Source: Collinsella aerofaciens (GTDB lineage: Bacteria; Actinomycetota; Coriobacteriia; Coriobacteriales; Coriobacteriaceae). Taken from it: DNA of 64,000 bases. The stretch is from the NCBI RefSeq assembly GCF_020181355.1, contig NZ_CP084004.1, positions 1,612,001-1,676,000 of the forward strand, written 5' to 3'. This document shows positions 1 through 64,000 of this stretch, in pieces; the first letter of the stretch is position 1, and the number at the start of each line of letters is the position of its first letter. The notes below the pieces were generated by a model that saw only the letters and a program-made list of their open reading frames with translations, searched no databases and had not been told where the DNA came from. The position numbers and the translations under genes are program-made.

Positions 1-1
1 C

Positions 2-220
2 TCGGTCAAGGCCGTCTCGGTCAATCATGTTGAGGCGTCCGAGAAGACGGTCGCGAGTGGCGGCTATCCCATCTCGCGCGACCTTTACTTCTTTGTGAAG
101 GGTGCGCCTTCGCAGCAGGCGCAGGATTACATCGACTATGTGACGTCCGAAAAGATGGACAAGCAGATTCGCGAGGCGGGCTTTATTCCCGTCACCAACG
201 ACGAGAAGGGGAGTGAGTAG
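2..220 (+). CDS. pstS: Phosphate-binding protein PstS, C-terminal part
   Basis: This is the last 72 codons of a periplasmic-type phosphate-binding lipoprotein; the gene is cut by the left edge of the window. The reading frame is open from base 2 to TAG at 218-220. It contains YPISRDLYFFVKG followed by a segment on residues joining the C-terminal lobe, which is typical of PstS C-termini, and ends with GFIPV near the terminus. Position directly ahead of pstC, pstA and pstB supports the call. PstS captures inorganic phosphate outside the membrane and delivers it to the PstCA permease. Confidence 0.9.
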   Translation, partial: SVKAVSVNHVEASEKTVASGGYPISRDLYFFVKGAPSQQAQDYIDYVTSEKMDKQIREAGFIPVTNDEKGSE

Positions 221-221
221 C

Positions 222-1148
222 ATGGAAGCACAGGAAAACTCCAAGACTGAGCAAAAAGTTCAGACGCCCAAGAAGCGCGAGCTGGCGCTCGTATCGCGCA
301 GTACCTATATCAAGGAGAAGGCGCTGCAGTGGATCTTCTTTGCCTGCGCGTTCTTGGCGGTCGTTACCGTCATCCTGATTTTTGTCTTTACCACGTACTC
401 GGCGCTGCCCGTCTTTACTGACATCGGTCTGGCGGACTTCTTTAGCTTTACGTGGGCGCCTTCCGAGGGCCACTACGGCATCTTGTCGCTGCTTGCCGGC
501 TCGGGTCTGGTGACCGTCGGTGCGCTCGCCATGGGCGTGCCGCTGGGCGTGGGTACGGCCGTTTACCTGGTCGAGATTGCCAGCAAGCGCGTGCGCAAGC
601 TCATCAGCCCCGCCGTTGACCTGTTGGCCGGCATCCCTTCTATCATCTATGGTTTCTTTGGCATGATCATCATCCGCCCGTTTATCGCACAACTGACCGG
701 CGGCCTTGGTTTTGGTGCGCTGACGGCGTGGTTTGTGCTCGCCATCATGATCGTCCCTACCATCACCACGCTCACCATCGATGCTCTCAATTCCATTCCC
801 ATGGGCATTCGCGAGGCATCGTATGCCATGGGCGCCACCAAGTGGCAGACCATCTATAAGGTCGTGCTACCTGCCGCGAAGCTGGGTATCGTTGATGCCA
901 TCGTGCTGGGTATGGGCCGTGCCATCGGCGAGACCATGGCCGTGCTCATGGTCGTAGGTAACGCCCCGGTTATTCCCGACAGCATTGCGAGCCCTATCTC
1001 GACGCTCACGAGCCAGATCGCGCTCGACATGAGCTATTCCTCGGGTCTGCATCGCTCGGCGCTGTTCGGCATGGGCGTGGTCCTGTTTATCATCTCCGCC
1101 ACGCTGGTGGGCATCGTCCGTCTGATTTCCAAGAAGAAGAGGGGGTAG
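222..1148 (+). CDS. pstC: Phosphate ABC transporter permease PstC
   Basis: Permease subunit of the high-affinity phosphate importer, partner of PstA in the membrane. The 308-residue protein has a cytoplasmic N-terminus rich in charged residues, a first membrane segment around residues 30-52 (WIFFACAFLAVVTVILIFVF) and further segments. The conserved permease EAA-type loop reads GIREASYAMGATKWQT, the site that docks onto the ATPase. I start at ATG 222, which has AAGGGGAG about 8 bases upstream; a GTG at 213 is in frame but sits on top of that ribosome site. It follows pstS by one base and precedes pstA by 3 bases, so the genes are co-transcribed. Confidence 0.95.
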   Translation: MEAQENSKTEQKVQTPKKRELALVSRSTYIKEKALQWIFFACAFLAVVTVILIFVFTTYSALPVFTDIGLADFFSFTWAPSEGHYGILSLLAGSGLVTVGALAMGVPLGVGTAVYLVEIASKRVRKLISPAVDLLAGIPSIIYGFFGMIIIRPFIAQLTGGLGFGALTAWFVLAIMIVPTITTLTIDALNSIPMGIREASYAMGATKWQTIYKVVLPAAKLGIVDAIVLGMGRAIGETMAVLMVVGNAPVIPDSIASPISTLTSQIALDMSYSSGLHRSALFGMGVVLFIISATLVGIVRLISKKKRG

Positions 1149-1151
1149 GCT

Positions 1152-2057
1152 ATGTCCGATTCCGTTGACACGACGGTCGATACGACCTCGTCGCGCGAGC
1201 GCATCAAGCGTGCCCTTTCCCACGGCAAGAAGGGCCGCATCAACAAGGACCTGTCCAACAAGATCATGCTTTGCGTGTTTCGTGCCGCTGCCTACATCAC
1301 CACGCTGGTGCTGGTCGCTATCATCGCCTACGTGGTCATCAACGGCCTGCCACACATCTCGCTCGACTTTATCTTCGGTTGGCCCCAGGGCGTCAACGCC
1401 GAGGGCGGAATTTGGCCCACGATCGTCTCGACCGTCTACGTGACGGCGCTCGCCATGCTTATCTGCACGCCGATCGCTGTGCTGGCAGCCGTCTATCTGG
1501 CCGAGTACGCCAAGCAGGGCAAGGTCGTCGAGCTCATTCGCTACGCTGCTGACGCTTTGGCCTCGGTGCCCTCCATCGTTATGGGCCTGTTTGGCTACGC
1601 CTTGTTTGTCGAGGCCATGGGCCTGGGCCTTTCGATGGTCTCGGCCGCCCTGGCACTCGCGCTCTTGATGCTTCCCATCGTCATGCGTACCACCGAAGAG
1701 GCCATTCGCGCCGTTCCGCGCTATATCCGCTGGGGCGCATATGGCCTGGGCGCCACCAAGTGGCAGGTTGTCTCCAAGATCGTGCTTCCTTCTGCCTTTG
1801 GCCGTATTGCCACGGGCATCGTTCTCGCCATCGGCCGTGCCATTGGCGAGACCGCGGTGGTGCTCTATACCATGGGGCAGGCCATCAATCTACCTATTTC
1901 GCCGCTCGATTCCGGCCGCCCCATGACGGTTCACCTGTATCTGCTTGCCAACGACGGCATCAACATGAACGCAGCCTACGGCACCGCGCTCTTGCTGATG
2001 GTGATCATTCTGACCTTCAACCTGTTTGCGCGCTTCCTGTCGCGCAAGCGTCGCTAG
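1152..2057 (+). CDS. pstA: Phosphate ABC transporter permease PstA
   Basis: Second permease subunit of the Pst phosphate importer. The 301-residue protein has a charged cytoplasmic N-terminus of about 45 residues, then roughly six membrane segments. The ATPase-coupling loop reads RWGAYGLGATKWQV, paralogous to the loop in PstC. It starts 3 bases after pstC and is followed 12 bases later by pstB, preceded by TTAAGGAG. Nothing is missing or unusual apart from the long basic N-terminal extension (GKKGRINKD region), which many actinobacterial PstA proteins share. Confidence 0.95.
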   Translation: MSDSVDTTVDTTSSRERIKRALSHGKKGRINKDLSNKIMLCVFRAAAYITTLVLVAIIAYVVINGLPHISLDFIFGWPQGVNAEGGIWPTIVSTVYVTALAMLICTPIAVLAAVYLAEYAKQGKVVELIRYAADALASVPSIVMGLFGYALFVEAMGLGLSMVSAALALALLMLPIVMRTTEEAIRAVPRYIRWGAYGLGATKWQVVSKIVLPSAFGRIATGIVLAIGRAIGETAVVLYTMGQAINLPISPLDSGRPMTVHLYLLANDGINMNAAYGTALLLMVIILTFNLFARFLSRKRR

Positions 2058-2069
2058 TTAAGGAGTCCC

Positions 2070-2873
<804 letters not shown>

Positions 2874-2965
2874 TCGGTGCGACTAGTCCCAAGCCGATCG
2901 GATCTGGTCCGGTGCGTATTCACTGTGCGGGCGGCATGACCGCACCCAACTGATTGGAGTGAACC

Positions 2966-3823
2966 ATGCGCAAACTGTTTTCCCGTCAGCTCATCGAGGC
3001 CCGTCACGAGATGCTGAGCATCTACGAGGCCGTCGATCTGGCCCTCCACGATGCCGTGAAGGCCTATGTGACCGACGACCGCAAGCTCGCCACCAAGACC
3101 AAGAAGCGCACGCTTTCGATTGACGCACGCTGCGCCAACCTGGAGGCCGTCTGCTACAACCTGATTGCCACGCAGTCACCGGTCGCCTCCGACTTCCGCT
3201 TGCTGCAGACGATCATCTACGTCGACTTTAACCTGCAGCGCATGACCGATAAGGTTCGCCAGATTTGCCGCGCCACGCGTCATATGATCAAGGCCGACAT
3301 CTCGCTGCCCAAGGAGCTTGTCGGCACGGTCGAGGCCGAGGCTGAGGCCGTCTACCAGGTGCTGGGCTCTTCGCTTTCTGCGCTCGTCACCAACGACATG
3401 TCCATCATCTGCAACTTGGCCGTCGAGGACGAGCCAGTGCACGCCGCCTACGAGAAGTTCTTCCGCACCTTTAACCGCATGGACACGGGCGATTTTATGG
3501 ACGACGACAGCAACTATGACGACCTGCGCCGCGCCATCATGGTATCGCGCTATCTCGATCGCATCGCCTCGATTTCCATCGATGCCGCCTGCCGTCTGAC
3601 CTTCCTGTTGACCGGACAGCGTATGACTGCCGGTGATATCGCCTGCACTGATGAGGATGAGCTCGAGAGCATGCGCGTGCCTTCGGGCGAGGGTGTTATC
3701 ATGAGGCCCGCCGTCGATGCACGCTACGTTGCCAAGGTGCCCGTTAACGAGGTCAGCGAGGGTCTTCGCTACCTGCTCGATCATCTTGAGGATGAGGACG
3801 ATGGCGAGGACGACGAGGAGTAA
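2966..3823 (+). CDS. phoU: Phosphate signalling protein PhoU
   Basis: PhoU restrains the PhoR-type sensor and the Pst transporter when phosphate is plentiful. The 285-residue protein has two PhoU three-helix repeats; the second holds the dinuclear-metal type motif region ISRYLDRIAS-like (here VSRYLDRIASISIDAA) around residues 192-208. It is longer than the usual 215-230 residues because of a C-terminal extension that ends in a strongly acidic tail (EDEDDGEDDEE). It lies 92 bases after pstB and is the last gene of the pst operon, closed by the hairpin at 3862. Confidence 0.93.
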   Translation: MRKLFSRQLIEARHEMLSIYEAVDLALHDAVKAYVTDDRKLATKTKKRTLSIDARCANLEAVCYNLIATQSPVASDFRLLQTIIYVDFNLQRMTDKVRQICRATRHMIKADISLPKELVGTVEAEAEAVYQVLGSSLSALVTNDMSIICNLAVEDEPVHAAYEKFFRTFNRMDTGDFMDDDSNYDDLRRAIMVSRYLDRIASISIDAACRLTFLLTGQRMTAGDIACTDEDELESMRVPSGEGVIMRPAVDARYVAKVPVNEVSEGLRYLLDHLEDEDDGEDDEE

Positions 3824-3861
3824 GTAACCCCGTTCGTCGAAAGATTGTAAATACCTAAGTG

Positions 3862-3897
3862 AGCGCGGCCTTGCACATGCGGGGCCGCGCTCTTGCG
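3862..3897 (+). terminator. Rho-independent terminator after phoU
   Basis: A 10-base-pair perfect stem, GAGCGCGGCC with GGCCGCGCTC, and a 12-base loop, followed by TTGCGTT. The T-run is short, but the position after phoU and before yggS suits a terminator for the pst operon. Confidence 0.65.
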
Positions 3898-3942
3898 TTA
3901 GCATGGGACTACTTGTTTGGCTGTCAGCGGAGGCGATTGGCA

Positions 3943-4680
3943 ATGGATAACTATTTGGACTTGATGCGCGCTCGCCGCGAGCAGATTCTGGAACGTTTTT
4001 ATGCGGCGCTCGATCGCGCGGGCCGTCCCCACGACGCCGCGCGCCTCATTGCCGTGTCCAAGACCGTTGGTGTCGATGAGACCGTTGCCGCCATCCAGGC
4101 GGGGTATCGCCATTTTGCCGAGAATCGCCCGCAGGAGCTGGTTCGCAAGCTCACAGGTTTGGCGGAGCATCCGGAGCTGCCCGAGGTGCGCTTCGATATG
4201 ATCGGCAACCTGCAGACCAATAAGATCAATGCGGTGCTGGGCTCAGCCGAGCTGATTCACTCGGTGGGTTCGCTGCATCTGGCGCAGGCGATCTCGAGCC
4301 GTGCTGCCCGCAAGATTGAGGCAGGCGAACTCGCCGGCCCCCAGCGTGTGCTCATTGAGGTCAATGTGAGTGGTGAGGAGTCGAAGGGAGGCTTTTCGCC
4401 CGATGAGATTCGCGCCGCCGCGGGTGAGCTTGCGGAACTTGAGGGAATTTGCGTACAGGGGCTTATGACTATGGCGCCCCGGGGGAATAAGGATATGGCA
4501 CGCCGCACCTTTGCGGGGCTTCGTGAGCTGAGGGATGAGCTGGAGGCGGCGCATCCCGATTTGAACCTGCCTGAGCTTTCCTGCGGCATGAGCGAAGACT
4601 TTGAGCCTGCCCTTGAGGAGGGCTCTACGCTCGTTCGCCTGGGCAGGGTAGTATTTAGCCCGGAGTTTGCAGTAAAATAA
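3943..4680 (+). CDS. yggS: PLP homeostasis protein YggS/PLPBP
   Basis: Pyridoxal-5'-phosphate-binding protein of the alanine-racemase-like fold, involved in B6 and amino-acid homeostasis with no known catalytic activity. The PLP lysine is K40 in LIAVSKTVG; the family motifs HFAENRPQEL, FDMIGNLQTNK and the C-terminal LSCGMSEDFEPALEEGSTLVRLGR are all present. I start at ATG 3943 (245 residues), which has CGGAGG 9 bases upstream; in-frame extension to 3859 would run back through the phoU terminator. It heads the yggS-sepF-yggT-divIVA order that is classic in Gram-positive division clusters (ylmE-F-G-divIVA). Confidence 0.92.
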   Translation: MDNYLDLMRARREQILERFYAALDRAGRPHDAARLIAVSKTVGVDETVAAIQAGYRHFAENRPQELVRKLTGLAEHPELPEVRFDMIGNLQTNKINAVLGSAELIHSVGSLHLAQAISSRAARKIEAGELAGPQRVLIEVNVSGEESKGGFSPDEIRAAAGELAELEGICVQGLMTMAPRGNKDMARRTFAGLRELRDELEAAHPDLNLPELSCGMSEDFEPALEEGSTLVRLGRVVFSPEFAVK

Positions 4681-4740
4681 GGCTCTGAAGTGCGCACTGA
4701 TTATCGGGGCGCCTGCACTAAACCGCGAGAGGACACAACC

Positions 4741-5463
4741 ATGGGCTTCCTTGACGAGATTAAAAATAAGATGCACCTGGGCGGCCAGCAGGGTTACGAC
4801 CAGGGTTATGGCCAGGACGACGACTACGGCTACGATGACGGCTATGACGATAGTTATCAGGGCAACGGCTACAGCGGTGCTTCGGGCGAGGGCTTCTACA
4901 CCCAAGACGAGCCGAGCAACGGCCTGCTTGGTCAGACGCGCCGCGGTGAAGCTGAGTCGGTTGCCGTGTATACGCGCTCCGGTCAGCTGGTCGGCGATGA
5001 CTCCCGCCATGCCACGACGTATAACCCGCCTTCGCGCTCGCAGGACAGTGTTGCGAGCGGTTATCGTCCCGGTGCCTATGACACGCCGTCGAGCTACGCC
5101 GAGAATACCCGCGCCCGTGCCGCCGCTGCACCCGCGCCTGCACCGAGCGATGCCTCGGCCTATGCGAGCAATATCATCAACGCCACGCCGCAGCTGCCGG
5201 CCTATGTCCTGCGCCCCGAGAGCTATGACGACGTGGAGACTGTGGTGCGCCGCGTTCGCACCAAGCAGCCTGTCGCACTGATTTTTGTGGGCGTACGCAC
5301 CGAAGTTGCCAAGCGCGTCTTGGACTTCTCTTACGGCTTTGCCTGCGGTCTGGGTGCCACGGTCAAGGAGGTGGGCGACCGCGTGTTCATGGTGCTGCCC
5401 GCCGGCTGCGAGGTCAAAGATTCCGATCTCAAGAAGCTTCGTGCTGACGGCTATCTTAAGTAA
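4741..5463 (+). CDS. sepF: Cell division protein SepF
   Basis: SepF bundles and anchors FtsZ at the membrane. The 240-residue protein has an N-terminal amphipathic segment (MGFLDEIKNKMHLG) for membrane binding, a long disordered Gly/Tyr/Asp and Ala/Pro-rich linker (residues about 15-150), and the C-terminal SepF domain from about residue 160, with VLRPESYDD and the SYGFACGLGA region. It is longer than the 150-residue Bacillus form because of the linker, as in actinobacteria, where SepF replaces FtsA/ZipA. The start is ATG 4741 with GAGAGGA upstream. Its TAA stop at 5461 is in the same frame as the downstream yggT. Confidence 0.92.
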   Translation: MGFLDEIKNKMHLGGQQGYDQGYGQDDDYGYDDGYDDSYQGNGYSGASGEGFYTQDEPSNGLLGQTRRGEAESVAVYTRSGQLVGDDSRHATTYNPPSRSQDSVASGYRPGAYDTPSSYAENTRARAAAAPAPAPSDASAYASNIINATPQLPAYVLRPESYDDVETVVRRVRTKQPVALIFVGVRTEVAKRVLDFSYGFACGLGATVKEVGDRVFMVLPAGCEVKDSDLKKLRADGYLK

Positions 5464-5484
5464 AGACAAGACGAGGAGATTCCC

Positions 5485-5766
5485 ATCAACATCTACACTA
5501 TCGTCCAGCTGGTCAACACGCTGTTCAACTTCTATTCCACGCTCATTGTCGTCTACTGCTTTATGACGTGGATTCCCATGAAGCAGGGCGGCCTGCTGCA
5601 GGATATCGCCGCGGTGCTCGATAGCGTCTGCGGTCCGTGGCTCAACCTGTTTCGTCGGTTTATTCCGCCGTTGGGCGGCGTTGATTTTTCGCCGGTCGTT
5701 GCGATTATTGCGTTGCAGTTGGTGCAGAGGCTGATTCTGCAGCTTCTTATAGGTATACTCGTATAG
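5485..5766 (+). CDS. yggT: YggT family membrane protein, possible AUC start
   Basis: Small integral membrane protein of the YggT/YlmG family, linked to division and osmotic tolerance; exact role unknown. Reading the frame back from ATG 5563 shows that the first conserved membrane segment (NIYTIVQLVNTLFNFYSTLI) lies upstream of any ATG, GTG or TTG. The only well-placed candidate is ATC at 5485, preceded by GAGGAG at 5473-5478. That gives 93 residues, the usual YggT length, with two membrane segments and the conserved RRFIPPLGGVDFSPVVA. A start at 5563 would give a 67-residue stump without segment one. It shares a frame with sepF, separated by one TAA and seven codons. Family call firm, start codon uncertain. 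Confidence 0.8.
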   Translation: MNIYTIVQLVNTLFNFYSTLIVVYCFMTWIPMKQGGLLQDIAAVLDSVCGPWLNLFRRFIPPLGGVDFSPVVAIIALQLVQRLILQLLIGILV

Positions 5767-5828
5767 AACTGGCTTAGTAACTTACGTCGGGCGCCCGGCG
5801 CCAAGGCGATGATAAAGGAGAACTTGTT

Positions 5829-6506
5829 ATGGCTATTACCCCTGCTGACATCCAGGCTCAGACTTTCTCTGAGGCCAAGCGCGGCTATGATCCCGCCGAG
5901 GTCGACGTCTTTTTGGAGACGCTGTCCTCCGAGGTTGACGCTATGCTTGCCAAGATTGTCGATCTTAAGGGTCGTCTGACTGCCACCGAGCAGCAGCTTG
6001 CCGACACGCAGGCTCAGCTTGCCCAGGCTCAGGACGCTGCCGCTCAGGCCGTTCCCGCCGCTCCTGTGGCCGCTCCCGCACCCGACTTCTCCGCTCAGGA
6101 GCGCCAGATCTCCGCTGCGCTGATTGCTGCCCAGCAGACCGCCGAGGGCATCGTCAACGATGCCAACGAGAACGCTGAGCGCATCCGCAACGAAGCCGAC
6201 GCCAAGGCCCGCGAGGTCATCCGTCAGGCCCTGACCGAGAAGCAGGCCGAGCTCGAGGAGATCGACCGTCTGAAGGCTTCCCGTGAGGAGTTCAAAGCCG
6301 AGTACCTCAAGCTCATCCAGCACTTCATGGACGATGCGCAGAATTCCTTCCCGTCCGACCTTATGGCCTCCACGCCGGTCGGTTCTGCGGCTTCTCCTGC
6401 AGTGACCGTTCCCGCCGCCGAGCCGCTGCCTGTCGCTGATCCGGTTGTTCCCGTGGCTGACCCCTTCGCCCCGATCGACAACTTTGCCGCCGACGACCTG
6501 GACTAG
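5829..6506 (+). CDS. divIVA: DivIVA domain protein
   Basis: Coiled-coil scaffold that recognises curved membrane at poles and septa (the Wag31/DivIVA family). The N-terminal lipid-binding domain is MAITPADIQAQTFSEAKRG with the conserved YDPAEVDVFLE, followed by coiled coil (about residues 30-75), an Ala/Pro/Gln-rich hinge (75-95), a second long coiled coil (95-165) and a Pro/Val/Ala-rich tail ending in acidic residues. Length is 225 residues. An AAAGGAG site precedes ATG 5829. It closes the yggS-sepF-yggT-divIVA cluster and is followed by a terminator. Confidence 0.93.
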   Translation: MAITPADIQAQTFSEAKRGYDPAEVDVFLETLSSEVDAMLAKIVDLKGRLTATEQQLADTQAQLAQAQDAAAQAVPAAPVAAPAPDFSAQERQISAALIAAQQTAEGIVNDANENAERIRNEADAKAREVIRQALTEKQAELEEIDRLKASREEFKAEYLKLIQHFMDDAQNSFPSDLMASTPVGSAASPAVTVPAAEPLPVADPVVPVADPFAPIDNFAADDLD

Positions 6507-6532
6507 CGCCAGAGCTACAATCTCGTGTCCTT

Positions 6533-6564
6533 AAGAGGAGCTCGCACCTGCGGGCTCCTCTTTT
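6533..6564 (+). terminator. Terminator after divIVA
   Basis: Stem AAGAGGAGC with GCTCCTCTT, 12-base loop, followed by TTTT. Clear intrinsic terminator shape closing the division cluster. Confidence 0.85.
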
Positions 6565-6587
6565 GTGGCTGCATACGGGTTGGGAAA

Positions 6588-6627
6588 CAAAACGCCGAGC
6601 TCTGCGTGTGATAGGGCAGAACTCGGC
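6588..6627 (-). terminator. Terminator of the nitroreductase gene
   Basis: Read on the minus strand, a 12-base-pair stem with one mismatch (GCCGAGTTCTGC with GCAGAGCTCGGC) is followed by GTTTTGTTT. It lies between the convergent divIVA and nitroreductase genes and matches transcription from the right. Confidence 0.8.
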
Positions 6628-6672
6628 AAAGGGCGCGTGGTAAAAAGTAGATTTTAGGGCATGTGCCAAAAA

Positions 6673-7203
6673 CTACTTGAGGAGGAAGTCGGAGAGGGGA
6701 ATGGTGCGGGCATCGCGATGCTCGGGATCGGCGATGTGGTCGGCAGGATAGCCGCAGACGAGCATGTGATAGGGATAGACGCCCTCGGGCAGGTTGAACC
6801 GCTCTCGGGCTAGCTCGGGCTTAAAATGGCATACCCAACACGTTCCCAGGTCTTGCTCCTCGGCCTCCATCATCATATGATCGCAAACAATCGAGGTGTC
6901 GATAGCGCTGGAGTTCATCTGGTCATAGGGGCGAACCCAAGCGTCGTCGGTAACGCTGCAAATGAGGAAGATGAGCGGAGCGCCAAAGATGGACCCATCA
7001 CGAGCAAACCGAGGCTGACAAGCAGCCGCCTTCTCCAAAAGCTCGGGCGTATCTAACACCATCACACGGGTTGGATGGTTATTACAAGCAGAAGGAGCAA
7101 TGCGTCCAGCCTCAACAATGGCATCCACCACAGCCTGCTCCACAGCCCGAGCCTCAAATTCACGACAAGAATACCGACCCCGAGCCAGATCCAAATAAGA
7201 CAT
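6673..7203 (-). CDS. Nitroreductase family protein
   Basis: FMN-dependent NAD(P)H oxidoreductase of the nitroreductase fold; the natural substrate is not predictable. The 176-residue protein shows the family start SYLDLARGRYSCREF, the FMN-binding stretch RIAPSACNNHPTRVMV and the C-terminal LVCGYPAD. It is on the short side of the family (170-220). The start at ATG 7203 fits the domain; an in-frame extension to 7269 adds a hydrophobic unconserved stretch and is rejected. It carries extra cysteines (VCDHMM..CWVCHF) of unknown use. Single-gene unit with its own terminator. Confidence 0.88.
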   Translation of the reverse strand: MSYLDLARGRYSCREFEARAVEQAVVDAIVEAGRIAPSACNNHPTRVMVLDTPELLEKAAACQPRFARDGSIFGAPLIFLICSVTDDAWVRPYDQMNSSAIDTSIVCDHMMMEAEEQDLGTCWVCHFKPELARERFNLPEGVYPYHMLVCGYPADHIADPEHRDARTIPLSDFLLK

Positions 7204-7387
7204 ACAAGCCCTCCAACAATTAAAAATCAAACAAACCCAAAGTAACCCAAACAGTACCCAAAGCAGCAATCAGCCAATCGCTCATCGAATACCAAAGTAA
7301 AACCCCGAGCAATCAAGGGCCATCACAGCAAAGGCCCCACCACGCTCAACCCCTCAGCCAAAGTTCCCAATGGTGGTACGTAAGGGA

Positions 7388-7464
7388 GCGGGCCCGACCA
7401 CTAATACCTTTTGAACGACTCTGCTTGCAGCCGGAGTGAAAAAGGTATTAGTGGTCGGGCCCGC
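7388..7464. repeat. Long inverted repeat between nitroreductase and DUF47 genes
   Basis: Two perfectly complementary 25-base arms, 7388-7412 and 7440-7464, beginning GCGGGCCCGACCACTAATAC, separated by a 27-base loop. The loop itself can form a short inner hairpin (ACTC with GAGT). It lies just downstream of the minus-strand DUF47 gene and upstream of the nitroreductase gene. Each arm carries AAAAGG or CCTTTT at its inner edge, so it is not a standard terminator. Confidence 0.85.
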
Positions 7465-7488
7465 GACCGGTGGGATACGTACCCCCAA

Positions 7489-8112
7489 TTAACTGTTCTT
7501 CATGACAATCGAATCCACAACATCAGCCACATTCTCGCAGCAGTCGGCGCAGTACTCCAGGAAAGCGTAGACGTCACGCCAGGCGATGACCTCGAGCGGG
7601 TCCTTGCCATTGACGTGCAGGTTGCGCATAGCGTTGATGTAGAGCTCATCGGCCTCGGACTCAATGGTGTTGATCTGGATGACCAGCTCGCGCAGGGTCT
7701 TTGACTTGCGGTAGTTGGGCAGCTCGACCATCAGGTCCTTCATGGCGCGGCAAGCGTCGGTCACCTTGTGGGCGATGACGATGGCGTCGGGATGGATGCT
7801 CTGGATGTTGGTGAAGTAGACGCGCTGCACGACGCCCTCAATACGGTCGAGCACGGTGTCGAGCGAGCAGCTCATCAGGTCCAGGTCCTCGCGCTCAAGC
7901 GGGGTGATAAAGGCCGTGAGCAGGGCGTCCTCAAGCTCATGGTGCTTCTTGTCGGCCGCATGCTCGATCGCGTGCATCTTGTTGAGCATATCGTGAATCT
8001 TTGCGGGGTCGAAGTTCTCGAAAATCTTGGTGAGCAGCTCGGCGGCCTGGACGGCAAGGTCGGCGCAGGCGACGTAGTTGTCGAAGTAGAACGAATCGGG
8101 TTTCTTTGCCAT
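7489..8112 (-). CDS. DUF47 family PiT-associated protein (PhoU-like)
   Basis: All-helical protein of the DUF47/Pit accessory family, structurally akin to PhoU and thought to regulate phosphate permeases. At 207 residues it has the usual length. Features are FYFDNYVACADLAVQAAELL at the start, paired histidines in IEHAADKKHHELEDALLTAFITPLERED (metal-binding type) and SCSLDTVLDRIEG. The gene lies 67 bases downstream of the PiT permease on the same strand, the standard pit-pap arrangement, so the two are surely co-transcribed. Two phosphate systems (Pst and PiT) thus lie within 10 kb of each other. Confidence 0.9.
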   Translation of the reverse strand: MAKKPDSFYFDNYVACADLAVQAAELLTKIFENFDPAKIHDMLNKMHAIEHAADKKHHELEDALLTAFITPLEREDLDLMSCSLDTVLDRIEGVVQRVYFTNIQSIHPDAIVIAHKVTDACRAMKDLMVELPNYRKSKTLRELVIQINTIESEADELYINAMRNLHVNGKDPLEVIAWRDVYAFLEYCADCCENVADVVDSIVMKNS

Positions 8113-8179
8113 GAGTGGGTCCTTTCGAGGCGAAGACGGGTGGGCGAAGTATTACGGTCCGGATGGACGCTCGGTTTGA

Positions 8180-9229
8180 CTAGATGAACATCATGAACAG
8201 CTTGGCCATGACAAAGCTGATGAGTCCGCAGGCGGGGAAGGTAAAGAACCAGGTGAACATCATGTCCTTGACCACGCCAAAGTTGATGGCCGAAAGGCGC
8301 TTGACGGCACCGACGCCCATGATGGCGCAGGTCTTGATGTGGGTGGAGGACACGGGGATGCCGGTAAGGGTGGCAAGCAGCAGGTTTGCGGCGCCTGCGA
8401 GGTCGGCGGAGAAGCCCTGGTACTTTTCGAGCTTGACCATGCTCTGGCCGACGGACTTGATGATGCGCTCGCCGCCCACGCTGGTGCCGATACCCATAGT
8501 GGCCGAGCACAGCAGCATAATCCAGATGGGGATGCCTGCATCGCCGACGCTCGTCTGGCCGCTGGCAAAGGCCACACCTAAAAAGAGCACGCCGATGAAC
8601 TTCTGTCCATCCTGCGCGCCGTGCATAAAGCTCATGGCCGCAGCGCTCGCGATCTGAGCGTATTTAAAGAAGACATTGGCACGTCGCCTGTTGGCGGCGG
8701 CGAAAAGAATCGAGACGAGCTTGCACAGGACCCAGCCCATGACAAAGCCCAAGCCGATGGAGAGCGCCAGACCGTAGATAACCTTCATCCACTCGTGGAC
8801 GTTGACGCTGCTCGCGCCGCCGAGGGCGATAGCGGCACCGGTCAGGCCGGCGATGAGGCTGTGGCTTTGCGAAGTGGGGATGCCAAAACGCGACGCTGTG
8901 GCGCCGTAGACGACGATGGAGAACAGCGCCGCGCATAGGCAGGCGAGCGCCATGGTGCTATTTCCGCCAAAGTCGACGATATGTGAGATGGTGTTGGCGA
9001 CGCTCGCGTTAAAGTGCGTCATGATGAGTACGCCGAGGAAGTTGAATGCGGCGCTCATGAGAATGGCGGCACGGGCGGGCATGCAACGCGTAGTGACGCA
9101 GGTCGCGATGGCGTTGGGCGCGTCGGTCCATCCATTGACGAAGATGGCGCCCAACGCGAGGATCACGGTGACGGCAAGGACTGGGTTCGACACAATTTGG
9201 CCGAGGAAGGTTGAGAACGTTACGTCCAT
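8180..9229 (-). CDS. pit: Inorganic phosphate transporter, PiT family
   Basis: Low-affinity, cation-coupled phosphate permease. The 349-residue protein is an inverted-repeat membrane protein of about ten segments. The first signature is NGWTDAPNAIATCVTTR (residues 28-44), the second is FMHGAQDGQKFIGVLFLG; both PiT half-signatures are therefore intact. The start ATG 9229 is preceded by AGAAAGC-type sequence on the minus strand. It is followed by the DUF47 partner. Size is in the compact bacterial/archaeal range rather than the 490-residue E. coli PitA type. Confidence 0.93.
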   Translation of the reverse strand: MDVTFSTFLGQIVSNPVLAVTVILALGAIFVNGWTDAPNAIATCVTTRCMPARAAILMSAAFNFLGVLIMTHFNASVANTISHIVDFGGNSTMALACLCAALFSIVVYGATASRFGIPTSQSHSLIAGLTGAAIALGGASSVNVHEWMKVIYGLALSIGLGFVMGWVLCKLVSILFAAANRRRANVFFKYAQIASAAAMSFMHGAQDGQKFIGVLFLGVAFASGQTSVGDAGIPIWIMLLCSATMGIGTSVGGERIIKSVGQSMVKLEKYQGFSADLAGAANLLLATLTGIPVSSTHIKTCAIMGVGAVKRLSAINFGVVKDMMFTWFFTFPACGLISFVMAKLFMMFI

Positions 9230-9479
9230 ATATGGGCTTTCTCGAAGTTTGCAGGCACGTTACAAAAACATGATAAATCGTATCACCTCCTGCGGGTCTC
9301 TTTACCGAGTTCTGATGGGAGAAGTGAACTTTTTGGCACTAAAATTGAATATTTGCCCTGTTGACCGCGGGTGTTCTTTTTGCTAACACGCCATGCGGAC
9401 ACGTGTGATTACTACGACACTCCAAAACCACAGTCTGTTCGCTTTACAACATACAAACATGCGTTCGATAATAGGAGGC

Positions 9480-9818
9480 ATGGAATATCGACAGACAGAC
9501 GGCAAAACTCGGCGCGTACACAAGCAGTATGTGGACGTCGTGGCTCGCATCCTCGCGGGCGGACAGGTTGTGCCGGTTACCGTCTGCTGGGTTGACGGTC
9601 GCTGCTTTACGATTGACGAGATTGTCTCGTCTACCGGTTTTGGCCTGACGGTTCACGGCATTCGTACGGCGACCTATAGGGTGCGTTTTGGCGGGCACGC
9701 GACCGAGTTGTATCTGGAGGACCAGACGCGCGAGCGGGCAGACGGCTCGCAGGCACACGTGATGCGTTGGTGGGTCTGGGCCTTTGATCGTACGCTTGAG
9801 GGCGAGCGCCGTAGGTAA
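9480..9818 (+). CDS. Conserved hypothetical protein, about 112 residues
   Basis: I do not recognise the family with confidence; it loosely resembles small actinobacterial proteins with a strand-rich core. The core reads VVPVTVCWVDGRCFTIDEIV and then VRFGGHATELYLED, ending in WWVWAFDRTLEGERRR, so a small beta-rich soluble domain is likely. No signal or membrane segment is seen. Start choice is odd: AGGAGG at 9473-9478 is only one base from ATG 9480, while ATG 9459 lies upstream of it. Stand-alone gene between divergent pit and the Bax-inhibitor-like gene. Confidence 0.6.
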   Translation: MEYRQTDGKTRRVHKQYVDVVARILAGGQVVPVTVCWVDGRCFTIDEIVSSTGFGLTVHGIRTATYRVRFGGHATELYLEDQTRERADGSQAHVMRWWVWAFDRTLEGERRR

Positions 9819-9836
9819 GGACGTACGGCATTCGGG

Positions 9837-9858
9837 TACAATGACAGGAATCTTGTCA
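9837..9858 (+). promoter_or_regulatory. Candidate -10 element and short palindrome before the Bax-inhibitor-like gene
   Basis: TACAAT at 9837-9842 is a good -10 hexamer, overlapped by TGACA-N7-TGTCA at 9842-9858, which could be an operator. No convincing -35 was found. Confidence 0.35.
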
Positions 9859-9897
9859 GCTACTGCGCTGTCGCGGCGCTTTTGAAAGGACGAAATT

Positions 9898-10593
9898 ATG
9901 AACGATATTCAGGGCTATCAGAACGGCCCCATCGAAACCGGCGCAAGCCGTGCCAAGGAGATGTCGCCGCGTGCGTATAATCTTGCCATGTCTGCCCTGA
10001 TCTTTTTGGGCTTTTGCGCCATGGGCGTCGGTGCTTACTTTACGAGCACCATGTCGTTTGCGCGCATGATGATGAGCGGCGCCGCTTTGCCGCTGGTCTT
10101 TGGCTCATTTATTTTGACCATCGTCGGCATGGTCATGATGTCGGCCGCCGCCAGCAAGCAGTCCGTGGGCCTGTCCCTTGTGGGCTACGTAATCTTTGCG
10201 AGCACCTTTGGCCTGACCGCGTCGTTTGGCCTTGCCAACTACGACCTGCCCACCATCAACACTGCCTTTATCGCCACGGCCGCCATCACCTTTGTCTTTG
10301 GCGCGCTTGGCGTGACGTTCCCCAAGTTTTTCCAGCGCGTATATGGCATCGGTTTTGGCATTCTGCTCGCTACTATTCTGGTTGAGATCGTGCTGATGTT
10401 CATGGGCGTCTCACAGACCATCACCGACCTGATCGTGATCGTGGTGTTCGCCGGCTTTATTGGCTACGACACCTATGTTGCCACGACGGTGCCGCCTACG
10501 CTGCCCAACGCCGTGCTTATGGCCTCTAACCTGTTCGTGGATATTATCAACGTGTTCCTGCGCATTCTGAACATCCTCGGCCGTCGCGACTAG
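9898..10593 (+). CDS. Bax inhibitor-1/YccA family membrane protein
   Basis: Seven-segment membrane protein of the Bax inhibitor-1 family (YccA/YbhL type), which in bacteria includes calcium-leak channels and FtsH modulators. The 231-residue sequence has a 27-residue hydrophilic N-terminus, then regularly spaced hydrophobic segments. The family's penultimate stretch appears as VVFAGFIGYDTYVA, with the conserved aspartate in GYDT, and the C-terminal segment as VDIINVFLRILNILGRRD, ending in a charged tail. An AAAGGACG site precedes ATG 9898. Followed by a terminator; monocistronic. Confidence 0.85.
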   Translation: MNDIQGYQNGPIETGASRAKEMSPRAYNLAMSALIFLGFCAMGVGAYFTSTMSFARMMMSGAALPLVFGSFILTIVGMVMMSAAASKQSVGLSLVGYVIFASTFGLTASFGLANYDLPTINTAFIATAAITFVFGALGVTFPKFFQRVYGIGFGILLATILVEIVLMFMGVSQTITDLIVIVVFAGFIGYDTYVATTVPPTLPNAVLMASNLFVDIINVFLRILNILGRRD

Positions 10594-10639
10594 TGGCGAA
10601 TTGCGGCGGTGCTTGCCGTGCGTGCAAATCGATGCGAAA

Positions 10640-10665
10640 GGCGGTCCTTCGGGGCCGTCTTTTTT
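10640..10665 (+). terminator. Terminator after Bax-inhibitor-like gene
   Basis: Eight-base-pair stem GGCGGTCC with GGGCCGTC closed by a TTCG tetraloop and followed by six T. Textbook intrinsic terminator. Confidence 0.92.
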
Positions 10666-10731
10666 GTACGCGGCGGGGTATCATGGATGGGAAAAGCCGA
10701 TAGCGGCAGAGACCGAGAAAGGTGACCACTT

Positions 10732-11847
10732 ATGGCAGACGTCGACAACAGGAACCGTAACCGCAGGTCCAACCGAGCGGGTCAGCCCAATCCCAAGCGC
10801 GAGGCCCGTGCCAAGGCCGCCGAGCGTCACGTGGCAACTGTGTCCGAAGCGTGCGCCAAGGATATCGAGCGTTCGCTTGCCGGTGTTCGCGAGTTTGACG
10901 GTATGCCTGCCGGCTTTGTCTCGGCGATGAAGGCCAAGGTTCAGAGTGCTGTGGCCACCGAAGAACAGGTTGCCGAGGACGTCGAGGGCGCGGAGGCTGC
11001 CGAGGTCGAGGCAGCGCTCGAGCCCGTCGAGGAGCCTGCCGAGGAAATCGCCGAAGCTGAGTCCGCGCCTGCTGAGGAGCCCGCTCCGGTTCTGCCTGAG
11101 GTCACCGTGCTCGATGCCTCCACCACGCAGGCCATCCTGGACAACGGTCGTGGCTATGCGCAGTTCTGCGACATGGCCGTGCTCGCCTTTGCCTCGTTCA
11201 CCAACCCGGGCGGTGGCTACATCCAGGGCTATCTGGGCCAGGAGGCCACGCTGTGCGCCGATTCGTATCTGTACAACGTTCTCGATAAGCAGCGCAAATG
11301 GTACGGCGAGAACCGTCGCCGCAACATCAACTGCGAGCTTTACCGCAACCGTGCGCTGGTGGTGCCTGCGGTGCGCTTCGACCGCAACCACGTGCATGCA
11401 TACGCCGACGTGATCGTGGCCGCCGCGCCCAACGTTAAGCGCGCCCGCCAGGAGTATCGCGTGAGCGACGATGCTCTGCTGGACGCCCTGCGCGACCGCA
11501 TTCGCTTTGTGCTTGCCATCTGCGACGAGCTAGGTCGCGAGAAGCTCGTGCTGGGCGCTTGGGGCTGCGACAACAACGGCTTTGACGCAGAGGCCGTGGC
11601 CGAGCTCTTCCGCAAGGAGCTCGCGTCGGGCGACTTTAAGGTCAAGCAAGTCTTCTTTGCCGTGCCTTCTACGCGCTGGGATGAGGATTTTGCCAAGTTC
11701 GAGCACGTGCTGGCAAACTTCCCCGAGCGCAACGAGGAGTCCTATGCCCAGGTTGCCGCTCGCGCTGCGGCAGCTCGCGCCGCCGAGCAGGCCCAGGCTG
11801 CTACCGAGGATGATGAGGACGAGGACGATTGGCGCAAGTACCTGTAA
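10732..11847 (+). CDS. TIGR02452-type microbial PARG/macrodomain-like protein
   Basis: Looks like the microbial poly(ADP-ribose) glycohydrolase-like family (TIGR02452, DUF2263). The 371-residue protein has a basic N-terminus (to about residue 70), an Ala/Glu-rich disordered linker (70-120) and the domain from about 123. NPGGG at 158-162 matches the family's ADP-ribose loop, and LGQEATLC follows. Bona fide enzymes have QEE here, the second Glu being catalytic; this protein has Gln170-Glu171-Ala172. The rest (VVPAVRF, LVLGAWGCDNNGF, VFFAVPS) fits the fold. It may bind rather than hydrolyse ADP-ribose. C-terminus is acidic (EDDEDEDDW). Stand-alone gene. Confidence 0.8.
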   Translation: MADVDNRNRNRRSNRAGQPNPKREARAKAAERHVATVSEACAKDIERSLAGVREFDGMPAGFVSAMKAKVQSAVATEEQVAEDVEGAEAAEVEAALEPVEEPAEEIAEAESAPAEEPAPVLPEVTVLDASTTQAILDNGRGYAQFCDMAVLAFASFTNPGGGYIQGYLGQEATLCADSYLYNVLDKQRKWYGENRRRNINCELYRNRALVVPAVRFDRNHVHAYADVIVAAAPNVKRARQEYRVSDDALLDALRDRIRFVLAICDELGREKLVLGAWGCDNNGFDAEAVAELFRKELASGDFKVKQVFFAVPSTRWDEDFAKFEHVLANFPERNEESYAQVAARAAAARAAEQAQAATEDDEDEDDWRKYL

Positions 11848-11873
11848 TCGGTACGTGCTGACAGATAGGTCGA

Positions 11874-11906
11874 GCCGGCGGGAGAGGCTGCTTCCGTCGG
11901 CTTTTT
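11874..11906 (+). terminator. Terminator after PARG-like gene
   Basis: GCCGGCGGGAG pairs with CTTCCGTCGGC around a short loop and is followed by five T. Confidence 0.88.
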
Positions 11907-11925
11907 ACTGAGCGAGGGGCTTACG

Positions 11926-12585
11926 ATGAAAAACGCTCTATGCTTTGGCGACAGCAACACCTATGGTTACGATCCGGCGGGCATGCGCGACGGCACCGCG
12001 GTGCGCTATGCGCAGGATGTGCGCTGGTGCGGCGTGGCCCAACGTGACTTAGGCGAGGGCTGGCATGTAATTGAAGAAGGCCTCAACGGCCGCACGACGG
12101 TACGCGACGACATGTGCCATCTGGACACCAATCTTAACGGCATCCGCGCACTTCCGATGCTGCTCGAGGCCCATAAGCCGCTGGACGCCATTGTGATCAT
12201 GCTGGGCACCAACGACTGTAAGACGGTCTTTAACGTGACAGCTTCCGATATCGCCCGTGGCGCCATGGCGCTGATTCGCGCCGTCCGCGCGTTTCCGTGG
12301 ACCGACGCTGCGCCTTGTCCGCGCATTCTGCTGATGGCGCCTATCAAGATTAAGCCGCAGATCGCCGACGTATATATGACCGATTTTGACGAGCATTCCG
12401 TAGAAGCCTCGGAACATTTTGGTGAGTACTACGCGCATGTGGCTGAGCAGTTTGGCTGCGACTTTTTGAATGCCGCCGACTTTGCCGAGCCGGGCGATAT
12501 CGACTATCTGCATATGATGCCCGAAAGCCATGAGAGCCTGGGTCACGCCGTGGCAGCCAAGCTCCAAGAGATGCTCGGTGAGTAG
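11926..12585 (+). CDS. SGNH/GDSL-family hydrolase
   Basis: Esterase of the SGNH fold. The 219-residue protein has block I FGDSNTYGYD with the nucleophile serine at residue 10, block II Gly in GLNGRTTV, block III LGTNDCK (oxyanion Asn) and block V with the catalytic His in MPESHESLGHAVA. The pattern is closest to bacterial arylesterase/SGNH enzymes with the SNTYG motif. No signal peptide is present, so it is cytoplasmic. The substrate cannot be predicted. ATG 11926 lies 19 bases after a terminator and is preceded by GCGAGGGG. Confidence 0.9.
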   Translation: MKNALCFGDSNTYGYDPAGMRDGTAVRYAQDVRWCGVAQRDLGEGWHVIEEGLNGRTTVRDDMCHLDTNLNGIRALPMLLEAHKPLDAIVIMLGTNDCKTVFNVTASDIARGAMALIRAVRAFPWTDAAPCPRILLMAPIKIKPQIADVYMTDFDEHSVEASEHFGEYYAHVAEQFGCDFLNAADFAEPGDIDYLHMMPESHESLGHAVAAKLQEMLGE

Positions 12586-12641
12586 CACGGCCCCAAACCA
12601 CCACAATAGTTCTCCTTGCGGTGGCTTGTTTCGTTGATTTG

Positions 12642-12858
12642 TCTTGATCTGTAACAGTTGTAAGGCCGAAAACGGGCTAGATGTTACAGATTGAGATTAT
12701 TTTAGGTCGATATCGGTCGTTTGTCTCGATCTGTAACATCTAGGGTCGATTTTGCCGAGTTAATGTTACACATCGAGATTATCTTCTCAATGGAATTTGG
12801 ATGTCTCGATTTGTAACAGGTGGGCCGAAAAATGGACTCTAACTGTTACAGATCGAGA
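12642..12858. repeat. Three tandem palindromes (TCTCGATCTGTAACA type)
   Basis: Three near-identical hairpins lie at 12642-12696, 12724-12778 and 12804-12858, so the period is about 81 bases. Each has a left arm close to TCTCGATCTGTAACA and a right arm close to TGTTACAGATCGAGA. The loops are 25-ish bases and share GGCCGAAAA or GTCGATTTT-like text. No reading frame is present. They fill the 334-base gap between the SGNH hydrolase and thiD. Confidence 0.9.
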
Positions 12859-12870
12859 TGTTTGTGGGAA

Positions 12871-12906
12871 CCACCGCAAAGGTGCCTGTCTCCTTTGCGG
12901 TGGTTT
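12871..12906 (+). terminator. Strong hairpin downstream of the tandem palindromes
   Basis: ACCACCGCAAAGG pairs perfectly with CCTTTGCGGTGGT around a 9-base loop and is followed by TTTTG on the plus strand. It can end transcription coming through the palindrome region; on the minus strand it lies just behind thiD. Confidence 0.75.
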
Positions 12907-12919
12907 TGAACTGCGAGTC

Positions 12920-13750
12920 TTAATACTGCCACATATGGTTAACGGGGCCGGAGCCTTTGCCCATGTCAAAGCCGGCGGCGAGAGCGCCGGTTAGGTAGGC
13001 CTTGCCGGCGTTGACGGCGTCGGCAAGATCCATGCCCTGGGCCAGCGCGCAGGCGATGGCGGACGAGAGCGTGCAACCGGTGCCATGCGTGTTGCCGGTC
13101 TCGATGCGCTTGTGGCGGAACCACGTGGTGAGCGGATCGCCCAGGTGGTTGCCCTCGTCATCGAGCGGCGCGGGCTCTGCTAGCACATCGTTGGCCTCGT
13201 TGACAAAATGCCCGCCCTTAACGAGAGACGCGCAACCAAAGCGGCGGGTGAGGAGCATGGCAGCATTTTGCTGCGTGCGCTCGGAGTCGACCTCGTAGTC
13301 GAGCAGGGCCATGGCCTCGGGAATATTGGGCGTGATAACCGTCGCTAGCGGGAACAGGCGGCGGGTGAGCGCCTCGGCGGCATCTTCGGCAATCAGCCGT
13401 GCGCCCGAGGTGGCTACCATGACGGGGTCGACGACCACGTTTGTTGCGTTCCAGGCGCTCAAGCGGTCGGCGATGACTTCGATAATCTCGACAGAAGAAA
13501 CCATGCCGATCTTGACGGCGTTCGGGCGGATATCGTCAAAAACGGCGTCAATTTGCGCGGCTACGATATCTGGCGAGATATCCTGTACGGCGGTGACGCC
13601 CAAGGTGTTCTGTGCGGTGATGGCGGTGATGGCCGTCTCGGCATACAGGCGGTGCGCCGTGATGGTCTTGATGTCGGCCTGAATGCCGGCGCCACCGCTG
13701 GAATCGGATCCTGCGATGGATAGAACGGCAGGTACCTTACTGCGATCCAT
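12920..13750 (-). CDS. thiD: Hydroxymethylpyrimidine/phosphomethylpyrimidine kinase ThiD
   Basis: Kinase that makes HMP-pyrophosphate from HMP in two steps, providing the pyrimidine half of thiamine. The 276-residue ribokinase-fold protein opens with SIAGSDSSGGAGIQADIKT, the HMP-binding signature, and has the anion-hole/catalytic stretch HGTGCTLSSAIA near residue 225 with its conserved cysteine. Length is typical (265-280). It lies 182 bases downstream of thiC on the same strand, in the same thiamine unit. The gap holds a CCCGGGC hairpin at about 13808-13838. Confidence 0.95.
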   Translation of the reverse strand: MDRSKVPAVLSIAGSDSSGGAGIQADIKTITAHRLYAETAITAITAQNTLGVTAVQDISPDIVAAQIDAVFDDIRPNAVKIGMVSSVEIIEVIADRLSAWNATNVVVDPVMVATSGARLIAEDAAEALTRRLFPLATVITPNIPEAMALLDYEVDSERTQQNAAMLLTRRFGCASLVKGGHFVNEANDVLAEPAPLDDEGNHLGDPLTTWFRHKRIETGNTHGTGCTLSSAIACALAQGMDLADAVNAGKAYLTGALAAGFDMGKGSGPVNHMWQY

Positions 13751-13932
13751 GTTCGCTCCCTTGTTCGGTCGGAATCAAATGGGTCTATAAGCCAGCATTA
13801 TAATGATGCCCGGGCCGACTCTATGTCGAACCCGGGCGGGCGATGCAATCTTTACGCAAATGCAAGCAAATGTTCACACGTCAACAATTGACAGGCACCA
13901 GCTCGCTGCCAGAAGCGGCCGCGGCGACAGGG

Positions 13933-15267
13933 CTAGTCCTCCATGCCGAGGTCGATCGTGGTGCCCTCGAAAATCTTGTTGACGGTGCGGACGGCACACA
14001 TCTTGCCACACATGGTGCAAGTGCCTTCGGTGGCGGCGGGGGACTCCTCGTAGCGCTTCTTGCCCGTAACCGGGTCGAGTGCGCACTTCCACATGGCGTC
14101 CCAATCGAGCTTGCGGCGTGCCTGGCCCATCTTGTCGTCCATGTCGCGGGCGTGCGGCACCTTCTTGGCGATATCGGCGGCGTGCGCGGCAATCTTAGTG
14201 GCCATGAGGCCGTCGAGCACGTCCTGGGCGTTAGGCAGGCATAGGTGCTCGGCCGGCGTCACGTAGCACAGGAAGTCGGCGCCGGAGCTCGCGGAGATGG
14301 CGCCGCCGATGGCTGCGGTGATGTGGTCGTAGCCCACGCCGATATCGGTCACCAGTGGCCCCAGCACATAGAACGGGGCGTTGTGGCACAGACGCTTCTG
14401 CAGCTTCATATTGGCGGCGATCTCGTCGAGCGCCATGTGACCCGGGCCCTCGACCATGACCTGGACGCCGGCGGCCCAAGCACGCTTGCACAGCTTGCCC
14501 AGTTCGATCATCTCGGCAGTCTCGGTGGCGTCGTTGGAGTCGTAGAGACAGCCCGGGCGGCAGGAGTCGCCGAGCGAGATCGTTACGTCGTACTCGTGGC
14601 AGATTTCGAGCACCTCGTCGTAGAACTCGTAGAAGGGGTTCTCGTTACCGGTGACTTCCATCCAGCCAAACAGCAGCGAGCCGCCGCGGCTGACGATGTT
14701 CATGAGGCGGCCGGTCTCCTTGAAGGTCTTGATGACCGATTTATTGATGCCGCAGTGGATGGTCATAAAGTCCACGCCGTCTTCGGCGTGTGCACGCACG
14801 ACCTCGAGCAGATCGTCCTTGGTCAGCTTGACCAGCGGCTTTTCCATGTAGCCGATGGCATCGTACATGGGGACGGTGCCTACCATGAGCGGCGTCTCGT
14901 CGATGAGCTGCTGGCGGAACTGGCGCGTCTTGCCCGAGTTGGAGAGGTCCATGATGGCGTCGGCGCCAAAGTCCTCGGCGATCTTGACCTTCTTCCATTC
15001 CTCAGCGGCGTCGGCCTTGTCGCCCGAGATGCCCAAGTTCACGTTGACCTTGGTGGACAGGCCCTCGCCGACGCCAAAGGCACGCATGCCCTTTTTGATA
15101 TGCACGATGTTGGCGGGGATGGCGATGCGGCCGTCGGCCACGCGTTCGCGAATGTACTCGGGGTCGCGATGCTCGCGCTCGGCGACTTCCTTCATCTGCG
15201 GTGTGATCTGCCCGGCGCGGGCGAAGTCGATTTGCGTGACGAGCTTGGGCTCGGTCTGTGTGCTCAT
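13933..15267 (-). CDS. thiC: Phosphomethylpyrimidine synthase ThiC
   Basis: Radical-SAM enzyme that rearranges aminoimidazole ribotide into HMP phosphate. The 444-residue protein is the compact form without the long N-terminal domain of enterobacterial ThiC. The C-terminal cluster motif CTMCGKMC (CxxCxxxxC type) is present, as are the zinc and substrate-site stretches DFMTIHCGI, SLGDSCRPGC, EGPGHMALDE and GYDHITAAIGGA. I start at ATG 15267, which has GGGAG upstream; an in-frame ATG at 15291 would lie inside the riboswitch. Expression is controlled by the TPP riboswitch. Confidence 0.96.
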   Translation of the reverse strand: MSTQTEPKLVTQIDFARAGQITPQMKEVAEREHRDPEYIRERVADGRIAIPANIVHIKKGMRAFGVGEGLSTKVNVNLGISGDKADAAEEWKKVKIAEDFGADAIMDLSNSGKTRQFRQQLIDETPLMVGTVPMYDAIGYMEKPLVKLTKDDLLEVVRAHAEDGVDFMTIHCGINKSVIKTFKETGRLMNIVSRGGSLLFGWMEVTGNENPFYEFYDEVLEICHEYDVTISLGDSCRPGCLYDSNDATETAEMIELGKLCKRAWAAGVQVMVEGPGHMALDEIAANMKLQKRLCHNAPFYVLGPLVTDIGVGYDHITAAIGGAISASSGADFLCYVTPAEHLCLPNAQDVLDGLMATKIAAHAADIAKKVPHARDMDDKMGQARRKLDWDAMWKCALDPVTGKKRYEESPAATEGTCTMCGKMCAVRTVNKIFEGTTIDLGMED

Positions 15268-15274
15268 TGGCACG

Positions 15275-15368
15275 GCTCCCTTCGTTGGCATTACCCATAT
15301 CAGGTTTGCGGGTCAGGGCGGGCGCGCCCAGTCTCAGCCTGCCGTCTTGTCCTGCAAGCTCCCCGTTA
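15275..15368 (-). promoter_or_regulatory. TPP riboswitch (THI element) of thiC
   Basis: On the minus strand the leader shows, in order, GGGGAGC, then AGGCTGAGA, then ACCCGCAAACCTGAT, ATGGGTAATGCCA and CGAAGGGAG. These are the conserved blocks of the thiamine pyrophosphate aptamer, and GGGAG at its 3' edge doubles as the ribosome site of thiC. That overlap implies control of translation initiation: TPP binding should hide the ribosome site. Confidence 0.95.
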
Positions 15369-15437
15369 TGTCATGGGCTCAAGTATAGCCTGAATGGGTA
15401 CGATTGGCCTAACAAGCGTGCCCGTGGGGAGGCGTAC

Positions 15438-15959
15438 ATGGAAGACAAGCATCTATATCGAGAGACACAATGGGACGTATCGGCCGAGGAAAGCCGTGCG
15501 CACCATGGGTTGGTCGCGATTGGCTTTGCGGTGCTTGCCGTGCTGGTGATTGCCTTTTGGATTTGGACGTTTGGCGGTCGCGGCGGCGCCGCCTGGGAGT
15601 TTGAGGCCGACGAGGGCCTGCCGATTATGACGGTGAGGAGTACTGGCGGTAATGCCAATACGCTCGCCGTTCCGGGCGATTATTGGTACCCGTGCGATGA
15701 GTTTGTGCAGTTGCAGCTGAGTGGTGGGTCTATTCCTGGTGAGGAAATCGAACGCGTGACGTATGATGCGACGTTCAAAACGTTGACGGTGAAGCTCAAA
15801 GATCAAGGGGATGTGCCCACGACGATGGATATCGCGCTGACGGAATGGCGCCTGGAGCCCCCGTCGGGTGTTGCGGTGTCCGAGGTCGAGCACGTCAAGA
15901 TTGTCTATCAGGACGGTTCGACAAACGGGATTGCAAAGGCCGACGGTCTAGCTGAATAG
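15438..15959 (+). CDS. Membrane-anchored hypothetical protein
   Basis: Not recognised. The 173-residue protein starts at ATG 15438 behind GTGGGGAGG. Residues 1-25 are hydrophilic and hold the start MEDKHLYRETQWDV; residues 26-46 (GLVAIGFAVLAVLVIAFWIW) form one membrane segment; the remainder, from about residue 50, is a predicted strand-rich extracytoplasmic domain (VSEVEHVKIVYQDGS at the end). Topology is probably N-in. It is divergent from thiC and alone in its unit, bounded downstream by a hairpin repeat. Confidence 0.7.
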   Translation: MEDKHLYRETQWDVSAEESRAHHGLVAIGFAVLAVLVIAFWIWTFGGRGGAAWEFEADEGLPIMTVRSTGGNANTLAVPGDYWYPCDEFVQLQLSGGSIPGEEIERVTYDATFKTLTVKLKDQGDVPTTMDIALTEWRLEPPSGVAVSEVEHVKIVYQDGSTNGIAKADGLAE

Positions 15960-15986
15960 GTGTCGAGCCTAGCAGCCAATTCATAA

Positions 15987-16053
15987 AAGTTGCGGTGGAA
16001 TAGTTCCTGATTGTGCGAAAAAGGCTCAAATAGGAATTATTCCACCGCAAGTT
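15987..16053. repeat. Hairpin repeat, TTGCGGTGAAATA family, copy 1
   Basis: Arms of about 22 bases, with AAGTTGCGGTGGAATA on the left and the complement on the right (two mismatches), enclose a 23-base loop. It lies between the hypothetical gene and the 3' end of yaaA. Four further copies are at 16926, 39053, 56157 and 57437. Confidence 0.88.
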
Positions 16054-16093
16054 ATATAGAGAAGGCTGAGCGGGTCAGTGTTGGGTGCCGGCT

Positions 16094-16903
16094 CTAGAGC
16101 ATCTGTTCGTTGATGAACACGAGGGTGCCTAGGTATGAGAGCTCGGGGACGTGGCGATAGCCGATGTTGAATGCGGTAAGTTCGCTTGCATCCTCGAGCT
16201 TGTTTTCTGCCATCCACCGCACCATGGAGCCGCGCGCCTTTTTGCTGGCGGTCGACCGTTGGATGGGCTTCCCGTTGCGGATACCCTCGCCAAAGAGGCA
16301 CGTGACGGCTGTGGCGTCGCCCGCGAGGTGGGGCAGAACGGCTTTGGCATACTCTACGCTGGCGAGGTTGACGATCGTGGTGTTTGAACCTGCCGGGGCG
16401 ATAACCCGCGCGAGCTTGTCGCTCCAAAACGCGTAGAGGTCTCGGGCATCGTCAACGGCGAGCTTCGCACCCATCTCCAGCCGATACGGTTCGACGGCAT
16501 GAAAGGGGCGTACGCATCCGTAAAGGCCCGAGAGGATCCACAGATGGTCTTGCAGCCATGCGAGCTGCGCGGCATCCATCACCTCGGGTGCCATGCTCTG
16601 GTATTGAATGCCGTGATAGGACATGACGGCGGGGGAGGTATTGCGGGCGATATCGGGATTGTCGAGGTCGCCGTTTTCCAAGATGGGCTCGAACTCATGC
16701 AGGGTGTTGAGGCAAGGCCCCAGCAGTTTGTCACTCACGTTCCATAGCGCCTGCAGGCCGCCGCTGCCTTCATTTCGCTCAATATCTAGCAACGCGCGAT
16801 GCAGTCGAGCCGTCTCGCGCGCAAAGGGCGGAATGCCCAGGACTTCAAAAGCATCTTGGGCCGAGCGCATCTGCTTGGCGGGCGAAATGATGACCTGCAG
16901 CAT
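16094..16903 (-). CDS. yaaA: Peroxide stress protein YaaA
   Basis: YaaA (UPF0246, DUF328) lowers free iron and limits hydroxyl-radical damage in E. coli; it binds DNA. The 269-residue protein starts MLQVIISPAKQM, the invariant family start, and carries the later markers YRLEMGA, NLASVEYAKAV and the GEGIRNGKPIQRSTASKKARG basic region. I start at ATG 16903, with GAGGAG on the minus strand 7 bases before it. A longer frame to 17122 crosses a hairpin repeat and is rejected. Repeat copies lie on both sides of the gene. Confidence 0.92.
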   Translation of the reverse strand: MLQVIISPAKQMRSAQDAFEVLGIPPFARETARLHRALLDIERNEGSGGLQALWNVSDKLLGPCLNTLHEFEPILENGDLDNPDIARNTSPAVMSYHGIQYQSMAPEVMDAAQLAWLQDHLWILSGLYGCVRPFHAVEPYRLEMGAKLAVDDARDLYAFWSDKLARVIAPAGSNTTIVNLASVEYAKAVLPHLAGDATAVTCLFGEGIRNGKPIQRSTASKKARGSMVRWMAENKLEDASELTAFNIGYRHVPELSYLGTLVFINEQML

Positions 16904-16925
16904 GGACTCTCCTCTGTCAAAAAGG

Positions 16926-16994
16926 AAGTTGCGGTGGAATACGGTCTGTTTTGGCCGTTTATAGGCCAGTTTAGTCCGTATTTCACCGCAAGTT
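16926..16994. repeat. Hairpin repeat, TTGCGGTGAAATA family, copy 2
   Basis: About 22-base arms, starting AAGTTGCGGTGGAATACGG on the left, with three mismatches to the right arm. It lies in the 103-base gap between the M18 peptidase gene and yaaA, on the leader side of yaaA. Confidence 0.88.
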
Positions 16995-17006
16995 ATGAAG
17001 GGCTGG

Positions 17007-18404
17007 TTAGGCGCGCTCGAGGAAGGCCTTGTAGCCGCGGTAGGCCTCGTAGATATCGGCCTTGTTGGCGACCTCCCATAGGGCGTGCATGGACAGAACG
17101 GCAACGCCGGAGTCGATGACATTCATGCCGTACTTGGCCATGATGTAGGCGATGGTGCCGCCGCCACCTGCGTTGACGCGGCCGAGCTCACAGGTCTGGA
17201 AATCCACGCCTGCCTTGTCCATGATGTCGCGGACGAGGGCCACATACTCGGCATCGGCGTCGTTGGAGCCACCCTTGCCGCGGCTGCCCGTGTACTTGTT
17301 AAAGCACAGGCCGCGACCCATAAAGGCGGCGTTCTTGGTCTCGAACTTGGCGGCATAGCCCGGGTCGAAGCCGGCGGACACGTCAGAGGAGAGCATGCGG
17401 CTGCGGGCGAGCGCGCGGCGCAGGGCCAGCGGGCTACCCTCGCCGGCGAGCGTCATGATCTCGGCGACGGTGTTCTCGAAGAAGCGGCTCGTCATGCCGG
17501 TGGCACCCACGGAACCGATCTCCTCTTTGTCGACGATGAGCGTGATGCTCGTGCGCTCCACGTTGGTGACGTTGATCTGGGCGAGCATAGAGGGGTAGGC
17601 GCAGACGCGGTCGTCGTGGCCATAGCCCAAGATCATGGAGCGGTCGAGGCCCATGTCGCGGGCGGGGCCGGCGGGCACGACCTCGATCTCGGCGGAGAGG
17701 AAGTCCTCCTCCTCGACGCCGTACTGCTCTTTGAGGATGTCCAAGAACATCTGCTTGACGGGCTCCTTGGGAGCGTCCTTGTCGTCCTCATCGAACTTGA
17801 CGGGGCGGCCGCCCACGATCACGTCGAGGATCTCGGCGTCGACGGCGTCCTTGGCAGGCTTGGACATCTGCTCGCTCGAGAGATGGATCAGCAGGTCGGA
17901 GATGGTAAAGACCGGGTCGTCGGCCTTGTCGCCGATGTTAATGTCGACGGTGGTGCCGTCCTTTTTGCAGATGACGCCTACGAGTGCGAGCGGGGAGGCC
18001 ACCCAGTGGTAGCTCTTGACGCCGCCGTAGTAGTGCGTGTCGAGATAAGCCATGTCGCCGGCCTCGAAGGCGGGGTTCTGCTTAAGGTCCAGGCGCGGCG
18101 AGTCCACGTGCGCGCCCAGGATGTTAAAGCCCTGCTCGAGCGGGGCGGTGCCCAGGTTGACGAGCATAAGGTCCTTGCCGTGGTTAGCGGCATACACCTT
18201 GTCGCCTGCCTTGAGCTCGCGGCCTTCGGCGATTACGGTCTCCAGGTCGACGTATCCCGCCTCCTCGGCCATCTTGATGCCGGCCTTGACGCACAGGCGC
18301 TCGGTCTTGTTCTCACTCAAAAAATGCTTATAGCCGCGGCAAAGCTCCTCGAGCTCCTCGATTTGCTGTGGCGTGTACTTTTTCCATGCGCAGGGACGCT
18401 CCAT
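17007..18404 (-). CDS. M18 family aminopeptidase
   Basis: Zinc aminopeptidase of family M18 (aspartyl aminopeptidase type), cytoplasmic, probably recycling peptides with acidic N-termini. The 465-residue length and GAHVDSPRLDLKQNP, HYYGGVKSYHWVASPLALVG, VDKEEIGSVGATGM and the C-terminal GMNVIDSGVAVLSMHALWEV match the family's metal and catalytic stretches (His in AHVDSPR, Glu pair in DKEEIG, His in SMHA). I start at ATG 18404; GGATCGAT/GAAAGGAG sequence lies just upstream. A longer frame to 18539 has an unconserved Pro-rich start. Confidence 0.93.
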   Translation of the reverse strand: MERPCAWKKYTPQQIEELEELCRGYKHFLSENKTERLCVKAGIKMAEEAGYVDLETVIAEGRELKAGDKVYAANHGKDLMLVNLGTAPLEQGFNILGAHVDSPRLDLKQNPAFEAGDMAYLDTHYYGGVKSYHWVASPLALVGVICKKDGTTVDINIGDKADDPVFTISDLLIHLSSEQMSKPAKDAVDAEILDVIVGGRPVKFDEDDKDAPKEPVKQMFLDILKEQYGVEEEDFLSAEIEVVPAGPARDMGLDRSMILGYGHDDRVCAYPSMLAQINVTNVERTSITLIVDKEEIGSVGATGMTSRFFENTVAEIMTLAGEGSPLALRRALARSRMLSSDVSAGFDPGYAAKFETKNAAFMGRGLCFNKYTGSRGKGGSNDADAEYVALVRDIMDKAGVDFQTCELGRVNAGGGGTIAYIMAKYGMNVIDSGVAVLSMHALWEVANKADIYEAYRGYKAFLERA

Positions 18405-18570
18405 GACGCAGGCTCCTTTCGGATCGATCGTGCTGGTTGATGTACCGTGAGCCATCGTATCACGCGCGGGCTCACGGTGGCGGGGGAGCTTGATGTGAGG
18501 TGGCCGCGGGGCGGGGAGCGTGTAAACTGGAGTGAGCAAACCGTGCCCAGCCTAAAGCGAGGTATTCAAT

Positions 18571-21321
18571 ATGTCTGACAAGCGCCGCACCTTTGCCGTT
18601 ATCGACGGCAACTCGCTCATGCATCGCGCCTTCCACGCCGTGCCGCCCACCATGAACGCGCCGGACGGTCGCCCCACCAACGCGATCTTTGGCTTTCTGA
18701 ACATGTTTCTTAAGATGATCGATGCCTTTAACCCCGACGGCGTTGTTGTGGCGTTTGATAAGGGCAAGCCGCGCGTGCGCATGGAGATGCTGCCGCAGTA
18801 TAAGGCGCAACGCCCGCCCATGGACCCCGATCTGCATGCGCAGTTCCCTATGATCAAGGAGCTGCTCGCCGCGCTCAACGTGCCGATTCTGCAATCCGAG
18901 GGCTGGGAAGGCGACGACATCCTGGGCACTATGGCGCGCCTGGGCGAGCAGGCCGGCTGTGACATGCTGCTGGTGACCGGTGATCGCGACATGTATCAGC
19001 TTGTTACCGAGCACGTCAACGTGGTCTCGACCCGTAAGGGCCTGTCCGATGTAGCGATTATGACGCCCGAGAGCGTGGATGACCTGTATCACGGCATTAC
19101 GCCGGCGCTCGTGCCCGATTTTTACGGTCTGAAGGGCGACACGTCCGATAACATCCCCGGCGTGCCGGGCATCGGCCCCAAAAAGGCGAGTGCACTCATC
19201 GCGCAGTACGGCAGCTTGGACGAGGTCATCGCGCATGCCGACGAGGTCAAGGGTAAGATGGGCGAGAACCTGCGTGCACACATCGACGACGCACTGCTGA
19301 GCCGTAAGGTCGCAACCATTCGCACCGATGCGCCCGTCGAGCTCGACTTTGACGAAACGTCCTTCCCGGCGTTTTCTGCCGACGAAGTGTCCGCGGCGCT
19401 GGGCACGCTTGGTATCACCGCCATGCAGAACCGTTTCTTGGCGCTGATCGGCGGCGAGGGCGGGGCTGCTGCCGCTGCTAGAACGTTTGAGATGCCCACG
19501 ATTGAGCGCACCGCTGCCGGCGATGCCGAGGCGCTTGCTGCCGTGGCGTCCGAGGTTTCGCGTGCGATCGAGGCGGGCGAGTGGGTCGCCGCCGTGGTGG
19601 ACGACGACAAGGAAGAGGGCGCGCTCTTTGGACTGACGCGCACGCTGTGGTTGGCGACGTCCAAGGGCCTGTTCGCGCTCGAGGAGGGCGACAGCTGTGC
19701 GGCGGCTGAGGTTGAGGGCTTCAACTTCGTTCACGGCGTGATTGCCGGCGTGCTCGCGCGTCTGTTTATGGAGGGTCGCGTGGCGAGCCCGGATATGAAG
19801 GCGCTGTTGCACGAGCTTTCGCCCGTCGATTCTTCTGAGCCCGAGCTCATGGATCCGCTCGCTACCGATTCCACGCGTATCTTCGATACCGTGGTCGCTG
19901 CCTATCTGCTGGATTCCGATCGCTCCGAGTTCGATGAGGCATATCTTGCCGATACGTATCTGCAGATGGCGCTGCCTGCGGCGCGCGGCGCAGAGGGTGC
20001 CGGTGAGGACGCTCCGGCGCCTGCCGCCCGTACTGCGGCTCTGACGCTGGCGCTCGTGGCACCGTTGCGCGAGTGCATGGCCCGTGAGAATGCCGCCAAC
20101 GTGTTCGATGGCATCGAGATGCCGCTCGTTCCGGTACTTGCCAAGATGGAGCGCGCGGGCATGCTCGTGGACCCCGACCGTCTGCACAGTCTGTCCGAGG
20201 GTCTGGCGACCCAGATTACCGAGGTTGAGCGCAGTATTCGCGACCTGGCGGGTGACGAGACCTTTAATATTGGCAGCCCCATGCAGCTGTCGCACGTGCT
20301 CTTTGATGTGATGGGGCTTCCGACCAAGGGCCTCAAGAAGACTAAGCGCGGCTATTATTCGACCAACGCCAAGGTGCTGAGCGACCTTGCGCGTGACCAC
20401 GAAATCGTGCGTCTGATCTTGGACTGGCGTGAGAAGTCTAAGATCAAGTCCACCTATCTGGACACGCTGGGCCCGCTACGCCGTGGTGACGGTCGCGTAC
20501 ACACTACGTACAACCAGACCATCACGGCAACGGGGCGTCTGTCCTCGAGCGACCCGAACCTGCAGAACATCCCGACGCGCTCGGAGCTGGGTCGTACCGT
20601 CAAGACGGCGTTTTCGGCAGGCGAGGGAAGCGTCTTTTTGGCGGTGGACTACTCGCAGATCGAGCTGCGTCTGCTGGCGCATCTCTCAGGTGACGAGCAC
20701 TTGGTGCGCGCCTTTAACGAGGGCGAGGACTTCCATGCCGAGACGGCGGCGCGCGTGTTCGGTGTGCCGGTGTCCGAGGTAACGCCCGACCTGCGCAGTC
20801 GCGCCAAGGCCGTGAACTTTGGCATCGTGTATGGCCAGCAGGCCTACGGCCTGTCGCAGTCGCTGCATATCTCGATGGCCGAGGCACGCGACATGATCGA
20901 CCGCTACTACGAGGCCTACCCGGGCGTGCGCACGTTCCTCGACAACGTGGTGGCACGCGCCAAGCAGACGGGCTACGCCGAGACCATGTACGGCCGCCGT
21001 CGTCATATTCCGGAGCTCAAGGCCAAAAACCCGCAACTCCGCGGCTTTGGCGAGCGCACGGCCATGAACCATCCCATGCAGGGAACCGCCGCCGACATCA
21101 TCAAGATCGCGATGGCCCGCGTAAGCCGCCGCCTGGAAGAGGAAGGCTTTGCCGCCCACATGATCCTGCAAGTGCACGACGAACTGGACTTTGAGTGCCC
21201 CATCGACGAAGTCGAGCGCCTAACCACCATGGTCCGCGACGTCATGGAGCACGTAGTAGACCTCCGCGTCCCCCTAATCGCCGAAGCCAGCACCGGCATA
21301 ACCTGGGCCGACGCGAAATAG
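18571..21321 (+). CDS. polA: DNA polymerase I
   Basis: Repair and Okazaki-processing polymerase. The 916-residue protein has the 5'-3' exonuclease domain (residues about 7-295, with AVIDGNSLMHRAFHAV, VTGDRDMYQLV and GVPGIGPKKA), a middle domain of 3'-5' exonuclease origin (about 310-540) in which I see none of the usual metal-binding DxE motif, and the polymerase domain. Motif A is DYSQIELRLLAHLSGD, motif B RAKAVNFGIVYGQQAYG, motif C QVHDELDFE. Proofreading is therefore probably lost, as in many Gram-positive PolA enzymes. Starts at ATG 18571 behind AAAGCGAGG. Confidence 0.96.
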   Translation: MSDKRRTFAVIDGNSLMHRAFHAVPPTMNAPDGRPTNAIFGFLNMFLKMIDAFNPDGVVVAFDKGKPRVRMEMLPQYKAQRPPMDPDLHAQFPMIKELLAALNVPILQSEGWEGDDILGTMARLGEQAGCDMLLVTGDRDMYQLVTEHVNVVSTRKGLSDVAIMTPESVDDLYHGITPALVPDFYGLKGDTSDNIPGVPGIGPKKASALIAQYGSLDEVIAHADEVKGKMGENLRAHIDDALLSRKVATIRTDAPVELDFDETSFPAFSADEVSAALGTLGITAMQNRFLALIGGEGGAAAAARTFEMPTIERTAAGDAEALAAVASEVSRAIEAGEWVAAVVDDDKEEGALFGLTRTLWLATSKGLFALEEGDSCAAAEVEGFNFVHGVIAGVLARLFMEGRVASPDMKALLHELSPVDSSEPELMDPLATDSTRIFDTVVAAYLLDSDRSEFDEAYLADTYLQMALPAARGAEGAGEDAPAPAARTAALTLALVAPLRECMARENAANVFDGIEMPLVPVLAKMERAGMLVDPDRLHSLSEGLATQITEVERSIRDLAGDETFNIGSPMQLSHVLFDVMGLPTKGLKKTKRGYYSTNAKVLSDLARDHEIVRLILDWREKSKIKSTYLDTLGPLRRGDGRVHTTYNQTITATGRLSSSDPNLQNIPTRSELGRTVKTAFSAGEGSVFLAVDYSQIELRLLAHLSGDEHLVRAFNEGEDFHAETAARVFGVPVSEVTPDLRSRAKAVNFGIVYGQQAYGLSQSLHISMAEARDMIDRYYEAYPGVRTFLDNVVARAKQTGYAETMYGRRRHIPELKAKNPQLRGFGERTAMNHPMQGTAADIIKIAMARVSRRLEEEGFAAHMILQVHDELDFECPIDEVERLTTMVRDVMEHVVDLRVPLIAEASTGITWADAK

Positions 21322-21354
21322 AAAAACAGCCACAGGTCCAAAGCAGCCAAACCA

Positions 21355-21387
21355 GAAGGGAGTCCCTTTCAGCAAGGAACTCCCTTC
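21355..21387 (+). terminator. Hairpin after polA
   Basis: GAAGGGAGT pairs with ACTCCCTTC and the interior CCTT with AAGG, followed by ATCC rather than a T-run. Likely transcription end or mRNA 3' stabiliser for polA. Confidence 0.55.
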
Positions 21388-21454
21388 ATCCATAATTATT
21401 CAGCCAAGTATCTAGACGCCAAGACGCCATCTAGGCGGCAAGCAAGTCACCCTA

Positions 21455-21584
21455 GGACCTGGCCGGGCGAGGCGGGTAAGTTTTTCGTAGATTCCGCACG
21501 AGCCGGAAAGCACTTAATGTGCTTTCCGAGCGAGCCCAGGACCTGACCGAACGAAAAACTTACCCGTCTCGCCCGGCCAGGTCC
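21455..21584. repeat. Long nested inverted repeat behind the HAD gene
   Basis: Outer arms of 34 bases, 21455-21488 and 21551-21584, differ at one position; the left arm begins GGACCTGGCCGGGCGAGG. Inside sits a second perfect hairpin at 21504-21528 (CGGAAAGCAC with GTGCTTTCCG). The element ends 11 bases from the stop of the minus-strand HAD gene. The element has no coding potential. Confidence 0.88.
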
Positions 21585-21595
21585 GACGAGCCACG

Positions 21596-22423
21596 TTAAC
21601 GAGCCGCCAAGATGGCGTCGATGAGCGTCAGTACGCCCCCGTCGTTGTTGCTCGGAATGCGCCATTTGGCATGCGCGTTCATGTGCTCCTCGGCATTGTC
21701 CACGATAAAGCTGTGACCGACGCGCTCCAGCATGGGGATGTCGTTGTAGGTGTCGCCCACGGCGGCAGCATCGGCAATATCGATGCCCAGGTGCTCGCAC
21801 AGGTGAGCGACGCCGGCGCCCTTGTCGACGCCCAGGTTCATAAAGTCGATCCACTCGCGCCCAGCGTTGGTGACGTAGAGTTTGTCCGAGAACTCGGGGC
21901 TATAGGTCTCGCGGAAAGCGGGCTCGGCGTCGTAGCCGGGGAAGAAGACCGAAATCTTGTTGGACTCGAAATCAATGCCCTCAAAGCTGTCTACGTAGTT
22001 GATTGTGTTGTAGTAGACGCTGATCTCGTCGTGGTATTGATGGTCGCGGGCAAGCACGTAGAACTCGTCGAAGCAGCACAGGACGGGGACAGCGCGAGGA
22101 TCCTCCGAGGCACGGTTCAAGACCTGCTGATACAGCTCCACGTCAATATTGCTTTTATAGATATAGCTGCCGCGATAGATCACGCACGCTCCGTTGTCGG
22201 GACAAAAGGCGAGGCGGTTCTTGATGCCCTCGAACATCTCCTCGAGCTTGGGGGCGGGACGTCCGCTGGCGGGGCAGAATACGATGCCGGCGTCGGCGAG
22301 CTTGTCCAGGCGCTCATCAAGACCCTGGGGCAGCACACGCTCGTCGGTCAGCAGCGTCTTGTCCATATCGACGGCGAGAATCTTAATGTTGCCGATGTTG
22401 GCGTCCGATTCGTAAGTTTGCAT
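21596..22423 (-). CDS. HAD-superfamily phosphatase, Cof type
   Basis: Cof/YwpJ-like haloacid-dehalogenase phosphatase of subfamily IIB, acting on sugar phosphates or similar small phosphoesters. The 275-residue protein has motif I LAVDMDKTLLTDE (nucleophile Asp), motif II CPASGRP, the motif III lysine region in VDKGAGVAHL, and motif IV GDTYNDIPML. The type IIB cap lies between residues about 90 and 195. In motif I the usual DLDGT is DMDKT, which some Cof proteins share. Substrate unknown; single gene on the minus strand, divergent from argG. Confidence 0.9.
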   Translation of the reverse strand: MQTYESDANIGNIKILAVDMDKTLLTDERVLPQGLDERLDKLADAGIVFCPASGRPAPKLEEMFEGIKNRLAFCPDNGACVIYRGSYIYKSNIDVELYQQVLNRASEDPRAVPVLCCFDEFYVLARDHQYHDEISVYYNTINYVDSFEGIDFESNKISVFFPGYDAEPAFRETYSPEFSDKLYVTNAGREWIDFMNLGVDKGAGVAHLCEHLGIDIADAAAVGDTYNDIPMLERVGHSFIVDNAEEHMNAHAKWRIPSNNDGGVLTLIDAILAAR

Positions 22424-22566
22424 AAAAATGCGCCTTTCGTTTCGAGATTGTTTCAGACGTTATAACCATCAACTCGTAGTCGGGCGTATTTTCGCAGGAA
22501 TGGTGCGTATTTGCACCACGCTTCACAAAGTAATGAAAAAACTTTTCAGAAATTTGAATTTGTCGC

Positions 22567-22594
22567 TTGTGCTGCGGGCACTTTAGCGTAATAT
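22567..22594 (+). promoter_or_regulatory. Candidate promoter of the arginine leader and argG
   Basis: TTGTGC, 16-base spacer and TAATAT give a sigma-70-type promoter about 100 bases before the leader peptide. Upstream are two palindromes that may be operators: TGGTGC-N6-GCACCA at 22501-22518 and TGAAAA-AAC-TTTTCA at 22535-22549. The latter has a loose likeness to an ARG box but is one base too long. Confidence 0.5.
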
Positions 22595-22697
22595 AGCGAC
22601 CATCGAAAACGGAGACGGAAAAACAACCGCTTACCGAGTAAAAGGTACCGTTTACGATATTTGAATTGCGCCCGGCGATACGTGAAAGGAGAGGCAG

Positions 22698-22772
22698 ATG
22701 CAGTTCGTAAAGATCATCACCACTGCAGACAATGCCATCCGACGCCAGCGCGCAATTTCCCGACGACGATAA
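22698..22772 (+). CDS. Arginine-rich leader peptide of argG, 24 residues
   Basis: Small reading frame with a full ribosome site (GAAAGGAGAGG) 6 bases before ATG 22698. The peptide ends in IRRQRAISRRR, that is six arginines in its last ten residues, three of them in a row just before TAA and encoded by CGA. It lies 205 bases ahead of argG, an arginine-biosynthesis gene. Leader peptides rich in the pathway's end product are the mark of ribosome-mediated attenuation. Three overlapping hairpins follow (see the attenuator entry). The function is inferred from composition and position. Confidence 0.75.
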   Translation: MQFVKIITTADNAIRRQRAISRRR

Positions 22773-22836
22773 CAATCGTCTCTGTCCGCATGGGGCGAAT
22801 TGCCTCAACAGAGTCATTTTGAGGTCGTTGGGTTTT
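22765..22836 (+). promoter_or_regulatory. Putative arginine attenuator hairpins
   Basis: Three overlapping stems follow the leader. GACGAT/ATCGTC (22765-22780) overlaps the Arg codons and stop; CTCTGT/ACAGAG (22780-22813) could be an antiterminator; CCTCAA/TTGAGG (22803-22824) followed by TCGTTGGGTTTT could be the terminator. The second and third share bases around 22803-22813 and cannot form together. The terminator stem is short, so this is a model, not a firm call. Confidence 0.45.
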
Positions 22837-22977
22837 AGCACGACATTGCTGCATGTTTCTAGGGCATGTATGTGCTGATTTTTGCTATTTAACCTGATAT
22901 TGCACGGTATATGACCTTGAAATGACTTGCAACTGACCGATGTTCTAACTAGCTACCAAGGGCGAAAGGAAACAGCC

Positions 22978-24204
22978 ATGAGCAAGGAAAAAGTCGTTCT
23001 CGCATATTCCGGTGGTCTTGATACATCCGTATGTGTCAAGTGGCTCCAGGACGAGAAGAATCTCGATGTCGTTTGCGTCTGCGGCAACGTGGGCCAGGAA
23101 GAGACCGGACTGGATGCCAAGAAGCAGAAGGCGCTCGACCTGGGCGTTCTCGATTGCCAGGTGCTCGACCTGCGCGACGAGTTCTCCGATGAGTTCCTGA
23201 CCAAAGCCATCGCCGCAAACTCCATGTACGAGAATAAGTATCCGCTGCTCTCCGCCCTGTCTCGCCCGCTGCTTGCCAAGAAGCTTGTTGAGGTCGCCCA
23301 CGAGTTTGGCGCGACCTACGTCGCCCACGGCTGCACTGGCAAAGGTAACGATCAGGTCCGTTTTGAGGCCGCCGTCAAGGCCCTCGACCCCGAGCTCAAG
23401 GTTATCGCCCCGGTTCGCGAGTGGGACCTGAAGTGCCGTCCCGACGAGGTCGCCTATGCCCACGCCCACAACGTGCCGGTTCCCGAGGGTGCCAACGACA
23501 ACCCCTACTCCATCGACGACAACCTGTGGGGTCGCGCCATCGAGTGCGGTCACCTGGAGGACCCTTGGAATGAGCCGCTCGATGACGCTTGGGTTATGAC
23601 CAAGAACCCCGAGGACACGCCTGACACCCCGACCTATACCGAGATCGAGTTTGAGGCCGGCAAGCCTGTCGCCGTCGACGGCAAGAAGATGAAGCTCTCC
23701 GAGATCGTCATCGCCCTCAACAAGATTTCGGGCGACAACGGCTTTGGCCGTCTTGACCTGGTCGAGGATCGTCTGGTGGGCCTCAAGAGCCGCGAGTGCT
23801 ATGAGGTTCCCGGCGCCCTGACGCTCATCACCGCCCACAAGGCGCTCGAGGACATCTGCGTCGAGGGCGACCTGCTCAAGACCAAGATCAAGCTCGAGCA
23901 GGATTGGGCCACCGCCGTGTACAACGGCCAGTGGTACAGCCCGCTCAAGAACGCGCTCGACGCCTTTATGGCCGATACCCAGAAGTTCGTGACCGGCACT
24001 GTCCGTCTGAAGTTCTTTAAGGGCAACTGCCATGTCGTCGGCCGCAAGAGTCCCTTCAGCCTCTACGACTACGGCCTGGCTACCTACGACCGCGACACCA
24101 CGTTTGACGAGAAGGCCAGCGCCGGCTTTATCGAGATCGATACGCTGTCGCTCAAGACGTGGGCAAAGGTCCAGGGCCCCAGCTCTGCTGCTGCCCAGGC
24201 CTAG
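22978..24204 (+). CDS. argG: Argininosuccinate synthase
   Basis: Joins citrulline and aspartate, using ATP, to form argininosuccinate. The 408-residue protein starts MSKEKVVLAYSGGLDTSVCV, with the SGGLDTS PP-loop for ATP at residues 11-17, and continues with the conserved HGCTGKGNDQVRFE and DDNLWGR stretches. I start at ATG 22978 with GAAAGGA upstream rather than the in-frame 22927. It is followed by a hairpin, a 56-residue small gene and argH, making a citrulline-to-arginine unit. Regulation is probably through the leader at 22698. Confidence 0.97.
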   Translation: MSKEKVVLAYSGGLDTSVCVKWLQDEKNLDVVCVCGNVGQEETGLDAKKQKALDLGVLDCQVLDLRDEFSDEFLTKAIAANSMYENKYPLLSALSRPLLAKKLVEVAHEFGATYVAHGCTGKGNDQVRFEAAVKALDPELKVIAPVREWDLKCRPDEVAYAHAHNVPVPEGANDNPYSIDDNLWGRAIECGHLEDPWNEPLDDAWVMTKNPEDTPDTPTYTEIEFEAGKPVAVDGKKMKLSEIVIALNKISGDNGFGRLDLVEDRLVGLKSRECYEVPGALTLITAHKALEDICVEGDLLKTKIKLEQDWATAVYNGQWYSPLKNALDAFMADTQKFVTGTVRLKFFKGNCHVVGRKSPFSLYDYGLATYDRDTTFDEKASAGFIEIDTLSLKTWAKVQGPSSAAAQA

Positions 24205-24357
24205 CGCCTCCTTCCCTTGGTATCCGCGCGGCCCATCCGCGTGATACATAACGGGCGCACGGGGTCCCTACCTTTCGTTATGCTTGCTGACACTTCTTAA
24301 CATCGGTGGCCCCTACGTTCCGCCCGCATATATGATGCCGCGTCTGCGGCTGAGTCC

Positions 24358-24392
24358 GAGCCCCGCCGGGGTTGTCCGGCGGGGCTCCTTCT
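24358..24392 (+). terminator. Strong GC-rich hairpin between argG and argH
   Basis: GAGCCCCGCC pairs perfectly with GGCGGGGCTC around a 10-base loop and is followed by CTTCT. It probably ends or attenuates the argG transcript. Confidence 0.7.
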
Positions 24393-24437
24393 ATCAATTT
24401 GGCGGCTCTGTGCCTATATATATGAGGAGTATCCATT

Positions 24438-24608
24438 ATGTTCAATGCTATCGCGCATGCTTTGCTTGCCCTCGCGCCCGAGTTCGATGCTGTAAGGGTC
24501 GAGGACGTTCCTATGAGCCTGAAGGCCTGGATCGATGGTTCGCAGGGCAACATCCGGAGGGAGACGTTGGGCGCCAAGTGCATGGTGCGTCACTTCTTTG
24601 CAAATTAG
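24438..24608 (+). CDS. Small unknown protein, 56 residues, between argG and argH
   Basis: Open frame from ATG 24438 to TAG 24606-24608, preceded by ATGAGGAGT, a good ribosome site 9 bases upstream. The peptide starts MFNAIAHALLALAPEFDAV and ends GAKCMVRHFFAN. I do not recognise it. The first half could be an amphipathic or weakly hydrophobic helix; the second is basic. It lies 118 bases before argH, in the same direction, behind the strong hairpin. It may be a genuine small protein or a translated leader for argH. Confidence 0.5.
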   Translation: MFNAIAHALLALAPEFDAVRVEDVPMSLKAWIDGSQGNIRRETLGAKCMVRHFFAN

Positions 24609-24726
24609 CCACATGGCCCCGCGCGCGGCAGGGAGTGTGTAAAACTAGCGGTTGATAAATCGCTTTAGCGACAGGGCACATTGCTTTGGACGCTTGTTTT
24701 GGTATTTGGAGAAAGGAGACGGTTCC

Positions 24727-26157
24727 ATGGCTCTTTGGGGCGGTCGTTTTGAGGCGGGCGTGGCCGAGGTCACGCAGGAGTTTGGCGCGTCGCTGCCGGT
24801 CGACAAACATCTCTATAAGCAGGATATCGCCGGCTCTAAGGCGCATGCCAAGATGTTGGCCGCCCAGGGCATCATCAGTGCCGAGGACGAGCAGGCGATT
24901 GCCAAGGGCCTGACCGGAATCGAACAGGATATCGATGCCGGCAACTTTACCTTCGACATCAACGATGAGGACATTCATATGTCCATCGAGAGCGAGCTGA
25001 CGCGTCGCATCGGCGAGGCTGGCAAGCGCTTGCATACTGGGCGTTCGCGCAACGACCAGGTGGCGACCGATACGCGCTTGGGCGTCAAGGCGCTGGCCAA
25101 GGAGCTCATGGAGGCCAATCTTGAGCTGCGCCATGTGCTGGTGGATGCGGCCAAGAAGTACGACAAGGTGATTCTGCCGGGCTACACGCACATGCAACAT
25201 GCTCAGCCCGTGCTGCTGTCGCATCACCTGCTGGCGTATTCCTGGATGTTCGCGCGCGACTTTACGCGTTTGAAGGCCGCCTTTGATGCTGCCGACAACT
25301 GCCCGCTGGGTGCCGCTGCGCTTGCCGGTACGAGCTATCCGCTCGATCGCCAGATGACGGCTGCCGAACTTGGCTTTGCGGGCGTGATCCCCAACTCGCT
25401 CGATGCCGTTTCCGACCGTGATTTTCTGCTCGATCTGCATTACGCCGGATCCGTCATGGCGATGCACCTGGCGCGTCTTTCCGAGGAGATCGTACTGTGG
25501 TCGAGCTCCGAATTTGGCTTTATCACGCTTTCCGACTCGTACTCCACTGGCTCGTCCATCATGCCGCAGAAGAAGAACCCCGACTTTGCCGAGCTTATCC
25601 GCGGCAAGAGCGGTCGCGTGTACGGCAACCTGGTGCAGCTGCTGGTAACCATGAAGGGCCTGCCGCTTGCTTATAACAAGGACTTGCAGGAGGACAAGGA
25701 GGGCGCGCTCGATACCGCCCATACGCTCATGCAGTGCCTGTCCGTTATGGCCGGAATGATTTCGACTTGGACCGTCAACGAGGATGCCATGGCGCGCGAG
25801 TGCGGCGTGGGGCACCTTGCCGCCACCGATGTTGCCGATTACCTGGCCAAGCGTGGCCTGCCGTTCCGCGAGGCACATGCCGTGGTGGGCCATCTGGTCC
25901 TGATGTGCGAGAAGCGCGGCTGCAATCTTGAGGACCTGCCGTTTGAGGTGTTCCAGGAGGCAAGCCCGCTCTTTGAGCGCGACATTACCGAGGCGCTCGA
26001 TATCCCGTCGATTGTCGCCGCGCGCACGACCGAGGGCGGCACCGCTCCTGCCGCCGTTGCCGTGCAGTTGCAGCGTGCCGAGGCACAGCTCGTGGCTGAC
26101 GAGGGCGTGTTTGGATCGCTGACCAAGGTCGTCGAGATGGGTCACGGGGCAAAGTAG
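24727..26157 (+). CDS. argH: Argininosuccinate lyase
   Basis: Splits argininosuccinate into arginine and fumarate. The 476-residue member of the fumarase/aspartase superfamily starts MALWGGRFE and has all three conserved regions, including THMQHAQPVLLSHHLLAY (catalytic His) and the loop signature GSSIMPQKKNPD (catalytic Ser). I start at ATG 24727 behind GAGAAAGGAGA; the frame upstream to 24652 has no conserved sequence. It is followed by an intrinsic terminator. Confidence 0.97.
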   Translation: MALWGGRFEAGVAEVTQEFGASLPVDKHLYKQDIAGSKAHAKMLAAQGIISAEDEQAIAKGLTGIEQDIDAGNFTFDINDEDIHMSIESELTRRIGEAGKRLHTGRSRNDQVATDTRLGVKALAKELMEANLELRHVLVDAAKKYDKVILPGYTHMQHAQPVLLSHHLLAYSWMFARDFTRLKAAFDAADNCPLGAAALAGTSYPLDRQMTAAELGFAGVIPNSLDAVSDRDFLLDLHYAGSVMAMHLARLSEEIVLWSSSEFGFITLSDSYSTGSSIMPQKKNPDFAELIRGKSGRVYGNLVQLLVTMKGLPLAYNKDLQEDKEGALDTAHTLMQCLSVMAGMISTWTVNEDAMARECGVGHLAATDVADYLAKRGLPFREAHAVVGHLVLMCEKRGCNLEDLPFEVFQEASPLFERDITEALDIPSIVAARTTEGGTAPAAVAVQLQRAEAQLVADEGVFGSLTKVVEMGHGAK

Positions 26158-26207
26158 AGGTTTGGCTGAAGCCGTTTTGGCCATGTATTGATAAATCGTT
26201 TTCGCTT

Positions 26208-26243
26208 TACGGGCGCCTGCTGATGTGGGAGCCCGTATTTTGT
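26208..26243 (+). terminator. Terminator after argH
   Basis: TACGGGC pairs with GCCCGTA around a 16-base loop, followed by TTTTGTT. Confidence 0.7.
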
Positions 26244-26542
26244 TGCTATGGGGGAGGGGCTTGTCGAGAACTTCTGTAGGACCTTTGGGCAGGTTGTGAA
26301 GGGGATACGTTCGCGGGCGGCAACCGACCGCCTGCTCTGTTCGGCGCAGTTGATGGGCGGTCGGATGGTACTCTAATCGGGCTTCGAAACAGAAGTGACA
26401 CATATGGAGCGCTTTAATAAATTGCAACGTTTCAATAAACAGCTTTTTGTTTAACTGCAGCTAAAACTCTGTTACGATGCAGTCCAGGCGGGTGCCGGAA
26501 TGGGACTTGGGCACGCGCGAACCTACTTGAAAGGCTACTTTT
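26244..26542. other. Non-coding gap between argH and ndk
   Basis: About 300 bases without a convincing gene. It is AT-richer near 26400-26470, where the ndk promoter lies. GACCGCC and GGGCGGTC at about 26320-26375 could pair over a distance, but nothing else stands out. Confidence 0.6.
26450..26478 (+). promoter_or_regulatory. Candidate ndk promoter
   Basis: TTTAAC, a 17-base spacer and TACGAT lie about 65 bases before the ndk start, within an AT-rich stretch. Confidence 0.5.
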
Positions 26543-26947
26543 ATGGCTATCGAGAAGACCTTCATCATGATTAAGCCCGACGCCGTGCGCGACCGCAAGA
26601 TCGGCGAGATCGTTGCTCGCATTGAGCGCAGCGGCCTTGTCATCGAGCGCATGGAGATGACCACGCTCGAGCGCGCTACCGTCGAGGAGCACTACGCCCA
26701 TCTGGCCGACAAGCCCTTCTTTGGCGGTCTCTGCGACTTTATGACGAGCGGTCCGGTCGTCAAGATGGTCGTTTCCGGTCTCTCCGCTGTTGCTAAGATG
26801 CGCACCCTCATGGGCGCTACCAACCCGCTTGAGGCTGCTCCTGGTACCATCCGCGGCGACTTTGCCGTCGATGTCAACGCCAACGTGATCCACGGCTCCG
26901 ACTGCCTGGAGAACGCCGAGATTGAGATCAAGCGCTTCTTTGGCTAA
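26543..26947 (+). CDS. ndk: Nucleoside diphosphate kinase
   Basis: Transfers the gamma phosphate between nucleoside triphosphates and diphosphates. The 134-residue protein has the family start EKTFIMIKPDAVRD, the VSGLSAVAKMRTLMGATNP substrate stretch and the active-site histidine in NVIHGSD (about residue 118). Size is typical (130-150). The start at ATG 26543 is preceded by TTGAAAGG. Closed by a strong terminator. Confidence 0.97.
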   Translation: MAIEKTFIMIKPDAVRDRKIGEIVARIERSGLVIERMEMTTLERATVEEHYAHLADKPFFGGLCDFMTSGPVVKMVVSGLSAVAKMRTLMGATNPLEAAPGTIRGDFAVDVNANVIHGSDCLENAEIEIKRFFG

Positions 26948-26985
26948 ACCAGCTTTGACTCCTTAAAGCTGTTAGCGTGTGGCTT

Positions 26986-27019
26986 GGGCGCCGCGGAACT
27001 CCATCCGCGGCGCCCTTTT
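26986..27019 (+). terminator. Terminator after ndk
   Basis: Twelve-base-pair perfect stem GGGCGCCGCGGA with TCCGCGGCGCCC, 6-base loop, then TTTTATT. Confidence 0.95.
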
Positions 27020-27034
27020 ATTCCAAAATCTATG

Positions 27035-27073
27035 CAGGGGCCCGCTCGGACATGTGTTCCGAGCGGGCCCCTG
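27035..27073 (-). terminator. Terminator-like hairpin behind rpiB
   Basis: Sixteen-base-pair perfect stem, 27035-27050 with 27058-27073 (CAGGGGCCCGCTCGGA arm), loop of 7. It lies between convergent ndk and rpiB. No T-run follows on the minus strand, so it is either a terminator for rpiB or an mRNA end protector. Confidence 0.7.
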
Positions 27074-27098
27074 CTGTTAGCTTGTGGCACTGAATAGT

Positions 27099-27566
27099 TT
27101 AGGCTTCGTCGACGATCTTAAGGGCGCGCGTGTGATCGATCTCGTTGAGGAGGTTAACGCGACGCTCGTGACGACCGCCCTCAAACTCGGCGTCGAGCCA
27201 CTCGTCGACGATCATCTTGGCGAGCTCGGAGCCCACGACGCGGGCGCCAAAAGCGAGCACGTTGGTATTGTTGTGCATGCGGGAGAGCTTGGCGCTGAAG
27301 GGCTCGGAGCACACGACGGCGCGTACGCCCTCGACCTTGTTGGCAGCCAGGCTGATACCGACGCCGGTGCCACAGATCAGGATGCCTAGATCGACGTCGC
27401 CGTTGGCAACGGCCTTACCCACCTTGTAGCCGGCGATGGGGTAGTCAAAGCTCTCGGAGGTGTCGGTGCCAAAGTTCACGACCTCGCAGCCGCGCTCCTT
27501 CAGGTGCTCGGAGATGATGTTCTTGAGCTCGACGGCGGCGTGGTCGTTACCGATACCGATCTTCAT
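27099..27566 (-). CDS. rpiB: Ribose-5-phosphate isomerase B
   Basis: Interconverts ribose 5-phosphate and ribulose 5-phosphate in the pentose phosphate pathway. The 155-residue RpiB/LacAB-family protein has GNDHAAVELK near the start, the active-site cysteine in ILICGTGVGISLAANK, and the phosphate-binding ARMHNNTNVLAFGAR-like stretch (here SRMHNNTNVLAFGAR). RpiB is preferred over LacA/LacB because it is a lone gene with no lactose or galactose neighbours. Confidence 0.92.
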   Translation of the reverse strand: MKIGIGNDHAAVELKNIISEHLKERGCEVVNFGTDTSESFDYPIAGYKVGKAVANGDVDLGILICGTGVGISLAANKVEGVRAVVCSEPFSAKLSRMHNNTNVLAFGARVVGSELAKMIVDEWLDAEFEGGRHERRVNLLNEIDHTRALKIVDEA

Positions 27567-27837
27567 GGATAGTTCCTCTCTGGTCTGTGCGGCGAGATTG
27601 CTAAAGGTTTTACCGCGTTCGACTGCATGATAGCGCGACTTTTGTGTAAACGCTTGGGCGTTTTTTGGTCAAACGCTTTAGCATGCAACAAGACCGGTTT
27701 CTCATGAATGAATGCCGTCAGTTTGCGCCTGAATGCCGTCTACCGGAACCTGGGTTGCGGTTTTTGATGCATTGTTATCAAATAAAAGAGCTAATTATTA
27801 TTGAGAGCCCAGCCCGTTATACAAGTAGGAGATACCT

Positions 27838-29157
27838 ATGCCTGCCGATTCCCTTCGTGATGCCGCGTTTTGCGATGTTTTGAACCGCGAACTTGTTTGT
27901 GCACTCGGCTGCACCGAGCCCATTGCCGTTGCTTATGCAGCGGCGCTGGCGAGCCAGACGCTCGGTTGCGAACCCGATCATATGGATGTTGCCTGCTCGG
28001 GCAACATCATCAAGAACGTCAAGAGCGTGACCGTGCCCAACTCGGGCGGTATGCACGGTATTGAGGCCGCGGCCGTGCTGGGTGCCGTGGGCGGCGACGC
28101 CAAGAGCGCGCTCGAGGTGCTCGAGAGCGTCGATGACGCGGACCGCGCCCGCGTGGCCGAGCTGCTTGCCGATGCGGACTACTGCGATGTGTCGCTTGTC
28201 GAGGGTGTGCCCAACCTCTACATCAAGGTGACTGCGACGGCCGGGGGCCATACCGCGGTCGTCGAGATTACCGATCACCACACTAATGTCACGTGCCATA
28301 CGCTCGACGGTATTCCGGTATGCGGTAAGTCGGCGGGGGAGTGCGCCGCCTGCGCCGAGCGCGTGGTGGCCGAGCGTGCGGCAGATAACGCCGACACGCC
28401 CATGTCGATCGAGACCATCATCGACTTTATCGAGGATGGTGACATTGAGGACGCCCGCGCTGCCGTTGAGCGTCAGATTGAGCTGAATGGCGCGATCAGT
28501 GCCGAGGGTCTCGCGCACGCTTGGGGCGCCGAGGTGGGCCGTACGCTGCTGGGTGCTCGTGCCGATGACGTCGCCTGCCGCGCCCGTGCCCGTGCGGCCG
28601 CCGGGTCCGACGCCCGCATGAACGGTTGCGCGCTGCCGGTCGCCATTGTGTGCGGCTCGGGCAATCAGGGCATTACCTGCGCATTGCCCGTCATGGAGTA
28701 TGCCGAGTACCTGCGTTGCGACCACGAGCGCCTGGTGCGCGCCGTGATGCTGTCCGATCTTATCGCCGTGCATATCAAGAGCTATATTGGTGCGCTTTCG
28801 GCGTTTTGCGGTGCTATTTGCGCTGCGTGCGGCGCCGGCGCTGCGATTACCTGGCTGTGCGGTGGCACGCGCGAACAGATTGGCGCGACCGTCTCGAACA
28901 CGCTCGGTAACGTGGGCGGCATCGTGTGCGACGGCGCCAAGGCGAGCTGTGCCGCCAAGATCTCGGCTGCCGTCGATGCGGCGATTCTGGGCCATGATAT
29001 GGCCATGCAGGGTCGCGGCTTCCGCGCCGGCGAGGGCCTGATCCAAGATACCGTTGAGCAAACAATCGCCAGTATGGGCTACGTAGGCCGCGTGGGCATG
29101 AAGGACACCGACGTCGAGATCCTCAACATCATGATCGGCAAAACCCAGGTGTGCTAG
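27838..29157 (+). CDS. cyuA: L-cysteine desulfidase family protein (CyuA/UPF0597)
   Basis: Iron-sulfur lyase that breaks down L-cysteine to pyruvate, ammonia and sulfide; the family is UPF0597/YhaM, related to the alpha domain of serine dehydratase. The 439-residue protein has LVCALGCTEPIAVAYAAALA, the family's N-terminal signature with its cysteine, SGNIIKNVKSVTVPNSGG, and cluster-ligand-type cysteines in CGSGNQGITCALPVM, CGAICAACGAG and GGIVCDGAKASCAAK. Start ATG 27838 behind AGTAGGAGA. Stand-alone gene; sulfide production would complement the MetY-like enzyme at 35114. Confidence 0.85.
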   Translation: MPADSLRDAAFCDVLNRELVCALGCTEPIAVAYAAALASQTLGCEPDHMDVACSGNIIKNVKSVTVPNSGGMHGIEAAAVLGAVGGDAKSALEVLESVDDADRARVAELLADADYCDVSLVEGVPNLYIKVTATAGGHTAVVEITDHHTNVTCHTLDGIPVCGKSAGECAACAERVVAERAADNADTPMSIETIIDFIEDGDIEDARAAVERQIELNGAISAEGLAHAWGAEVGRTLLGARADDVACRARARAAAGSDARMNGCALPVAIVCGSGNQGITCALPVMEYAEYLRCDHERLVRAVMLSDLIAVHIKSYIGALSAFCGAICAACGAGAAITWLCGGTREQIGATVSNTLGNVGGIVCDGAKASCAAKISAAVDAAILGHDMAMQGRGFRAGEGLIQDTVEQTIASMGYVGRVGMKDTDVEILNIMIGKTQVC

Positions 29158-29184
29158 TTACGCGGTTTTACCAAACCGCGTAAC
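29157..29184 (+). terminator. Terminator hairpin after cyuA
   Basis: Perfect 12-base-pair stem GTTACGCGGTTT with AAACCGCGTAAC and a 4-base loop TACC, overlapping the last base of the stop codon. No T-run follows, but position suits a 3' end. Confidence 0.65.
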
Positions 29185-29197
29185 CAGTCGACGCTGC

Positions 29198-29295
29198 AAA
29201 TGCCCCTAAGCGGCAATCTGCCTTTCAATCGTCGGGCATGGCCAGAAGGCCTATGCCCTCCTCTTTCAAGGCACATTGCTCGCTTAGGGGCATTT
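29198..29295. repeat. Nested hairpin element, member 1 of 3
   Basis: Outer stem AAATGCCCCTAAGCG with its perfect complement at 29281-29295, continuing with GCAATCTGCCTT against AAGGCACATTGC. Inside is TCAATCGTCG, then an inner hairpin (GGGCATGGCC with GGCCTATGCCC) and CTCCTCTTTC. The same unpaired words and layout occur at 48955 and 50252. It lies between convergent cyuA and the HAD gene. Confidence 0.82.
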
Positions 29296-29346
29296 TCGCT
29301 GACTTGTGCTCAACCTGCGGCGATATTTGGTTTGGAGCGAGGGGTC

Positions 29347-30105
29347 CTACGACAGTTCGTCGGCTACTTGGTGTTCGTAGAAGGCTTCGATTACGGCGTT
29401 AAAGTCGCGGGCGAAGTCTTCCATGGTTCCGCGCCAGGTGGCTCGGCCGGGTTTTCCCTGGCCAACATAGGCAGTTTGAATGCCGCAGGCGGGACTGGGG
29501 AAGTCGCGCTTGGGATCGTTGCCCACCATAAGGACCTCGTGTGGCTCGAGCCCCATCACCTGAAGCTGCTCTAGATAGTAGGTGGCATCGGGCTTGCAGC
29601 GGGTGGCGTTTCCCATGTGCGTCACGAGTTCAAAGGGGGCGTCGGCCAGGTCGCCCCAACCCATGCGGCACTCGATGGCCCCCTGGGGAAAGCTGGGGTT
29701 GGTAAAGAGCGCGCAGCGCAGCCCTGCGTCCTGTACGGCCTGGAGCGCGGCGTGTGCGCCCGGCATGGCGTGGGCGTTAATGATATCGTCGTTCTTGTAC
29801 GGAAGAACTTCGCGGTCATAGTAGGTAAACGCCTCGTAGATGAGGGGATCGGAGAGGCAGATCCCGCATCGGCGCTCGACCTCTTCTTGGTAAAACTCAA
29901 GATTGGTGCGGTTGTCCGTGCCGCTGCGGCGATTGGCGTTGAGGTCGACCAAGATGGTGCCGAGGCGCGCCATCGTGCCACCGCGGCTGCGGCGCCCGAT
30001 ATCCGCGAGCATCGAAGAGACATCCTTAAAATAGCGAAGGATGAACGCGTTGAGGTTGATGCTAAGAAGCGTCTCGTCCATATCGAAAACGACTGCTTTG
30101 AGCAC
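29347..30105 (-). CDS. HAD family hydrolase
   Basis: Haloacid-dehalogenase phosphatase with a helical type I cap. The 252-residue protein has motif I VFDMDETLLS, motif II LFTNPS, the motif III lysine in RCKPDATYYLEQL and motif IV MVGNDPKRDF. The cap (residues about 20-105) includes the unusual GRRSRGGTMARLGTILVD stretch. Substrate unknown; ATG 30105 is preceded by GAAAGG. Single gene on the minus strand. Confidence 0.88.
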   Translation of the reverse strand: MLKAVVFDMDETLLSINLNAFILRYFKDVSSMLADIGRRSRGGTMARLGTILVDLNANRRSGTDNRTNLEFYQEEVERRCGICLSDPLIYEAFTYYDREVLPYKNDDIINAHAMPGAHAALQAVQDAGLRCALFTNPSFPQGAIECRMGWGDLADAPFELVTHMGNATRCKPDATYYLEQLQVMGLEPHEVLMVGNDPKRDFPSPACGIQTAYVGQGKPGRATWRGTMEDFARDFNAVIEAFYEHQVADELS

Positions 30106-30420
30106 GCGGGCACCTTTCTCGTAAATTTAATCTAGAGTCGTTGGCTCCGGATACTTTACCCCAAAGCCGAATGCCTGGCTGGTTATCGTCAAGTTGTGGA
30201 GACGTGTGTTCATAAGATTACGAAAAAGTCTCCACACGAGTAAAAAATCGCAGTTCACGCTTGAAATCGAACTCATTTCCCCGTAACCTATACGAACGTG
30301 ATTGCATAAGCGTCACATTAGTATCTGTCGGCTCCCGAGTGTTCCTAAACGTTGTGTGCTTGTCGCACCCTTCTGTAGGTCCTAGCAATCGGGGCCCCGT
30401 AGTTCGAAAGGGGTCCACCT
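30106..30420. other. Non-coding leader region of the S1 gene
   Basis: 315 bases without a gene. Two features are visible: GTGGAGAC at 30195 pairing with GTCTCCAC at about 30229-30236 across a 26-base loop, and an AT-rich stretch (about 30225-30330) likely to hold the promoter for the S1 gene. No clear -35/-10 pair with standard spacing was found. Confidence 0.55.
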
Positions 30421-31587
30421 TTGAGTGAGATTCAGAACTCGTCCATTTTCTCTCTTGACGATGTCAATGAGGAGGAGATGAACAACCTCATCGACGGTAC
30501 GATTACCGACTTTGATGAGGGCGATCTCGTTAACGGCACTGTCGTTAAGATCGAGCATGACGAGGTGCTCGTTGACATCGGGTTCAAGTCCGAGGGCGTT
30601 ATCCCGGTCCGCGAGCTGTCCATCCGCAAGGACGCTAACCCTGCAGACATCGTTGCACTCGGTGATCCCATCGAGGCTCTGGTTCTCCAGAAGGAGGACA
30701 AGGACGGTCGTCTGGTCCTGTCCAAGAAGCGTGCCGAGTACGAGCGTGCTTGGAACCGCATCGAGGAGAAGTTCAACTCCGGCGAGAACGTCGAGGGCGA
30801 GGTTATCGAGGTTGTCAAGGGCGGCCTGATCCTCGACATCGGCCTGCGTGGCTTCCTGCCCGCTTCCCTCGTCGACCTCCGTCGCGTCAAGGACCTCACC
30901 TCCTACATGGGCACCCGCATCGAGGCTCGCGTCATCGAGATGGACCGCAACCGCAACAACGTCGTCCTCTCCCGTCGCGTCGTGCTCGAGGAGTCCCGTA
31001 AGGCCGAGCGCTCCGAGATCCTGTCCAAGCTCAAGTCTGGCATGCGTCTCCAGGGCACCGTTTCCTCCATCGTCGACTTCGGCGCCTTCGTCGACCTCGG
31101 CGGTATCGACGGCCTCATCCACATCTCCGAGCTCTCCTGGAACCACGTCAACCATCCTTCCGAGGTTGTCAAGGTCGGCCAGGAGGTCGAGGTCGAGGTT
31201 CTCGACGTCGATCTCAACCGCGAGCGCATCTCCCTGGGTCTCAAGCAGACCACCGAGGATCCGTGGCGCGCACTGGTCAAGAAGTACCCCGTCGGCGCTA
31301 TCGTCGAGGGCACTGTGACCAAGCTTGTCCCGTTCGGCGCTTTCGTTGATCTGGGCGAGGGCATCGAGGGCCTGGTGCACATCTCCGAGATGGCCAACAA
31401 GCACGTCGATCAGCCTTCTCAGGTCACCCACGTGGGCGACAAGGTTCAGGTCAAGGTCATGGAGATCGACCTCGACCGTCGTCGTATCTCCCTGTCCATG
31501 AAGTCCGCTGCTGAGACTCTGGGCGTCGAGATCGAGGTTACCCCGCTGCCTTCCGAGAAGAAGGACGAGGAGACCGACGCCGAGTAA
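30421..31587 (+). CDS. rpsA: 30S ribosomal protein S1, TTG start
   Basis: RNA-binding ribosomal protein that helps recruit mRNA. The 388-residue protein has four S1 domains, at about residues 32-100, 118-185, 205-272 and 290-357; the third and fourth show GTVSSIVDFGAFVDLGGIDG and GTVTKLVPFGAFVDLGEGIEG. Four domains rather than six is the usual state in Gram-positive bacteria. The start is TTG 30421, with GAAAGGGG 6 bases upstream and no better start nearby. Codon use is very biased (mostly C-ending), as expected for high expression. Ends in an acidic tail; terminator follows. Confidence 0.94.
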   Translation: MSEIQNSSIFSLDDVNEEEMNNLIDGTITDFDEGDLVNGTVVKIEHDEVLVDIGFKSEGVIPVRELSIRKDANPADIVALGDPIEALVLQKEDKDGRLVLSKKRAEYERAWNRIEEKFNSGENVEGEVIEVVKGGLILDIGLRGFLPASLVDLRRVKDLTSYMGTRIEARVIEMDRNRNNVVLSRRVVLEESRKAERSEILSKLKSGMRLQGTVSSIVDFGAFVDLGGIDGLIHISELSWNHVNHPSEVVKVGQEVEVEVLDVDLNRERISLGLKQTTEDPWRALVKKYPVGAIVEGTVTKLVPFGAFVDLGEGIEGLVHISEMANKHVDQPSQVTHVGDKVQVKVMEIDLDRRRISLSMKSAAETLGVEIEVTPLPSEKKDEETDAE

Positions 31588-31611
31588 ATCGGTTTGACGA
31601 TCACTTGTTTT

Positions 31612-31646
31612 AAGGGATCCGTCCGCAATGGACGGGTCCCTTTTTG
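31612..31646 (+). terminator. Terminator after rpsA
   Basis: AAGGGATCCGTCC pairs with GGACGGGTCCCTT around a 5-base loop and is followed by five T. Confidence 0.93.
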
Positions 31647-31717
31647 TATTTGCTGCCGAGGTGCGCGATGCTACCCGTGCACAATGCGGCTTATAGGACA
31701 AAATGTGTGTCCACGTT

Positions 31718-31749
31718 GGGGGCATCGGCGCAGGTCGATGCCCCTTTTT
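31718..31749 (+). terminator. Internal terminator at the left end of the IS
   Basis: GGGGCATCG pairs with CGATGCCCC around an 8-base loop and is followed by TTTTT. It would stop transcription entering from rpsA and so shield the transposase gene from outside promoters, a common IS safeguard. Confidence 0.85.
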
Positions 31750-31785
31750 CAGCCGTTTAAATTCCGCGCCCGCTTTTAACCGCTC

Positions 31786-31802
31786 GGACAGAATGTGTGT
31801 CC
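31786..31802 (+). repeat. Sub-terminal copy of the IS end sequence
   Basis: GGACAGAATGTGTGTCC differs by one base from the core of the terminal repeat at 31696-31712 and lies 90 bases inside it in the same orientation. The terminator lies between the two copies. It is not present at the right end. Confidence 0.85.
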
Positions 31803-31873
31803 GGTTTCCTATCGTTCCCGCAGGTAGATAACCTTTTCCGGAACCGTTAAATACCATTTCGGAAGAGGTGCCC

Positions 31874-32992
31874 ATGAAGGCCGTTTATTGCCCCTACTGC
31901 GGCGGTCGGACCAAGCGCAACGGCAGGACCTCGTCGGGGTCCCAGCGGTGGAGGTGCACGGCCTGCGGCGCGTCGACGACCGTGAGGTACGACGACACGG
32001 CGACGAGGCTGGACGAGTTCCTCGGGTGGCTCCTCTCGAGGGACTCGCAGGCCATGATGCCGGGCGGCGGGCGGTCCTTCAGGCGCAGGACGGCCGAGTT
32101 CTGGGAGGTCTGGCCGATGCCCGTCCCCGACGGCGAGCTCCACCGCGTGCTCCACGTGGACGGGATCCGGGTCGCGCGCGACCTCGTCGTGCTCATATGC
32201 TGCAGCGGCGAGCGGGTGGTCTCCTGGTACATGGCGAGGTCGGAGAACTCGAGGGCGTGGTCGGCCCTCATGTCGCCGATCCCGGCGCCCGAGGTGGTCG
32301 TCACCGACGGCGGGAGCGGGTTCGCCAAGGCCGTGCGCGAGACCTGGCCGCGCACCAGGGTCCAGAGGTGCACCTTCCACGCCTTCTCGCAGGTCAAGCG
32401 CTACACGACGACGCGGCCGAAGCTCCAGGCGGGGCGCGAGCTCTACCTCATCGCGCGCGACCTCATGGGCATCGAGACGCTGCACCAGGCCGAGCTCTGG
32501 GTCGAGCGCTACCTCGACTGGTGCGGGTTCTGGGCCGACTTCCTGGAGGACAGGACCGTGGTGGACGGCAGGAGGGTCTACACCCACGAGAGGCTGAGGC
32601 GGGCGCGCTCGTCGCTGTCGTCGCTGGTGTCGGCGGGGACGCTGTTCACCTACCTCGACCCCGCCCTGGCCAAGGCCGGCCCGCTGCCGTCGACCAACAA
32701 CATGATCGAGGGAGGGGTGAACTCGCAGCTGAGGGCCGTCCTGCGCAACCACCGGGGGCTGACGTCGGTCAAGCGCGTGAAGGCGGTATTCTGGTGGTGC
32801 CACGCGCACTCGGGGGACGCGAGGACGGCGCGCGAGAAGCTCGCCACGATGCCGACCGACGCGGACATCGACTTCCTGTTCAGCGTCTACTCCGCCTCGC
32901 CGTCGCGTGACGACGGAGGGCCGGAGTGGGGCGACAGGGCAGTGTGGGAGGACCTCCACCACAGGGACCCGTACCCGTTCTGGCTGGATTAA
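31874..32992 (+). CDS. IS1249-like transposase
   Basis: DDE transposase of the IS element. The 372-residue protein has an N-terminal zinc-ribbon (CPYCGGRTKRNG and RWRCTACGAS), then a catalytic core: DGIRVARDLVVLI (first Asp near residue 95), VVTDGGSGFAKAV (second Asp) and a C-terminal Glu, probably in NNMIEGGVNSQLR. This zinc-ribbon plus IS256-like core matches the IS1249 group. The start is ATG 31874; GGAAGAGG lies 6 bases before it. The gene is richer in GC than its neighbours and uses AGG arginine and GGG glycine codons far more, a sign of foreign origin. Confidence 0.9.
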   Translation: MKAVYCPYCGGRTKRNGRTSSGSQRWRCTACGASTTVRYDDTATRLDEFLGWLLSRDSQAMMPGGGRSFRRRTAEFWEVWPMPVPDGELHRVLHVDGIRVARDLVVLICCSGERVVSWYMARSENSRAWSALMSPIPAPEVVVTDGGSGFAKAVRETWPRTRVQRCTFHAFSQVKRYTTTRPKLQAGRELYLIARDLMGIETLHQAELWVERYLDWCGFWADFLEDRTVVDGRRVYTHERLRRARSSLSSLVSAGTLFTYLDPALAKAGPLPSTNNMIEGGVNSQLRAVLRNHRGLTSVKRVKAVFWWCHAHSGDARTAREKLATMPTDADIDFLFSVYSASPSRDDGGPEWGDRAVWEDLHHRDPYPFWLD

Positions 32993-33250
32993 TGGATGGA
33001 AACGGGTGTTCTATCGGGACACACATTTTGTCCTATAAGCCCACAATGCTACCCGGGCTGTCTGTTTGCTATTGGGTTGTCGGTGCATGAAAAATGCCGA
33101 CATCCCGCCTCGGGGAGGAGGCGGGAACACACCGAGTAGACGGAGGGGTGCGGAGCGCGGTCGCGTCTCGACTGACGACGTTGCCCATCGACAGGACCAT
33201 TGTAGCGCATGGCGGTTCTTGGTATATCGTGTCGAGCGTTTGCGTTGTGC

Positions 33251-33279
33251 CATTGCCTGTGGCAACGGTGTGCTACACT
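33251..33279 (+). promoter_or_regulatory. Candidate rnpB promoter
   Basis: CATTGC, 17-base spacer and TACACT end 11 bases before the first base of the RNase P RNA, the expected distance to the transcription start. Confidence 0.6.
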
Positions 33280-33290
33280 CTTGCACTGCT

Positions 33291-33646
33291 GAGTGGGCCA
33301 GACGGTCGCGCGATGTGCTGCTTGCAGCACGCGTGAGGAAAGTCCGGGCTCCAGAGGGCGGGATGCCGGCTAACGGCCGGGCGGAGTGATCCGACGGAAA
33401 GCGCCGCAGAAAAGAAGACTCCCACCTGCGCCGCAAGGCGTAAAGGGAAAAGCTGAAACGGTGGTGTAAGAGACCACCAGCGTCGTGGTAACACGGCGGC
33501 TTGGCAAGCCCCATCCGGAGCAAGCGCGAATAGGAACGCTATGGGCCGGCCCGGTCCGCGTTCGGGTAGCGTGCGTGGAGCTGCACGGTAACGTGCAGAC
33601 AAGATAAATGACCGTTCACGACAGAACCCGGCTTACAGGCCCACTT
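33291..33646 (+). ncRNA. rnpB: RNase P RNA, bacterial class A
   Basis: Catalytic RNA of ribonuclease P, which trims tRNA 5' leaders. The conserved landmarks are GAGGAAAGTCCGGGCTCC (P4 5' strand and J3/4), GTAAAGGGAAAAGCTGAAACGG-type central helices, CCCCATCCGGAGCAAG, GAATAGGAACG, and the 3' ACAGAACCCGGCTTACAGGC. The P1 stem pairs GAGTGGGCC at 33291 with GGCCCACTT ending near 33646. Length of about 356 bases fits class A RNAs of high-GC bacteria. Confidence 0.95.
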
Positions 33647-33729
33647 GGCATTTTTGTTACCCTGACAATCGGTACGGGCTTTGCCGTATTATTGAGGCTG
33701 TTTGTTGCTTTGCTTGTTGTTGAGGGGCT

Positions 33730-34368
33730 TTGTTGGACAGCTATTTTACTCTGCAATCGAATATTGAGGCTTCAGGCGAGTTTGTGGACCGCAAGAGCCG
33801 GTTTATTGCCCAGCTGGTCCATATTGAGTCCGAAGATGAGGCTAATGCCTTTATCGAGACAGTTCGCAAACGTCATTACGACGCTCGACACAATGTTCCC
33901 GCGTGGATTTTGGTCGATGGACGCGAGCGCCAGAGCGATGACGGCGAGCCGAGCCGCACGAGCGGTATGCCGACGCTCGAGGTGTTGCGCGGTGCAGGGC
34001 TCAAAAATGTTTGCTGCGTGGTGACGCGCTATTTTGGCGGAACGTTGCTGGGGCCTGGTGGCTTGGTGCGTGCCTACACTGCGGCGACGCAGGCGGCGGT
34101 GGCCGCGGCTCAGGAGGCCGGACAGATCGTCGAGATGACAAGCGTCGTGCCTGTTGACGTGCATGTGGCCTATCCGCAGTATGAGCAGGTGCTTCGTTTG
34201 GCGCAGGATTCGGGTGCCAAGGTTTCGGATACCGATTACACGGATGCCGTGACGATTCATTTGGTGTTTAAAGCGGGGGAGCGGGAGCCGTTTTGCGCTA
34301 AGATGCGCGAGCTTATGGCGGGGCGCGAGGAGATTGAGGTCGGTGCTCCCGAGTTTGCCGAGTTCTAA
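33730..34368 (+). CDS. yigZ: YigZ family protein (UPF0029/IMPACT)
   Basis: Member of the YigZ/IMPACT family; the bacterial role is unresolved (a link to stress-kinase or translation control is known in eukaryotes). The 212-residue protein has the N-terminal UPF0029 domain, with KSRFIAQLVHIESEDEANAFI, HNVPAWIL, SDDGEPSRTSGMPTLEVLRG and VTRYFGGTLLGPGGLVRAYT, then a ferredoxin-like C-terminal domain (about residues 135-200). The start is one of two consecutive TTG codons at 33730 and 33733; GAGGGG lies upstream. It sits 83 bases after rnpB. Confidence 0.92.
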   Translation: MLDSYFTLQSNIEASGEFVDRKSRFIAQLVHIESEDEANAFIETVRKRHYDARHNVPAWILVDGRERQSDDGEPSRTSGMPTLEVLRGAGLKNVCCVVTRYFGGTLLGPGGLVRAYTAATQAAVAAAQEAGQIVEMTSVVPVDVHVAYPQYEQVLRLAQDSGAKVSDTDYTDAVTIHLVFKAGEREPFCAKMRELMAGREEIEVGAPEFAEF

Positions 34369-34370
34369 CG

Positions 34371-34423
34371 ACGACGGCCGGCGTGCTTTTGGATGGATTC
34401 CAAGCGCGCCGGCCGTCGTTTTT
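34371..34423. terminator. Bidirectional terminator between yigZ and the next gene
   Basis: ACGACGGCCGGCG pairs with CGCCGGCCGTCGT around a 23-base insert that also partly pairs, followed by TTTTT on the plus strand. It lies between convergent genes and can serve both. Confidence 0.9.
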
Positions 34424-34436
34424 CTGTTGCTGCCGT

Positions 34437-34883
34437 TTACTCGGCGAGCTGCTTTAGCACATCGCAGGCAATCTCGACGGCATCGTCGATGCAGCCGGGG
34501 CAGCTGCGGAGCGGACCCTTATCCGATCCGATGCCCTTGAGCGTGCCGCAGACGGTCGTCGTGTTCTTCTCGCCAAAACGCTTTGCGATTTCGCGCGACA
34601 GCTTGTAGGTCTGGCCCTTGGTCTTGGGGTTCTCCATGCCGTCGCTCATTACAAAGCCCATGATGGCCACGGCGCCCGAGATGGCGCCGCAGGTTTCGGT
34701 CATGCCGCCCATGCCGGCGCCAAAGCCCTCGGTTAGGGTAAAGGCGGTCTGGGGGTCGAGCCCGACGGCAGGTGCGAGCGTGCAGGCAACGGCCTGGGCG
34801 CAGTTAAAGCCACGGGCGTGGTATTCGGCAGCCTGAGCCTGGCAGGCCGCGGTGTCGAGCTGGGCGATATCGATTTGCTTCAT
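34437..34883 (-). CDS. C-GCAxxG-C-C family protein (putative redox)
   Basis: Small cysteine-rich family (TIGR01909/DUF-type C_GCAxxG_C_C) of unknown function, common in anaerobes and often proposed to be redox-active. The 148-residue protein has the family pattern: NCAQAVACTLAP, ETCGAISGAVAIMGF (the GCA-type block reads CGAISG) and the C-terminal SCPGCIDDAVEIA. No signal peptide. I start at ATG 34883 with AAGGAGA upstream. Monocistronic, convergent with yigZ. Confidence 0.88.
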   Translation of the reverse strand: MKQIDIAQLDTAACQAQAAEYHARGFNCAQAVACTLAPAVGLDPQTAFTLTEGFGAGMGGMTETCGAISGAVAIMGFVMSDGMENPKTKGQTYKLSREIAKRFGEKNTTTVCGTLKGIGSDKGPLRSCPGCIDDAVEIACDVLKQLAE

Positions 34884-35113
34884 CGTTGTCTCCTTGGTTA
34901 CGGTGTACCCGCCTATGGTACCCGTGACGGTGCATGTAATCGTCGAGAGCTTCATGTATGCCTCATTTTTCTCTGTCGAGCAAATGCCAAGGCTTGAGAT
35001 AAATGCCCCTGATCGATTTGTCCCATAACCTACCTTGGGGATGGGTTGAGAGGGGTGCGGGGTAGCGGTATCGTGAACCGAATAAAACTAAAACCCAGGC
35101 AAGGGAGCTAGAT

Positions 35114-36397
35114 ATGAGCGAGCAGACCATCGGTACTACATGTGTTCAGGGCGGCTATCACCCGGGAGATGCCGAGCCGCGCCAGGTGCCCATCTACCAG
35201 TCCACCACGTGGAAGTACGACACGTCCGAGCACATGGGCAAGCTGTTTGACCTAGAGGAGTCGGGCTACTTCTACAGCCGTCTGCAGAACCCCACGTGCG
35301 ACCTGGTTGCCGCCAAGATCTGCGAGATGGAAGGCGGCACCGCTGCGATGCTCACGAGCTCGGGCATGGCCGCGAACTTCCTCGCGATCTTTAACGTGGC
35401 CGGTGCCGGCGATCACGTAGTCGCGAGCTCTGCCATCTATGGCGGCACGTACAACTTGCTCGCCCACACCATGGGCCGTATGGGGCTGACCTGCACGTTC
35501 GTCGCCCCCGACTGCACCGATGAGGAGTTGGAGGCAGCCTTCCAACCCAACACTAAGCTCGTCTTTGGCGAGACCATCGCCAACCCCGCCCTTGCCGTGC
35601 TCGATATTGAGCGCTTTGCCAGGGCCGCACATGACCACGGTGTGCCGTTGATGGTCGACAACACCTTCCCGACGCCCGTGATGTGCCGTCCCTTTGAGTG
35701 GGGCGCCGACATCGTTACGCACTCCACCACCAAGTACATGGATGGACATGCTGCCTACCTGGGCGGCGTGATCGTCGACCACGGCCAGTTTGACTGGATG
35801 GCCCATGCGGACAAGTTCCCGGGTCTCACCACGCCTGACGAGAGCTACCATGGCGTGACCTATGCCGAGAAGTTCGGTCGCGAGGGCGCCTTCATTACCA
35901 AGGCCACCGCGCAGCTCATGCGCGATCTTGGCCCCATGCAGAACCCGCAGGCGGCGTTCTTCTTGAACAGCTCGCTCGAGAGCCTGCATGTGCGCATGCC
36001 GCGTCATTGCGAGAACGGCCTGGCCGTTGCCAAGTTCCTGCAGAGCCATCCCAAGGTGCGCTTCGTGAGCTATCCGGGCCTGGAGGGCGACAAGTACTAT
36101 GACCTCGCTCAGAAGTACATGCCAAACGGTACCTGCGGCGTTGTGAGCTTTGGCTTTAATGGTGGTCGCGCGGCGGCCGAGACCTTTATGAAGAGCCTCA
36201 AGCTCGCCCAGATCGCCACGCATGTGGCCGACGCCCGCACCTGCTGCCTGCATCCCGCTAACGCTACGCACCGCCAGATGAACGATGAGGAGCTCATCGC
36301 CTGTGGCATCTCCGCCGACATGGTGCGCCTGTCGTGCGGCCTCGAGGACACGGCCGATCTGATTGCCGACCTTGAGCAGGCGCTCGAGCAGTGCTAG
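35114..36397 (+). CDS. metY: O-acetylhomoserine sulfhydrylase-type PLP enzyme
   Basis: PLP enzyme of the Cys/Met metabolism family, most likely MetY, which makes homocysteine from O-acetylhomoserine and sulfide. The 427-residue protein starts near TTCVQGGYHPGDAEPRQVPIYQSTTW, and the PLP lysine is in VTHSTTKYMDGHAAYLGG. The 427-430 length and the extra segment after the lysine (HADKFPGLTTPDESYHGV) favour MetY over cystathionine or methionine gamma-lyase (about 380-400). Other members, such as methionine gamma-lyase, cannot be excluded. Start ATG 35114 with AAGGGAG upstream; own terminator. Confidence 0.85.
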   Translation: MSEQTIGTTCVQGGYHPGDAEPRQVPIYQSTTWKYDTSEHMGKLFDLEESGYFYSRLQNPTCDLVAAKICEMEGGTAAMLTSSGMAANFLAIFNVAGAGDHVVASSAIYGGTYNLLAHTMGRMGLTCTFVAPDCTDEELEAAFQPNTKLVFGETIANPALAVLDIERFARAAHDHGVPLMVDNTFPTPVMCRPFEWGADIVTHSTTKYMDGHAAYLGGVIVDHGQFDWMAHADKFPGLTTPDESYHGVTYAEKFGREGAFITKATAQLMRDLGPMQNPQAAFFLNSSLESLHVRMPRHCENGLAVAKFLQSHPKVRFVSYPGLEGDKYYDLAQKYMPNGTCGVVSFGFNGGRAAAETFMKSLKLAQIATHVADARTCCLHPANATHRQMNDEELIACGISADMVRLSCGLEDTADLIADLEQALEQC

Positions 36398-36465
36398 GCT
36401 AGCGTTCGTGCGAGGCGCCGATGCTGGCAGAAAGCTTCGGCGACCTTTCGTTCCGATTCCGTAGG

Positions 36466-36513
36466 CGGGGCCCCAATCGCGACTGTTTGTAGGCGATCGG
36501 GGCCCCGTTTTTT
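36466..36513 (+). terminator. Terminator after metY
   Basis: CGGGGCCCCAATCGC pairs with GCGATCGGGGCCCCG (one mismatch), loop of about 12, followed by six T. Confidence 0.92.
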
Positions 36514-36539
36514 GCGTTAGGCCACTCGAAAGGATGGAT

Positions 36540-37844
36540 ATGGAGAAAACTGCAGAGCAGCTGCGCCGCGAGCACATTGCTCTAGAGGGCGACACCCATG
36601 GCAAAAACAAATGGGCGATTCTGTTTACCGTGCTCATCATGACGTTTATGGTGTGTCTGGATTCGACCGTCGTGACCGTGGCGCTGCCCGTGATGCAAAA
36701 GGAGCTGGGCGTGGGCCTCGATCGCATTCAGCTGGTAAGCTCGGTGTATCTGCTTGCGACTTGCGTGGCTATGTTGCCGTTTGGCCGTCTGGGCGACGTG
36801 CGCGGCAAGGTGAATGTGTTCCAGCTGGGCGTCATCGTCTTTTCGGTCGGTTCGCTGCTGTGCGGCCTTTCGGCCTCGCTCGAAGTTCTTATCCTGGCAC
36901 GCATTGTTCAGGGCGTCGGTTGCGCGGCGGCCATGGCTAACAACATGGGTATCATCACCGAGTCGTTTCCGGCGCGCGAACGAGGCCGTGCCATGGGTAT
37001 TCTCGCGACCTTCGTGGCCCTCGGCATGATGTGTGACCCCGTGCTCGGCGGCATGCTGGTGGCAAGCTTTCCCTGGGAGAGCATCTTCCTCATCAACCTG
37101 CCCATTGGCGTGATCTCGTTTATCGTGGGACTCTACACACTGCCGCATGTTAGGCCAGAGGTCGGCGAACGCCCCATGCCCCTTGCCGAGGCCGCTCGTC
37201 GCTGCTTTGCAAATTCGGCCTTCACCATCAACCTTGCCTGCATGCTCATCGTGTTCGTTGGTATTGGCGCATCCGAGTTTATCCTGCCGTTCTATTTTCA
37301 GGACGCCCACGGCTTTGGTTCCGACATTTCCGGATTGCTGTTTTTGGCGCTGCCGATGGTGAATGCCTTTATCGGCCCGCTTTCGGGAACGGTTTCGGAC
37401 CGTGTTGGCTGCGAGGGTCCTACGGCTGTCGGCCTGGGCGTGTACGTGTGCGGTCTCTTTGCGGTAAGCACGCTCGACGAGCGCTCTTCTATCCCTGTGA
37501 TCGTGTGCTGCGTCGCATTTATGTCGTGCGGTACGTCGATTTTCCAGAGCCCTAACAATTCGTTGTATATGGGCTCGGCTCCGCGCGAAGCACTCGGCTT
37601 TGCGGGCAGCCTGGGTAGTTTGGCACGCTACGCCGGCATGGCGCTCGGCATTACGGCGGCGTCGCATATCCTGTATGGGCAGATGAGCGTGGCAATGGGC
37701 GAGGCCGTGACCAGTTTTGTTACAGGTCGTCCGGATGTGTTCCTGTTTGGCTTTCGCTCGGTGTTCTACGTGCTTATGGCTGTGGCCGCTGTGGGCTTTG
37801 CGCTTGCCATGGTGCGTTTGGTGAAGATGCGCGCCCGCCATTAG
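36540..37844 (+). CDS. MFS transporter, drug-efflux type
   Basis: Major facilitator efflux protein. The 434-residue protein has a hydrophilic N-terminus then about twelve membrane segments; the first loop carries CLDSTVVTVALPVMQKEL, the motif of the DHA2/drug-proton antiporter branch, motif A is RLGDVRGKVNVF, and motif C-like sequence is GPLSGTVSDRVG. DHA2 members usually have 14 segments and more than 450 residues, so the assignment to subfamily is tentative. I start at ATG 36540 (AAAGGA 8 bases upstream) rather than ATG 36534. Substrate unknown. Confidence 0.85.
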   Translation: MEKTAEQLRREHIALEGDTHGKNKWAILFTVLIMTFMVCLDSTVVTVALPVMQKELGVGLDRIQLVSSVYLLATCVAMLPFGRLGDVRGKVNVFQLGVIVFSVGSLLCGLSASLEVLILARIVQGVGCAAAMANNMGIITESFPARERGRAMGILATFVALGMMCDPVLGGMLVASFPWESIFLINLPIGVISFIVGLYTLPHVRPEVGERPMPLAEAARRCFANSAFTINLACMLIVFVGIGASEFILPFYFQDAHGFGSDISGLLFLALPMVNAFIGPLSGTVSDRVGCEGPTAVGLGVYVCGLFAVSTLDERSSIPVIVCCVAFMSCGTSIFQSPNNSLYMGSAPREALGFAGSLGSLARYAGMALGITAASHILYGQMSVAMGEAVTSFVTGRPDVFLFGFRSVFYVLMAVAAVGFALAMVRLVKMRARH

Positions 37845-38001
37845 CGTGTTGGGAGGCTGCCTGCCACGATTCGCGCCGTCCCAAAAAGACTGGTTTGTGG
37901 TGCGATGCGGCTTGTGAGGCGGGCGGGGGTCGGTCCGTGGTAGACTATCGAACAACGTTTATTAATCGCGCGGTATCGTTGCCGCGAGAAGGGGTTGCGC
38001 C

Positions 38002-38580
38002 ATGCAGGAGCTTGAGGATCGTATTCGCCATGACGGCATCGTAAAGGCCGGTAACGTCCTTAAGGTTGATGCCTTCCTCAACCACCAGTGCGACGTTGAA
38101 CTGTTCGACCACATGGGCGCCGAGTGGGCCCGTCTGTTCGAGGGTGTCGAGATCAACAAGATCCTGACGATCGAGGCTTCGGGCATTGGCATGGCTTGCA
38201 TCGCGGCCCAGCATTTTGGCGGCGTGCCGGTTGTCTTTGCCAAGAAGGCGCAGTCCATCAACCTCGACGGCGAGCAGTATGCCACGACCATCTACTCCTT
38301 TACCAAGCAGAAGGAGTACCCGGTCATCGTTGGCAAGCGCTTCCTGTCCGAGGGCGACAAGGTCCTGATTATCGACGACTTCCTGGCCAACGGCTGCGCG
38401 CTCGAGGGTCTTATCAAGATCTGCGAGGCTGCGGGTGCCGAGGTATCCGGTATTGGCATTGCGGTGGAGAAGGGCTTCCAGGGCGGTGGCGATAAGCTCC
38501 GCGAGCGCGGCTTCCGCGTCGAGAGCCTGGCCCGTATCGCCGATATGGACTGCGAGACCGGCGAGATCACCTTCGCCTAA
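38002..38580 (+). CDS. xpt: Xanthine phosphoribosyltransferase
   Basis: Salvages xanthine to XMP using PRPP. The 192-residue protein has the Xpt pattern: [15 protein letters not shown] near the start, [16 protein letters not shown] and the PRPP-binding motif [17 protein letters not shown]. Length matches the family (about 190). In many Firmicutes xpt is preceded by a purine riboswitch; I see no guanine aptamer blocks in the 157-base upstream gap. A TAGACT -10-like hexamer lies near 37941. Followed by a palindromic terminator. Confidence 0.93.
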
Positions 38581-38607
38581 GTGCGCAACACAAGCGATTG
38601 GTATGCG

Positions 38608-38643
38608 ATGTGACAAAGGGACTGTCCCTTTGTCACATTTTTT
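38608..38643 (+). terminator. Palindromic terminator after xpt
   Basis: ATGTGACAAAGGGAC is followed, one base later, by its perfect complement and by TTTTTT. The near-absence of a loop means the apical bases stay open. A strong intrinsic terminator; its near-perfect palindrome could also be a mobile or repeated element. Confidence 0.9.
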
Positions 38644-38663
38644 GTATGAGGGGAGGTGTTGAT

Positions 38664-39044
38664 ATGGATGAGAACAAGATGGGATGGCGTGAGTATGCGC
38701 ACTATGCCGAGATGTCGGTCGAGGAGTTGGCACGCGATTGCGAGGTTCAGGTGTTTCGCGCGACGGGTCCGGGCGGACAGGGCGTGAACACGACAGACTC
38801 TGCTGTGCGCATGAAGCATGGGCCCACGGGGATTACCGTGACGGCGCGCGAGAGCCGCAGTCAGTTCCAAAACCGTAGCAGCTGCCTGCGTAAGCTGCGC
38901 GCTGAGCTTGAGCGTCGCGGGCGTCCACCGCGCCGACGCGTAAAGACCAAGGTGCCTCAGCGCTCTCGCCAGCGCAGGCTCAACGACAAGCACTTCAATG
39001 CGATTAAAAAAGCCAACCGACGCAAGCCGGGCAGCGACGAATAG
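38664..39044 (+). CDS. Peptide chain release factor-like GGQ protein (ArfB-like)
   Basis: Small class-I release-factor relative carrying the GGQ hydrolysis motif, probably a ribosome-rescue peptidyl-tRNA hydrolase or RF-like protein. The 126-residue protein has [19 protein letters not shown] with GGQ at about residues 38-40, then a basic C-terminal tail ([16 protein letters not shown] and IKKANRRK) like the tail that ArfB inserts in the mRNA channel. It lacks the stop-codon recognition domains of RF1/RF2. I start at ATG 38664 behind GGGGAGG. The family also contains PrfH-like proteins, so the exact role is open. Confidence 0.82.
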
Positions 39045-39052
39045 CCTCCTCA

Positions 39053-39123
39053 TAAGTTGCGGTGAAATAGGAACTGTTTTGCGGCTTTTGCTGCATAAAC
39101 AGTCCCTATTTCACCGCAACTTA
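39053..39123. repeat. Hairpin repeat, TTGCGGTGAAATA family, copy 3
   Basis: Arms of 27 bases with one mismatch; the left arm starts TAAGTTGCGGTGAAATAGG. It lies between the convergent release-factor-like gene and the lipid kinase gene. Confidence 0.9.
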
Positions 39124-39130
39124 GGTGGGG

Positions 39131-40093
39131 TTAGCGGGTGGGGTGCCAGACGTGGAGGGCGCCGGCGAGGATGTCGACCTCGATGCGCGAGGCGACAACG
39201 GGCTCGCCGTCGGCCTGAATGGGGTAGTCGGGCTCCTCAAAGGTGAGCTCGGCATGGCGGCAGCGGCGCATGCGAACCGGCGGCAACTTGGTATGGTGGC
39301 CGTCCTTGGCCGAAAGAAACATAGGCAGGGCAACCGTGCGAGGGACGGGGCCGCAGGCGTAGCAGACGTCGAGTATGCCGTCACAGGGGTCGGCGTCGGG
39401 ACAGATGCGATAGCCCGAGCCATAGGTAGGACCCAGCTGAATCGCCATGATGATCGCCCTTACGCGCTCGGCGGGCGCCCCGTCAAAGCTGACTGTCATG
39501 GGGTAATTGCGATAGCGTAGGCCAAACTGCTCAAGTCCCGAAAGAGTGTAGAGCGGCGCGCCGGTGAGGCTCGTCTTTTTGCGTAGCTCGGTGGTGCCAA
39601 GGCCGATGGCGGCATCGATGCCGACCGAAAGCGTCTGGTCGTAGTACTCAACGGTAGCCTCGCCGCTGCCGCTTGTGGGGTTCCATAAGCGAATGCGCCC
39701 GATGTCCTGACGCTGCAGCTCGCAGGTGAGTAGCGCGCCAAAATCCTTACCGGAGAAATCGTCGATGCCGAGCGTTTGGGCAAAATCGTTGCCGGAGCCC
39801 ACGGGTAGGATGGCAAGAGCGGGGCGGGTGTCCTCCTCTTGCGTCATAAGCCCGTTGACGACCTCGTGAATCACGCCGTCGCCGCCAAGGGCGATAACGG
39901 TGCGATAGCCCTGAGCCTGTGCGGCCAGCTCCTTGGCGTGTCCCATGCGCTCGGTCAGCACCAGGTCAAACTGGGATGCGCGCGCGGTCATATCCAAAAA
40001 GCGTTGCAGGCGCTCGGCAACTTCGCGCGCCGCACCCGACTGGGCGGCTGGGTTGGCGATGATGAGCGTGAGGCCAAAATCAGTTGCGTGCAT
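39131..40093 (-). CDS. Diacylglycerol kinase family lipid kinase
   Basis: YegS/DgkB-type lipid kinase, phosphorylating diacylglycerol or a related lipid. The 320-residue protein has LIIANPAAQSG for the start of the catalytic domain, ALGGDGVIHEVVNGL (nucleotide-binding GGDG), LPVGSGNDFAQTLGI and a C-terminal beta-sandwich domain with the end IQADGEPV. I start at ATG 40093 with GGGAG upstream; the in-frame extension to 40165 has no conserved residues. DgkB-type function recycles diacylglycerol from lipoteichoic acid or glycolipid synthesis in Gram-positives. Confidence 0.9.
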   Translation of the reverse strand: MHATDFGLTLIIANPAAQSGAAREVAERLQRFLDMTARASQFDLVLTERMGHAKELAAQAQGYRTVIALGGDGVIHEVVNGLMTQEEDTRPALAILPVGSGNDFAQTLGIDDFSGKDFGALLTCELQRQDIGRIRLWNPTSGSGEATVEYYDQTLSVGIDAAIGLGTTELRKKTSLTGAPLYTLSGLEQFGLRYRNYPMTVSFDGAPAERVRAIIMAIQLGPTYGSGYRICPDADPCDGILDVCYACGPVPRTVALPMFLSAKDGHHTKLPPVRMRRCRHAELTFEEPDYPIQADGEPVVASRIEVDILAGALHVWHPTR

Positions 40094-40180
40094 GGGGCGA
40101 CTCCCGGCGTATGACGTGACGGTGCGGTCGCGCTCAGGTCGAATTGCCCCCGATTGTGGCTGCACGTCGAATACTTACGT

Positions 40181-41602
40181 CTACTCTATCAGGTCGTTGT
40201 GGCGCTCGATAGCATCCGCTACCGTACCGCCCTCATCCACAATAAGCGAACGGCGCTTGGGCGAGATGATGCGCTGGGCGGGGTACACGCCGCGGTGTCC
40301 GGCGGTTAGGTAGCTGATAAAGGCCACGATGACAAAGAACCCGGCTGCCGTGCCGTGGAACAGGTCGATGGCCATCATACAGGTGGTGATAGGCACGTTA
40401 AGGCCGGCGCAGAACACGCCGAGCATGCCCAGCGCTGCTAGAAAGCTGGGATCGATTCCGACGAGGCAACCGATCCAGCCGCCGAGCGCCGCACCGATAC
40501 CAAACAGGGGCGTGACCTCGCCGCCTTGGAAGCCGGCGCCCAGGGTGAGCGCTGTGACGACCAACTTGATGACTGCGTCCGCCAGGGTGGTGTTGCCGGC
40601 AAATCCGGCGCCGGAAAGCCACGTGGAAAGGCCGGCGTAGTCCCAGGCGTCGAGGAGGGCATAGGCGGCCAAAACCACGAGTGCACCTATGAGTGCGCGA
40701 ATAAGATAATTGGTGATAAAGCGACCGTACAGGCTCTTGACGGTTCGAACTGACCAGGCAAAGAGGCGTGCCGTCAGACCGAAGATAATGGCGCTGATAA
40801 CAACGATGACAACCGTCCGTGGTGTCATGTTGGGAACGCTGGCGATATCATTCGCCTCGTACTCGGTACCTAGGGCGAGTGATGTAAAGTAGCCGGTAAA
40901 TGAGGCGACCAGGCAGTAGATGCCCGCCGTGTAGTCGATCTTGCCGATAAAGCACATCTCCATGCCAAAGAAAGCTCCGGCAAGGGGCGAGCCGAATACG
41001 GCGCCAAAGGCCGACGAGATGCCGGCGAGCATGAGGTCGTGGTGGTCATGCTTTTTGAGGTGGGCGAGGCTCGAGATGTTGCTGGCGATGGTGCCGCCAA
41101 TCTGCACCGCGGCTCCCTCGCGACCGGCCGATCCGCCCGTTAGGTGCGTGAGCGTGGAGCAGACGAAGGTGAGGACGGCCATGCGCATATGGATGAGGCG
41201 TGTGCCCAGAGCGGAGTCGATGACCAGGTTGTTGCCACGCTTGGCGGCAAGACCGTGGTTTTTGTACACCCATGCGGTGGCAACGCCCACAACGGGAAGC
41301 AAGGCGTAGACCCACACATGGTGCTCGCGATAGTCGGTCGCGATATTCAGCGAGGCCAAAAACGCCCAAGCGGCAACGCCCATGGCGAGCGAGACGATGA
41401 CGACGAGTACGAGCAACTTAGCGCTCGCAAGTAGGTTGCGGGCGTTGCGGCGCGTGTCGGCAGCCAAGAGATGCTCGGAGCGGGTAAGTTGATGCCTGCC
41501 TGCCATGATGACGTCGTTCAGGGAGAAAAAGCCGCCGTCGTCGAGCGGCTGGGAATGATCCTGCGTTTCGTTTGCGCTTTCGGTTTTGTCGTTATGAGCC
41601 AT
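40181..41602 (-). CDS. ClC family chloride channel/antiporter
   Basis: Chloride channel or proton-coupled antiporter of the ClC family. The 473-residue protein has a hydrophilic N-terminus of about 60 residues then roughly 14-18 membrane helices. The ion-path motifs are GGSAGREGAAVQIGG (gating Glu retained; usual GREGP is GREGA), AGISSAFGAVFGSPLAGAFFGMEM, and GGEVTPLFGIGAALGG. No CBS domains. I start at ATG 41602 with AAAAGAGG upstream. Whether it is channel or exchanger cannot be told from these motifs. Confidence 0.9.
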   Translation of the reverse strand: MAHNDKTESANETQDHSQPLDDGGFFSLNDVIMAGRHQLTRSEHLLAADTRRNARNLLASAKLLVLVVIVSLAMGVAAWAFLASLNIATDYREHHVWVYALLPVVGVATAWVYKNHGLAAKRGNNLVIDSALGTRLIHMRMAVLTFVCSTLTHLTGGSAGREGAAVQIGGTIASNISSLAHLKKHDHHDLMLAGISSAFGAVFGSPLAGAFFGMEMCFIGKIDYTAGIYCLVASFTGYFTSLALGTEYEANDIASVPNMTPRTVVIVVISAIIFGLTARLFAWSVRTVKSLYGRFITNYLIRALIGALVVLAAYALLDAWDYAGLSTWLSGAGFAGNTTLADAVIKLVVTALTLGAGFQGGEVTPLFGIGAALGGWIGCLVGIDPSFLAALGMLGVFCAGLNVPITTCMMAIDLFHGTAAGFFVIVAFISYLTAGHRGVYPAQRIISPKRRSLIVDEGGTVADAIERHNDLIE

Positions 41603-41812
41603 ACGTTCCTCTTTTAGGTTGCAACGCAAGCATTATAAAACGCGGTAAACGCGACGAGCCGGTGGGTTGGTTTCCATTCTGTTTCGCGGCCTGCAACCGA
41701 CAGGTGTATTTGCGGGTACAGACCGAGTCGCGGCCGTGCATCGGGGGATTATACTGAGAAAAGCATAAAGAATCGGCGCCCCTGTTGTGCGCCGTGGCAT
41801 TAAGAGGTGCAT

Positions 41813-43075
41813 ATGGCAGAGAAACTCATTCCACTGGAGGACGCGCAGTCGATTGTCCTGTCGCACGTTGCTCCGACGGATCTCATCGAGATTCCCGTGT
41901 GGCAGGCCGCCGGTCTTCCCTTGGCCGAGGACGCGGTGGCCGATATCGACATCTCGCCGTTTGCCAACAGCGCTATGGACGGATATGCCGTGCGCTCGGC
42001 GGACTTGGCGCAGGCATCTGGCGAGGCGCCGGTGACGCTCGACGTTATCGGACACGAGGCCGCGGGCCATGTGTTTGAGGGCGCAATCGGCGCGGGCGAG
42101 ACGGTCCGCATCATGACGGGCGCGCCGGTACCCGAAGGTGCCGATGCCGTTGTGAAGTACGAGATCGTCGATGTGCTTGACGGTGACGGCAACGAGGGCT
42201 CGCGTGTGAGGTTCTCGGCGCCGGCCAAGGTGGGGGAGAACGTTCGCTCTGCCGCCGAGGAGGCCCATGCCGGCGATGTTGTGATGCACGCCGGCGAGGT
42301 TGTGGCTCCGGCCGGCGCCGGCCTGCTGGCGAGCGCCGGGTATGCGAACGTGAAGGTGCATGCCGCTCCGCGCGTGGGCATTATCTCGCTGGGCACGGAG
42401 CTGGTCGCGCCGGGTGAGCTGCCGGCGCGCGGGCAGATTCGCGATTCCAACTCGTCGGCGTTGATGGCCGAGGCACTCGATGCCGGCGCCGAGCCCGTAT
42501 TCTACGGCATAGCGCCCGATGATGAGCAAGCGATCGCCGAGCTGGTGCATCGTGCCGTGCAGGAGTGCGACTTTGTCATTACGAGCGGTGGCGCCTCGGC
42601 GGGCGATTACGACTATGTGACGGCGCTCGTCCGGCGCGAGGGCGAGGTACTGTTTGACCGCATCTCGATGCGTCCGGGCAAGGCCATCACGTTTGGCTTG
42701 CTCGGGGGTAAGCCCTACCTGGGGCTTTCAGGCAATCCGGCCGCGGCGTATGTGGGCTTTGAGATGCTCGCCCGCCCGGCGATTCGCAAGATGCGCGGCT
42801 TTGCCGAGGGTACGCGTCCCGTGCAGCAGGCGACGGTCACGCACGGCGTGAAAAAGCGACAGCATCGCCGCTTCTTCGATCGCGCCACGGTTTTGCGCGA
42901 CCCCGAGACCGGTGAGTTGTTGGTGACCGAGGCTAAGACACAGAATTCGGCGCTGCTTGGAACTATGCAGCGTGCGAACTGTCTGTTGCGTATTGACGAA
43001 GGACCGTGCGAGCTCAAGGCGGGAGATGCCGTGGACGTTGTTCGCGTCGACCTGCCCGAGGGAACGGCGCTATAG
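41813..43075 (+). CDS. moeA: Molybdopterin molybdotransferase MoeA
   Basis: Inserts molybdate into adenylylated molybdopterin, the last step of Moco synthesis. The 420-residue protein has SPFANSAMDGYAVRSADL, the MoeA signature, VRIMTGAPVPEGADAVV, the MogA-like domain with SSGSAGDYDY-type (here TSGGASAGDYDY) and the GLSGNPAA loop, and a C-terminal beta domain. I start at ATG 41813 with AAGAGG upstream, rather than the GTG 6 bases earlier. It heads a five-gene molybdenum unit: moeA, mogA, modA, modB, modC. I see no Moco riboswitch in the 210-base leader. Confidence 0.94.
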   Translation: MAEKLIPLEDAQSIVLSHVAPTDLIEIPVWQAAGLPLAEDAVADIDISPFANSAMDGYAVRSADLAQASGEAPVTLDVIGHEAAGHVFEGAIGAGETVRIMTGAPVPEGADAVVKYEIVDVLDGDGNEGSRVRFSAPAKVGENVRSAAEEAHAGDVVMHAGEVVAPAGAGLLASAGYANVKVHAAPRVGIISLGTELVAPGELPARGQIRDSNSSALMAEALDAGAEPVFYGIAPDDEQAIAELVHRAVQECDFVITSGGASAGDYDYVTALVRREGEVLFDRISMRPGKAITFGLLGGKPYLGLSGNPAAAYVGFEMLARPAIRKMRGFAEGTRPVQQATVTHGVKKRQHRRFFDRATVLRDPETGELLVTEAKTQNSALLGTMQRANCLLRIDEGPCELKAGDAVDVVRVDLPEGTAL

Positions 43076-43085
43076 GAGGAACGCT

Positions 43086-43565
43086 ATGGAGTTGAAGATT
43101 TCGATCGTGACGTGCTCGGACACACGCGATCTTTTGCAGGATGAGGCCGGAGCTGCACTCGAGGAACTTATCGAGGCACAGGGCTGGACGGTCGCCTCAC
43201 ATGTGGTCGTGCGCGACGACGTCAGCGAGATCGGTGATGCCATTGTGGAAGCTGCCGATGAGTGCCACGCCAATGTCGTGCTCACCTGCGGCGGCACGGG
43301 GCTTTCGATGCGAGATGTGACGCCCGAGGCGACGCGTGCCGTCTGCGACCGCGATGTGCCGGGTATTGCAGAGGCAATCCGCGCGTATTCGATGACCAAG
43401 ACGCGCCGCGCCATGCTCTCGCGCGCTATTTGCATGCAACGAGGTCATACACTTGTCGTAAACTTTCCCGGTTCTACGAAGGCCGCCCGCGAAAGCTGGG
43501 AGGCCATAGCAGACCAGCTGGAGCATGCGGCTCAGATGACAGCTGGCGGCGGACATACCAACTAA
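43086..43565 (+). CDS. mogA: Molybdopterin adenylyltransferase, MogA/MoaB family
   Basis: Activates molybdopterin by adenylylation ahead of MoeA. The 159-residue protein starts ELKISIVTCSDTRDL and has TCGGTGLSMRDVTPEATRAV, the family signature, and the C-terminal VVNFPGSTKAARESW. MogA and MoaB cannot be told apart by sequence length alone. ATG 43086 follows moeA by 10 bases with AGGAGGA in the gap, so the two are translated together. The terminator after it separates it from modA. Confidence 0.92.
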   Translation: MELKISIVTCSDTRDLLQDEAGAALEELIEAQGWTVASHVVVRDDVSEIGDAIVEAADECHANVVLTCGGTGLSMRDVTPEATRAVCDRDVPGIAEAIRAYSMTKTRRAMLSRAICMQRGHTLVVNFPGSTKAARESWEAIADQLEHAAQMTAGGGHTN

Positions 43566-43578
43566 GCGGTTTAACTGC

Positions 43579-43614
43579 GGCGGGGCGACCTGAACGGCTG
43601 CTCCGCCTTTGTTT
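43579..43614 (+). terminator. Terminator after mogA
   Basis: GGCGGGGC pairs with GCTCCGCC (one mismatch), loop of 13, followed by TTTGTTTT. Confidence 0.75.
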
Positions 43615-43656
43615 TCCGCCGAAGCGACGCCGAGATGCACGGTAATTCGGAACTAT

Positions 43657-43721
43657 ATTCTCTGACGAGAATAATTTCTCACTATCATTATTCGCGCAGA
43701 AGTATAATCTGATTGCAGATT
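43657..43721 (+). promoter_or_regulatory. Candidate modA promoter and operators
   Basis: Two palindromes lie in the AT-rich leader of modA: ATTCTC-TGAC-GAGAAT at 43657-43672 and AATCTG-ATTG-CAGATT at 43706-43721. TATAAT at 43703-43708 overlaps the second and is a good -10; no matching -35 is obvious, which suits an activated or repressed promoter. A molybdate-responsive regulator is a guess; the sequences are not the E. coli ModE box. Confidence 0.45.
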
Positions 43722-43768
43722 AAAGCCCGCGGTGGGGTACCCGGGCATAGCGTTCGAAAGGGTTGAAC

Positions 43769-44641
43769 ATGTTCGATATGGTTTCTCGCCGCGGATTCGT
43801 TTCGCTTTCTGCTGTCGCCGCTGCCGGCCTTGGTCTTGCCGGCTGTTCGGGCAGCAAGACGTCCGAGCCGGCCGGATCCGATGCCGGTTCTGCTAAGGCA
43901 TCTTCCAAGAAAGCTGTCGAGCTGCAGGTCTTTGCCGCCAACTCGCTCGAGAAGGCCCTGCCCGAGGTTCAGGAGCTCTACACCGAGCAGACCGGCACCA
44001 CCTTTGCCGACACGCAGTTTAAGGCGTCTGGCGACCTTGTCGAGCAGATGCGCGCCGGTGCCGCCGTCGACGTGCTCATCACGGCTTCCAAGGGCACCAT
44101 GGACGACGCCGAGGCCGCCGAGCTCGTCGACGCCGACACGCGTGAGGACATGTTCGTCAACGACCTTGTGATCATTCGCGCCGAGGGCTCCGATACCAAG
44201 GTCGAGGCCATCGCCGGCGTCGCGAATCTGGACGGCAAGATCGCCATCGGCGACGCCAAGACCGTTCCCGCCGGAAAGTACGCCAACCAGGCTCTGGCCT
44301 CCGTGGGCCTCTACACCGGCACCGAGGGCGACGACGGTGAGTATGCTCCCGAGATTGCCGACAAGGTCGCACTGGCCGATAAAGTTGGTACCGCCGCCGC
44401 CTATGTGTCCACAGGCGACTGCGTGGCTGGATTTGTCTACAGCTCCGATATCTTCCGCTACGACGGCATCGAGGAGGCCTTCGTGTGTCCCGAGGACTCG
44501 CACAAGCCCATCGTGTATCCGGGCGCTGTCGCCGAGAGCTCCGAGCATGCCGACGAAGCCAAGGCGTTCATCGACTTCTGTCTGACCAACAAGAAGGCTC
44601 AGAAGATTTGGGCTAAGTACGGCTTTGAGCTTTCCGCGTAG
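43769..44641 (+). CDS. modA: Molybdate-binding lipoprotein ModA
   Basis: Extracytoplasmic molybdate-binding protein of the ModABC importer. The 290-residue protein starts with a signal holding SRRGFV, a twin-arginine motif, and a lipobox LAGC near residue 26, so it is probably a Tat-exported lipoprotein. A Ser/Ala-rich linker follows (residues 27-50), then the domain: LQVFAANSLEKALPEV, FADTQFKASGDLVEQMRAGA, VDVLITAS, VPAGKYANQAL and VKIVYPGAVAESS-like end (IVYPGAV). I start at ATG 43769, 6 bases inside a TTG-started frame. Confidence 0.92.
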   Translation: MFDMVSRRGFVSLSAVAAAGLGLAGCSGSKTSEPAGSDAGSAKASSKKAVELQVFAANSLEKALPEVQELYTEQTGTTFADTQFKASGDLVEQMRAGAAVDVLITASKGTMDDAEAAELVDADTREDMFVNDLVIIRAEGSDTKVEAIAGVANLDGKIAIGDAKTVPAGKYANQALASVGLYTGTEGDDGEYAPEIADKVALADKVGTAAAYVSTGDCVAGFVYSSDIFRYDGIEEAFVCPEDSHKPIVYPGAVAESSEHADEAKAFIDFCLTNKKAQKIWAKYGFELSA

Positions 44642-44709
44642 TGCGGCTTGGCGCGATAATTCCATCGTTTTGTGTTTCACTCCGTCCTTGTATTCGCTTG
44701 GAGCTTTTC

Positions 44710-46152
44710 GTGCTTAATAGATTCCGCATGCTTGTCGCCTGTGCTTTGACCTTCGTGCTTTGCTGGGTGCCGGGATTTGCGTTTGCTGGGGACGCTGAGG
44801 ACGGGGCCCAGGTTGCTGCGACCGCTCATGGGCTTTCCTATGGGATCGAGGGTTTTGAGCGGTTGGCCAAGGGGACCGCTCGTGCCATGGAGAGCCAGCC
44901 TGAGGGCTACCGGTTTCCCGTTGACGAGGACGTGGACCTTGTGGTGGCGCCTGCTGCCGATCGCGTTGTGGTGTGGATATCGCCCAAGGCGGTCGAGAAG
45001 TTTGGATTGGATCTGCAGGACAACGAGTGTGTATCGGGTCTCAAGGTCCTCGTCTGTGAGCTCGACAGCGCAAACTGCATGGGAGGTGCGCAGCTGGGGG
45101 ACGTGGATCTTCCTTGGTATGTCACGGCGGAAACAACGTTTGATGCCGGCGGGTATACCTATAGCTTTGACGAGCGCGGTGCGGATGGGGACCGTTATGT
45201 GGTGATTGCATCAGCCTCGGGTGATGCCAAGGGCGGCGCGCGTTGGCTTGATAGCGCTCACATGGTAGAAGCATCGTCTGTCGTGTTGCGGGATGAGCAG
45301 GGGCCCTTGACCTCTCTGGCTTCCTTTTTGGGCGACATCGACTATCGCCCGTTTTGGGTGTCCATTAAAACGAGCGGTCTTGCCCTGGTGATCGCGTTTG
45401 CGCTGGGCCTGTTCGCCGCGTGGAAGACCATGGGTACCTCGAGTCGCATCAAGGGCCTGCTCGATTCGGTCTTTACGATTCCTATGGTGCTGCCGCCTAC
45501 GGTGTGCGGCTTTTTGCTGCTTATTCTGTTTGGCCGTTCGACCGGGGTGGGCCAGTGGCTCATCGCGCACGGCATCTCGATCGTCTTTACCTGGCCCGCG
45601 GCGGTCATTTCGGCCGTCGTTGTGTCGTTTCCGCTGGTCTACCGCACGGCACTCGGAGCCTTCGAGAGCCTCGACACGCAGATGCTCGATGCGGCGCGCA
45701 CGCTTGGCTGGTCCGAGCGTCGCATCTTTACCAAGCTTATGATGCCCCTTGGTTGGCCCTCAATCGCAGCGGGCACGGTGCTCGCCTTTGCCCGCGCGAT
45801 GGGCGAGTTTGGCTGCACGCTGTTCTTTGCGGGCAACTATGCCGGCATTACCCAGACCATTCCCATCGCCATCTACTTTGAGTGGATGGGGGGCAACACG
45901 TCGGTAGCCCTCTTTTGGGTCGTGGTCGTAATTGCGTTCAGCTTCCTGGTCATTCTGTTCATCAATATGTACACCGCTCATTCGCAAAAGTATCGCGAGC
46001 GGGGCCTTTCCCGTGCGGAGCGCAAACAGGCCAAAGATCTTGCCGGACAGGGCGATTCGCTCGACCCGGCGGGCGGCGATGCCTTGCGTATCGATCGCGA
46101 GGCGCTGGCCGAGCTCATGCGCGATGATGCCGCTTTGCAGGGAGGTCGATAG
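44710..46152 (+). CDS. modB: Molybdate ABC permease ModB with a large extra N-terminal domain
   Basis: Membrane subunit of the molybdate importer. The C-terminal part (about residues 210-430) is a normal ModB permease with the ATPase-coupling loop LDAARTLGWSERRIFTKLMMP. It is preceded by about 200 residues not found in classical ModB (225-230 residues total): an export signal (MLVACALTFVLCWVPGFAFA) and a strand-rich extracytoplasmic segment with CVSGLKVLVCELDSANC and YVTAETTFDAGG. A cytoplasmic tail of about 55 residues follows the permease. I start at GTG 44710 behind TTGGAG; an in-frame GTG at 44641 overlaps the modA stop and is the alternative. The extra domain's role is unknown. Confidence 0.85.
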   Translation: MLNRFRMLVACALTFVLCWVPGFAFAGDAEDGAQVAATAHGLSYGIEGFERLAKGTARAMESQPEGYRFPVDEDVDLVVAPAADRVVVWISPKAVEKFGLDLQDNECVSGLKVLVCELDSANCMGGAQLGDVDLPWYVTAETTFDAGGYTYSFDERGADGDRYVVIASASGDAKGGARWLDSAHMVEASSVVLRDEQGPLTSLASFLGDIDYRPFWVSIKTSGLALVIAFALGLFAAWKTMGTSSRIKGLLDSVFTIPMVLPPTVCGFLLLILFGRSTGVGQWLIAHGISIVFTWPAAVISAVVVSFPLVYRTALGAFESLDTQMLDAARTLGWSERRIFTKLMMPLGWPSIAAGTVLAFARAMGEFGCTLFFAGNYAGITQTIPIAIYFEWMGGNTSVALFWVVVVIAFSFLVILFINMYTAHSQKYRERGLSRAERKQAKDLAGQGDSLDPAGGDALRIDREALAELMRDDAALQGGR

Positions 46153-46155
46153 GCC

Positions 46156-47226
46156 ATGTCGCTCGTTCTGGATATCAAAAAGCGCTATCCCGGGTTTATG
46201 CTCGACATGCAGCTTGAGGCCGGCGAGGATCGTGTGGCGCTGCTCGGTGCCTCGGGTTGCGGCAAGAGCTGTACGCTGCGCTGCATCGCCGGCGTGGAGA
46301 CGCCCGACGAGGGCAAGATCGTCGTCAACGGCGTGACCTTTTTTGACTCGGCGGCGGGCATCAACCTGTCGCCCCAGGAGCGAAAATGCGCCCTGCTGTT
46401 CCAAAACTATCAGCTGTTTCCCAACATGACGGTGGCCGATAACGTATGCGCCGGTGTAAAGGATGCGGGCGACGCCGCCGCGCGCAAAAAGCTCGCCGAG
46501 CGCTATCTGGGCATTTTCGGTCTGTCCGATTTTGCCGACCGCTATCCCGCGCGACTCTCGGGCGGTCAGCAACAACGTGTGGCGCTTGCCCGCATGGTGG
46601 CGGCGCATCCGGGCATTTTTATGTTCGACGAGCCCATGAGCGCGCTCGATTCCTATCTTAAGAGCGCCCTCGAGCAGAACATGCTCGACCTGTTCGACGT
46701 CTGTAACCGTACCGTGCTCTACGTGAGCCACGACATCGACGAAGCGTGCCGCCTGTGCCAGCGTATCTGCGTGATGCACGACGGGCATGTTGAGGAGATC
46801 GGTTCTGTCGAGGACGTGGTCCGCCGTCCGCAGACGCTGGCGGCGCTGCGCCTAACGGGCTGCAAGAATACAAGCCGGGCGTGCAAGATCGGCGACGAAG
46901 AAGTTGAGGCCCTCGACTGGGGCATGACCTTTAACGTAGGTCGGGAGGTCCCCGATGGCGTGGCGTACTTGGGCATTCGCGCAAGCTACTTCCATGTGGA
47001 CAACCGTGCTGAGCGGGGTCGTAACAGCTACGACCTGCATGTGGCCCGTGTGAGCGATTCGCGCTTTGAGCGGCTGGTGCTGCTGGACGTGCCGCGCGGC
47101 GATGCGCCCACGCGTCTGCAGTGGAAGGTCAACAAGGTGGGCGTGCCTGTCGACGAGCTGCCGCAAGCAGGCGAGACGCTGCGCATGCACTTCGATGCGA
47201 GTAGGATCCATTTGGTTTGTCGATAG
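46156..47226 (+). CDS. modC: Molybdate ABC transporter ATP-binding protein ModC
   Basis: ATPase of the molybdate importer. The 356-residue protein has Walker A LLGASGCGKSCTLRC, the signature [14 protein letters not shown] and Walker B IFMFDEPMSALD, followed by the switch His in YVSHDIDEACRL. The C-terminal ~110 residues form a regulatory beta-domain of the mop/TOBE type (VAYLGIRASYFHVDN). It starts 3 bases after modB, so it is co-translated. Closed by a terminator. Confidence 0.93.
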   Translation: MSLVLDIKKRYPGFMLDMQLEAGEDRVALLGASGCGKSCTLRCIAGVETPDEGKIVVNGVTFFDSAAGINLSPQERKCALLFQNYQLFPNMTVADNVCAGVKDAGDAAARKKLAERYLGIFGLSDFADRYPARLSGGQQQRVALARMVAAHPGIFMFDEPMSALDSYLKSALEQNMLDLFDVCNRTVLYVSHDIDEACRLCQRICVMHDGHVEEIGSVEDVVRRPQTLAALRLTGCKNTSRACKIGDEEVEALDWGMTFNVGREVPDGVAYLGIRASYFHVDNRAERGRNSYDLHVARVSDSRFERLVLLDVPRGDAPTRLQWKVNKVGVPVDELPQAGETLRMHFDASRIHLVCR

Positions 47227-47237
47227 CGCCGGGTAAT

Positions 47238-47272
47238 GCCGTCGGGGATATAAGCCTCGGCGGCTTTGTCTT
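47238..47272 (+). terminator. Terminator after modC
   Basis: GCCGTCGGGG pairs with CCTCGGCGGC (with G-T pairs), loop of 7, followed by TTTGTCTT. Confidence 0.8.
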
Positions 47273-47427
47273 GCCGTTCGCCGAATGAGGAATGGCAAAC
47301 TCTTATCAATCAAGATAATTATTTATTAAACGACGATACACGGCGCTGTCGTACGAATGTCAACGGTGTTCGCATGGTCGACGACCGTTGATATAGTTGA
47401 CCTCAACTTGTAAAGGAGGGTACGCAT

Positions 47428-47496
47428 ATGCCGCAGACGACATACATTCGCCGCGTTGCCGCGCGTGCCCTATATATGGCTCGGAGCCGCATATGA
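47428..47496 (+). CDS. Small leader peptide ahead of the double-cubane/selenium cluster, 22 residues
   Basis: Open frame from ATG 47428 to TGA 47494, with an excellent ribosome site (AAAGGAGGG) 8 bases upstream. The peptide starts MPQTTYIRRV and ends YMARSRI; five of 22 residues are arginine. It overlaps the left arm of a hairpin, CGGAGCCG (47482-47489) with CGGCTCCG (47510-47517), and lies 160 bases before the first large gene. It is probably a translated leader that controls the operon; whether it senses an amino acid cannot be seen. It could also be a free-standing peptide. Confidence 0.55.
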   Translation: MPQTTYIRRVAARALYMARSRI

Positions 47497-47655
47497 GCAG
47501 GTATGTTCACGGCTCCGGGAGAGACGACGCACAACTAAATAATCGACTGCAAAGCGGGTTCCCCAAAATTCCGGGTTTGAGCACGGCCGGGCAATCGCCG
47601 TCCGTCGTGCATCGATACCGCCGTTATCCGTTTTTGGTTCGAGAGGGGAACCGTT
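47497..47655 (+). promoter_or_regulatory. Structured leader of the selenium/double-cubane operon
   Basis: After the leader peptide, the hairpin at 47482-47517 is followed by GCAC...GTGC pairing at 47581-47610 and then CCGTTTTTGG at about 47628-47637. The layout resembles leader, stem, terminator-like T-run, gene, but I cannot assign competing structures with confidence. Confidence 0.35.
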
Positions 47656-48939
47656 ATGGCTGAAGAATTCGATTTCCATCCGATGTGGGAGAGCCTCGGC
47701 ATGAATCTTGCCGATCACGACATGCTGCTGGGCGCTGTGGGCCAGATGTACGGCGATATGTTCCTGACGCAGAACAATCGCCCCAAGTCCACGTCCTACC
47801 TGGATTTTGTCGCCACCAACATCCACAGCGGCCGTATTAAGGAGATGCTCGACAAGAAGGAGGCCGGCGAGGCCACCAAGATCGTCGGTTCGTTCTGTGT
47901 GTACGTGCCCGAGGAGATCGTGCTTGCCTGCGATGGCATCCCCGTTGGCCTGTGCTCGGGTGCCGACTGGGCGACCGACAAGGTCGAGGAGCATCTGCCG
48001 CGCAACACCTGCCCGCTCATCAAGAGCTTTGCCGGCTTTAAGCTGGGCGAGGTCTGCCCCTACATTGAGTCGAGTGATCTGGTGGTGGGCGAGAACACCT
48101 GCGATGGCAAGAAGAAGGCCTACGAGTTCTTTGCCACGCAAAAGAACATGTACGTCATGGATATCCCCAACGTGCACGACGAGTCGACGCTCGTGACCTG
48201 GAAGGCCGAGGTTAAAAAGCTTGCCGCCAAGATCGAGGAAGAGTGCGGCGTCAAGATTACGCCCGAGCGCCTGAAGGCTGCCATCCACGCCGTCAACGAG
48301 AAGCGTCGCGCCCTGCAGCGTCTGGCTGCCACGCGCGCTGCCGATCCGGCGCCCATCAGCGGTCTCGACAGCCTGCTGACCGTTCAGGCCGCCTTTATGG
48401 ACGACACGCCGCGTCTGACCGGAGCCATCAACGAGATGGCCGCCGAGTGCGAGCAGCGCGTTGAGGCCGGCGAGGGCGTGGCGCCCAAGGGGACCAAGCG
48501 CATCCTGTACACCGGCACGCCCATGGCCGTGCCCAACTGGAGGCTGTTCAACCTCATCGAGAAGGCCGGCGGCGTTGTGGTAGGCGAGGAGTCCTGCACG
48601 GGCTCGCGCTACTACAAGGACCTGGTCGACGAGTCCGGTGAGACGGTCGACGAGATGCTCGACGCCATCGCCGAGCGCTACTTTAAGATTAACTGCGCCG
48701 TCTTTACGCCCAACGATCAGCGTATGAAGGACATTGTCCAGATGGCCAAGGACTTGCATGCCGACGGCATCGTCGACGTGGCCCTGCAGTTCTGCACGCT
48801 CTACGAGATGGAGTCGTTTGCCGTGGAGAAGGCTGCCGAGGAGGCCGGCATTCCGTTTATGCACATCACGACCGACTACGCCGGCGAGGATGCAGGCCAA
48901 CTGCAAACCAGGATTGAGGCTTTCTTGGAAACCATTTAG
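47656..48939 (+). CDS. Double-cubane-cluster-type 2-hydroxyacyl-CoA dehydratase-like protein, paralogue 1
   Basis: Member of the HgdB/BcrB family (2-hydroxyacyl-CoA dehydratase component), of the single-subunit type whose best-studied members carry a double-cubane iron-sulfur cluster and do ATP-driven reductions of small molecules. The 427-residue protein has the conserved cysteine stretches: [40 protein letters not shown] and [11 protein letters not shown], and the late [10 protein letters not shown]. It is followed by a related protein and by an activase, with no partner C subunit, as in the double-cubane systems. Substrate unknown. ATG 47656 follows GAGAGGGG. Confidence 0.78.
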
Positions 48940-48954
48940 GGGTATCCGTCCCGG

Positions 48955-49056
48955 CGGCTTCCCCAGGCACCCGATCTTGCCGTTCAAACCATCGTTTGCG
49001 TACCAAAGTACGCGGCGCTTCTCTTTCACGGCAACCTCGGGCACCTGGGAAAGCCG
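48955..49056. repeat. Nested hairpin element, member 2 of 3
   Basis: Outer arms CGGCTTCCCCAGGCACCCGA (48955-48974) and the complement at 49037-49056. Inside are TTGCCG with CGGCAA, then TCAAACCATCG, an inner hairpin GCGTAC-CAAA-GTACGC at 48998-49013, and CTTCTCTTTC. It starts 15 bases after paralogue 1 and ends 37 bases before paralogue 2. It matches the element at 50252. Confidence 0.85.
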
Positions 49057-49093
49057 TTTCCTTGGTTGGTCAAAAGGTTTGTTAAGGAGTTAT

Positions 49094-50257
49094 ATGTCGG
49101 AAAATATGGAGCAGCCGTTGCCATCCACGTTTGAGGAGTTCAACGAGCAGCGCAAGGCGGCGTTTATTCGTGTCAAGGATTACAAGCAGGCGGGCAATCG
49201 TCTGGTCGGCTTTTTGTGCAGCTATACGCCGCTCGAGATTATCGATGCCGCGGGCGCCTCGAGCGTGGCCCTTTGCGGTACGTCCGATGAGGTGATTCCC
49301 GAGGCCGAGAAGGTGCTGCCGGCAAATCTGTGTCCGCTCATCAAGTCGACGTATGGTTTTGCCTATTCGCAAAAGTGCCCGTTTACGTACTTTAGCGACA
49401 TGATCTTCGGTGAGACCACCTGCGACGGCAAGAAGAAGATGTACGAGCTACTCAACGAGCTCAAGCGCACGCACATTCTGCATCTTCCGCAGGGTCGCGA
49501 TCGCGCCTACGAGCGTGAAGGCTGGTACGAGGAGTGCTGCCTGCTCAAGGAGGAGCTCGAGAACTTCTACGGCATCACGATTACCGACGATGACCTGCGC
49601 GCTGCCGTCCGTCGTCGCAACCGCTTGCGTGCGGCCCAGCTCGAGATGTTTGCGCTGCAGGCCAACCAGCCGGCGGCCATGAGCGGCGTCGACCTGATGA
49701 GCACCATGTTTGCCGGCACGTTCAGCTTTGATATCGAGGCCTATGCGCAGCAGCTGGAGCAAAAGATTGTCAAGCTGCGCGAGGCCTACGACGCGGGCGA
49801 GCGCCCGGTCGCGGCGGATGCCAAGCGCATTCTGATCACCGGCTGCCCAGTGGGTGGCGTAATCAACAAGATCGGTCGCACCATCGAGTCCAACGGCGGT
49901 GTGGTCGTGTGCATGGACGACTGCTCGGGTGAGCGCACGGCGGCCATGATGATCGACCCGGAGGCTCCCGATATCCTGCGCGCCATCGCCGACCGTTACC
50001 TGGACATCAACTGCTCGGTCATGACGCCCAACGACGGCCGTATGGAAAATACGCTGGCCATGTGCGAGAAGTACCATGTCGATGGCGTGGTAGAGAGCGT
50101 GCTACAGGCCTGCCACACCTTCAACGTTGAGAGCGCGCGCATGCAGGGGGCTGTCGAGGGTGTGGGTATTCCGTATATGAAGATCGAGACCGACTACAGC
50201 AACGGTGACATGGGCCAGATCGAGACTCGCATCGCCGCCTTCATCGAAACCCTCTAG
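49094..50257 (+). CDS. Double-cubane-cluster-type 2-hydroxyacyl-CoA dehydratase-like protein, paralogue 2
   Basis: Second HgdB-family protein of the operon, 387 residues, close to the usual size of double-cubane-cluster proteins (about 380). Cysteines of the N-terminal half are C42, C61, C80 (NLCPLIKST), C95 ([10 protein letters not shown]) and C110 ([15 protein letters not shown]), and later ones lie in [22 protein letters not shown] and QACHTF. It shares the family motifs with paralogue 1 but is clearly diverged (NTCPLIKSF versus NLCPLIKST), so this is an old duplication. ATG 49094 with TTAAGGAG 7 bases upstream. Confidence 0.8.
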
Positions 50258-50360
50258 CTTCCTCAGGCACCGGATCTTGCTCCTCAAACCGTCGCTTGCG
50301 TACCCAAAGTACGCTGCGCTCCTCTTTCGGGGCAATCTCCGGCACCTGAGAAACCTAGAG
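50252..50360. repeat. Nested hairpin element, member 3 of 3
   Basis: Arms begin CTCTAGCTTCCTCAGGCACC at 50252, inside the stop codon region of paralogue 2, and end with CTAGAG at 50360. Inside is TCAAACCGTCG, an inner hairpin GCGTAC-CCAAA-GTACGC at 50298-50314 and CTCCTCTTTC. It is very close to the element at 48955 and shares its words with that at 29198. Confidence 0.87.
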
Positions 50361-50412
50361 CTAAGGCGCCTGAACGCGCAGCTGTCTTTGATGTTTAGAT
50401 TGGGAGAGAGCC

Positions 50413-51177
50413 ATGATAGGGATCGGGATCGATATCGGGTCTACGGCGGCTAAGGCTGCTGTGGTCGACGGGGAGGGTTCGGTGGCGTGGACGTGCGTGC
50501 AGCCAACCGGGTTCTCCTCGGTCGATGCTTCCGAGCGGCTGCGCGAGGCGCTGGCAGCGGCCGGCTATGACGTGGCAGCCGACGATGTGCGTGTGGTCGC
50601 GACCGGCTACGGTCGTGTCGCCGTGCCCTATGCGCACAAGGTCGTGACCGAGATCACCTGCCACGGTACCGGTGCCGTGCGCCTGTTTGGCGATCACGGC
50701 ACGGTGATTGACGTAGGCGGCCAGGACACCAAGGTCATTCAGCTTAAAAGTGGCCGCGTGGCCAAGTTTGCCATGAACGACAAGTGCGCCGCCGGCACGG
50801 GGCGCTTTTTGGAGATCATGGCCGATCGCCTAGGCATTTCCCAGCAGCAGATGGCTGACCTGGCGCGTTCCGGCGAGCCCACCAAGATCAGCAGCATGTG
50901 CACGGTGTTTGCCGAAAGCGAGGTTATCAGCCTGATCGGTCGCGGTGAGCCGCGCGAGAACATTGCGCGTGGCGTGATCGACAGCGTGGTCTCGCGCGTG
51001 GCGACCATGGCCGGGCAGGCCGCGGGCGCCCCGTACTACCTGACCGGTGGCCTGTGCGAGAACGCCTTCGTGGTGGAGCGGTTGGGCGAGCTGCTGGGGT
51101 CGCCGGTGACCACCTCGCCCCAGGCTCGCTTTGCCGGTGCCATCGGCGCGGCGATTCGCGCACAGGCGCTCAATTAA
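50413..51177 (+). CDS. Acyl-CoA dehydratase activase / double-cubane reductase (YjiL-like)
   Basis: ATP-driven electron donor for the two dehydratase-like proteins. The 254-residue ASKHA-fold protein has GIDIGSTAAKAAVV, VIDVGGQDTK, the phosphate loop MNDKCAAGTGRFLEIM and SSMCTVFAESEV. Cysteines C125 and C163 are the ligands by which a dimer holds one [4Fe-4S] cluster. At 254 residues it matches the short activases such as YjiL, which serve single-subunit double-cubane proteins. It starts at ATG 50413 with GGGAGAG upstream. Confidence 0.87.
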   Translation: MIGIGIDIGSTAAKAAVVDGEGSVAWTCVQPTGFSSVDASERLREALAAAGYDVAADDVRVVATGYGRVAVPYAHKVVTEITCHGTGAVRLFGDHGTVIDVGGQDTKVIQLKSGRVAKFAMNDKCAAGTGRFLEIMADRLGISQQQMADLARSGEPTKISSMCTVFAESEVISLIGRGEPRENIARGVIDSVVSRVATMAGQAAGAPYYLTGGLCENAFVVERLGELLGSPVTTSPQARFAGAIGAAIRAQALN

Positions 51178-51247
51178 TGCATCCGCCGCAGGCTCGCATT
51201 CATGCGTATACTGGGAGAAAATGATTGACCGATGAGAGGAGGTATCG

Positions 51248-52297
51248 ATGGCTGACGATCAGATTAAGCTCACGTCTATGACTGCCGCGAGCGGTTGAGC
51301 CGCTAAGTTGGCTCCTGGAGCCCTCGCCCAGGTCCTGGGCGATTTACCCAATGTGCATAACGACAACTTGCTCGTGGGGTTCGATACCTCCGACGATGCG
51401 AGCGTCTTTCGCGTTGGCGATAACTTGGGTCTCGTGCAGTCCATCGACTTCTTCCCACCGATGGTCGACGACCCGTTTTTGTTTGGCCAGATCGCCGCGT
51501 CAAACTCGCTGTCGGACATCTACGCCATGGGCGGGCGGCCGAGCCATGCCATGAACTTGCTGTGCATCCCGAGCTGTCTGGGCGTTGAGGTTGCCGGTCA
51601 GATTCTGGCGGGCGGCGCCGACAAGTGCGTCGAGGCGGGTTGCTCCATCGCGGGCGGTCACACCATCAACGACGACGAGCCCAAGTACGGCCTGTCCGTG
51701 AGCGGGTTTGTCGCGCTCGACCGCATGCTCGCCAACAGCGGCGCGCGCGTGGGCGATGCGTTACTGCTGACCAAGGCGGTTGGCTCGGGCATCATCACCA
51801 CGGCCATTAAGGGCGAGCTCATCGAGCAGGACGAGGCCGCAGCCATGTTTGACTCGATGCGCACCCTCAACGAGGCTCCGATTCGTCTGGCCGAGGGACT
51901 TGAGCTTCACGGCTGCACCGACATCACGGGCTTTGGCCTGATCGGGCATGCGTGCGAGATGGCCGAGGGCTCGGGCGTGCAGATTGAGCTTGCGTCGGGG
52001 GCGGTGCCGCTCTTTGACCAGGTGCTCGACATGGCGCGTTTGGGCATTATCCCCGCGGGCTCCTACCGCAACCAGGACTTCTTTGGCCCGCGCGTGACGG
52101 CCGACGAGGACCTTGAGCCGGGCATGCTCGACGCGCTGTACGACCCGCAGACGTCTGGTGGCCTGCTTATCGCGGCACCTGCTGCCGATGTGGATGAGCT
52201 TGCGCGCCGTCTGCATGCCGAAGGACGTATTGCCGCCGTCGTCGGTCGCGTGTGCGAGTCGGTGCCAGGCGGTCCTGCCGTCCACGTTGTTCGCTAG
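51248..52297 (+). CDS. selD: Selenide, water dikinase SelD, a selenoprotein
   Basis: Makes selenophosphate from selenide and ATP, for Sec-tRNA and other selenium uses. The gene starts at ATG 51248 behind GAGAGGAGG, and an in-frame TGA at 51296-51298 falls at residue 17, in the context SG-Sec-AAK. E. coli SelD has Cys17 and Lys20 at these positions, so TGA codes for selenocysteine, not stop. The full protein is 349 residues, with FDTSDDAS, GQIAASNSLSDIYAMGGRP and GGHTINDDEPKYG. Downstream of TGA are two hairpins: GGCTC-CTG-GAGCC (51310-51322) and CGCCCAG-GTC-CTGGGCG (51325-51341), candidate SECIS. Confidence is high. Confidence 0.94.
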
Positions 52298-52357
52298 CCC
52301 GCACGTTTATGTAACTGTTTACCGTTCTCTAGAACGGTTCTTTCGAAAGGAAAAGCT

Positions 52358-52984
52358 ATGTCTACCAAAATTGAAGTCAATGCCATGGGCGATGCCTGCC
52401 CGCTACCCGTCGTCAAGACGCTCAAAGCCCTGAAGCAGCTCGATGGCGAGGGCGCCGTCGTGACCTCGGTCGATAATGAGACCGCCGTCAAGAACATTTC
52501 CAAGATGGCGCAGGAGAAAGGCTGCACGGCCTCGGTCGAGAAGGTTTCTGACGCCGAGTGGCACGTGACCGTGGCGACCTCTGGTGCCGTTGCCGTGGCC
52601 GATCCCGAGCAGGATGGCGCTGCCTTCTGCGACGCCAACGCCGGCAAGGGCAAGCTCGTCATTTCCGTCTACACCGATTGCATGGGCCGTGGCGACGACG
52701 AGTTGGGCCACAAGCTCATGAAGGCGTTTATCTTTGCCGTGACGCAGCAGGAGGAGCTGCCTGCGACCATGCTGTTCTACAACGGCGGCGCCAAGCTCAC
52801 CGTCGAGGGTTCGCCGGTGCTCGATGACCTGAAGGGGCTGGCGGAGCAGGGTGTCGAGATTCTCACCTGCGGTACCTGCCTGGACCACTTTGGCATTAAG
52901 GACCAGCTTGCGGTGGGCGAGGTCACCAACATGTACGTGATCGTGGAGAAGATGGAGCAGGCCGTGCGTGTCGTGCGCCCGTAG
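52358..52984 (+). CDS. yedF: Sulfurtransferase-like selenium metabolism protein YedF
   Basis: TusA-family protein fused to a DsrE-like domain, found with SelD in genomes that use selenium. The 208-residue protein has the TusA motif ACPLPVVKTLKAL (Cys14 in CPxP), then a C-terminal domain from about residue 95 with VISVYTDCMGRGDDELG and ILTCGTCLDHFG, which carry conserved cysteines for persulfide or perselenide. It lies 60 bases after selD and 19 bases before the DUF3343 gene. It probably hands selenium or sulfur between the lyase and SelD. Confidence 0.9.
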   Translation: MSTKIEVNAMGDACPLPVVKTLKALKQLDGEGAVVTSVDNETAVKNISKMAQEKGCTASVEKVSDAEWHVTVATSGAVAVADPEQDGAAFCDANAGKGKLVISVYTDCMGRGDDELGHKLMKAFIFAVTQQEELPATMLFYNGGAKLTVEGSPVLDDLKGLAEQGVEILTCGTCLDHFGIKDQLAVGEVTNMYVIVEKMEQAVRVVRP

Positions 52985-53003
52985 CGTATTGGTTGGAGTT
53001 GCC

Positions 53004-53255
53004 ATGAGGGAGAAGCGCCCGGCGCTTGTCATCACGTTTCCCACCACGGCGGCCGCCATGGGCTGCGAGTCCCTGTGCATCGAGCGCGGCCTTCCCGGGC
53101 GAACGATTCCCGTGCCCGGGGAGGTCGCTGCCGGCTGCGGTCTGGCGTGGAAGGCGTTGCCTGCCGATGAGGAGCTGCTGCGCAGCGAGCTTGCCGCGGC
53201 GGGCGTTCCCACCGAGGGCTATACCGTGATTGATATGTGGGAGGTCGTGCGATGA
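53004..53255 (+). CDS. DUF3343 protein, putative Se/S carrier
   Basis: Small 83-residue protein of the DUF3343 family, seen beside selenium and sulfur genes. It has VITFPTTAAAMGCES (conserved Cys) and a GRTIPVPGEVAAGCGLAWKAL motif with a second conserved Cys and the GLAWK end. Its stop overlaps the start of the lyase gene (ATGA), so the two are translationally coupled. Start at ATG 53004 with TTGGAG upstream. A role as a selenium or sulfur carrier is the current proposal for the family, not proven. Confidence 0.85.
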   Translation: MREKRPALVITFPTTAAAMGCESLCIERGLPGRTIPVPGEVAAGCGLAWKALPADEELLRSELAAAGVPTEGYTVIDMWEVVR

Positions 53256-54391
53256 TCTACCTGGATAACGCGGCGACGACCATGCACAAGCCGCAGACGG
53301 TCATCGATGCCGTGACGCAGGCGATGTACTCGCTCGGCAATGCCGGGCGCGGCGCCACGTCGGGCGCCCTCGATGCCGCTCGTACGATTCACGGTTGCCG
53401 TGCCAAGCTCGCGCGCCTTTTAGGTTGTCCGAGGGCGGACCATGTGTGCTTTACGCCCAACTCAACCGCGGCGCTCAACACCGCCATCAACGGGGTGGTG
53501 TGCCCCGGCGACCGTGTGGTCACGACGGTGCTCGAGCACAACTCCGTGCTACGTCCGCTTAACCGCCTGGCGGTAGAGCGGGGCGTGACCGTTGAGCATG
53601 CGGGCTGCGATGCGAGCGGCGCGCTCAACTACGACGAGCTCGAGCGGCTGGTGACGCCTGACACGCGTGCCGTAGTGGTGACGCACGCCTCCAATGTGAC
53701 CGGCAATGAGGTCGACATTGCGCGCGTGGCCGCCATGGCCCATGCGGCCGGCGCGCTGGTGATCGTCGATGCCTCGCAGTCTGCCGGCACGGCGCATATC
53801 GATATGCAGGCCATGGGGCTCGACGTGGTGTGCTTTACTGGCCACAAGGGACTCATGGGTCCGCAGGGGACCGGCGGGCTGGCCGTGGCGGAGGGCATTG
53901 ACGTGTGGCCGTGGGCCATGGGCGGCACGGGCGTGCACAGCTTCGATGCGCTGCAGCCGCTTGAGTGGCCCACGCGTCTTGAGGCGGGCACGCTCAACGG
54001 CCACGGCATCGCGGGCCTTTCTGCCGGCCTCGACTTTATCGAGGCGCAAGGCGGGGTCGAGGCGATCGCGGCGCATGAGCGAGCGCTGGCTGATCGCTTT
54101 CTCGCTGGCGTGCGCGAGATTCCGGGGATTAAGCTCTACGGTGCGTTTGACCAGCCCGTGCGCTCGGCGATCGTCTCACTCAACGTGGGTGATATCGACT
54201 CTGCCGAGATCTCGGACGCGCTCATGCAAGGGTGGGGGATTGCGACGCGCCCCGGCGCCCATTGCGCTCCGCTCATGCACCGCGCGCTCGGGACCGAGCG
54301 CCAGGGTGTCGTTCGCTTCTCGTTTGGGTATTTCAACACGGACGAGGAAGTCGATACCGCGATTGACGCTTTGCGCGATTTAGCCTGCTAA
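53252..54391 (+). CDS. Cysteine desulfurase / selenocysteine lyase-like aminotransferase (TIGR01977 type)
   Basis: Class V PLP enzyme of the NifS/CsdB group, of the type found with selD and yedF in selenium loci. The 379-residue protein has IYLDNAATTMHKPQTV at the start, LEHNSVLRPL, VVVTHASNVTGNE, DASQSAG with the PLP Asp, the lysine in FTGHKGLMGPQGTGG and the catalytic-loop Cys in RPGAHCAPLMH. It probably supplies selenium or sulfur from cysteine or selenocysteine to the DUF3343, YedF and SelD chain. ATG 53252 overlaps the previous stop by four bases. Confidence 0.9.
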   Translation: MIYLDNAATTMHKPQTVIDAVTQAMYSLGNAGRGATSGALDAARTIHGCRAKLARLLGCPRADHVCFTPNSTAALNTAINGVVCPGDRVVTTVLEHNSVLRPLNRLAVERGVTVEHAGCDASGALNYDELERLVTPDTRAVVVTHASNVTGNEVDIARVAAMAHAAGALVIVDASQSAGTAHIDMQAMGLDVVCFTGHKGLMGPQGTGGLAVAEGIDVWPWAMGGTGVHSFDALQPLEWPTRLEAGTLNGHGIAGLSAGLDFIEAQGGVEAIAAHERALADRFLAGVREIPGIKLYGAFDQPVRSAIVSLNVGDIDSAEISDALMQGWGIATRPGAHCAPLMHRALGTERQGVVRFSFGYFNTDEEVDTAIDALRDLAC

Positions 54392-54414
54392 AGCTGCTAG
54401 ACCGTTTATACTTG

Positions 54415-54446
54415 CGGGATGGGTGTTTTTGCCCGTCCCGTTTTTG
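54415..54446 (+). terminator. Terminator at the end of the selenium cluster
   Basis: CGGGATGGG pairs with CCCGTCCCG around an 8-base loop and is followed by TTTTTG. Confidence 0.88.
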
Positions 54447-54468
54447 TTTCGACCCGAAAGGTGTGCCT

Positions 54469-55827
54469 ATGGCCTCATCCGCACCGCGCGGTCTGCGCTC
54501 CGACCATGTCGTTACCGTCGGCATTGCGCTGTTCTCGATGCTCTTTGGCGCCGGTAACCTCATCATTCCGCCATTGCTGGCACTTCAGGCCGGCACGGCC
54601 ACGCCGCTTGCCATGATCGGCTTTTTGATTGCCGCTATCGGTCTGCCTGTTATGGGATTTATCGCCGTCGCGCTCGCCGGCACGGCCCGCGAGCTGGCTG
54701 GGCGCGTGCATCCTAAGTTTGGCGAATTCTTCGTTGCGGCGGTGTATTTGGCCATCGGCCCGTGCCTGGCCATTCCGCGCACAAGCTCTACGGCCTTCGA
54801 GATGCTGGTGCCGCTACTGCCCGAGGGCGTTTCGCTCGGCACGGCTCGCCTGGTGTTTGCCGTTGGCTTCTTTGTCGTCGCGTTTGCGCTCACGCTGCGT
54901 CCGGGCGTTATCACGCGCGTGCTCGGGCGCATTACGGGCTCCGCGCTCATTGCGCTCATCGTGCTGGTCGTGGGTGCTGCCGTGATCTCGCCGCTGGGAC
55001 CGGCTGCCGCGCCGCAGACTCCCTACAATGCCGGTGCTACCGTGCAGGGCTTTTTGACCGGTTATCAGACCATGGATCTGCTTGCGTCGCTCGCCTTTGG
55101 CATTATCATCGCCGAGACCATTCACGAGCTGGGCGTTACCGACGACAAGCGCGTGACCTTCGAGATTTCGCGTTCCGGTGTGATCGCCGGCGTGCTCATG
55201 GCCATCATCTACTGCGGCCTGGCGCTTGCCGGAATGCAACTCGGCACGGTTATGCCCGATGCCACCAACGGCGCCGCGATTCTTGCGCGTTCTGCCTCTA
55301 TGCACTTTGGTCTTGCTGGCACGGTTGTCGTCTTTGCGATTTTCTTCCTCGCTTGCATGAACGTGTGCATCGGCCTTATCAGCTGCTGCTCACGCTACTT
55401 CTGCGAGACGTATGTGGTCGAAGGGGGAGCGGAGGCTTCCGAGGAGGCCATGCGCCGACCCTTCGCGATTCTCGCCTTTGTGTTCGCAGCGTTTTCGTGC
55501 GTGCTCTCCAACGTGGGTCTCGACGTGATCCTCATGTTCTCGGTGCCTATGCTCAATGCCCTGTATCCCGTTGCCATCGTGCTGGTACTTATGGGCCTGG
55601 TGCACGGCTTTTGCGACGCGCATTCGCAGGTATGGGTCTGGGTCGGCGGCGTTGTCGCGGTGCAGAGCGTGATCACCTCGGTTCGCGACGCGTTCTTTGC
55701 GGGCGCGTGGCTACCGTTTGATGCGCTGCCACTGGCAGATATCGGTGCCGCGTGGGCGCCGGTTGCCGTGGTTGCCTTTGTGATCGGTCTGCTCCATAGT
55801 CGTTTTGTCGCACATTCGAGGAGCTAG
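54469..55827 (+). CDS. brnQ: Branched-chain amino acid transporter BrnQ
   Basis: Cation-coupled importer of leucine, isoleucine and valine, of the LIVCS family. The 452-residue protein has about 12 membrane segments and the family start VTVGIALFSMLFGAGNLIIPP, with RVHPKFGEFF and YLAIGPCLAIPRTSSTAFEM, the conserved BrnQ stretch. It starts at ATG 54469 (GAAAGG upstream); the frame back to 54412 runs through the terminator. Single gene between the selenium cluster and the tRNAs. Confidence 0.92.
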   Translation: MASSAPRGLRSDHVVTVGIALFSMLFGAGNLIIPPLLALQAGTATPLAMIGFLIAAIGLPVMGFIAVALAGTARELAGRVHPKFGEFFVAAVYLAIGPCLAIPRTSSTAFEMLVPLLPEGVSLGTARLVFAVGFFVVAFALTLRPGVITRVLGRITGSALIALIVLVVGAAVISPLGPAAAPQTPYNAGATVQGFLTGYQTMDLLASLAFGIIIAETIHELGVTDDKRVTFEISRSGVIAGVLMAIIYCGLALAGMQLGTVMPDATNGAAILARSASMHFGLAGTVVVFAIFFLACMNVCIGLISCCSRYFCETYVVEGGAEASEEAMRRPFAILAFVFAAFSCVLSNVGLDVILMFSVPMLNALYPVAIVLVLMGLVHGFCDAHSQVWVWVGGVVAVQSVITSVRDAFFAGAWLPFDALPLADIGAAWAPVAVVAFVIGLLHSRFVAHSRS

Positions 55828-55918
55828 GGTTTCTGCGCTTGCACAGGCGGGGAGTCTCCCCTATAATTTCCTTCGCTTTGGGACACGCAAGGTTTAGACC
55901 TTAGCTGCTCAACACCTT

Positions 55919-55995
55919 CGGGACGTGGCGCAGTTTGGTAGCGCGCCTGCTTTGGGAGCAGGATGTCGCAGGTTCAAATCCTGTCGTCCCGACCA
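55919..55995 (+). tRNA. tRNA-Pro (TGG)
   Basis: Acceptor stem CGGGACG with CGTCCCG, D-arm GGCGCAGTTTGGTAGCGC, anticodon arm CCTGC-TTTGGGA-GCAGG giving anticodon TGG, and T-arm GCAGGTTCAAATCCTGT. The 3' CCA is encoded. It precedes tRNA-Gly by 6 bases, so they form one transcript. Confidence 0.96.
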
Positions 55996-56001
55996 TATCT
56001 T

Positions 56002-56075
56002 GCGGGCGTAGTTCAATGGTAGAACCCCAGCCTTCCAAGCTGATGACGCGGGTTCGATTCCCGTCGCCCGCTCCA
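56002..56075 (+). tRNA. tRNA-Gly (TCC)
   Basis: Acceptor stem GCGGGCG with CGCCCGC, D-arm with GTTCAATGGTAGAAC, anticodon loop CTTCCAA giving anticodon TCC, T-arm GCGGGTTCGATTCCCGT, and encoded CCA end. Directly downstream of tRNA-Pro. Confidence 0.96.
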
Positions 56076-56087
56076 TAAGATAGACGA

Positions 56088-56123
56088 ACGGCTCTGGCTC
56101 CTTTTGGGACCAGAGCTGTTTTC
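56088..56123 (+). terminator. Terminator after the tRNA pair
   Basis: CGGCTCTGG pairs with CCAGAGCTG, extended by TCC with GGA, followed by TTTTC. Confidence 0.88.
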
Positions 56124-56156
56124 ATATACATGCCGGGGACCCCACATCCCCTCCTA

Positions 56157-56223
56157 AGTTGCGGTGAAATACGGACTGTTTTCCGGCTTTTATGGCCCAT
56201 GTAGTCCGTATTTCACCGCAACT
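56157..56223. repeat. Hairpin repeat, TTGCGGTGAAATA family, copy 4
   Basis: Two perfect 21-base arms, 56157-56177 and 56203-56223 (AGTTGCGGTGAAATACGG at the left), with a 25-base loop. It lies between the tRNA terminator and the AbiEi-like gene. Confidence 0.93.
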
Positions 56224-56387
56224 ATTTGTAAGGTTGGATTTTGATGCCGTTGGGAGGGTCGTAGCGACCGTCTACCGAGAGTGGAAATATTTTTTGAAGC
56301 TCTGACCTGCGACGTCAAGCTTTTGGTCAGCTTTTGGCAAGGCCTGCGGACGGAAGCATGCGATAGCGTAATGGTATTCTCTCCGCC

Positions 56388-57410
56388 GTGATGGTTATGG
56401 GGTTGGCCATGCTCGATAAAGGCAAACATTTTCCGCAGTCATATGCAAGAATGCTATTCTCGGCCGTTGGAATTCATCAAGATGGACAGCTGCTTATAAC
56501 AATTGATCCTTGGGATGAACGCCGTGCGCGTGAGCATATGCAGGAAGAGCTCATGCTTCGTCTTTACAACCACGTGTATGCGGATCCGGTCTATTGGAAT
56601 AATCTTGGGGTTGAAGATCGCATCTTTCAGCTGGCATCCGCTATTGCGGTCGTTGAACCGGATGCTGTGTTTTGCGGATCGACAGCAGCGCTGCTCTACG
56701 GCATCGGCTCGGCGTATACGCTTCTGGATAAAGTGCAAGTACTGCTGCCACGGTCTACAAGGCGTGATACGTATGAGTTCGTTGAATACAAGCGCTGGCG
56801 GGTGGGCGAAGTGTGGCGTCTCGGTCTGTTTACGCTGACGGATCCGTATCGAACGGTTGTTGATATCGCTCGAACGAGCGCCTTTCGTTATGCGCTGGGC
56901 TATGTCGATGGCTTGGCCCGTGAGTACGATGTCGAACGCGAAGAGCTGCGGGCATATGCGCAGGCAAATTGCCGAGGGTTGCATGGCATCGCGCGTGCTT
57001 TTGACGTTTTTGAGCATATGGATGGCAGGTCAGACAATGGCGGCGAGTCCGAGGCGAGAGCAGCGATGATTCTCGCTGGGGTTGCCGCGCCTGAGCTTCA
57101 AGTTGAGATACCGCGACCAGGAAACGCTGGCTATTATCTAGCAGATTATGGCTGGCAGATGCCAGACGGCTCATGGGCGCTGGCAGAGCTGCATGGGCTG
57201 GGTAAGTTTGAAGACGAAGCTCAAAATGATCCGGAGCAAGCGGCGGCAAAAACCTATCGAGCGGCCCTCATGCGCGATGCGAACCTTCGCGCCATGGGCC
57301 ACAACGTCATTCATTTCAAACTCTCGGACACCTACGAAGTAGAATCGTTCGGTGCCATGATGCGCGGTTACGGTATTCCGACAACAAAACCCTACGCCGA
57401 CTCCCGATAG
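56388..57410 (+). CDS. AbiEi/DUF559-like protein in a lower-GC segment
   Basis: Tentative: resembles proteins with an AbiEi-antitoxin-like N-terminal region and a restriction-endonuclease-like (DUF559/Vsr-type) C-terminal domain. The 340-residue protein has VVEPDAVFCGSTAALLYG and DPYRTVVDIARTS (AbiEi-like core), then a C-terminal stretch SEARAAMILAGVAAPELQVEI, DYGWQMPDGSWALAELHG and RDANLRAMGHNVIHFKLSD. The Asp and Glu-containing strands could be nuclease remnants. GC content is visibly lower than in neighbours, and hairpin repeats lie on both sides. Start is unsure: GTG 56388, ATG 56391, ATG 56397 or ATG 56409. No partner toxin is visible. Confidence 0.6.
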   Translation: MMVMGLAMLDKGKHFPQSYARMLFSAVGIHQDGQLLITIDPWDERRAREHMQEELMLRLYNHVYADPVYWNNLGVEDRIFQLASAIAVVEPDAVFCGSTAALLYGIGSAYTLLDKVQVLLPRSTRRDTYEFVEYKRWRVGEVWRLGLFTLTDPYRTVVDIARTSAFRYALGYVDGLAREYDVEREELRAYAQANCRGLHGIARAFDVFEHMDGRSDNGGESEARAAMILAGVAAPELQVEIPRPGNAGYYLADYGWQMPDGSWALAELHGLGKFEDEAQNDPEQAAAKTYRAALMRDANLRAMGHNVIHFKLSDTYEVESFGAMMRGYGIPTTKPYADSR

Positions 57411-57436
57411 AGAAATCGTTCGCAGCCAACCTTCAA

Positions 57437-57507
57437 TAAGTTGCGGTGAAATACGGACTATCGAGGCCTTTAAAGGCATGAAACAGTCCGTATTTCACCG
57501 CAACTTA
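57437..57507. repeat. Hairpin repeat, TTGCGGTGAAATA family, copy 5
   Basis: Perfect 23-base arms (57437-57459 and 57485-57507) containing AAGTTGCGGTGAAATACGG and a 25-base loop. It lies 26 bases after the AbiEi-like gene, facing copy 4 on its other side. Confidence 0.93.
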
Positions 57508-57551
57508 GGAGGGGATGGGGCTGAGGGGCGGGCGATGCCGTTGCCTGCCGG

Positions 57552-58028
57552 TTAGTGGCGACCGTGGTGGCGGAGCTTGTCGATGGTGGAGTCGGTGCCG
57601 TGTCCGCGGGCGTCGGTGCTTCGGCTGCGGGCGTCGGCGGCGGTTTGGCGCTGGCGGCGGTAGTCGATCATGCCTTGGATGATGGGCTTGCCAAAGCTCG
57701 CGACATCATCGTTGTAGATGGCGGTTCGGGCTGCGAGGAGGCAGTCGGTAAAGTCCATATGGGTCTTGCCGAAGAGTTTGACGGCAAGGGCGACAACGGT
57801 GGGCTCGTCGACCATGACGTCATCGAGCAGCCTTTTCATGGCCGCAGCAATTTCAACGCGGGGAACCTTATAGACGTCGCGCAGCGTGACCACGACGCGC
57901 GTGATGATTTCGGGGTAGACACGTGCGGTGCGCGTGGCGATGACCTTGGCAGCGCGCGGTGACAGGACCTCGTCGTCGTCAAGCAGGTAGCGAAGGATGA
58001 CGGTCTCGTCGATGATGGTGCTACTCAT
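57552..58028 (-). CDS. PIN-domain toxin (VapC-like)
   Basis: RNase toxin of the PIN/VapC family. The 158-residue protein starts MSSTIIDETVILRYLLDDDE, where the usual first acidic motif DTNVLLRYL reads DETVILRYL; further acidic residues are E40 region (YPEIITRVVVTL) and KTHMDFTDCLLAARTAI near residue 90-105. The C-terminus past residue 125 is basic and Arg/His-rich, not part of the PIN fold. Its start overlaps the antitoxin gene by 8 bases. The change of Asn to Thr in motif one is worth noting. Confidence 0.78.
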   Translation of the reverse strand: MSSTIIDETVILRYLLDDDEVLSPRAAKVIATRTARVYPEIITRVVVTLRDVYKVPRVEIAAAMKRLLDDVMVDEPTVVALAVKLFGKTHMDFTDCLLAARTAIYNDDVASFGKPIIQGMIDYRRQRQTAADARSRSTDARGHGTDSTIDKLRHHGRH

Positions 58029-58347
58029 GGATATCTACTTCCTCGGGACCCAAAACCGAATCGTCGCTTTCTGTGGCTAGGTATTCAATCCAGGCATTGC
58101 GCTCCTCGGAGCGGCGATTGGGGTCCCCATATGCTTTGAGCAGTCCATAGGCGGACGTGCCGTCCTTGGAGCGCACGGCGACCGGGTGAAAGGGGAGCTT
58201 GCGCATCAAAATACTCTGCGCGACAAATAGACGGACAGCCTCGGCGAGCGATGTGCCCATGGCGTCGTAGAGACGCTCGGCATGCTGCTTGTCTTCCTCG
58301 CGAATGCGCACCTGCAGGATGGCTCGTTTTTGAGTCGATGACATCAC
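58021..58347 (-). CDS. Ribbon-helix-helix antitoxin (RelB/DinJ-like)
   Basis: Antitoxin of the RelB/DinJ type. The 108-residue protein has a ribbon-helix-helix start ILQVRIREEDKQHAERLYDAMGTSLAEAVRLFV, then ILMRKLPFHPV, which matches DinJ. The C-terminal half (YGLLKAYGDPNRRSEERNAW) would bind and block the toxin. It precedes and overlaps the PIN toxin gene by 8 bases. A RelB-type antitoxin beside a PIN toxin is a mixed pairing. Start at ATG 58347 or the next codon 58344. Confidence 0.82.
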   Translation of the reverse strand: MMSSTQKRAILQVRIREEDKQHAERLYDAMGTSLAEAVRLFVAQSILMRKLPFHPVAVRSKDGTSAYGLLKAYGDPNRRSEERNAWIEYLATESDDSVLGPEEVDIHE

Positions 58348-58772
58348 TGGCCTCCCTTAATGAGCGTGCAATTTGAATAGTCAAATACAACATCGGCTAA
58401 TAATAGCCAATCTTACAACCACTACTTTATTGCACTAGAGTAATTGAGTGTAAACGATATTACAAACGTACTACATCTTTCAGAAACGAGCGTGAAATCT
58501 CCCTTGGATGTACGCATGTAATACACTCACCTTTATAGCTTCTAGAGAATAATTCCAACCTGGCAAAACCCCTGCAATACACCCGTATTGCAGGGCCTAT
58601 GCTCAAGTTTGCCCCCTGCAACTGCGTATATTTAACCTGTATATCGTTGGAGAAACTCTACCGAGTGCCTGTTTCGCCGCATGCGCTCGATACGCCGATG
58701 CCAGGCCACGGGCGGCTTGGGGCAACGTCGACAGGGTCTCTCCGGCATGGGATTCAGGAGGGAGTGAACAAC
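58348..58772. other. Non-coding gap before the formate-hydrogenlyase operon
   Basis: About 425 bases, AT-richer than average. The clearest feature is a perfect 11-base-pair palindrome with a 4-base loop at 58570-58595 (CCCTGCAATAC with GTATTGCAGGG), candidate operator or terminator. ATG-to-stop frames here are unsupported. No -10/-35 pair is convincing. Confidence 0.6.
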
Positions 58773-59291
58773 ATGGGCAATAAACGAGTCGTGGCTGATT
58801 CTTCACGCTGCATTGGGTGTCAAACCTGTATGGCGGCGTGCATCGAGGCACACGATATTCCCGGCAACATCGCCGCGCCGCGCCTGCGCGTGACGCGTAC
58901 GTACGAGATCTCCGCACCGGTGGCTTGCCATCATTGCGAGGATGCCCCGTGCGCGAAGGCCTGTCCTACGGGCGCCTTGTTCTTTGATCCAAAGAACCAT
59001 CGCATCGGCGTCAACGAGGACAACTGCATCGGCTGCAAGAGCTGCGTCATGGCATGCCCTTTTGGCGCCGTGAGCGTGGCGACCACGCAGGTCCCCGTCT
59101 TGATGGGTGACGTGCGAGTGGGTTCGCAGACTAAGAGCTTCGTGCTCAAGTGCGACCTGTGCGTGGACCGTCCCGGCGGTCCGGCATGTGCCGAGGCGTG
59201 TCCGACCAAGGGCCTCACCCTGGTAGACGAGGAGCGTCTGGCAGAACTGACTGCCGAGCGTGCCCGCGCCACCATCGAAAACGAGGCGTAA
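58773..59291 (+). CDS. 4Fe-4S ferredoxin-type electron-transfer protein, HydN/HycB-like
   Basis: Polyferredoxin that carries electrons from formate dehydrogenase. The 172-residue protein has four [4Fe-4S] sites: CIGCQTCMAAC, CHHCEDAPCAKACP, CIGCKSCVMACP and CDLCVDRPGGPACAEACP, arranged as in HydN and HycB of E. coli formate hydrogenlyase. I start at ATG 58773, 10 bases after AGGAGGGAG; a GTG at 58764 is possible but close to the site. First gene of the formate operon, 74 bases before the dehydrogenase. Confidence 0.9.
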   Translation: MGNKRVVADSSRCIGCQTCMAACIEAHDIPGNIAAPRLRVTRTYEISAPVACHHCEDAPCAKACPTGALFFDPKNHRIGVNEDNCIGCKSCVMACPFGAVSVATTQVPVLMGDVRVGSQTKSFVLKCDLCVDRPGGPACAEACPTKGLTLVDEERLAELTAERARATIENEA

Positions 59292-59365
59292 GCGTCGGGC
59301 GACAGGCCCAATGATTGTCAAATAAGTACCGAGTATTCGGTAGCAGAGAAAGGAAGGAGGGTGTC

Positions 59366-61588
59366 ATGGAGAAGCATAAAGTGATTTGCCCGTACTGCGG
59401 CGCCGGTTGCCAGTTTAACCTCTTGGTCCAAAACGGCCAGGTCGTGGGTACCGAACCGCTCAACGGCATCACCAACCAGAGCGAGCTGTGCCTTAAGGGC
59501 ATGAGCGGCTACGACTTCATCAACGACACCAAGATCTTGACTCCTCGCGTACTGCACCCGATGATCCGCCGCACCAAGGGCGCGGATCTTGAGCGCGTAA
59601 GCTGGGACGAGGCACTGGATTTCACCGCATCTAAGATGCAGGCCATAATTGACGAATATGGTCCTAACGCTGTCATGACCACCGGCTCTTCGCGAGGCGG
59701 CGGCAATGAGGCGAACTACGTCATGCAGAAGTTTACGCGTGCGTGCATCGGCACCCACAGCGTGGACAACTGCGCCCGTACTTGACACGGCCCTACTGTC
59801 CTCGGTCTGATGGACACGGTTGGTTCAGGTTGCATGTCATGCTCCATCCCCGGTATGGAGGATGCGGGCTGCATTTTCCTCTTCGGCTATAACCCTGCCG
59901 ATTCGCACCCCATCGTCGCAAGGCGTATCGTGCGAGCCAAAGAAAAGGGTTGCAAGATCATCGTCGCCGACCCGCGCCATATCGAAACCGCGCGTATCGC
60001 CGATCTCTACCTTCCGATCAAGAACGGTTGCAACGTTGCGTTCCTCAACGCCTTTGCCAACTGCTTGGTCAACGATGGCCTCTACGACAAGGAATTCGTC
60101 GCCGAGCACACGAACGGCTTTGACGAGTGGTGGGAGACCATCAAGAACTACACTCCCGAATCCGTACAGGACATCACGGGCGTCGAGCCTGCGTTGATCC
60201 ACCAAGCTGCCGAGATGTACGCCACGGCGAAGCCCTCTGCCATCATTGGCTGGGGCATGGGCGTATGCCAGCAGAAGCAGAACCTGAAGACGGTGCACAC
60301 CATCGCCTCCATCGCCTGCGTTGCCGGCCAGATCGGCAAACCCAACTCCGGCCTCGCGCCCGTGCGTGGCCAGAACAACGTCCAGGGCTCCTGCGATATG
60401 GGCATGCTGCCCAACCTGTATCCTGGCTACCAGAAAGTCACCGACCCGGCTGTGCGTGCCAAGTTTGCCAAGGCTTGGGGCGTGCCCGAGGAAAAGCTCC
60501 CGCTCGAGGAGGGCTACAAGCTCACCGACCTGGGCCACCTGGTCGACGAGGGCAAGGTGCACTGCTTCTACAACTACGGCGAGGACCCGGTGCAGACCGA
60601 GCCCGATTCGGCCGGCATGCGCAAGACGCTCTCCGAGCTGGATCTGTTCATTTGCCAGGACATCTTTATGACGCAGACGACCATGCTCGCCGACGTCATC
60701 CTGCCCGCTACCTCTTGGGGCGAGCACGAGGGTGTCTTTACCGCATCCGACCGTAGCTTCCAGCACTTTGACGCGGCTGTTCCGCCCAAGGGCGAGTGCC
60801 GTCACGACTGGGAGATCTTCGCGGACCTGTCTACGCGCATGGGCTATCCCATGCACTACGACAACACCGAGCAGATCTGGAACGAGTGCATTAGCCTGTG
60901 CCCCAACTTTGTGGGCGCGACCTACGAGAAGATGGCTCCCGAGGGCGGTTACGCCCAGTGGCCCGTCAAGAGCACCGATGTGAACGACCACGGTACGCCT
61001 GACATGTTCGCTGGTGGCAAGTTCACCACCAAGGATGGCCGTGCCAACCTGATGGCGCACGACTGGGAGGCGCCCTCCGAGCTTCCCGACGATGAGTACC
61101 CGCTCATCCTGTGCACCGTCCGCGAGGTCGGCCACTACAGCTGCCGCTCGATGACCGGCAACTGCAAGACGCTGGCGCTGCTTGCCGACGAGCCCGGTTT
61201 TGTCCGCATGAATCCCGCGGACGCCCAGGCGCGCGGCATCAAGAATGGCGACATCGTCTCGATTCACAGCCGCCGCGGCCAGGTATACAGCCGTGCCGAC
61301 GTGAGCGATCGCATCAACAAGGGCACGGTCTACATGACCTACCAGTGGTGGATCGGCAAGTGCAACGAGCTGACCATTCACAAGGTCGATCCGGTCTCGC
61401 ACACGCCCGAGGACAAGTTCTCCGCCTGCCAGGTCGACGCCATTGCCGACCAGGTCTGGGCCGAGGGCGAGGTCGAGCGTCAGTACACCGAGCTCAAGCA
61501 GGCTCTGGTGGACGCCGCCGCTCCCCAGGACGTTGAGCCCGGCGCCGCCAAGTTCGACGACGAGACGCACGTGAACCAAATCGTGTAG
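59366..61588 (+). CDS. fdhF: Formate dehydrogenase H-type catalytic subunit, selenoprotein
   Basis: Molybdenum bis-MGD enzyme that oxidises formate. Read through TGA 59783-59785, the protein has 740 residues. The [4Fe-4S] ligands are C8, C11, C15 and C42, exactly as in E. coli FdhF, with Lys44 next to them. TGA falls at residue 140 in ART-Sec-HGPTVLGL; E. coli FdhF has Sec140 and His141. A SECIS-like hairpin follows at 59797-59816: TGTCC/GGACA with loop TCGGTCTGAT holding GGTCT, as in the E. coli element. The rest has SGLAPVRGQNNVQGSCDMG and KGTVYMTYQWWIG. ATG 59366 follows AAGGAGG. Confidence 0.97.
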
Positions 61589-61666
61589 TCCCGTTCTCGT
61601 TGGCTTTTTGGGCCGGGCGTCCCGTACGTTCGGGAGCCCGGCCCGTTATTTTGAAAGGAAGTGGGG

Positions 61667-62284
61667 ATGAACCGCTTCATCGACATCAACCCGGAGAGGT
61701 GCATCGGTTGCGGAACATGCCAGTCCGCCTGTGCCGACGCCCACCGGATGCAGGGTCTTCAGGATACGCCGCGCCTGGCGCTCGTGAAGACCGGCGGTAT
61801 TTCGGCCGCCCTTGCCTGCCACCATTGCGAGGGTGCCCCCTGCGCCGAGGTCTGCCCGGTGAATGCCATCGAGCACGATGGCGACCGCATCCACGTCAAG
61901 GAGCAGGAGTGCATCGGGTGCAGGCTGTGTGCCATCGCGTGCCCCTTCGGAGCCATCCATCCCGATGGCACGTCTATCGCCGGTGTCGCAGGCATGTGCG
62001 ACCCGACGCCTTCGTATCCTAAGTCCCTGAGCAGCCTGCTTACGTGGGCTCCCGGCCAGTACACCTGCGCTGTCAAGTGCGACCTGTGCGCCTTCGATCC
62101 GGACGGCCCGCATTGTGTGGCGGCGTGCCCCACCAAGGCGCTGACCGTCATGGGCGGCGCGGCCGATCGCGAGCTCGACGAGGCCAAGCGCTTGCGCTCG
62201 ATCGAAAACGGTCCGGTCGTCGACGTTACCGCTGTGGCCCAGGGCCTGTCCGAGAAAGCAGAAGGGAGCGTAAACAATGGATAG
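61667..62284 (+). CDS. hyfA: Hydrogenase-4 component A-like ferredoxin (HyfA/HycB type)
   Basis: Electron-transfer subunit linking formate dehydrogenase to the membrane hydrogenase. The 205-residue protein has CIGCGTCQSAC, CHHCEGAPCAEVCP, CIGCRLCAIACP and CDLCAFDPDGPHCVAACP, four cluster motifs, and equals E. coli HyfA in length. Start at ATG 61667 with AAAGGAAG upstream. Its end overlaps the start of hyfB by 8 bases, so translation is coupled. Confidence 0.9.
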   Translation: MNRFIDINPERCIGCGTCQSACADAHRMQGLQDTPRLALVKTGGISAALACHHCEGAPCAEVCPVNAIEHDGDRIHVKEQECIGCRLCAIACPFGAIHPDGTSIAGVAGMCDPTPSYPKSLSSLLTWAPGQYTCAVKCDLCAFDPDGPHCVAACPTKALTVMGGAADRELDEAKRLRSIENGPVVDVTAVAQGLSEKAEGSVNNG

Positions 62285-64000
62285 CATGACGCTGTTTATC
62301 GCATCGCTTGCCGTCTCGTGCATCGGTGCGCTCGCCTCGGTTCTGCTGATCAAGGCCGATAACGCCGCCAAGACCGCCGGCTGCCTTATCGGCGCCGTCG
62401 CCGCGGTGCTTTCGTTTGTGGCCGGTATCCAGGCCGTGCTGGGCGATGTCACGTCGGTCGACACCATCGTGTTCTTCCCGTTTGCTCATTTCCAGCTGCT
62501 GCTCAATCAGCTGTCCGGCCTGTTCGTGGCGCTCATCTCGGTGCTCGCGTTTGCCGGTTCGATCTACGGTCTCAACTACTTTGATGAGTACCCGGGCAAA
62601 AAGGGCCGCGCCGGCTTCTTCTTTAACACCTTCGTGGCGTCCATGATGCTCGTCATCACCGCCGACAACGTGTTTTGGTTCCTGGTCGCCTTTGAGCTCA
62701 TGTCGCTGACCTCGTACTTCCTGGTCGTGATCGAGGAGAACGAGAACTCCATCCATGGCGGTTGGCTCTACTTTGTGATCGCGCACGTGGGCTTTGTGCT
62801 CATCATGGCGAGCTTCCTCACCATGACCAACTTCGCCGGTGGCTCGTTTGCCTTTGCGGATTTCCGCGCTACGCAGTTTAGCCCCGCGGTCGCATCCGTG
62901 TGCTTCGTGCTCGCCTTCTTTGGCTTTGGCGCCAAGGCCGGTATCATCCCGCTGCACGGCTGGCTGCCCAAGGCACATCCCGAGGCGCCGTCCAACGTGT
63001 CGGCCCTCATGTCCGGCGGCATGATCAAGATCGGTATCTTCGGCATCCTCAAGGTTGGTCTCGACCTGCTCTCCGCCTCGGGCGTTCAGGTCTGGTGGGG
63101 CCTTATGGTCATGGTCTTCGGTGCGATCTCGTCGGTCCTCGGCGTGGCCTTCGCCCTGCAGGAGCATGACATCAAGCGCCTGCTGGCCTATCACTCCGTC
63201 GAGAACATCGGCATCATTCTGCTCGGCGTCGGCGCCTCCATGGCCGCCATGGCGCTCAACTCGGTCGGCATCGCCGTCCTGGCTCTGATGGCCGCCCTCT
63301 ACCACACGTTTAACCACGCGATGTTTAAGGGCGAGCTGTTCTTGGGCGCCGGTGCGCTGCTGTACTCCACGGGTACGCGCAATATGGAGAAGATGGGCGG
63401 TCTGTTCCGTCGTATGCCGGCAACGGCCATCTGCTTCCTCGTCGGCGCGCTTGCCATCTCGGCCATCCCGCCCTTCAACGGCTTTGTGTCCGAGTGGTTT
63501 ACCTATCAGTCGCTGTTTAACGCCGCCATGCAGGGCGACAAGGCCGTCATGATCGTGGCCGTGTTCGCTGCCGTCGCGCTTGCCATTACCGGCGCGCTGG
63601 CCGTCACGTGCTTCGTCAAGGCCTATGGCGTCTCCTTTGCCTCCGCGCCCCGCTCCGAGGCCGCGGCCAATGCCAAGGAGGTTCCCGCCCCCATGGTGTT
63701 TGCGCAGGGCCTGCTCGCGGCCATCTGCGTCGTGCTGGGCATTGGCGCTCCCGTGATCGCGCCCGTGCTGGTCGATGTCGCCGCGTCCGTGCTGCATCCG
63801 TACGGTGGCGTGTTTGCTACCGAGGGCATGCAGCTCATGAACCAGTACTCCGGCGCTGCCACCTCCACGCCCGCGATCGCTATTGCGCTCGTGGTGCTCG
63901 TCGGCCTTGCCTGCGGTTATCGCAAGCTCAAGACCGTCGGCAAGGTGCAGAAGTCCCAGCCGTGGGCATGCGGCTATGCTCCCAACGAGCATATGCCCGT
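62277..64000 (+). CDS. hyfB: Hydrogenase-4 component B-like membrane subunit, cut by the window edge
   Basis: Proton-pumping-type membrane subunit of the formate hydrogenlyase, related to NuoL/MrpA antiporter subunits. From ATG 62277 the frame is open to the edge (574 codons plus two bases). It has many membrane segments and the conserved NDH/Mrp motifs: FFGFGAKAGIIPLHGWLPKAHPEAPSNVSALMSG, LLAYHSVENIGII and LYHTFNHAMFKGELFLGAGAL. The ending WACGYAPNEHMP is typical of HyfB shortly before its last segments. Expected partners hyfC-hyfI lie beyond the window. Confidence 0.92.
   Translation, partial: MDSMTLFIASLAVSCIGALASVLLIKADNAAKTAGCLIGAVAAVLSFVAGIQAVLGDVTSVDTIVFFPFAHFQLLLNQLSGLFVALISVLAFAGSIYGLNYFDEYPGKKGRAGFFFNTFVASMMLVITADNVFWFLVAFELMSLTSYFLVVIEENENSIHGGWLYFVIAHVGFVLIMASFLTMTNFAGGSFAFADFRATQFSPAVASVCFVLAFFGFGAKAGIIPLHGWLPKAHPEAPSNVSALMSGGMIKIGIFGILKVGLDLLSASGVQVWWGLMVMVFGAISSVLGVAFALQEHDIKRLLAYHSVENIGIILLGVGASMAAMALNSVGIAVLALMAALYHTFNHAMFKGELFLGAGALLYSTGTRNMEKMGGLFRRMPATAICFLVGALAISAIPPFNGFVSEWFTYQSLFNAAMQGDKAVMIVAVFAAVALAITGALAVTCFVKAYGVSFASAPRSEAAANAKEVPAPMVFAQGLLAAICVVLGIGAPVIAPVLVDVAASVLHPYGGVFATEGMQLMNQYSGAATSTPAIAIALVVLVGLACGYRKLKTVGKVQKSQPWACGYAPNEHMP

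Follow-up and report, generated by a model that had tools for sequence, protein, structure and literature searches.

Two double-cubane cluster proteins (DCCPs) of Collinsella aerofaciens and their activase are encoded in a run of same-strand genes with the selenophosphate synthetase SelD, and across several phyla DCCP genes are linked to selenium genes far above chance. Judging from gene content and arrangement, we see an even chance that DCCP and activase, within one selenium-supply operon, perform a reduction driven by ATP and so provide SelD with selenide.

We analysed a stretch of 64,000 nucleotides of the C. aerofaciens genome (the window). Positions 47656-54391 encode, on one strand, two DCCPs, an activase, a Sec-containing SelD, YedF, a Se/S carrier-like protein (PF11823) and a NifS-like lyase (Table 1). 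The preliminary description of this DNA had named seven genes in the same direction, and we found all of them where it had placed them, each matching its named family. The overlap of four bases reported for the last two genes was also present, with the NifS-like ATG at 53252 and the carrier stop ending at 53255. The seven genes are best explained as one selenium-supply operon, for which the same-strand layout suggests a single transcript. ATG 53004 is a possible alternative start of the carrier gene.

Table 1. Features of the C. aerofaciens locus (window positions).
Feature	Position	Strand	Evidence
Terminator-like hairpin 3' of modC-like gene, upstream border	47238..47264	+	consensus scan, weak
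Promoter-like site TTCGCA-17-TATAGT, TG ahead of second hexamer	47369..47397	+	consensus scan, weak
Leader block, 72 bases identical in window and locus L004	47473..47544	+	
DCCP1, clade A, 427 aa	47656..48939	+	NF040772 491 bits, cut-off 350
REP-like palindromic repeat, DCCP1-DCCP2 gap	48957..49052	+	fold and genome matches
DCCP2, clade B, 387 aa	49094..50257	+	NF040772 487 bits, cut-off 350
REP-like repeat, second copy	50257..50353	+	genome matches
Activase / DCCP reductase, ATPase, C125 and C163	50413..51177	+	TIGR00241 234 bits, cut-off 125
SelD, selenophosphate synthetase	51248..52297	+	TIGR00476 338 bits without first residues, cut-off 125
YedF, TusA-like and DsrE-like domains, CPxP, CGxC	52358..52984	+	TIGR03527 214 bits, cut-off 110
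Se/S carrier-like protein (DUF3343; PF11823, now Se_S_carrier)	52968..53255	+	67 bits
NifS-like cysteine desulfurase/selenocysteine lyase	53252..54391	+	TIGR01977 415 bits, cut-off 377
Terminator-like hairpin 3' of NifS-like gene, downstream border	54414..54441	+	consensus scan, weak

The terminator-like hairpins are weak evidence because eight were found against 5.2 expected, and so is the promoter-like site, since two were found against 1.6 expected. modABC-like genes adjoin the operon in the window. Outside the identical leader block, the remaining leader is 79% identical between the window and L004. The block contains a hairpin whose GGUA loop has an A-U closing pair (47471-47545, about -25 kcal/mol). 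The loop resembles a SECIS loop, and by this likeness, which concerns the loop only, the hairpin may be a SECIS-like control site. A 22-codon leader reading frame, seen by eye in the leader alignment, ends at a UGA within the hairpin. The intergenic repeat is called REP-like because nine matches, the query included, were found in the genome. As regulatory RNAs, the intergenic hairpins were rejected, since Rfam yielded for them only a pair of microRNA matches, both weak and under their gathering scores; a phage origin was also rejected, DCCP2 having no match in any phage record.

Both DCCP1 and DCCP2 match NF040772 over their full length at more than 350 bits. They are 37% identical and fall on opposite sides of a supported split in the tree. 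DCCP is a better name than the earlier label HgdB-like, as the alignment of DCCP1 with the C. hydrogenoformans DCCP of known structure (6eno/7yyl, E 2e-126) spans the entire protein. As a true 2-hydroxyacyl-CoA dehydratase or benzoyl-CoA reductase, DCCP1 was rejected at 105 bits against a cut-off of 700 and 88 against 454, and DCCP2, with 83 and 74 bits, fell below the same cut-offs. Eight cysteines, also present in the aligned C. hydrogenoformans chain, are invariant in 136 of 136 DCCP rows (127 of them different), DCCP1 and DCCP2 included; the cluster ligands are presumably among them. Among the loci in that alignment labelled as free of selenium genes are short ones, and the label partly reflects lack of sequence. 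The suggestion that these proteins are built with selenium found nothing in its support: all 83 surveyed DCCP rows above the cut-off are free of in-frame stops, and those DCCPs are therefore not selenoproteins. Gene fusions among called genes were of the activase-DCCP-like kind only (the copy in locus L139, at 219 bits, is below the DCCP cut-off), and none to SelD, YedF, the carrier or the NifS-like protein were seen.

The activase matches 7yyl_E (E 2e-41) and passes the TIGR00241 cut-off with both cluster cysteines; C125 and C163, as described earlier, are present, and each is invariant in 109 activases. SelD passes its TIGR00476 cut-off and has the catalytic Sec/Cys position. Its description as Sec-containing was borne out by an in-frame TGA at codon 17 (51296-51298) after the start ATG at 51248, with a GC-rich hairpin downstream. 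YedF, which passes its family cut-off, also matches PF01206 and PF02635, and among 40 relatives C14 is conserved in 95% and C171 and C174 in all. The carrier C57 (AAGC) is invariant in 20 sequences, and the cysteine in GAHC of the NifS-like protein (343, numbering from GTG 53237) in 27. As the selenocysteine lyase SclA (NF040779) the NifS-like protein was rejected, scoring 347 bits against a cut-off of 525, while it passed the broader TIGR01977.

To call these genes a complete selenium-handling set was a little strong. SelD, YedF, the carrier and the NifS-like protein are encoded in the operon, but selA (C1:1688515), a SelB-like gene behind it (by homology) and tRNA-Sec, in the same genome, begin about 22 kb past the operon end, and yqeB is elsewhere (C1:130214). 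Among the window proteins scanned with NCBIfam and Pfam, we found no Se-Mo hydroxylase and no YqeB or YqeC.

Co-occurrence no better than chance, the outcome that the preliminary description had named as speaking against a link, is not what we observed. DCCP was over the cut-off in 63 of 149 Coriobacteriia genomes, and SelD was present in 59 of these 63 compared with 58 of the 86 without DCCP (Fisher P 9e-5, kinship uncorrected); the four SelD-less genomes with DCCP are 73-86% complete. A sample of 50 genomes with DCCP, spanning many phyla and taken from 50 of the 67 loci L016-L082, had SelD in 47. Among 194 Verrucomicrobiota genomes, DCCP was present in six, SelD in 11 and both in five, and with the centre genome removed SelD was found in 4 of 5 genomes with DCCP against 6 of 188 without (P 1.8e-5). 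E. coli and M. jannaschii alone, of 14 named control genomes, had DCCP and SelD each over cut-off. The sampled genomes do not extend to Clostridia.

The genes are also neighbours. Of 32 Coriobacteriia genomes with DCCP and a full-length YedF, 29 carry the two genes no more than 10 kb apart, counted on 48 near-full-length rows and leaving out 44 over-cut-off rows (43 genomes), mostly of the C-terminal half. Outside C. aerofaciens, four loci of which were left out, YedF or SelD is near DCCP in 15 of 76 loci against 0.7 expected; 48 of the 76 lack all 13 of the families searched for, many loci being short. None of 24 selected below-cut-off relatives of DCCP, 16 of them in SelD-bearing genomes and eight in SelD-less ones (G060, G146, G092, G098, G113), had SelD or YedF closer than 20 kb. 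These are the longer below-cut-off rows, shorter ones and a 326-bit fragment in G095 being left out, and four of them, in G113 and G095, sit in Sao/Hgc loci.

The selenium neighbours of DCCP vary between loci. L122 has the gene order of the window with SelA absent, and in L034 the set also includes YedE, a putative Se transporter. In L180, from Verrucomicrobiota, the row is DCCP-activase-selA-selB-selD (selA and selB by phmmer, selD confirmed). L120 brings together a Se-dependent xanthine dehydrogenase, DCCP, YedF, a NifS-like protein, SelD and YqeB, and L130 joins DCCP with YqeB and XdhC-like proteins, the latter also found in L120.

Among the 63 Coriobacteriia with DCCP, 35 have SelA only, 13 YqeB (Se-Mo cofactor) only, ten both and five neither. 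Since SelA-only, YqeB-only and both all occur, DCCP tracks SelD and not one selenium use, and on this split a Sec-only or Se-Mo-only role was rejected. The presence of the link in SelA-only and in YqeB-only genomes fits action on a selenium species. The earlier idea that the reductases act on a selenium or sulfur species is carried part of the way by these data: a link to selenium genes that is independent of Sec or Se-Mo use fits selenium, while the substrate itself we infer.

The link has exceptions on both sides. DCCP is dispensable, because more than half of the DCCP-less Coriobacteriia have SelD and because in one Collinsella genome (G142) a deletion has removed the two DCCP genes and the greater part of the activase gene, with SelD, YedF, the carrier, the NifS-like protein and SelA kept. 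Conversely, in the phylum of the archaeal bin G183 DCCP is present in 8 of 194 genomes and SelD over cut-off in none of the 194; the SelD-like match in its locus (L062) is ThiL. Elsewhere DCCP without SelD was found in one of six Verrucomicrobiota DCCP genomes and in three of the 50 many-phyla genomes, one of which is G183. The SelD-less DCCPs belong mostly to one archaeal group, where the partner is a NapH-like ferredoxin, and the SelD-less bacterial G315 falls in one clade with them (100/98, G315 on a long branch) and has another partner gene. This tree holds seven archaeal sequences from six of the eight genomes, G408 being absent, and labels G183 as SelD-bearing, although the search of that genome gave no SelD.

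Part of the link is in print. In Table 1 of PMC5322559 the dehydratase subunits and activase of Slackia heliotrinireducens are STRING partners of YedF, LysR_Se and DUF3343. This region resembles ours in having 2-hydroxyglutaryl-CoA dehydratase subunits and an activase with YedF, DUF3343, a Sec lyase, SelD, SelA and SelB, but they appear as STRING partners only, with no mechanism for dehydratase or activase in the parts of PMC5322559 cited here. Excerpts of PMC10418091 provisionally link a 'dicubane cluster protein' to selenium metabolism and describe type 1 mlp clusters with DCCP/DCCPR. Those clusters contain corrinoid methyltransferases, whereas at our locus no Mlp methyltransferase, corrinoid protein or Ram activase was found with Pfam in ten proteins of 43763-55824 (the modB-like gene left out). 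The operon had been put forward as an undescribed system, and in the light of these sources this is partly true; with part of the link already published (Lin 2015; Kountz and Balskus 2023), it is therefore a sharpened, testable case and not a wholly new system.

Other known systems share part of the locus. The Enterococcus faecalis EF2566-EF2568 cassette also holds SelD, YedF and a TIGR01977 lyase together, and Table 1 of PMC2432076 has C. aerofaciens SelD and SirA-like (YedF) side by side. The words dehydratase and activase are absent from the papers on the SelD-YedF-NifS-like cassette, PMC2432076 among them, and the main text of the Methanococcus selenium regulon paper (PMC11097638) lacks dehydratase, activase, HgdB and benzoyl. 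In contrast to the C. hydrogenoformans DCCP/DCCP-R (6eno, 7yyl), there are here two paralogues of two clades, one activase and a gene run with SelD and carriers.

In the pathway we propose, the NifS-like enzyme would take the selenium (or sulfur) off selenocysteine and keep it bound as a zero-valent atom, which the small carrier and YedF would hold and pass onward. ATP hydrolysis by the activase would drive electrons of low potential into DCCP1 or DCCP2, and the [8Fe-9S] cluster would reduce zero-valent or oxidised selenium to selenide. SelD would convert this to selenophosphate, for use both in Sec synthesis (selA/selB/tRNA-Sec) and in the Se-Mo cofactor (yqeB). We infer that DCCP works ahead of selenophosphate and on a selenium species, and that transfer runs in this order. 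At about -0.7 V, the Se(0)/selenide couple has a very low potential, at which ATP-driven electrons would help; a printed value for this potential was sought in the literature and not found. To our knowledge, the route by which selenide is supplied to SelD is still unsettled. More tentatively, at somewhat below an even chance, clades A and B may be devoted to the ATP-driven reduction of selenium, providing SelD with selenide while YedF and the carrier hold the substrate in protein-bound form, and the third clade (NapH-linked, SelD-free) may do something else.

An unlikely alternative is that DCCP and activase form a redox or detoxification system (e.g. for azide, hydrazine, acetylene or sulfur species) without a selenium substrate, SelD co-occurring as both suit strict anaerobes. 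According to the excerpted text of PMC11971306, the DCCP of C. hydrogenoformans has acetylene, azide and hydrazine among its in vitro substrates for reduction, none of them a selenium compound; moreover, DCCPs without SelD exist and SelD users can dispense with DCCP. However, lifestyle leaves unexplained both the SelD/YedF/SelA gene neighbourhood in different phyla and the 24 non-DCCP relatives, none of which is near SelD or YedF though 16 are in SelD genomes. The grouping of SelD-less G315, long branch and all, with archaeal DCCPs and its different partner gene also argue against it.

We think it rather improbable that DCCP and activase reductively cleave C-Se bonds (methylselenol, dimethylselenide, selenosugars), freeing selenide for SelD like the nitrogenase-like methylthioalkane reductase, a reading that explains the SelD link equally. 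DCCP genes occur in type 1 mlp clusters, most of them assigned to methyl-selenium metabolism in the excerpts of PMC10418091. In L139, which carries an SAO/HgcAB organometallic operon, DCCP and activase lie directly before SaoT-E-X-B-P-A genes and a MerB-like gene, with HgcA/HgcB further on, and in some genomes the partners therefore deal with organo-element compounds. Against this, the ten proteins around our operon include no methyltransferase or corrinoid protein, and the partners are a NifS-like lyase and carriers, by family name for selenocysteine and bound selenium. SaoT/E/X/B/P/A were not found among eight window proteins scanned with NCBIfam.

It is very doubtful that SelD, YedF and the carrier deliver selenium into the double-cubane cluster as bridging selenide, a third selenium cofactor. 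The same gene neighbourhood would fit, and one of the titles cited in PMC12491067 speaks of selenide bridges in synthetic iron-sulfur clusters. However, SelD has other users, SelA or YqeB being present in 58 of 63 DCCP genomes, and DCCP is kept in a SelD-free group. We know of no report of selenium in the solved DCCP, which also counts against it. Least credible is that DCCP serves selenium-dependent molybdenum hydroxylases only (cofactor maturation or reduction), as the modABC-like genes beside the operon and the YqeB and XdhC-like partners in L120 (with its Se-dependent xanthine dehydrogenase) and L130 might suggest, but SelA occurs without YqeB in 35 of 63 DCCP genomes, including 9 of 30 with DCCP beside SelD/YedF.

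A 2025 figure legend gives the biological function of double-cubane proteins as unknown (PMC11971306). If clades A and B are indeed devoted to supplying SelD with selenide, the double-cubane cluster in a DCCP would for the first time have a physiological role, and a gap at the start of selenium assimilation, common to many anaerobes, would be filled. A link present in SelA-only and in YqeB-only bacteria, with a SelD-free clade of different partnership set apart from it, makes the role of DCCP and the supply of selenide to SelD one testable question, in a gut commensal or a standard laboratory anaerobe.

All seven genes that the preliminary description had read as running in one direction were found on the + strand, in the order DCCP1, DCCP2, activase, selenophosphate synthetase (SelD), YedF, Se/S carrier (DUF3343) and NifS-like enzyme. 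The run is preceded by a three-gene modABC-like transporter (our reading; the first and third genes give general Pfam domains only) and then a terminator-like site, and is followed by a second terminator-like site and a brnQ gene. DCCP1 matches four C. aerofaciens records at 99% identity and is related over its full length to the solved double-cubane cluster protein (DCCP) of C. hydrogenoformans; the activase is a relative of that protein's partner. DCCP1 and DCCP2 share 37% identity and fall on either side of a supported tree split (clades A and B). Both retain all eight cysteines that are invariant over 136 DCCP rows (127 different), and this C. aerofaciens-like genome of 2.28 Mb has no HGD-D family matches besides these two.

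Codon 17 of the window SelD is an in-frame TGA, and SelA, tRNA-Sec and YqeB, a marker of Se-Mo cofactor use, are encoded elsewhere in the genome, away from the operon. The organism thus most probably employs selenium in two forms, Sec and the Se-Mo cofactor. The selA region also encodes a molybdopterin oxidoreductase, a FocA-like protein (identified by eye), a MobA-like protein and a second Se/S carrier of 131 aa.

The operon leader contains a block of 72 bases identical to that of a divergent strain (L004), with the remaining leader at 79%. Within this block is a hairpin with a GGUA loop closed by A-U, which we take to be reminiscent of a SECIS loop, and a short reading frame seems to stop at UGA within the hairpin. 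No Rfam family matched the block, which is a possible selenium-responsive control element. A REP-like palindrome of ~97 bases, matched 9 times in the genome in total, occurs twice in the operon.

Coordinates of features in the window and in compared loci (L, fetched locus; C1, contig of the window's own genome)
Feature	Location	Position
Seven-gene run	window, + strand	47656-54391
Operon leader	window	47401-47655
Hairpin block	window	47473-47544
REP-like palindrome, first copy	window	48957-49052
REP-like palindrome, second copy	window	50257-50353
Region with selA, SelB-like gene and tRNA-Sec	L114, own genome	1309-9227 (C1:1685308-1693226)
Site of natural DCCP loss, with activase 3' remnant	L133 (G142)	~4040-4760
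GT4-family glycosyltransferase	L005	13399-14754
GT4-family glycosyltransferase	L006	13535-14761
GT4 relative, next to SelD	L131	6144-7406
GT4 relative, near SelA	L129	11258-12700

The association of DCCP with selenium genes across genomes is real and broadly supported. Among 149 Coriobacteriia genomes, with presence defined as a score above the family cut-off, we found DCCP in 63, SelD in 117 and YedF in 91 (48 near full length). SelD was present in 59 of the 63 DCCP-bearing genomes versus 58 of the 86 without DCCP (Fisher P 9e-5, kinship not corrected). The four DCCP genomes without SelD (G103, G113, G117 and G137) are 73-86% complete. Within Collinsella, DCCP occurs in 14/15 SelD-bearing and 0/4 SelD-free genomes. 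Gene neighbourhood is a stronger test than shared presence: in 30 of the 63 genomes SelD or a full-length YedF is found no farther than 10 kb from DCCP, and in 29 of the 32 having both DCCP and full-length YedF these two are that close. For comparison we selected 24 HGD-D relatives scoring under the DCCP cut-off, 16 from SelD-bearing genomes; none lay within 20 kb of SelD or of a full-length YedF. On these SelD and YedF counts co-occurrence exceeds chance, and the link proposed in the preliminary description stands.

In other phyla, SelD was present in 47 of the 50 genomes that yielded DCCP loci (Desulfobacterota, Nitrospirota, Verrucomicrobiota, Spirochaetota, one archaeal bin and others). 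In Verrucomicrobiota both are rare (DCCP 6/194, SelD 11/194, shared 5); with the centre genome removed, SelD occurs in 4/5 genomes with DCCP versus 6/188 without (P 1.8e-5). There, DCCP adjoins selA in L183, forms a row DCCP-activase-selA-selB-selD in L180 (selA and selB in these loci by phmmer; selD separately confirmed), and is near selD and selA in L181 and not in L182. YedF or SelD was found in 15 of 76 DCCP loci outside C. aerofaciens; for single genes and a genome size of 3.5 Mb, about 0.7 would be expected. One or more of 13 selenium-linked families (some of them loosely defined) occur in 28 of these loci. Of the 14 named controls, E. coli and M. jannaschii alone pass for DCCP, and these two alone pass for SelD. 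When the tips of the DCCP tree are labelled by whether a selenium gene lies nearby, the label switches on supported branches no fewer than 22 times, a figure inflated by short loci scored 'no'; the neighbourhood can therefore hardly reflect one inherited gene order.

SelD is the factor common to DCCP gene contexts. By trait, the 63 DCCP genomes comprise 35 with SelA and no YqeB, 13 with YqeB and no SelA, 10 with both and 5 with neither; the 30 with clustered genes comprise 9, 12, 9 and 0. The exact seven-gene order recurs in L122, whose genome (G086) lacks SelA and has a SelD without TGA. L120 unites Se-dependent xanthine dehydrogenase, DCCP, YedF, NifS-like enzyme, SelD, YqeB and an XdhC-like protein, and L034 a SelB-like protein, DCCP, activase, YedF, YedE, carrier and SelD. 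In L139, DCCP and activase lie directly upstream of Sao genes, with HgcA and HgcB farther along. Since SelD is shared by Sec-only and Se-Mo-only DCCP genomes, this would put DCCP no later than selenophosphate, or in handling steps common to all uses of selenium.

The Sao genes are HMM-named in L139 and phmmer-named in L016 and L018, where they also follow DCCP-activase; L138, L141 and L143 are similar, judged by layout and clustering only. A fused activase-DCCP-like protein occurs in L138 and L139, and L139 also encodes NifU-like and DsrE-like proteins. In two C. aerofaciens genomes (L005, L006) a GT4-family glycosyltransferase, a candidate selenosugar enzyme, lies between activase and SelD and scores far under the SenB cut-off (32 vs 300 bits). 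Its relatives also occur near DCCP in L055 and L030.

The SelD-free exceptions are mostly a third clade with a different electron partner, as judged from their separate placement and a NapH/MauN-like neighbour. In the phylum of the archaeal bin G183, DCCP passes in 8/194 genomes, and E 1e-90 or better is reached in 16; SelD passes in 0/194. Seven sequences from six of these eight genomes group (support 100/98) with G315, the one Verrucomicrobiota genome with DCCP and no SelD, a long branch of odd composition whose placement is unsure. Of the 9 loci of this group, 8 (L173-L179 and L184, with L172 the exception) carry a NapH/MauN-like gene next to DCCP, and no other scanned locus has one there; three proteins tested fall below NapH cut-offs. 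Real exceptions to the link are L062 (its DCCP belongs to clade A, and SelD was not found in the bin), G161 and G167. DCCP can also be dispensed with: a deletion in Collinsella genome G142 has taken out both DCCP genes and the greater part of the activase gene, leaving an activase remnant; SelA, SelD, YedF, carrier and NifS-like enzyme were kept.

The preliminary description rated this the best candidate in the window for an undescribed system, and the word 'undescribed' holds in part. The consulted portions of two papers already touch on the DCCP-selenium link: dehydratase subunits and activase appear as STRING partners in Slackia (PMC5322559), and DCCP is 'provisionally' tied to selenium (PMC10418091, citing Haft and Gwadz 2023 among others). 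We found neither the use-independent DCCP-SelD link nor the SelD-free clade stated in the titles, abstract openings and passages covered in the searchable literature, outside which most subscription journals lie.

According to the accessible part of PMC11971306, the DCCP family delivers electrons ATP-dependently to an [8Fe-9S] cluster and reduces acetylene, hydrazine and azide, the related benzoyl-CoA reductase reaches potentials below -600 mV, and the biological function of DCCP is unknown. The substrate of SelD is selenide (PMC9312934, seen in part). The nearest rival reading is that DCCP and activase cleave C-Se bonds. With NifS-like enzyme, carrier and YedF adjacent to DCCP, the simplest fit would be selenium reduction: DCCP and activase would convert bound or zero-valent selenium to selenide, feeding SelD. 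The potential of the Se(0)/selenide couple is very low; spending ATP on this step would make sense. From the chemistry of the family and its selenium-gene neighbours, a DCCP-driven supply of selenide is plausible.
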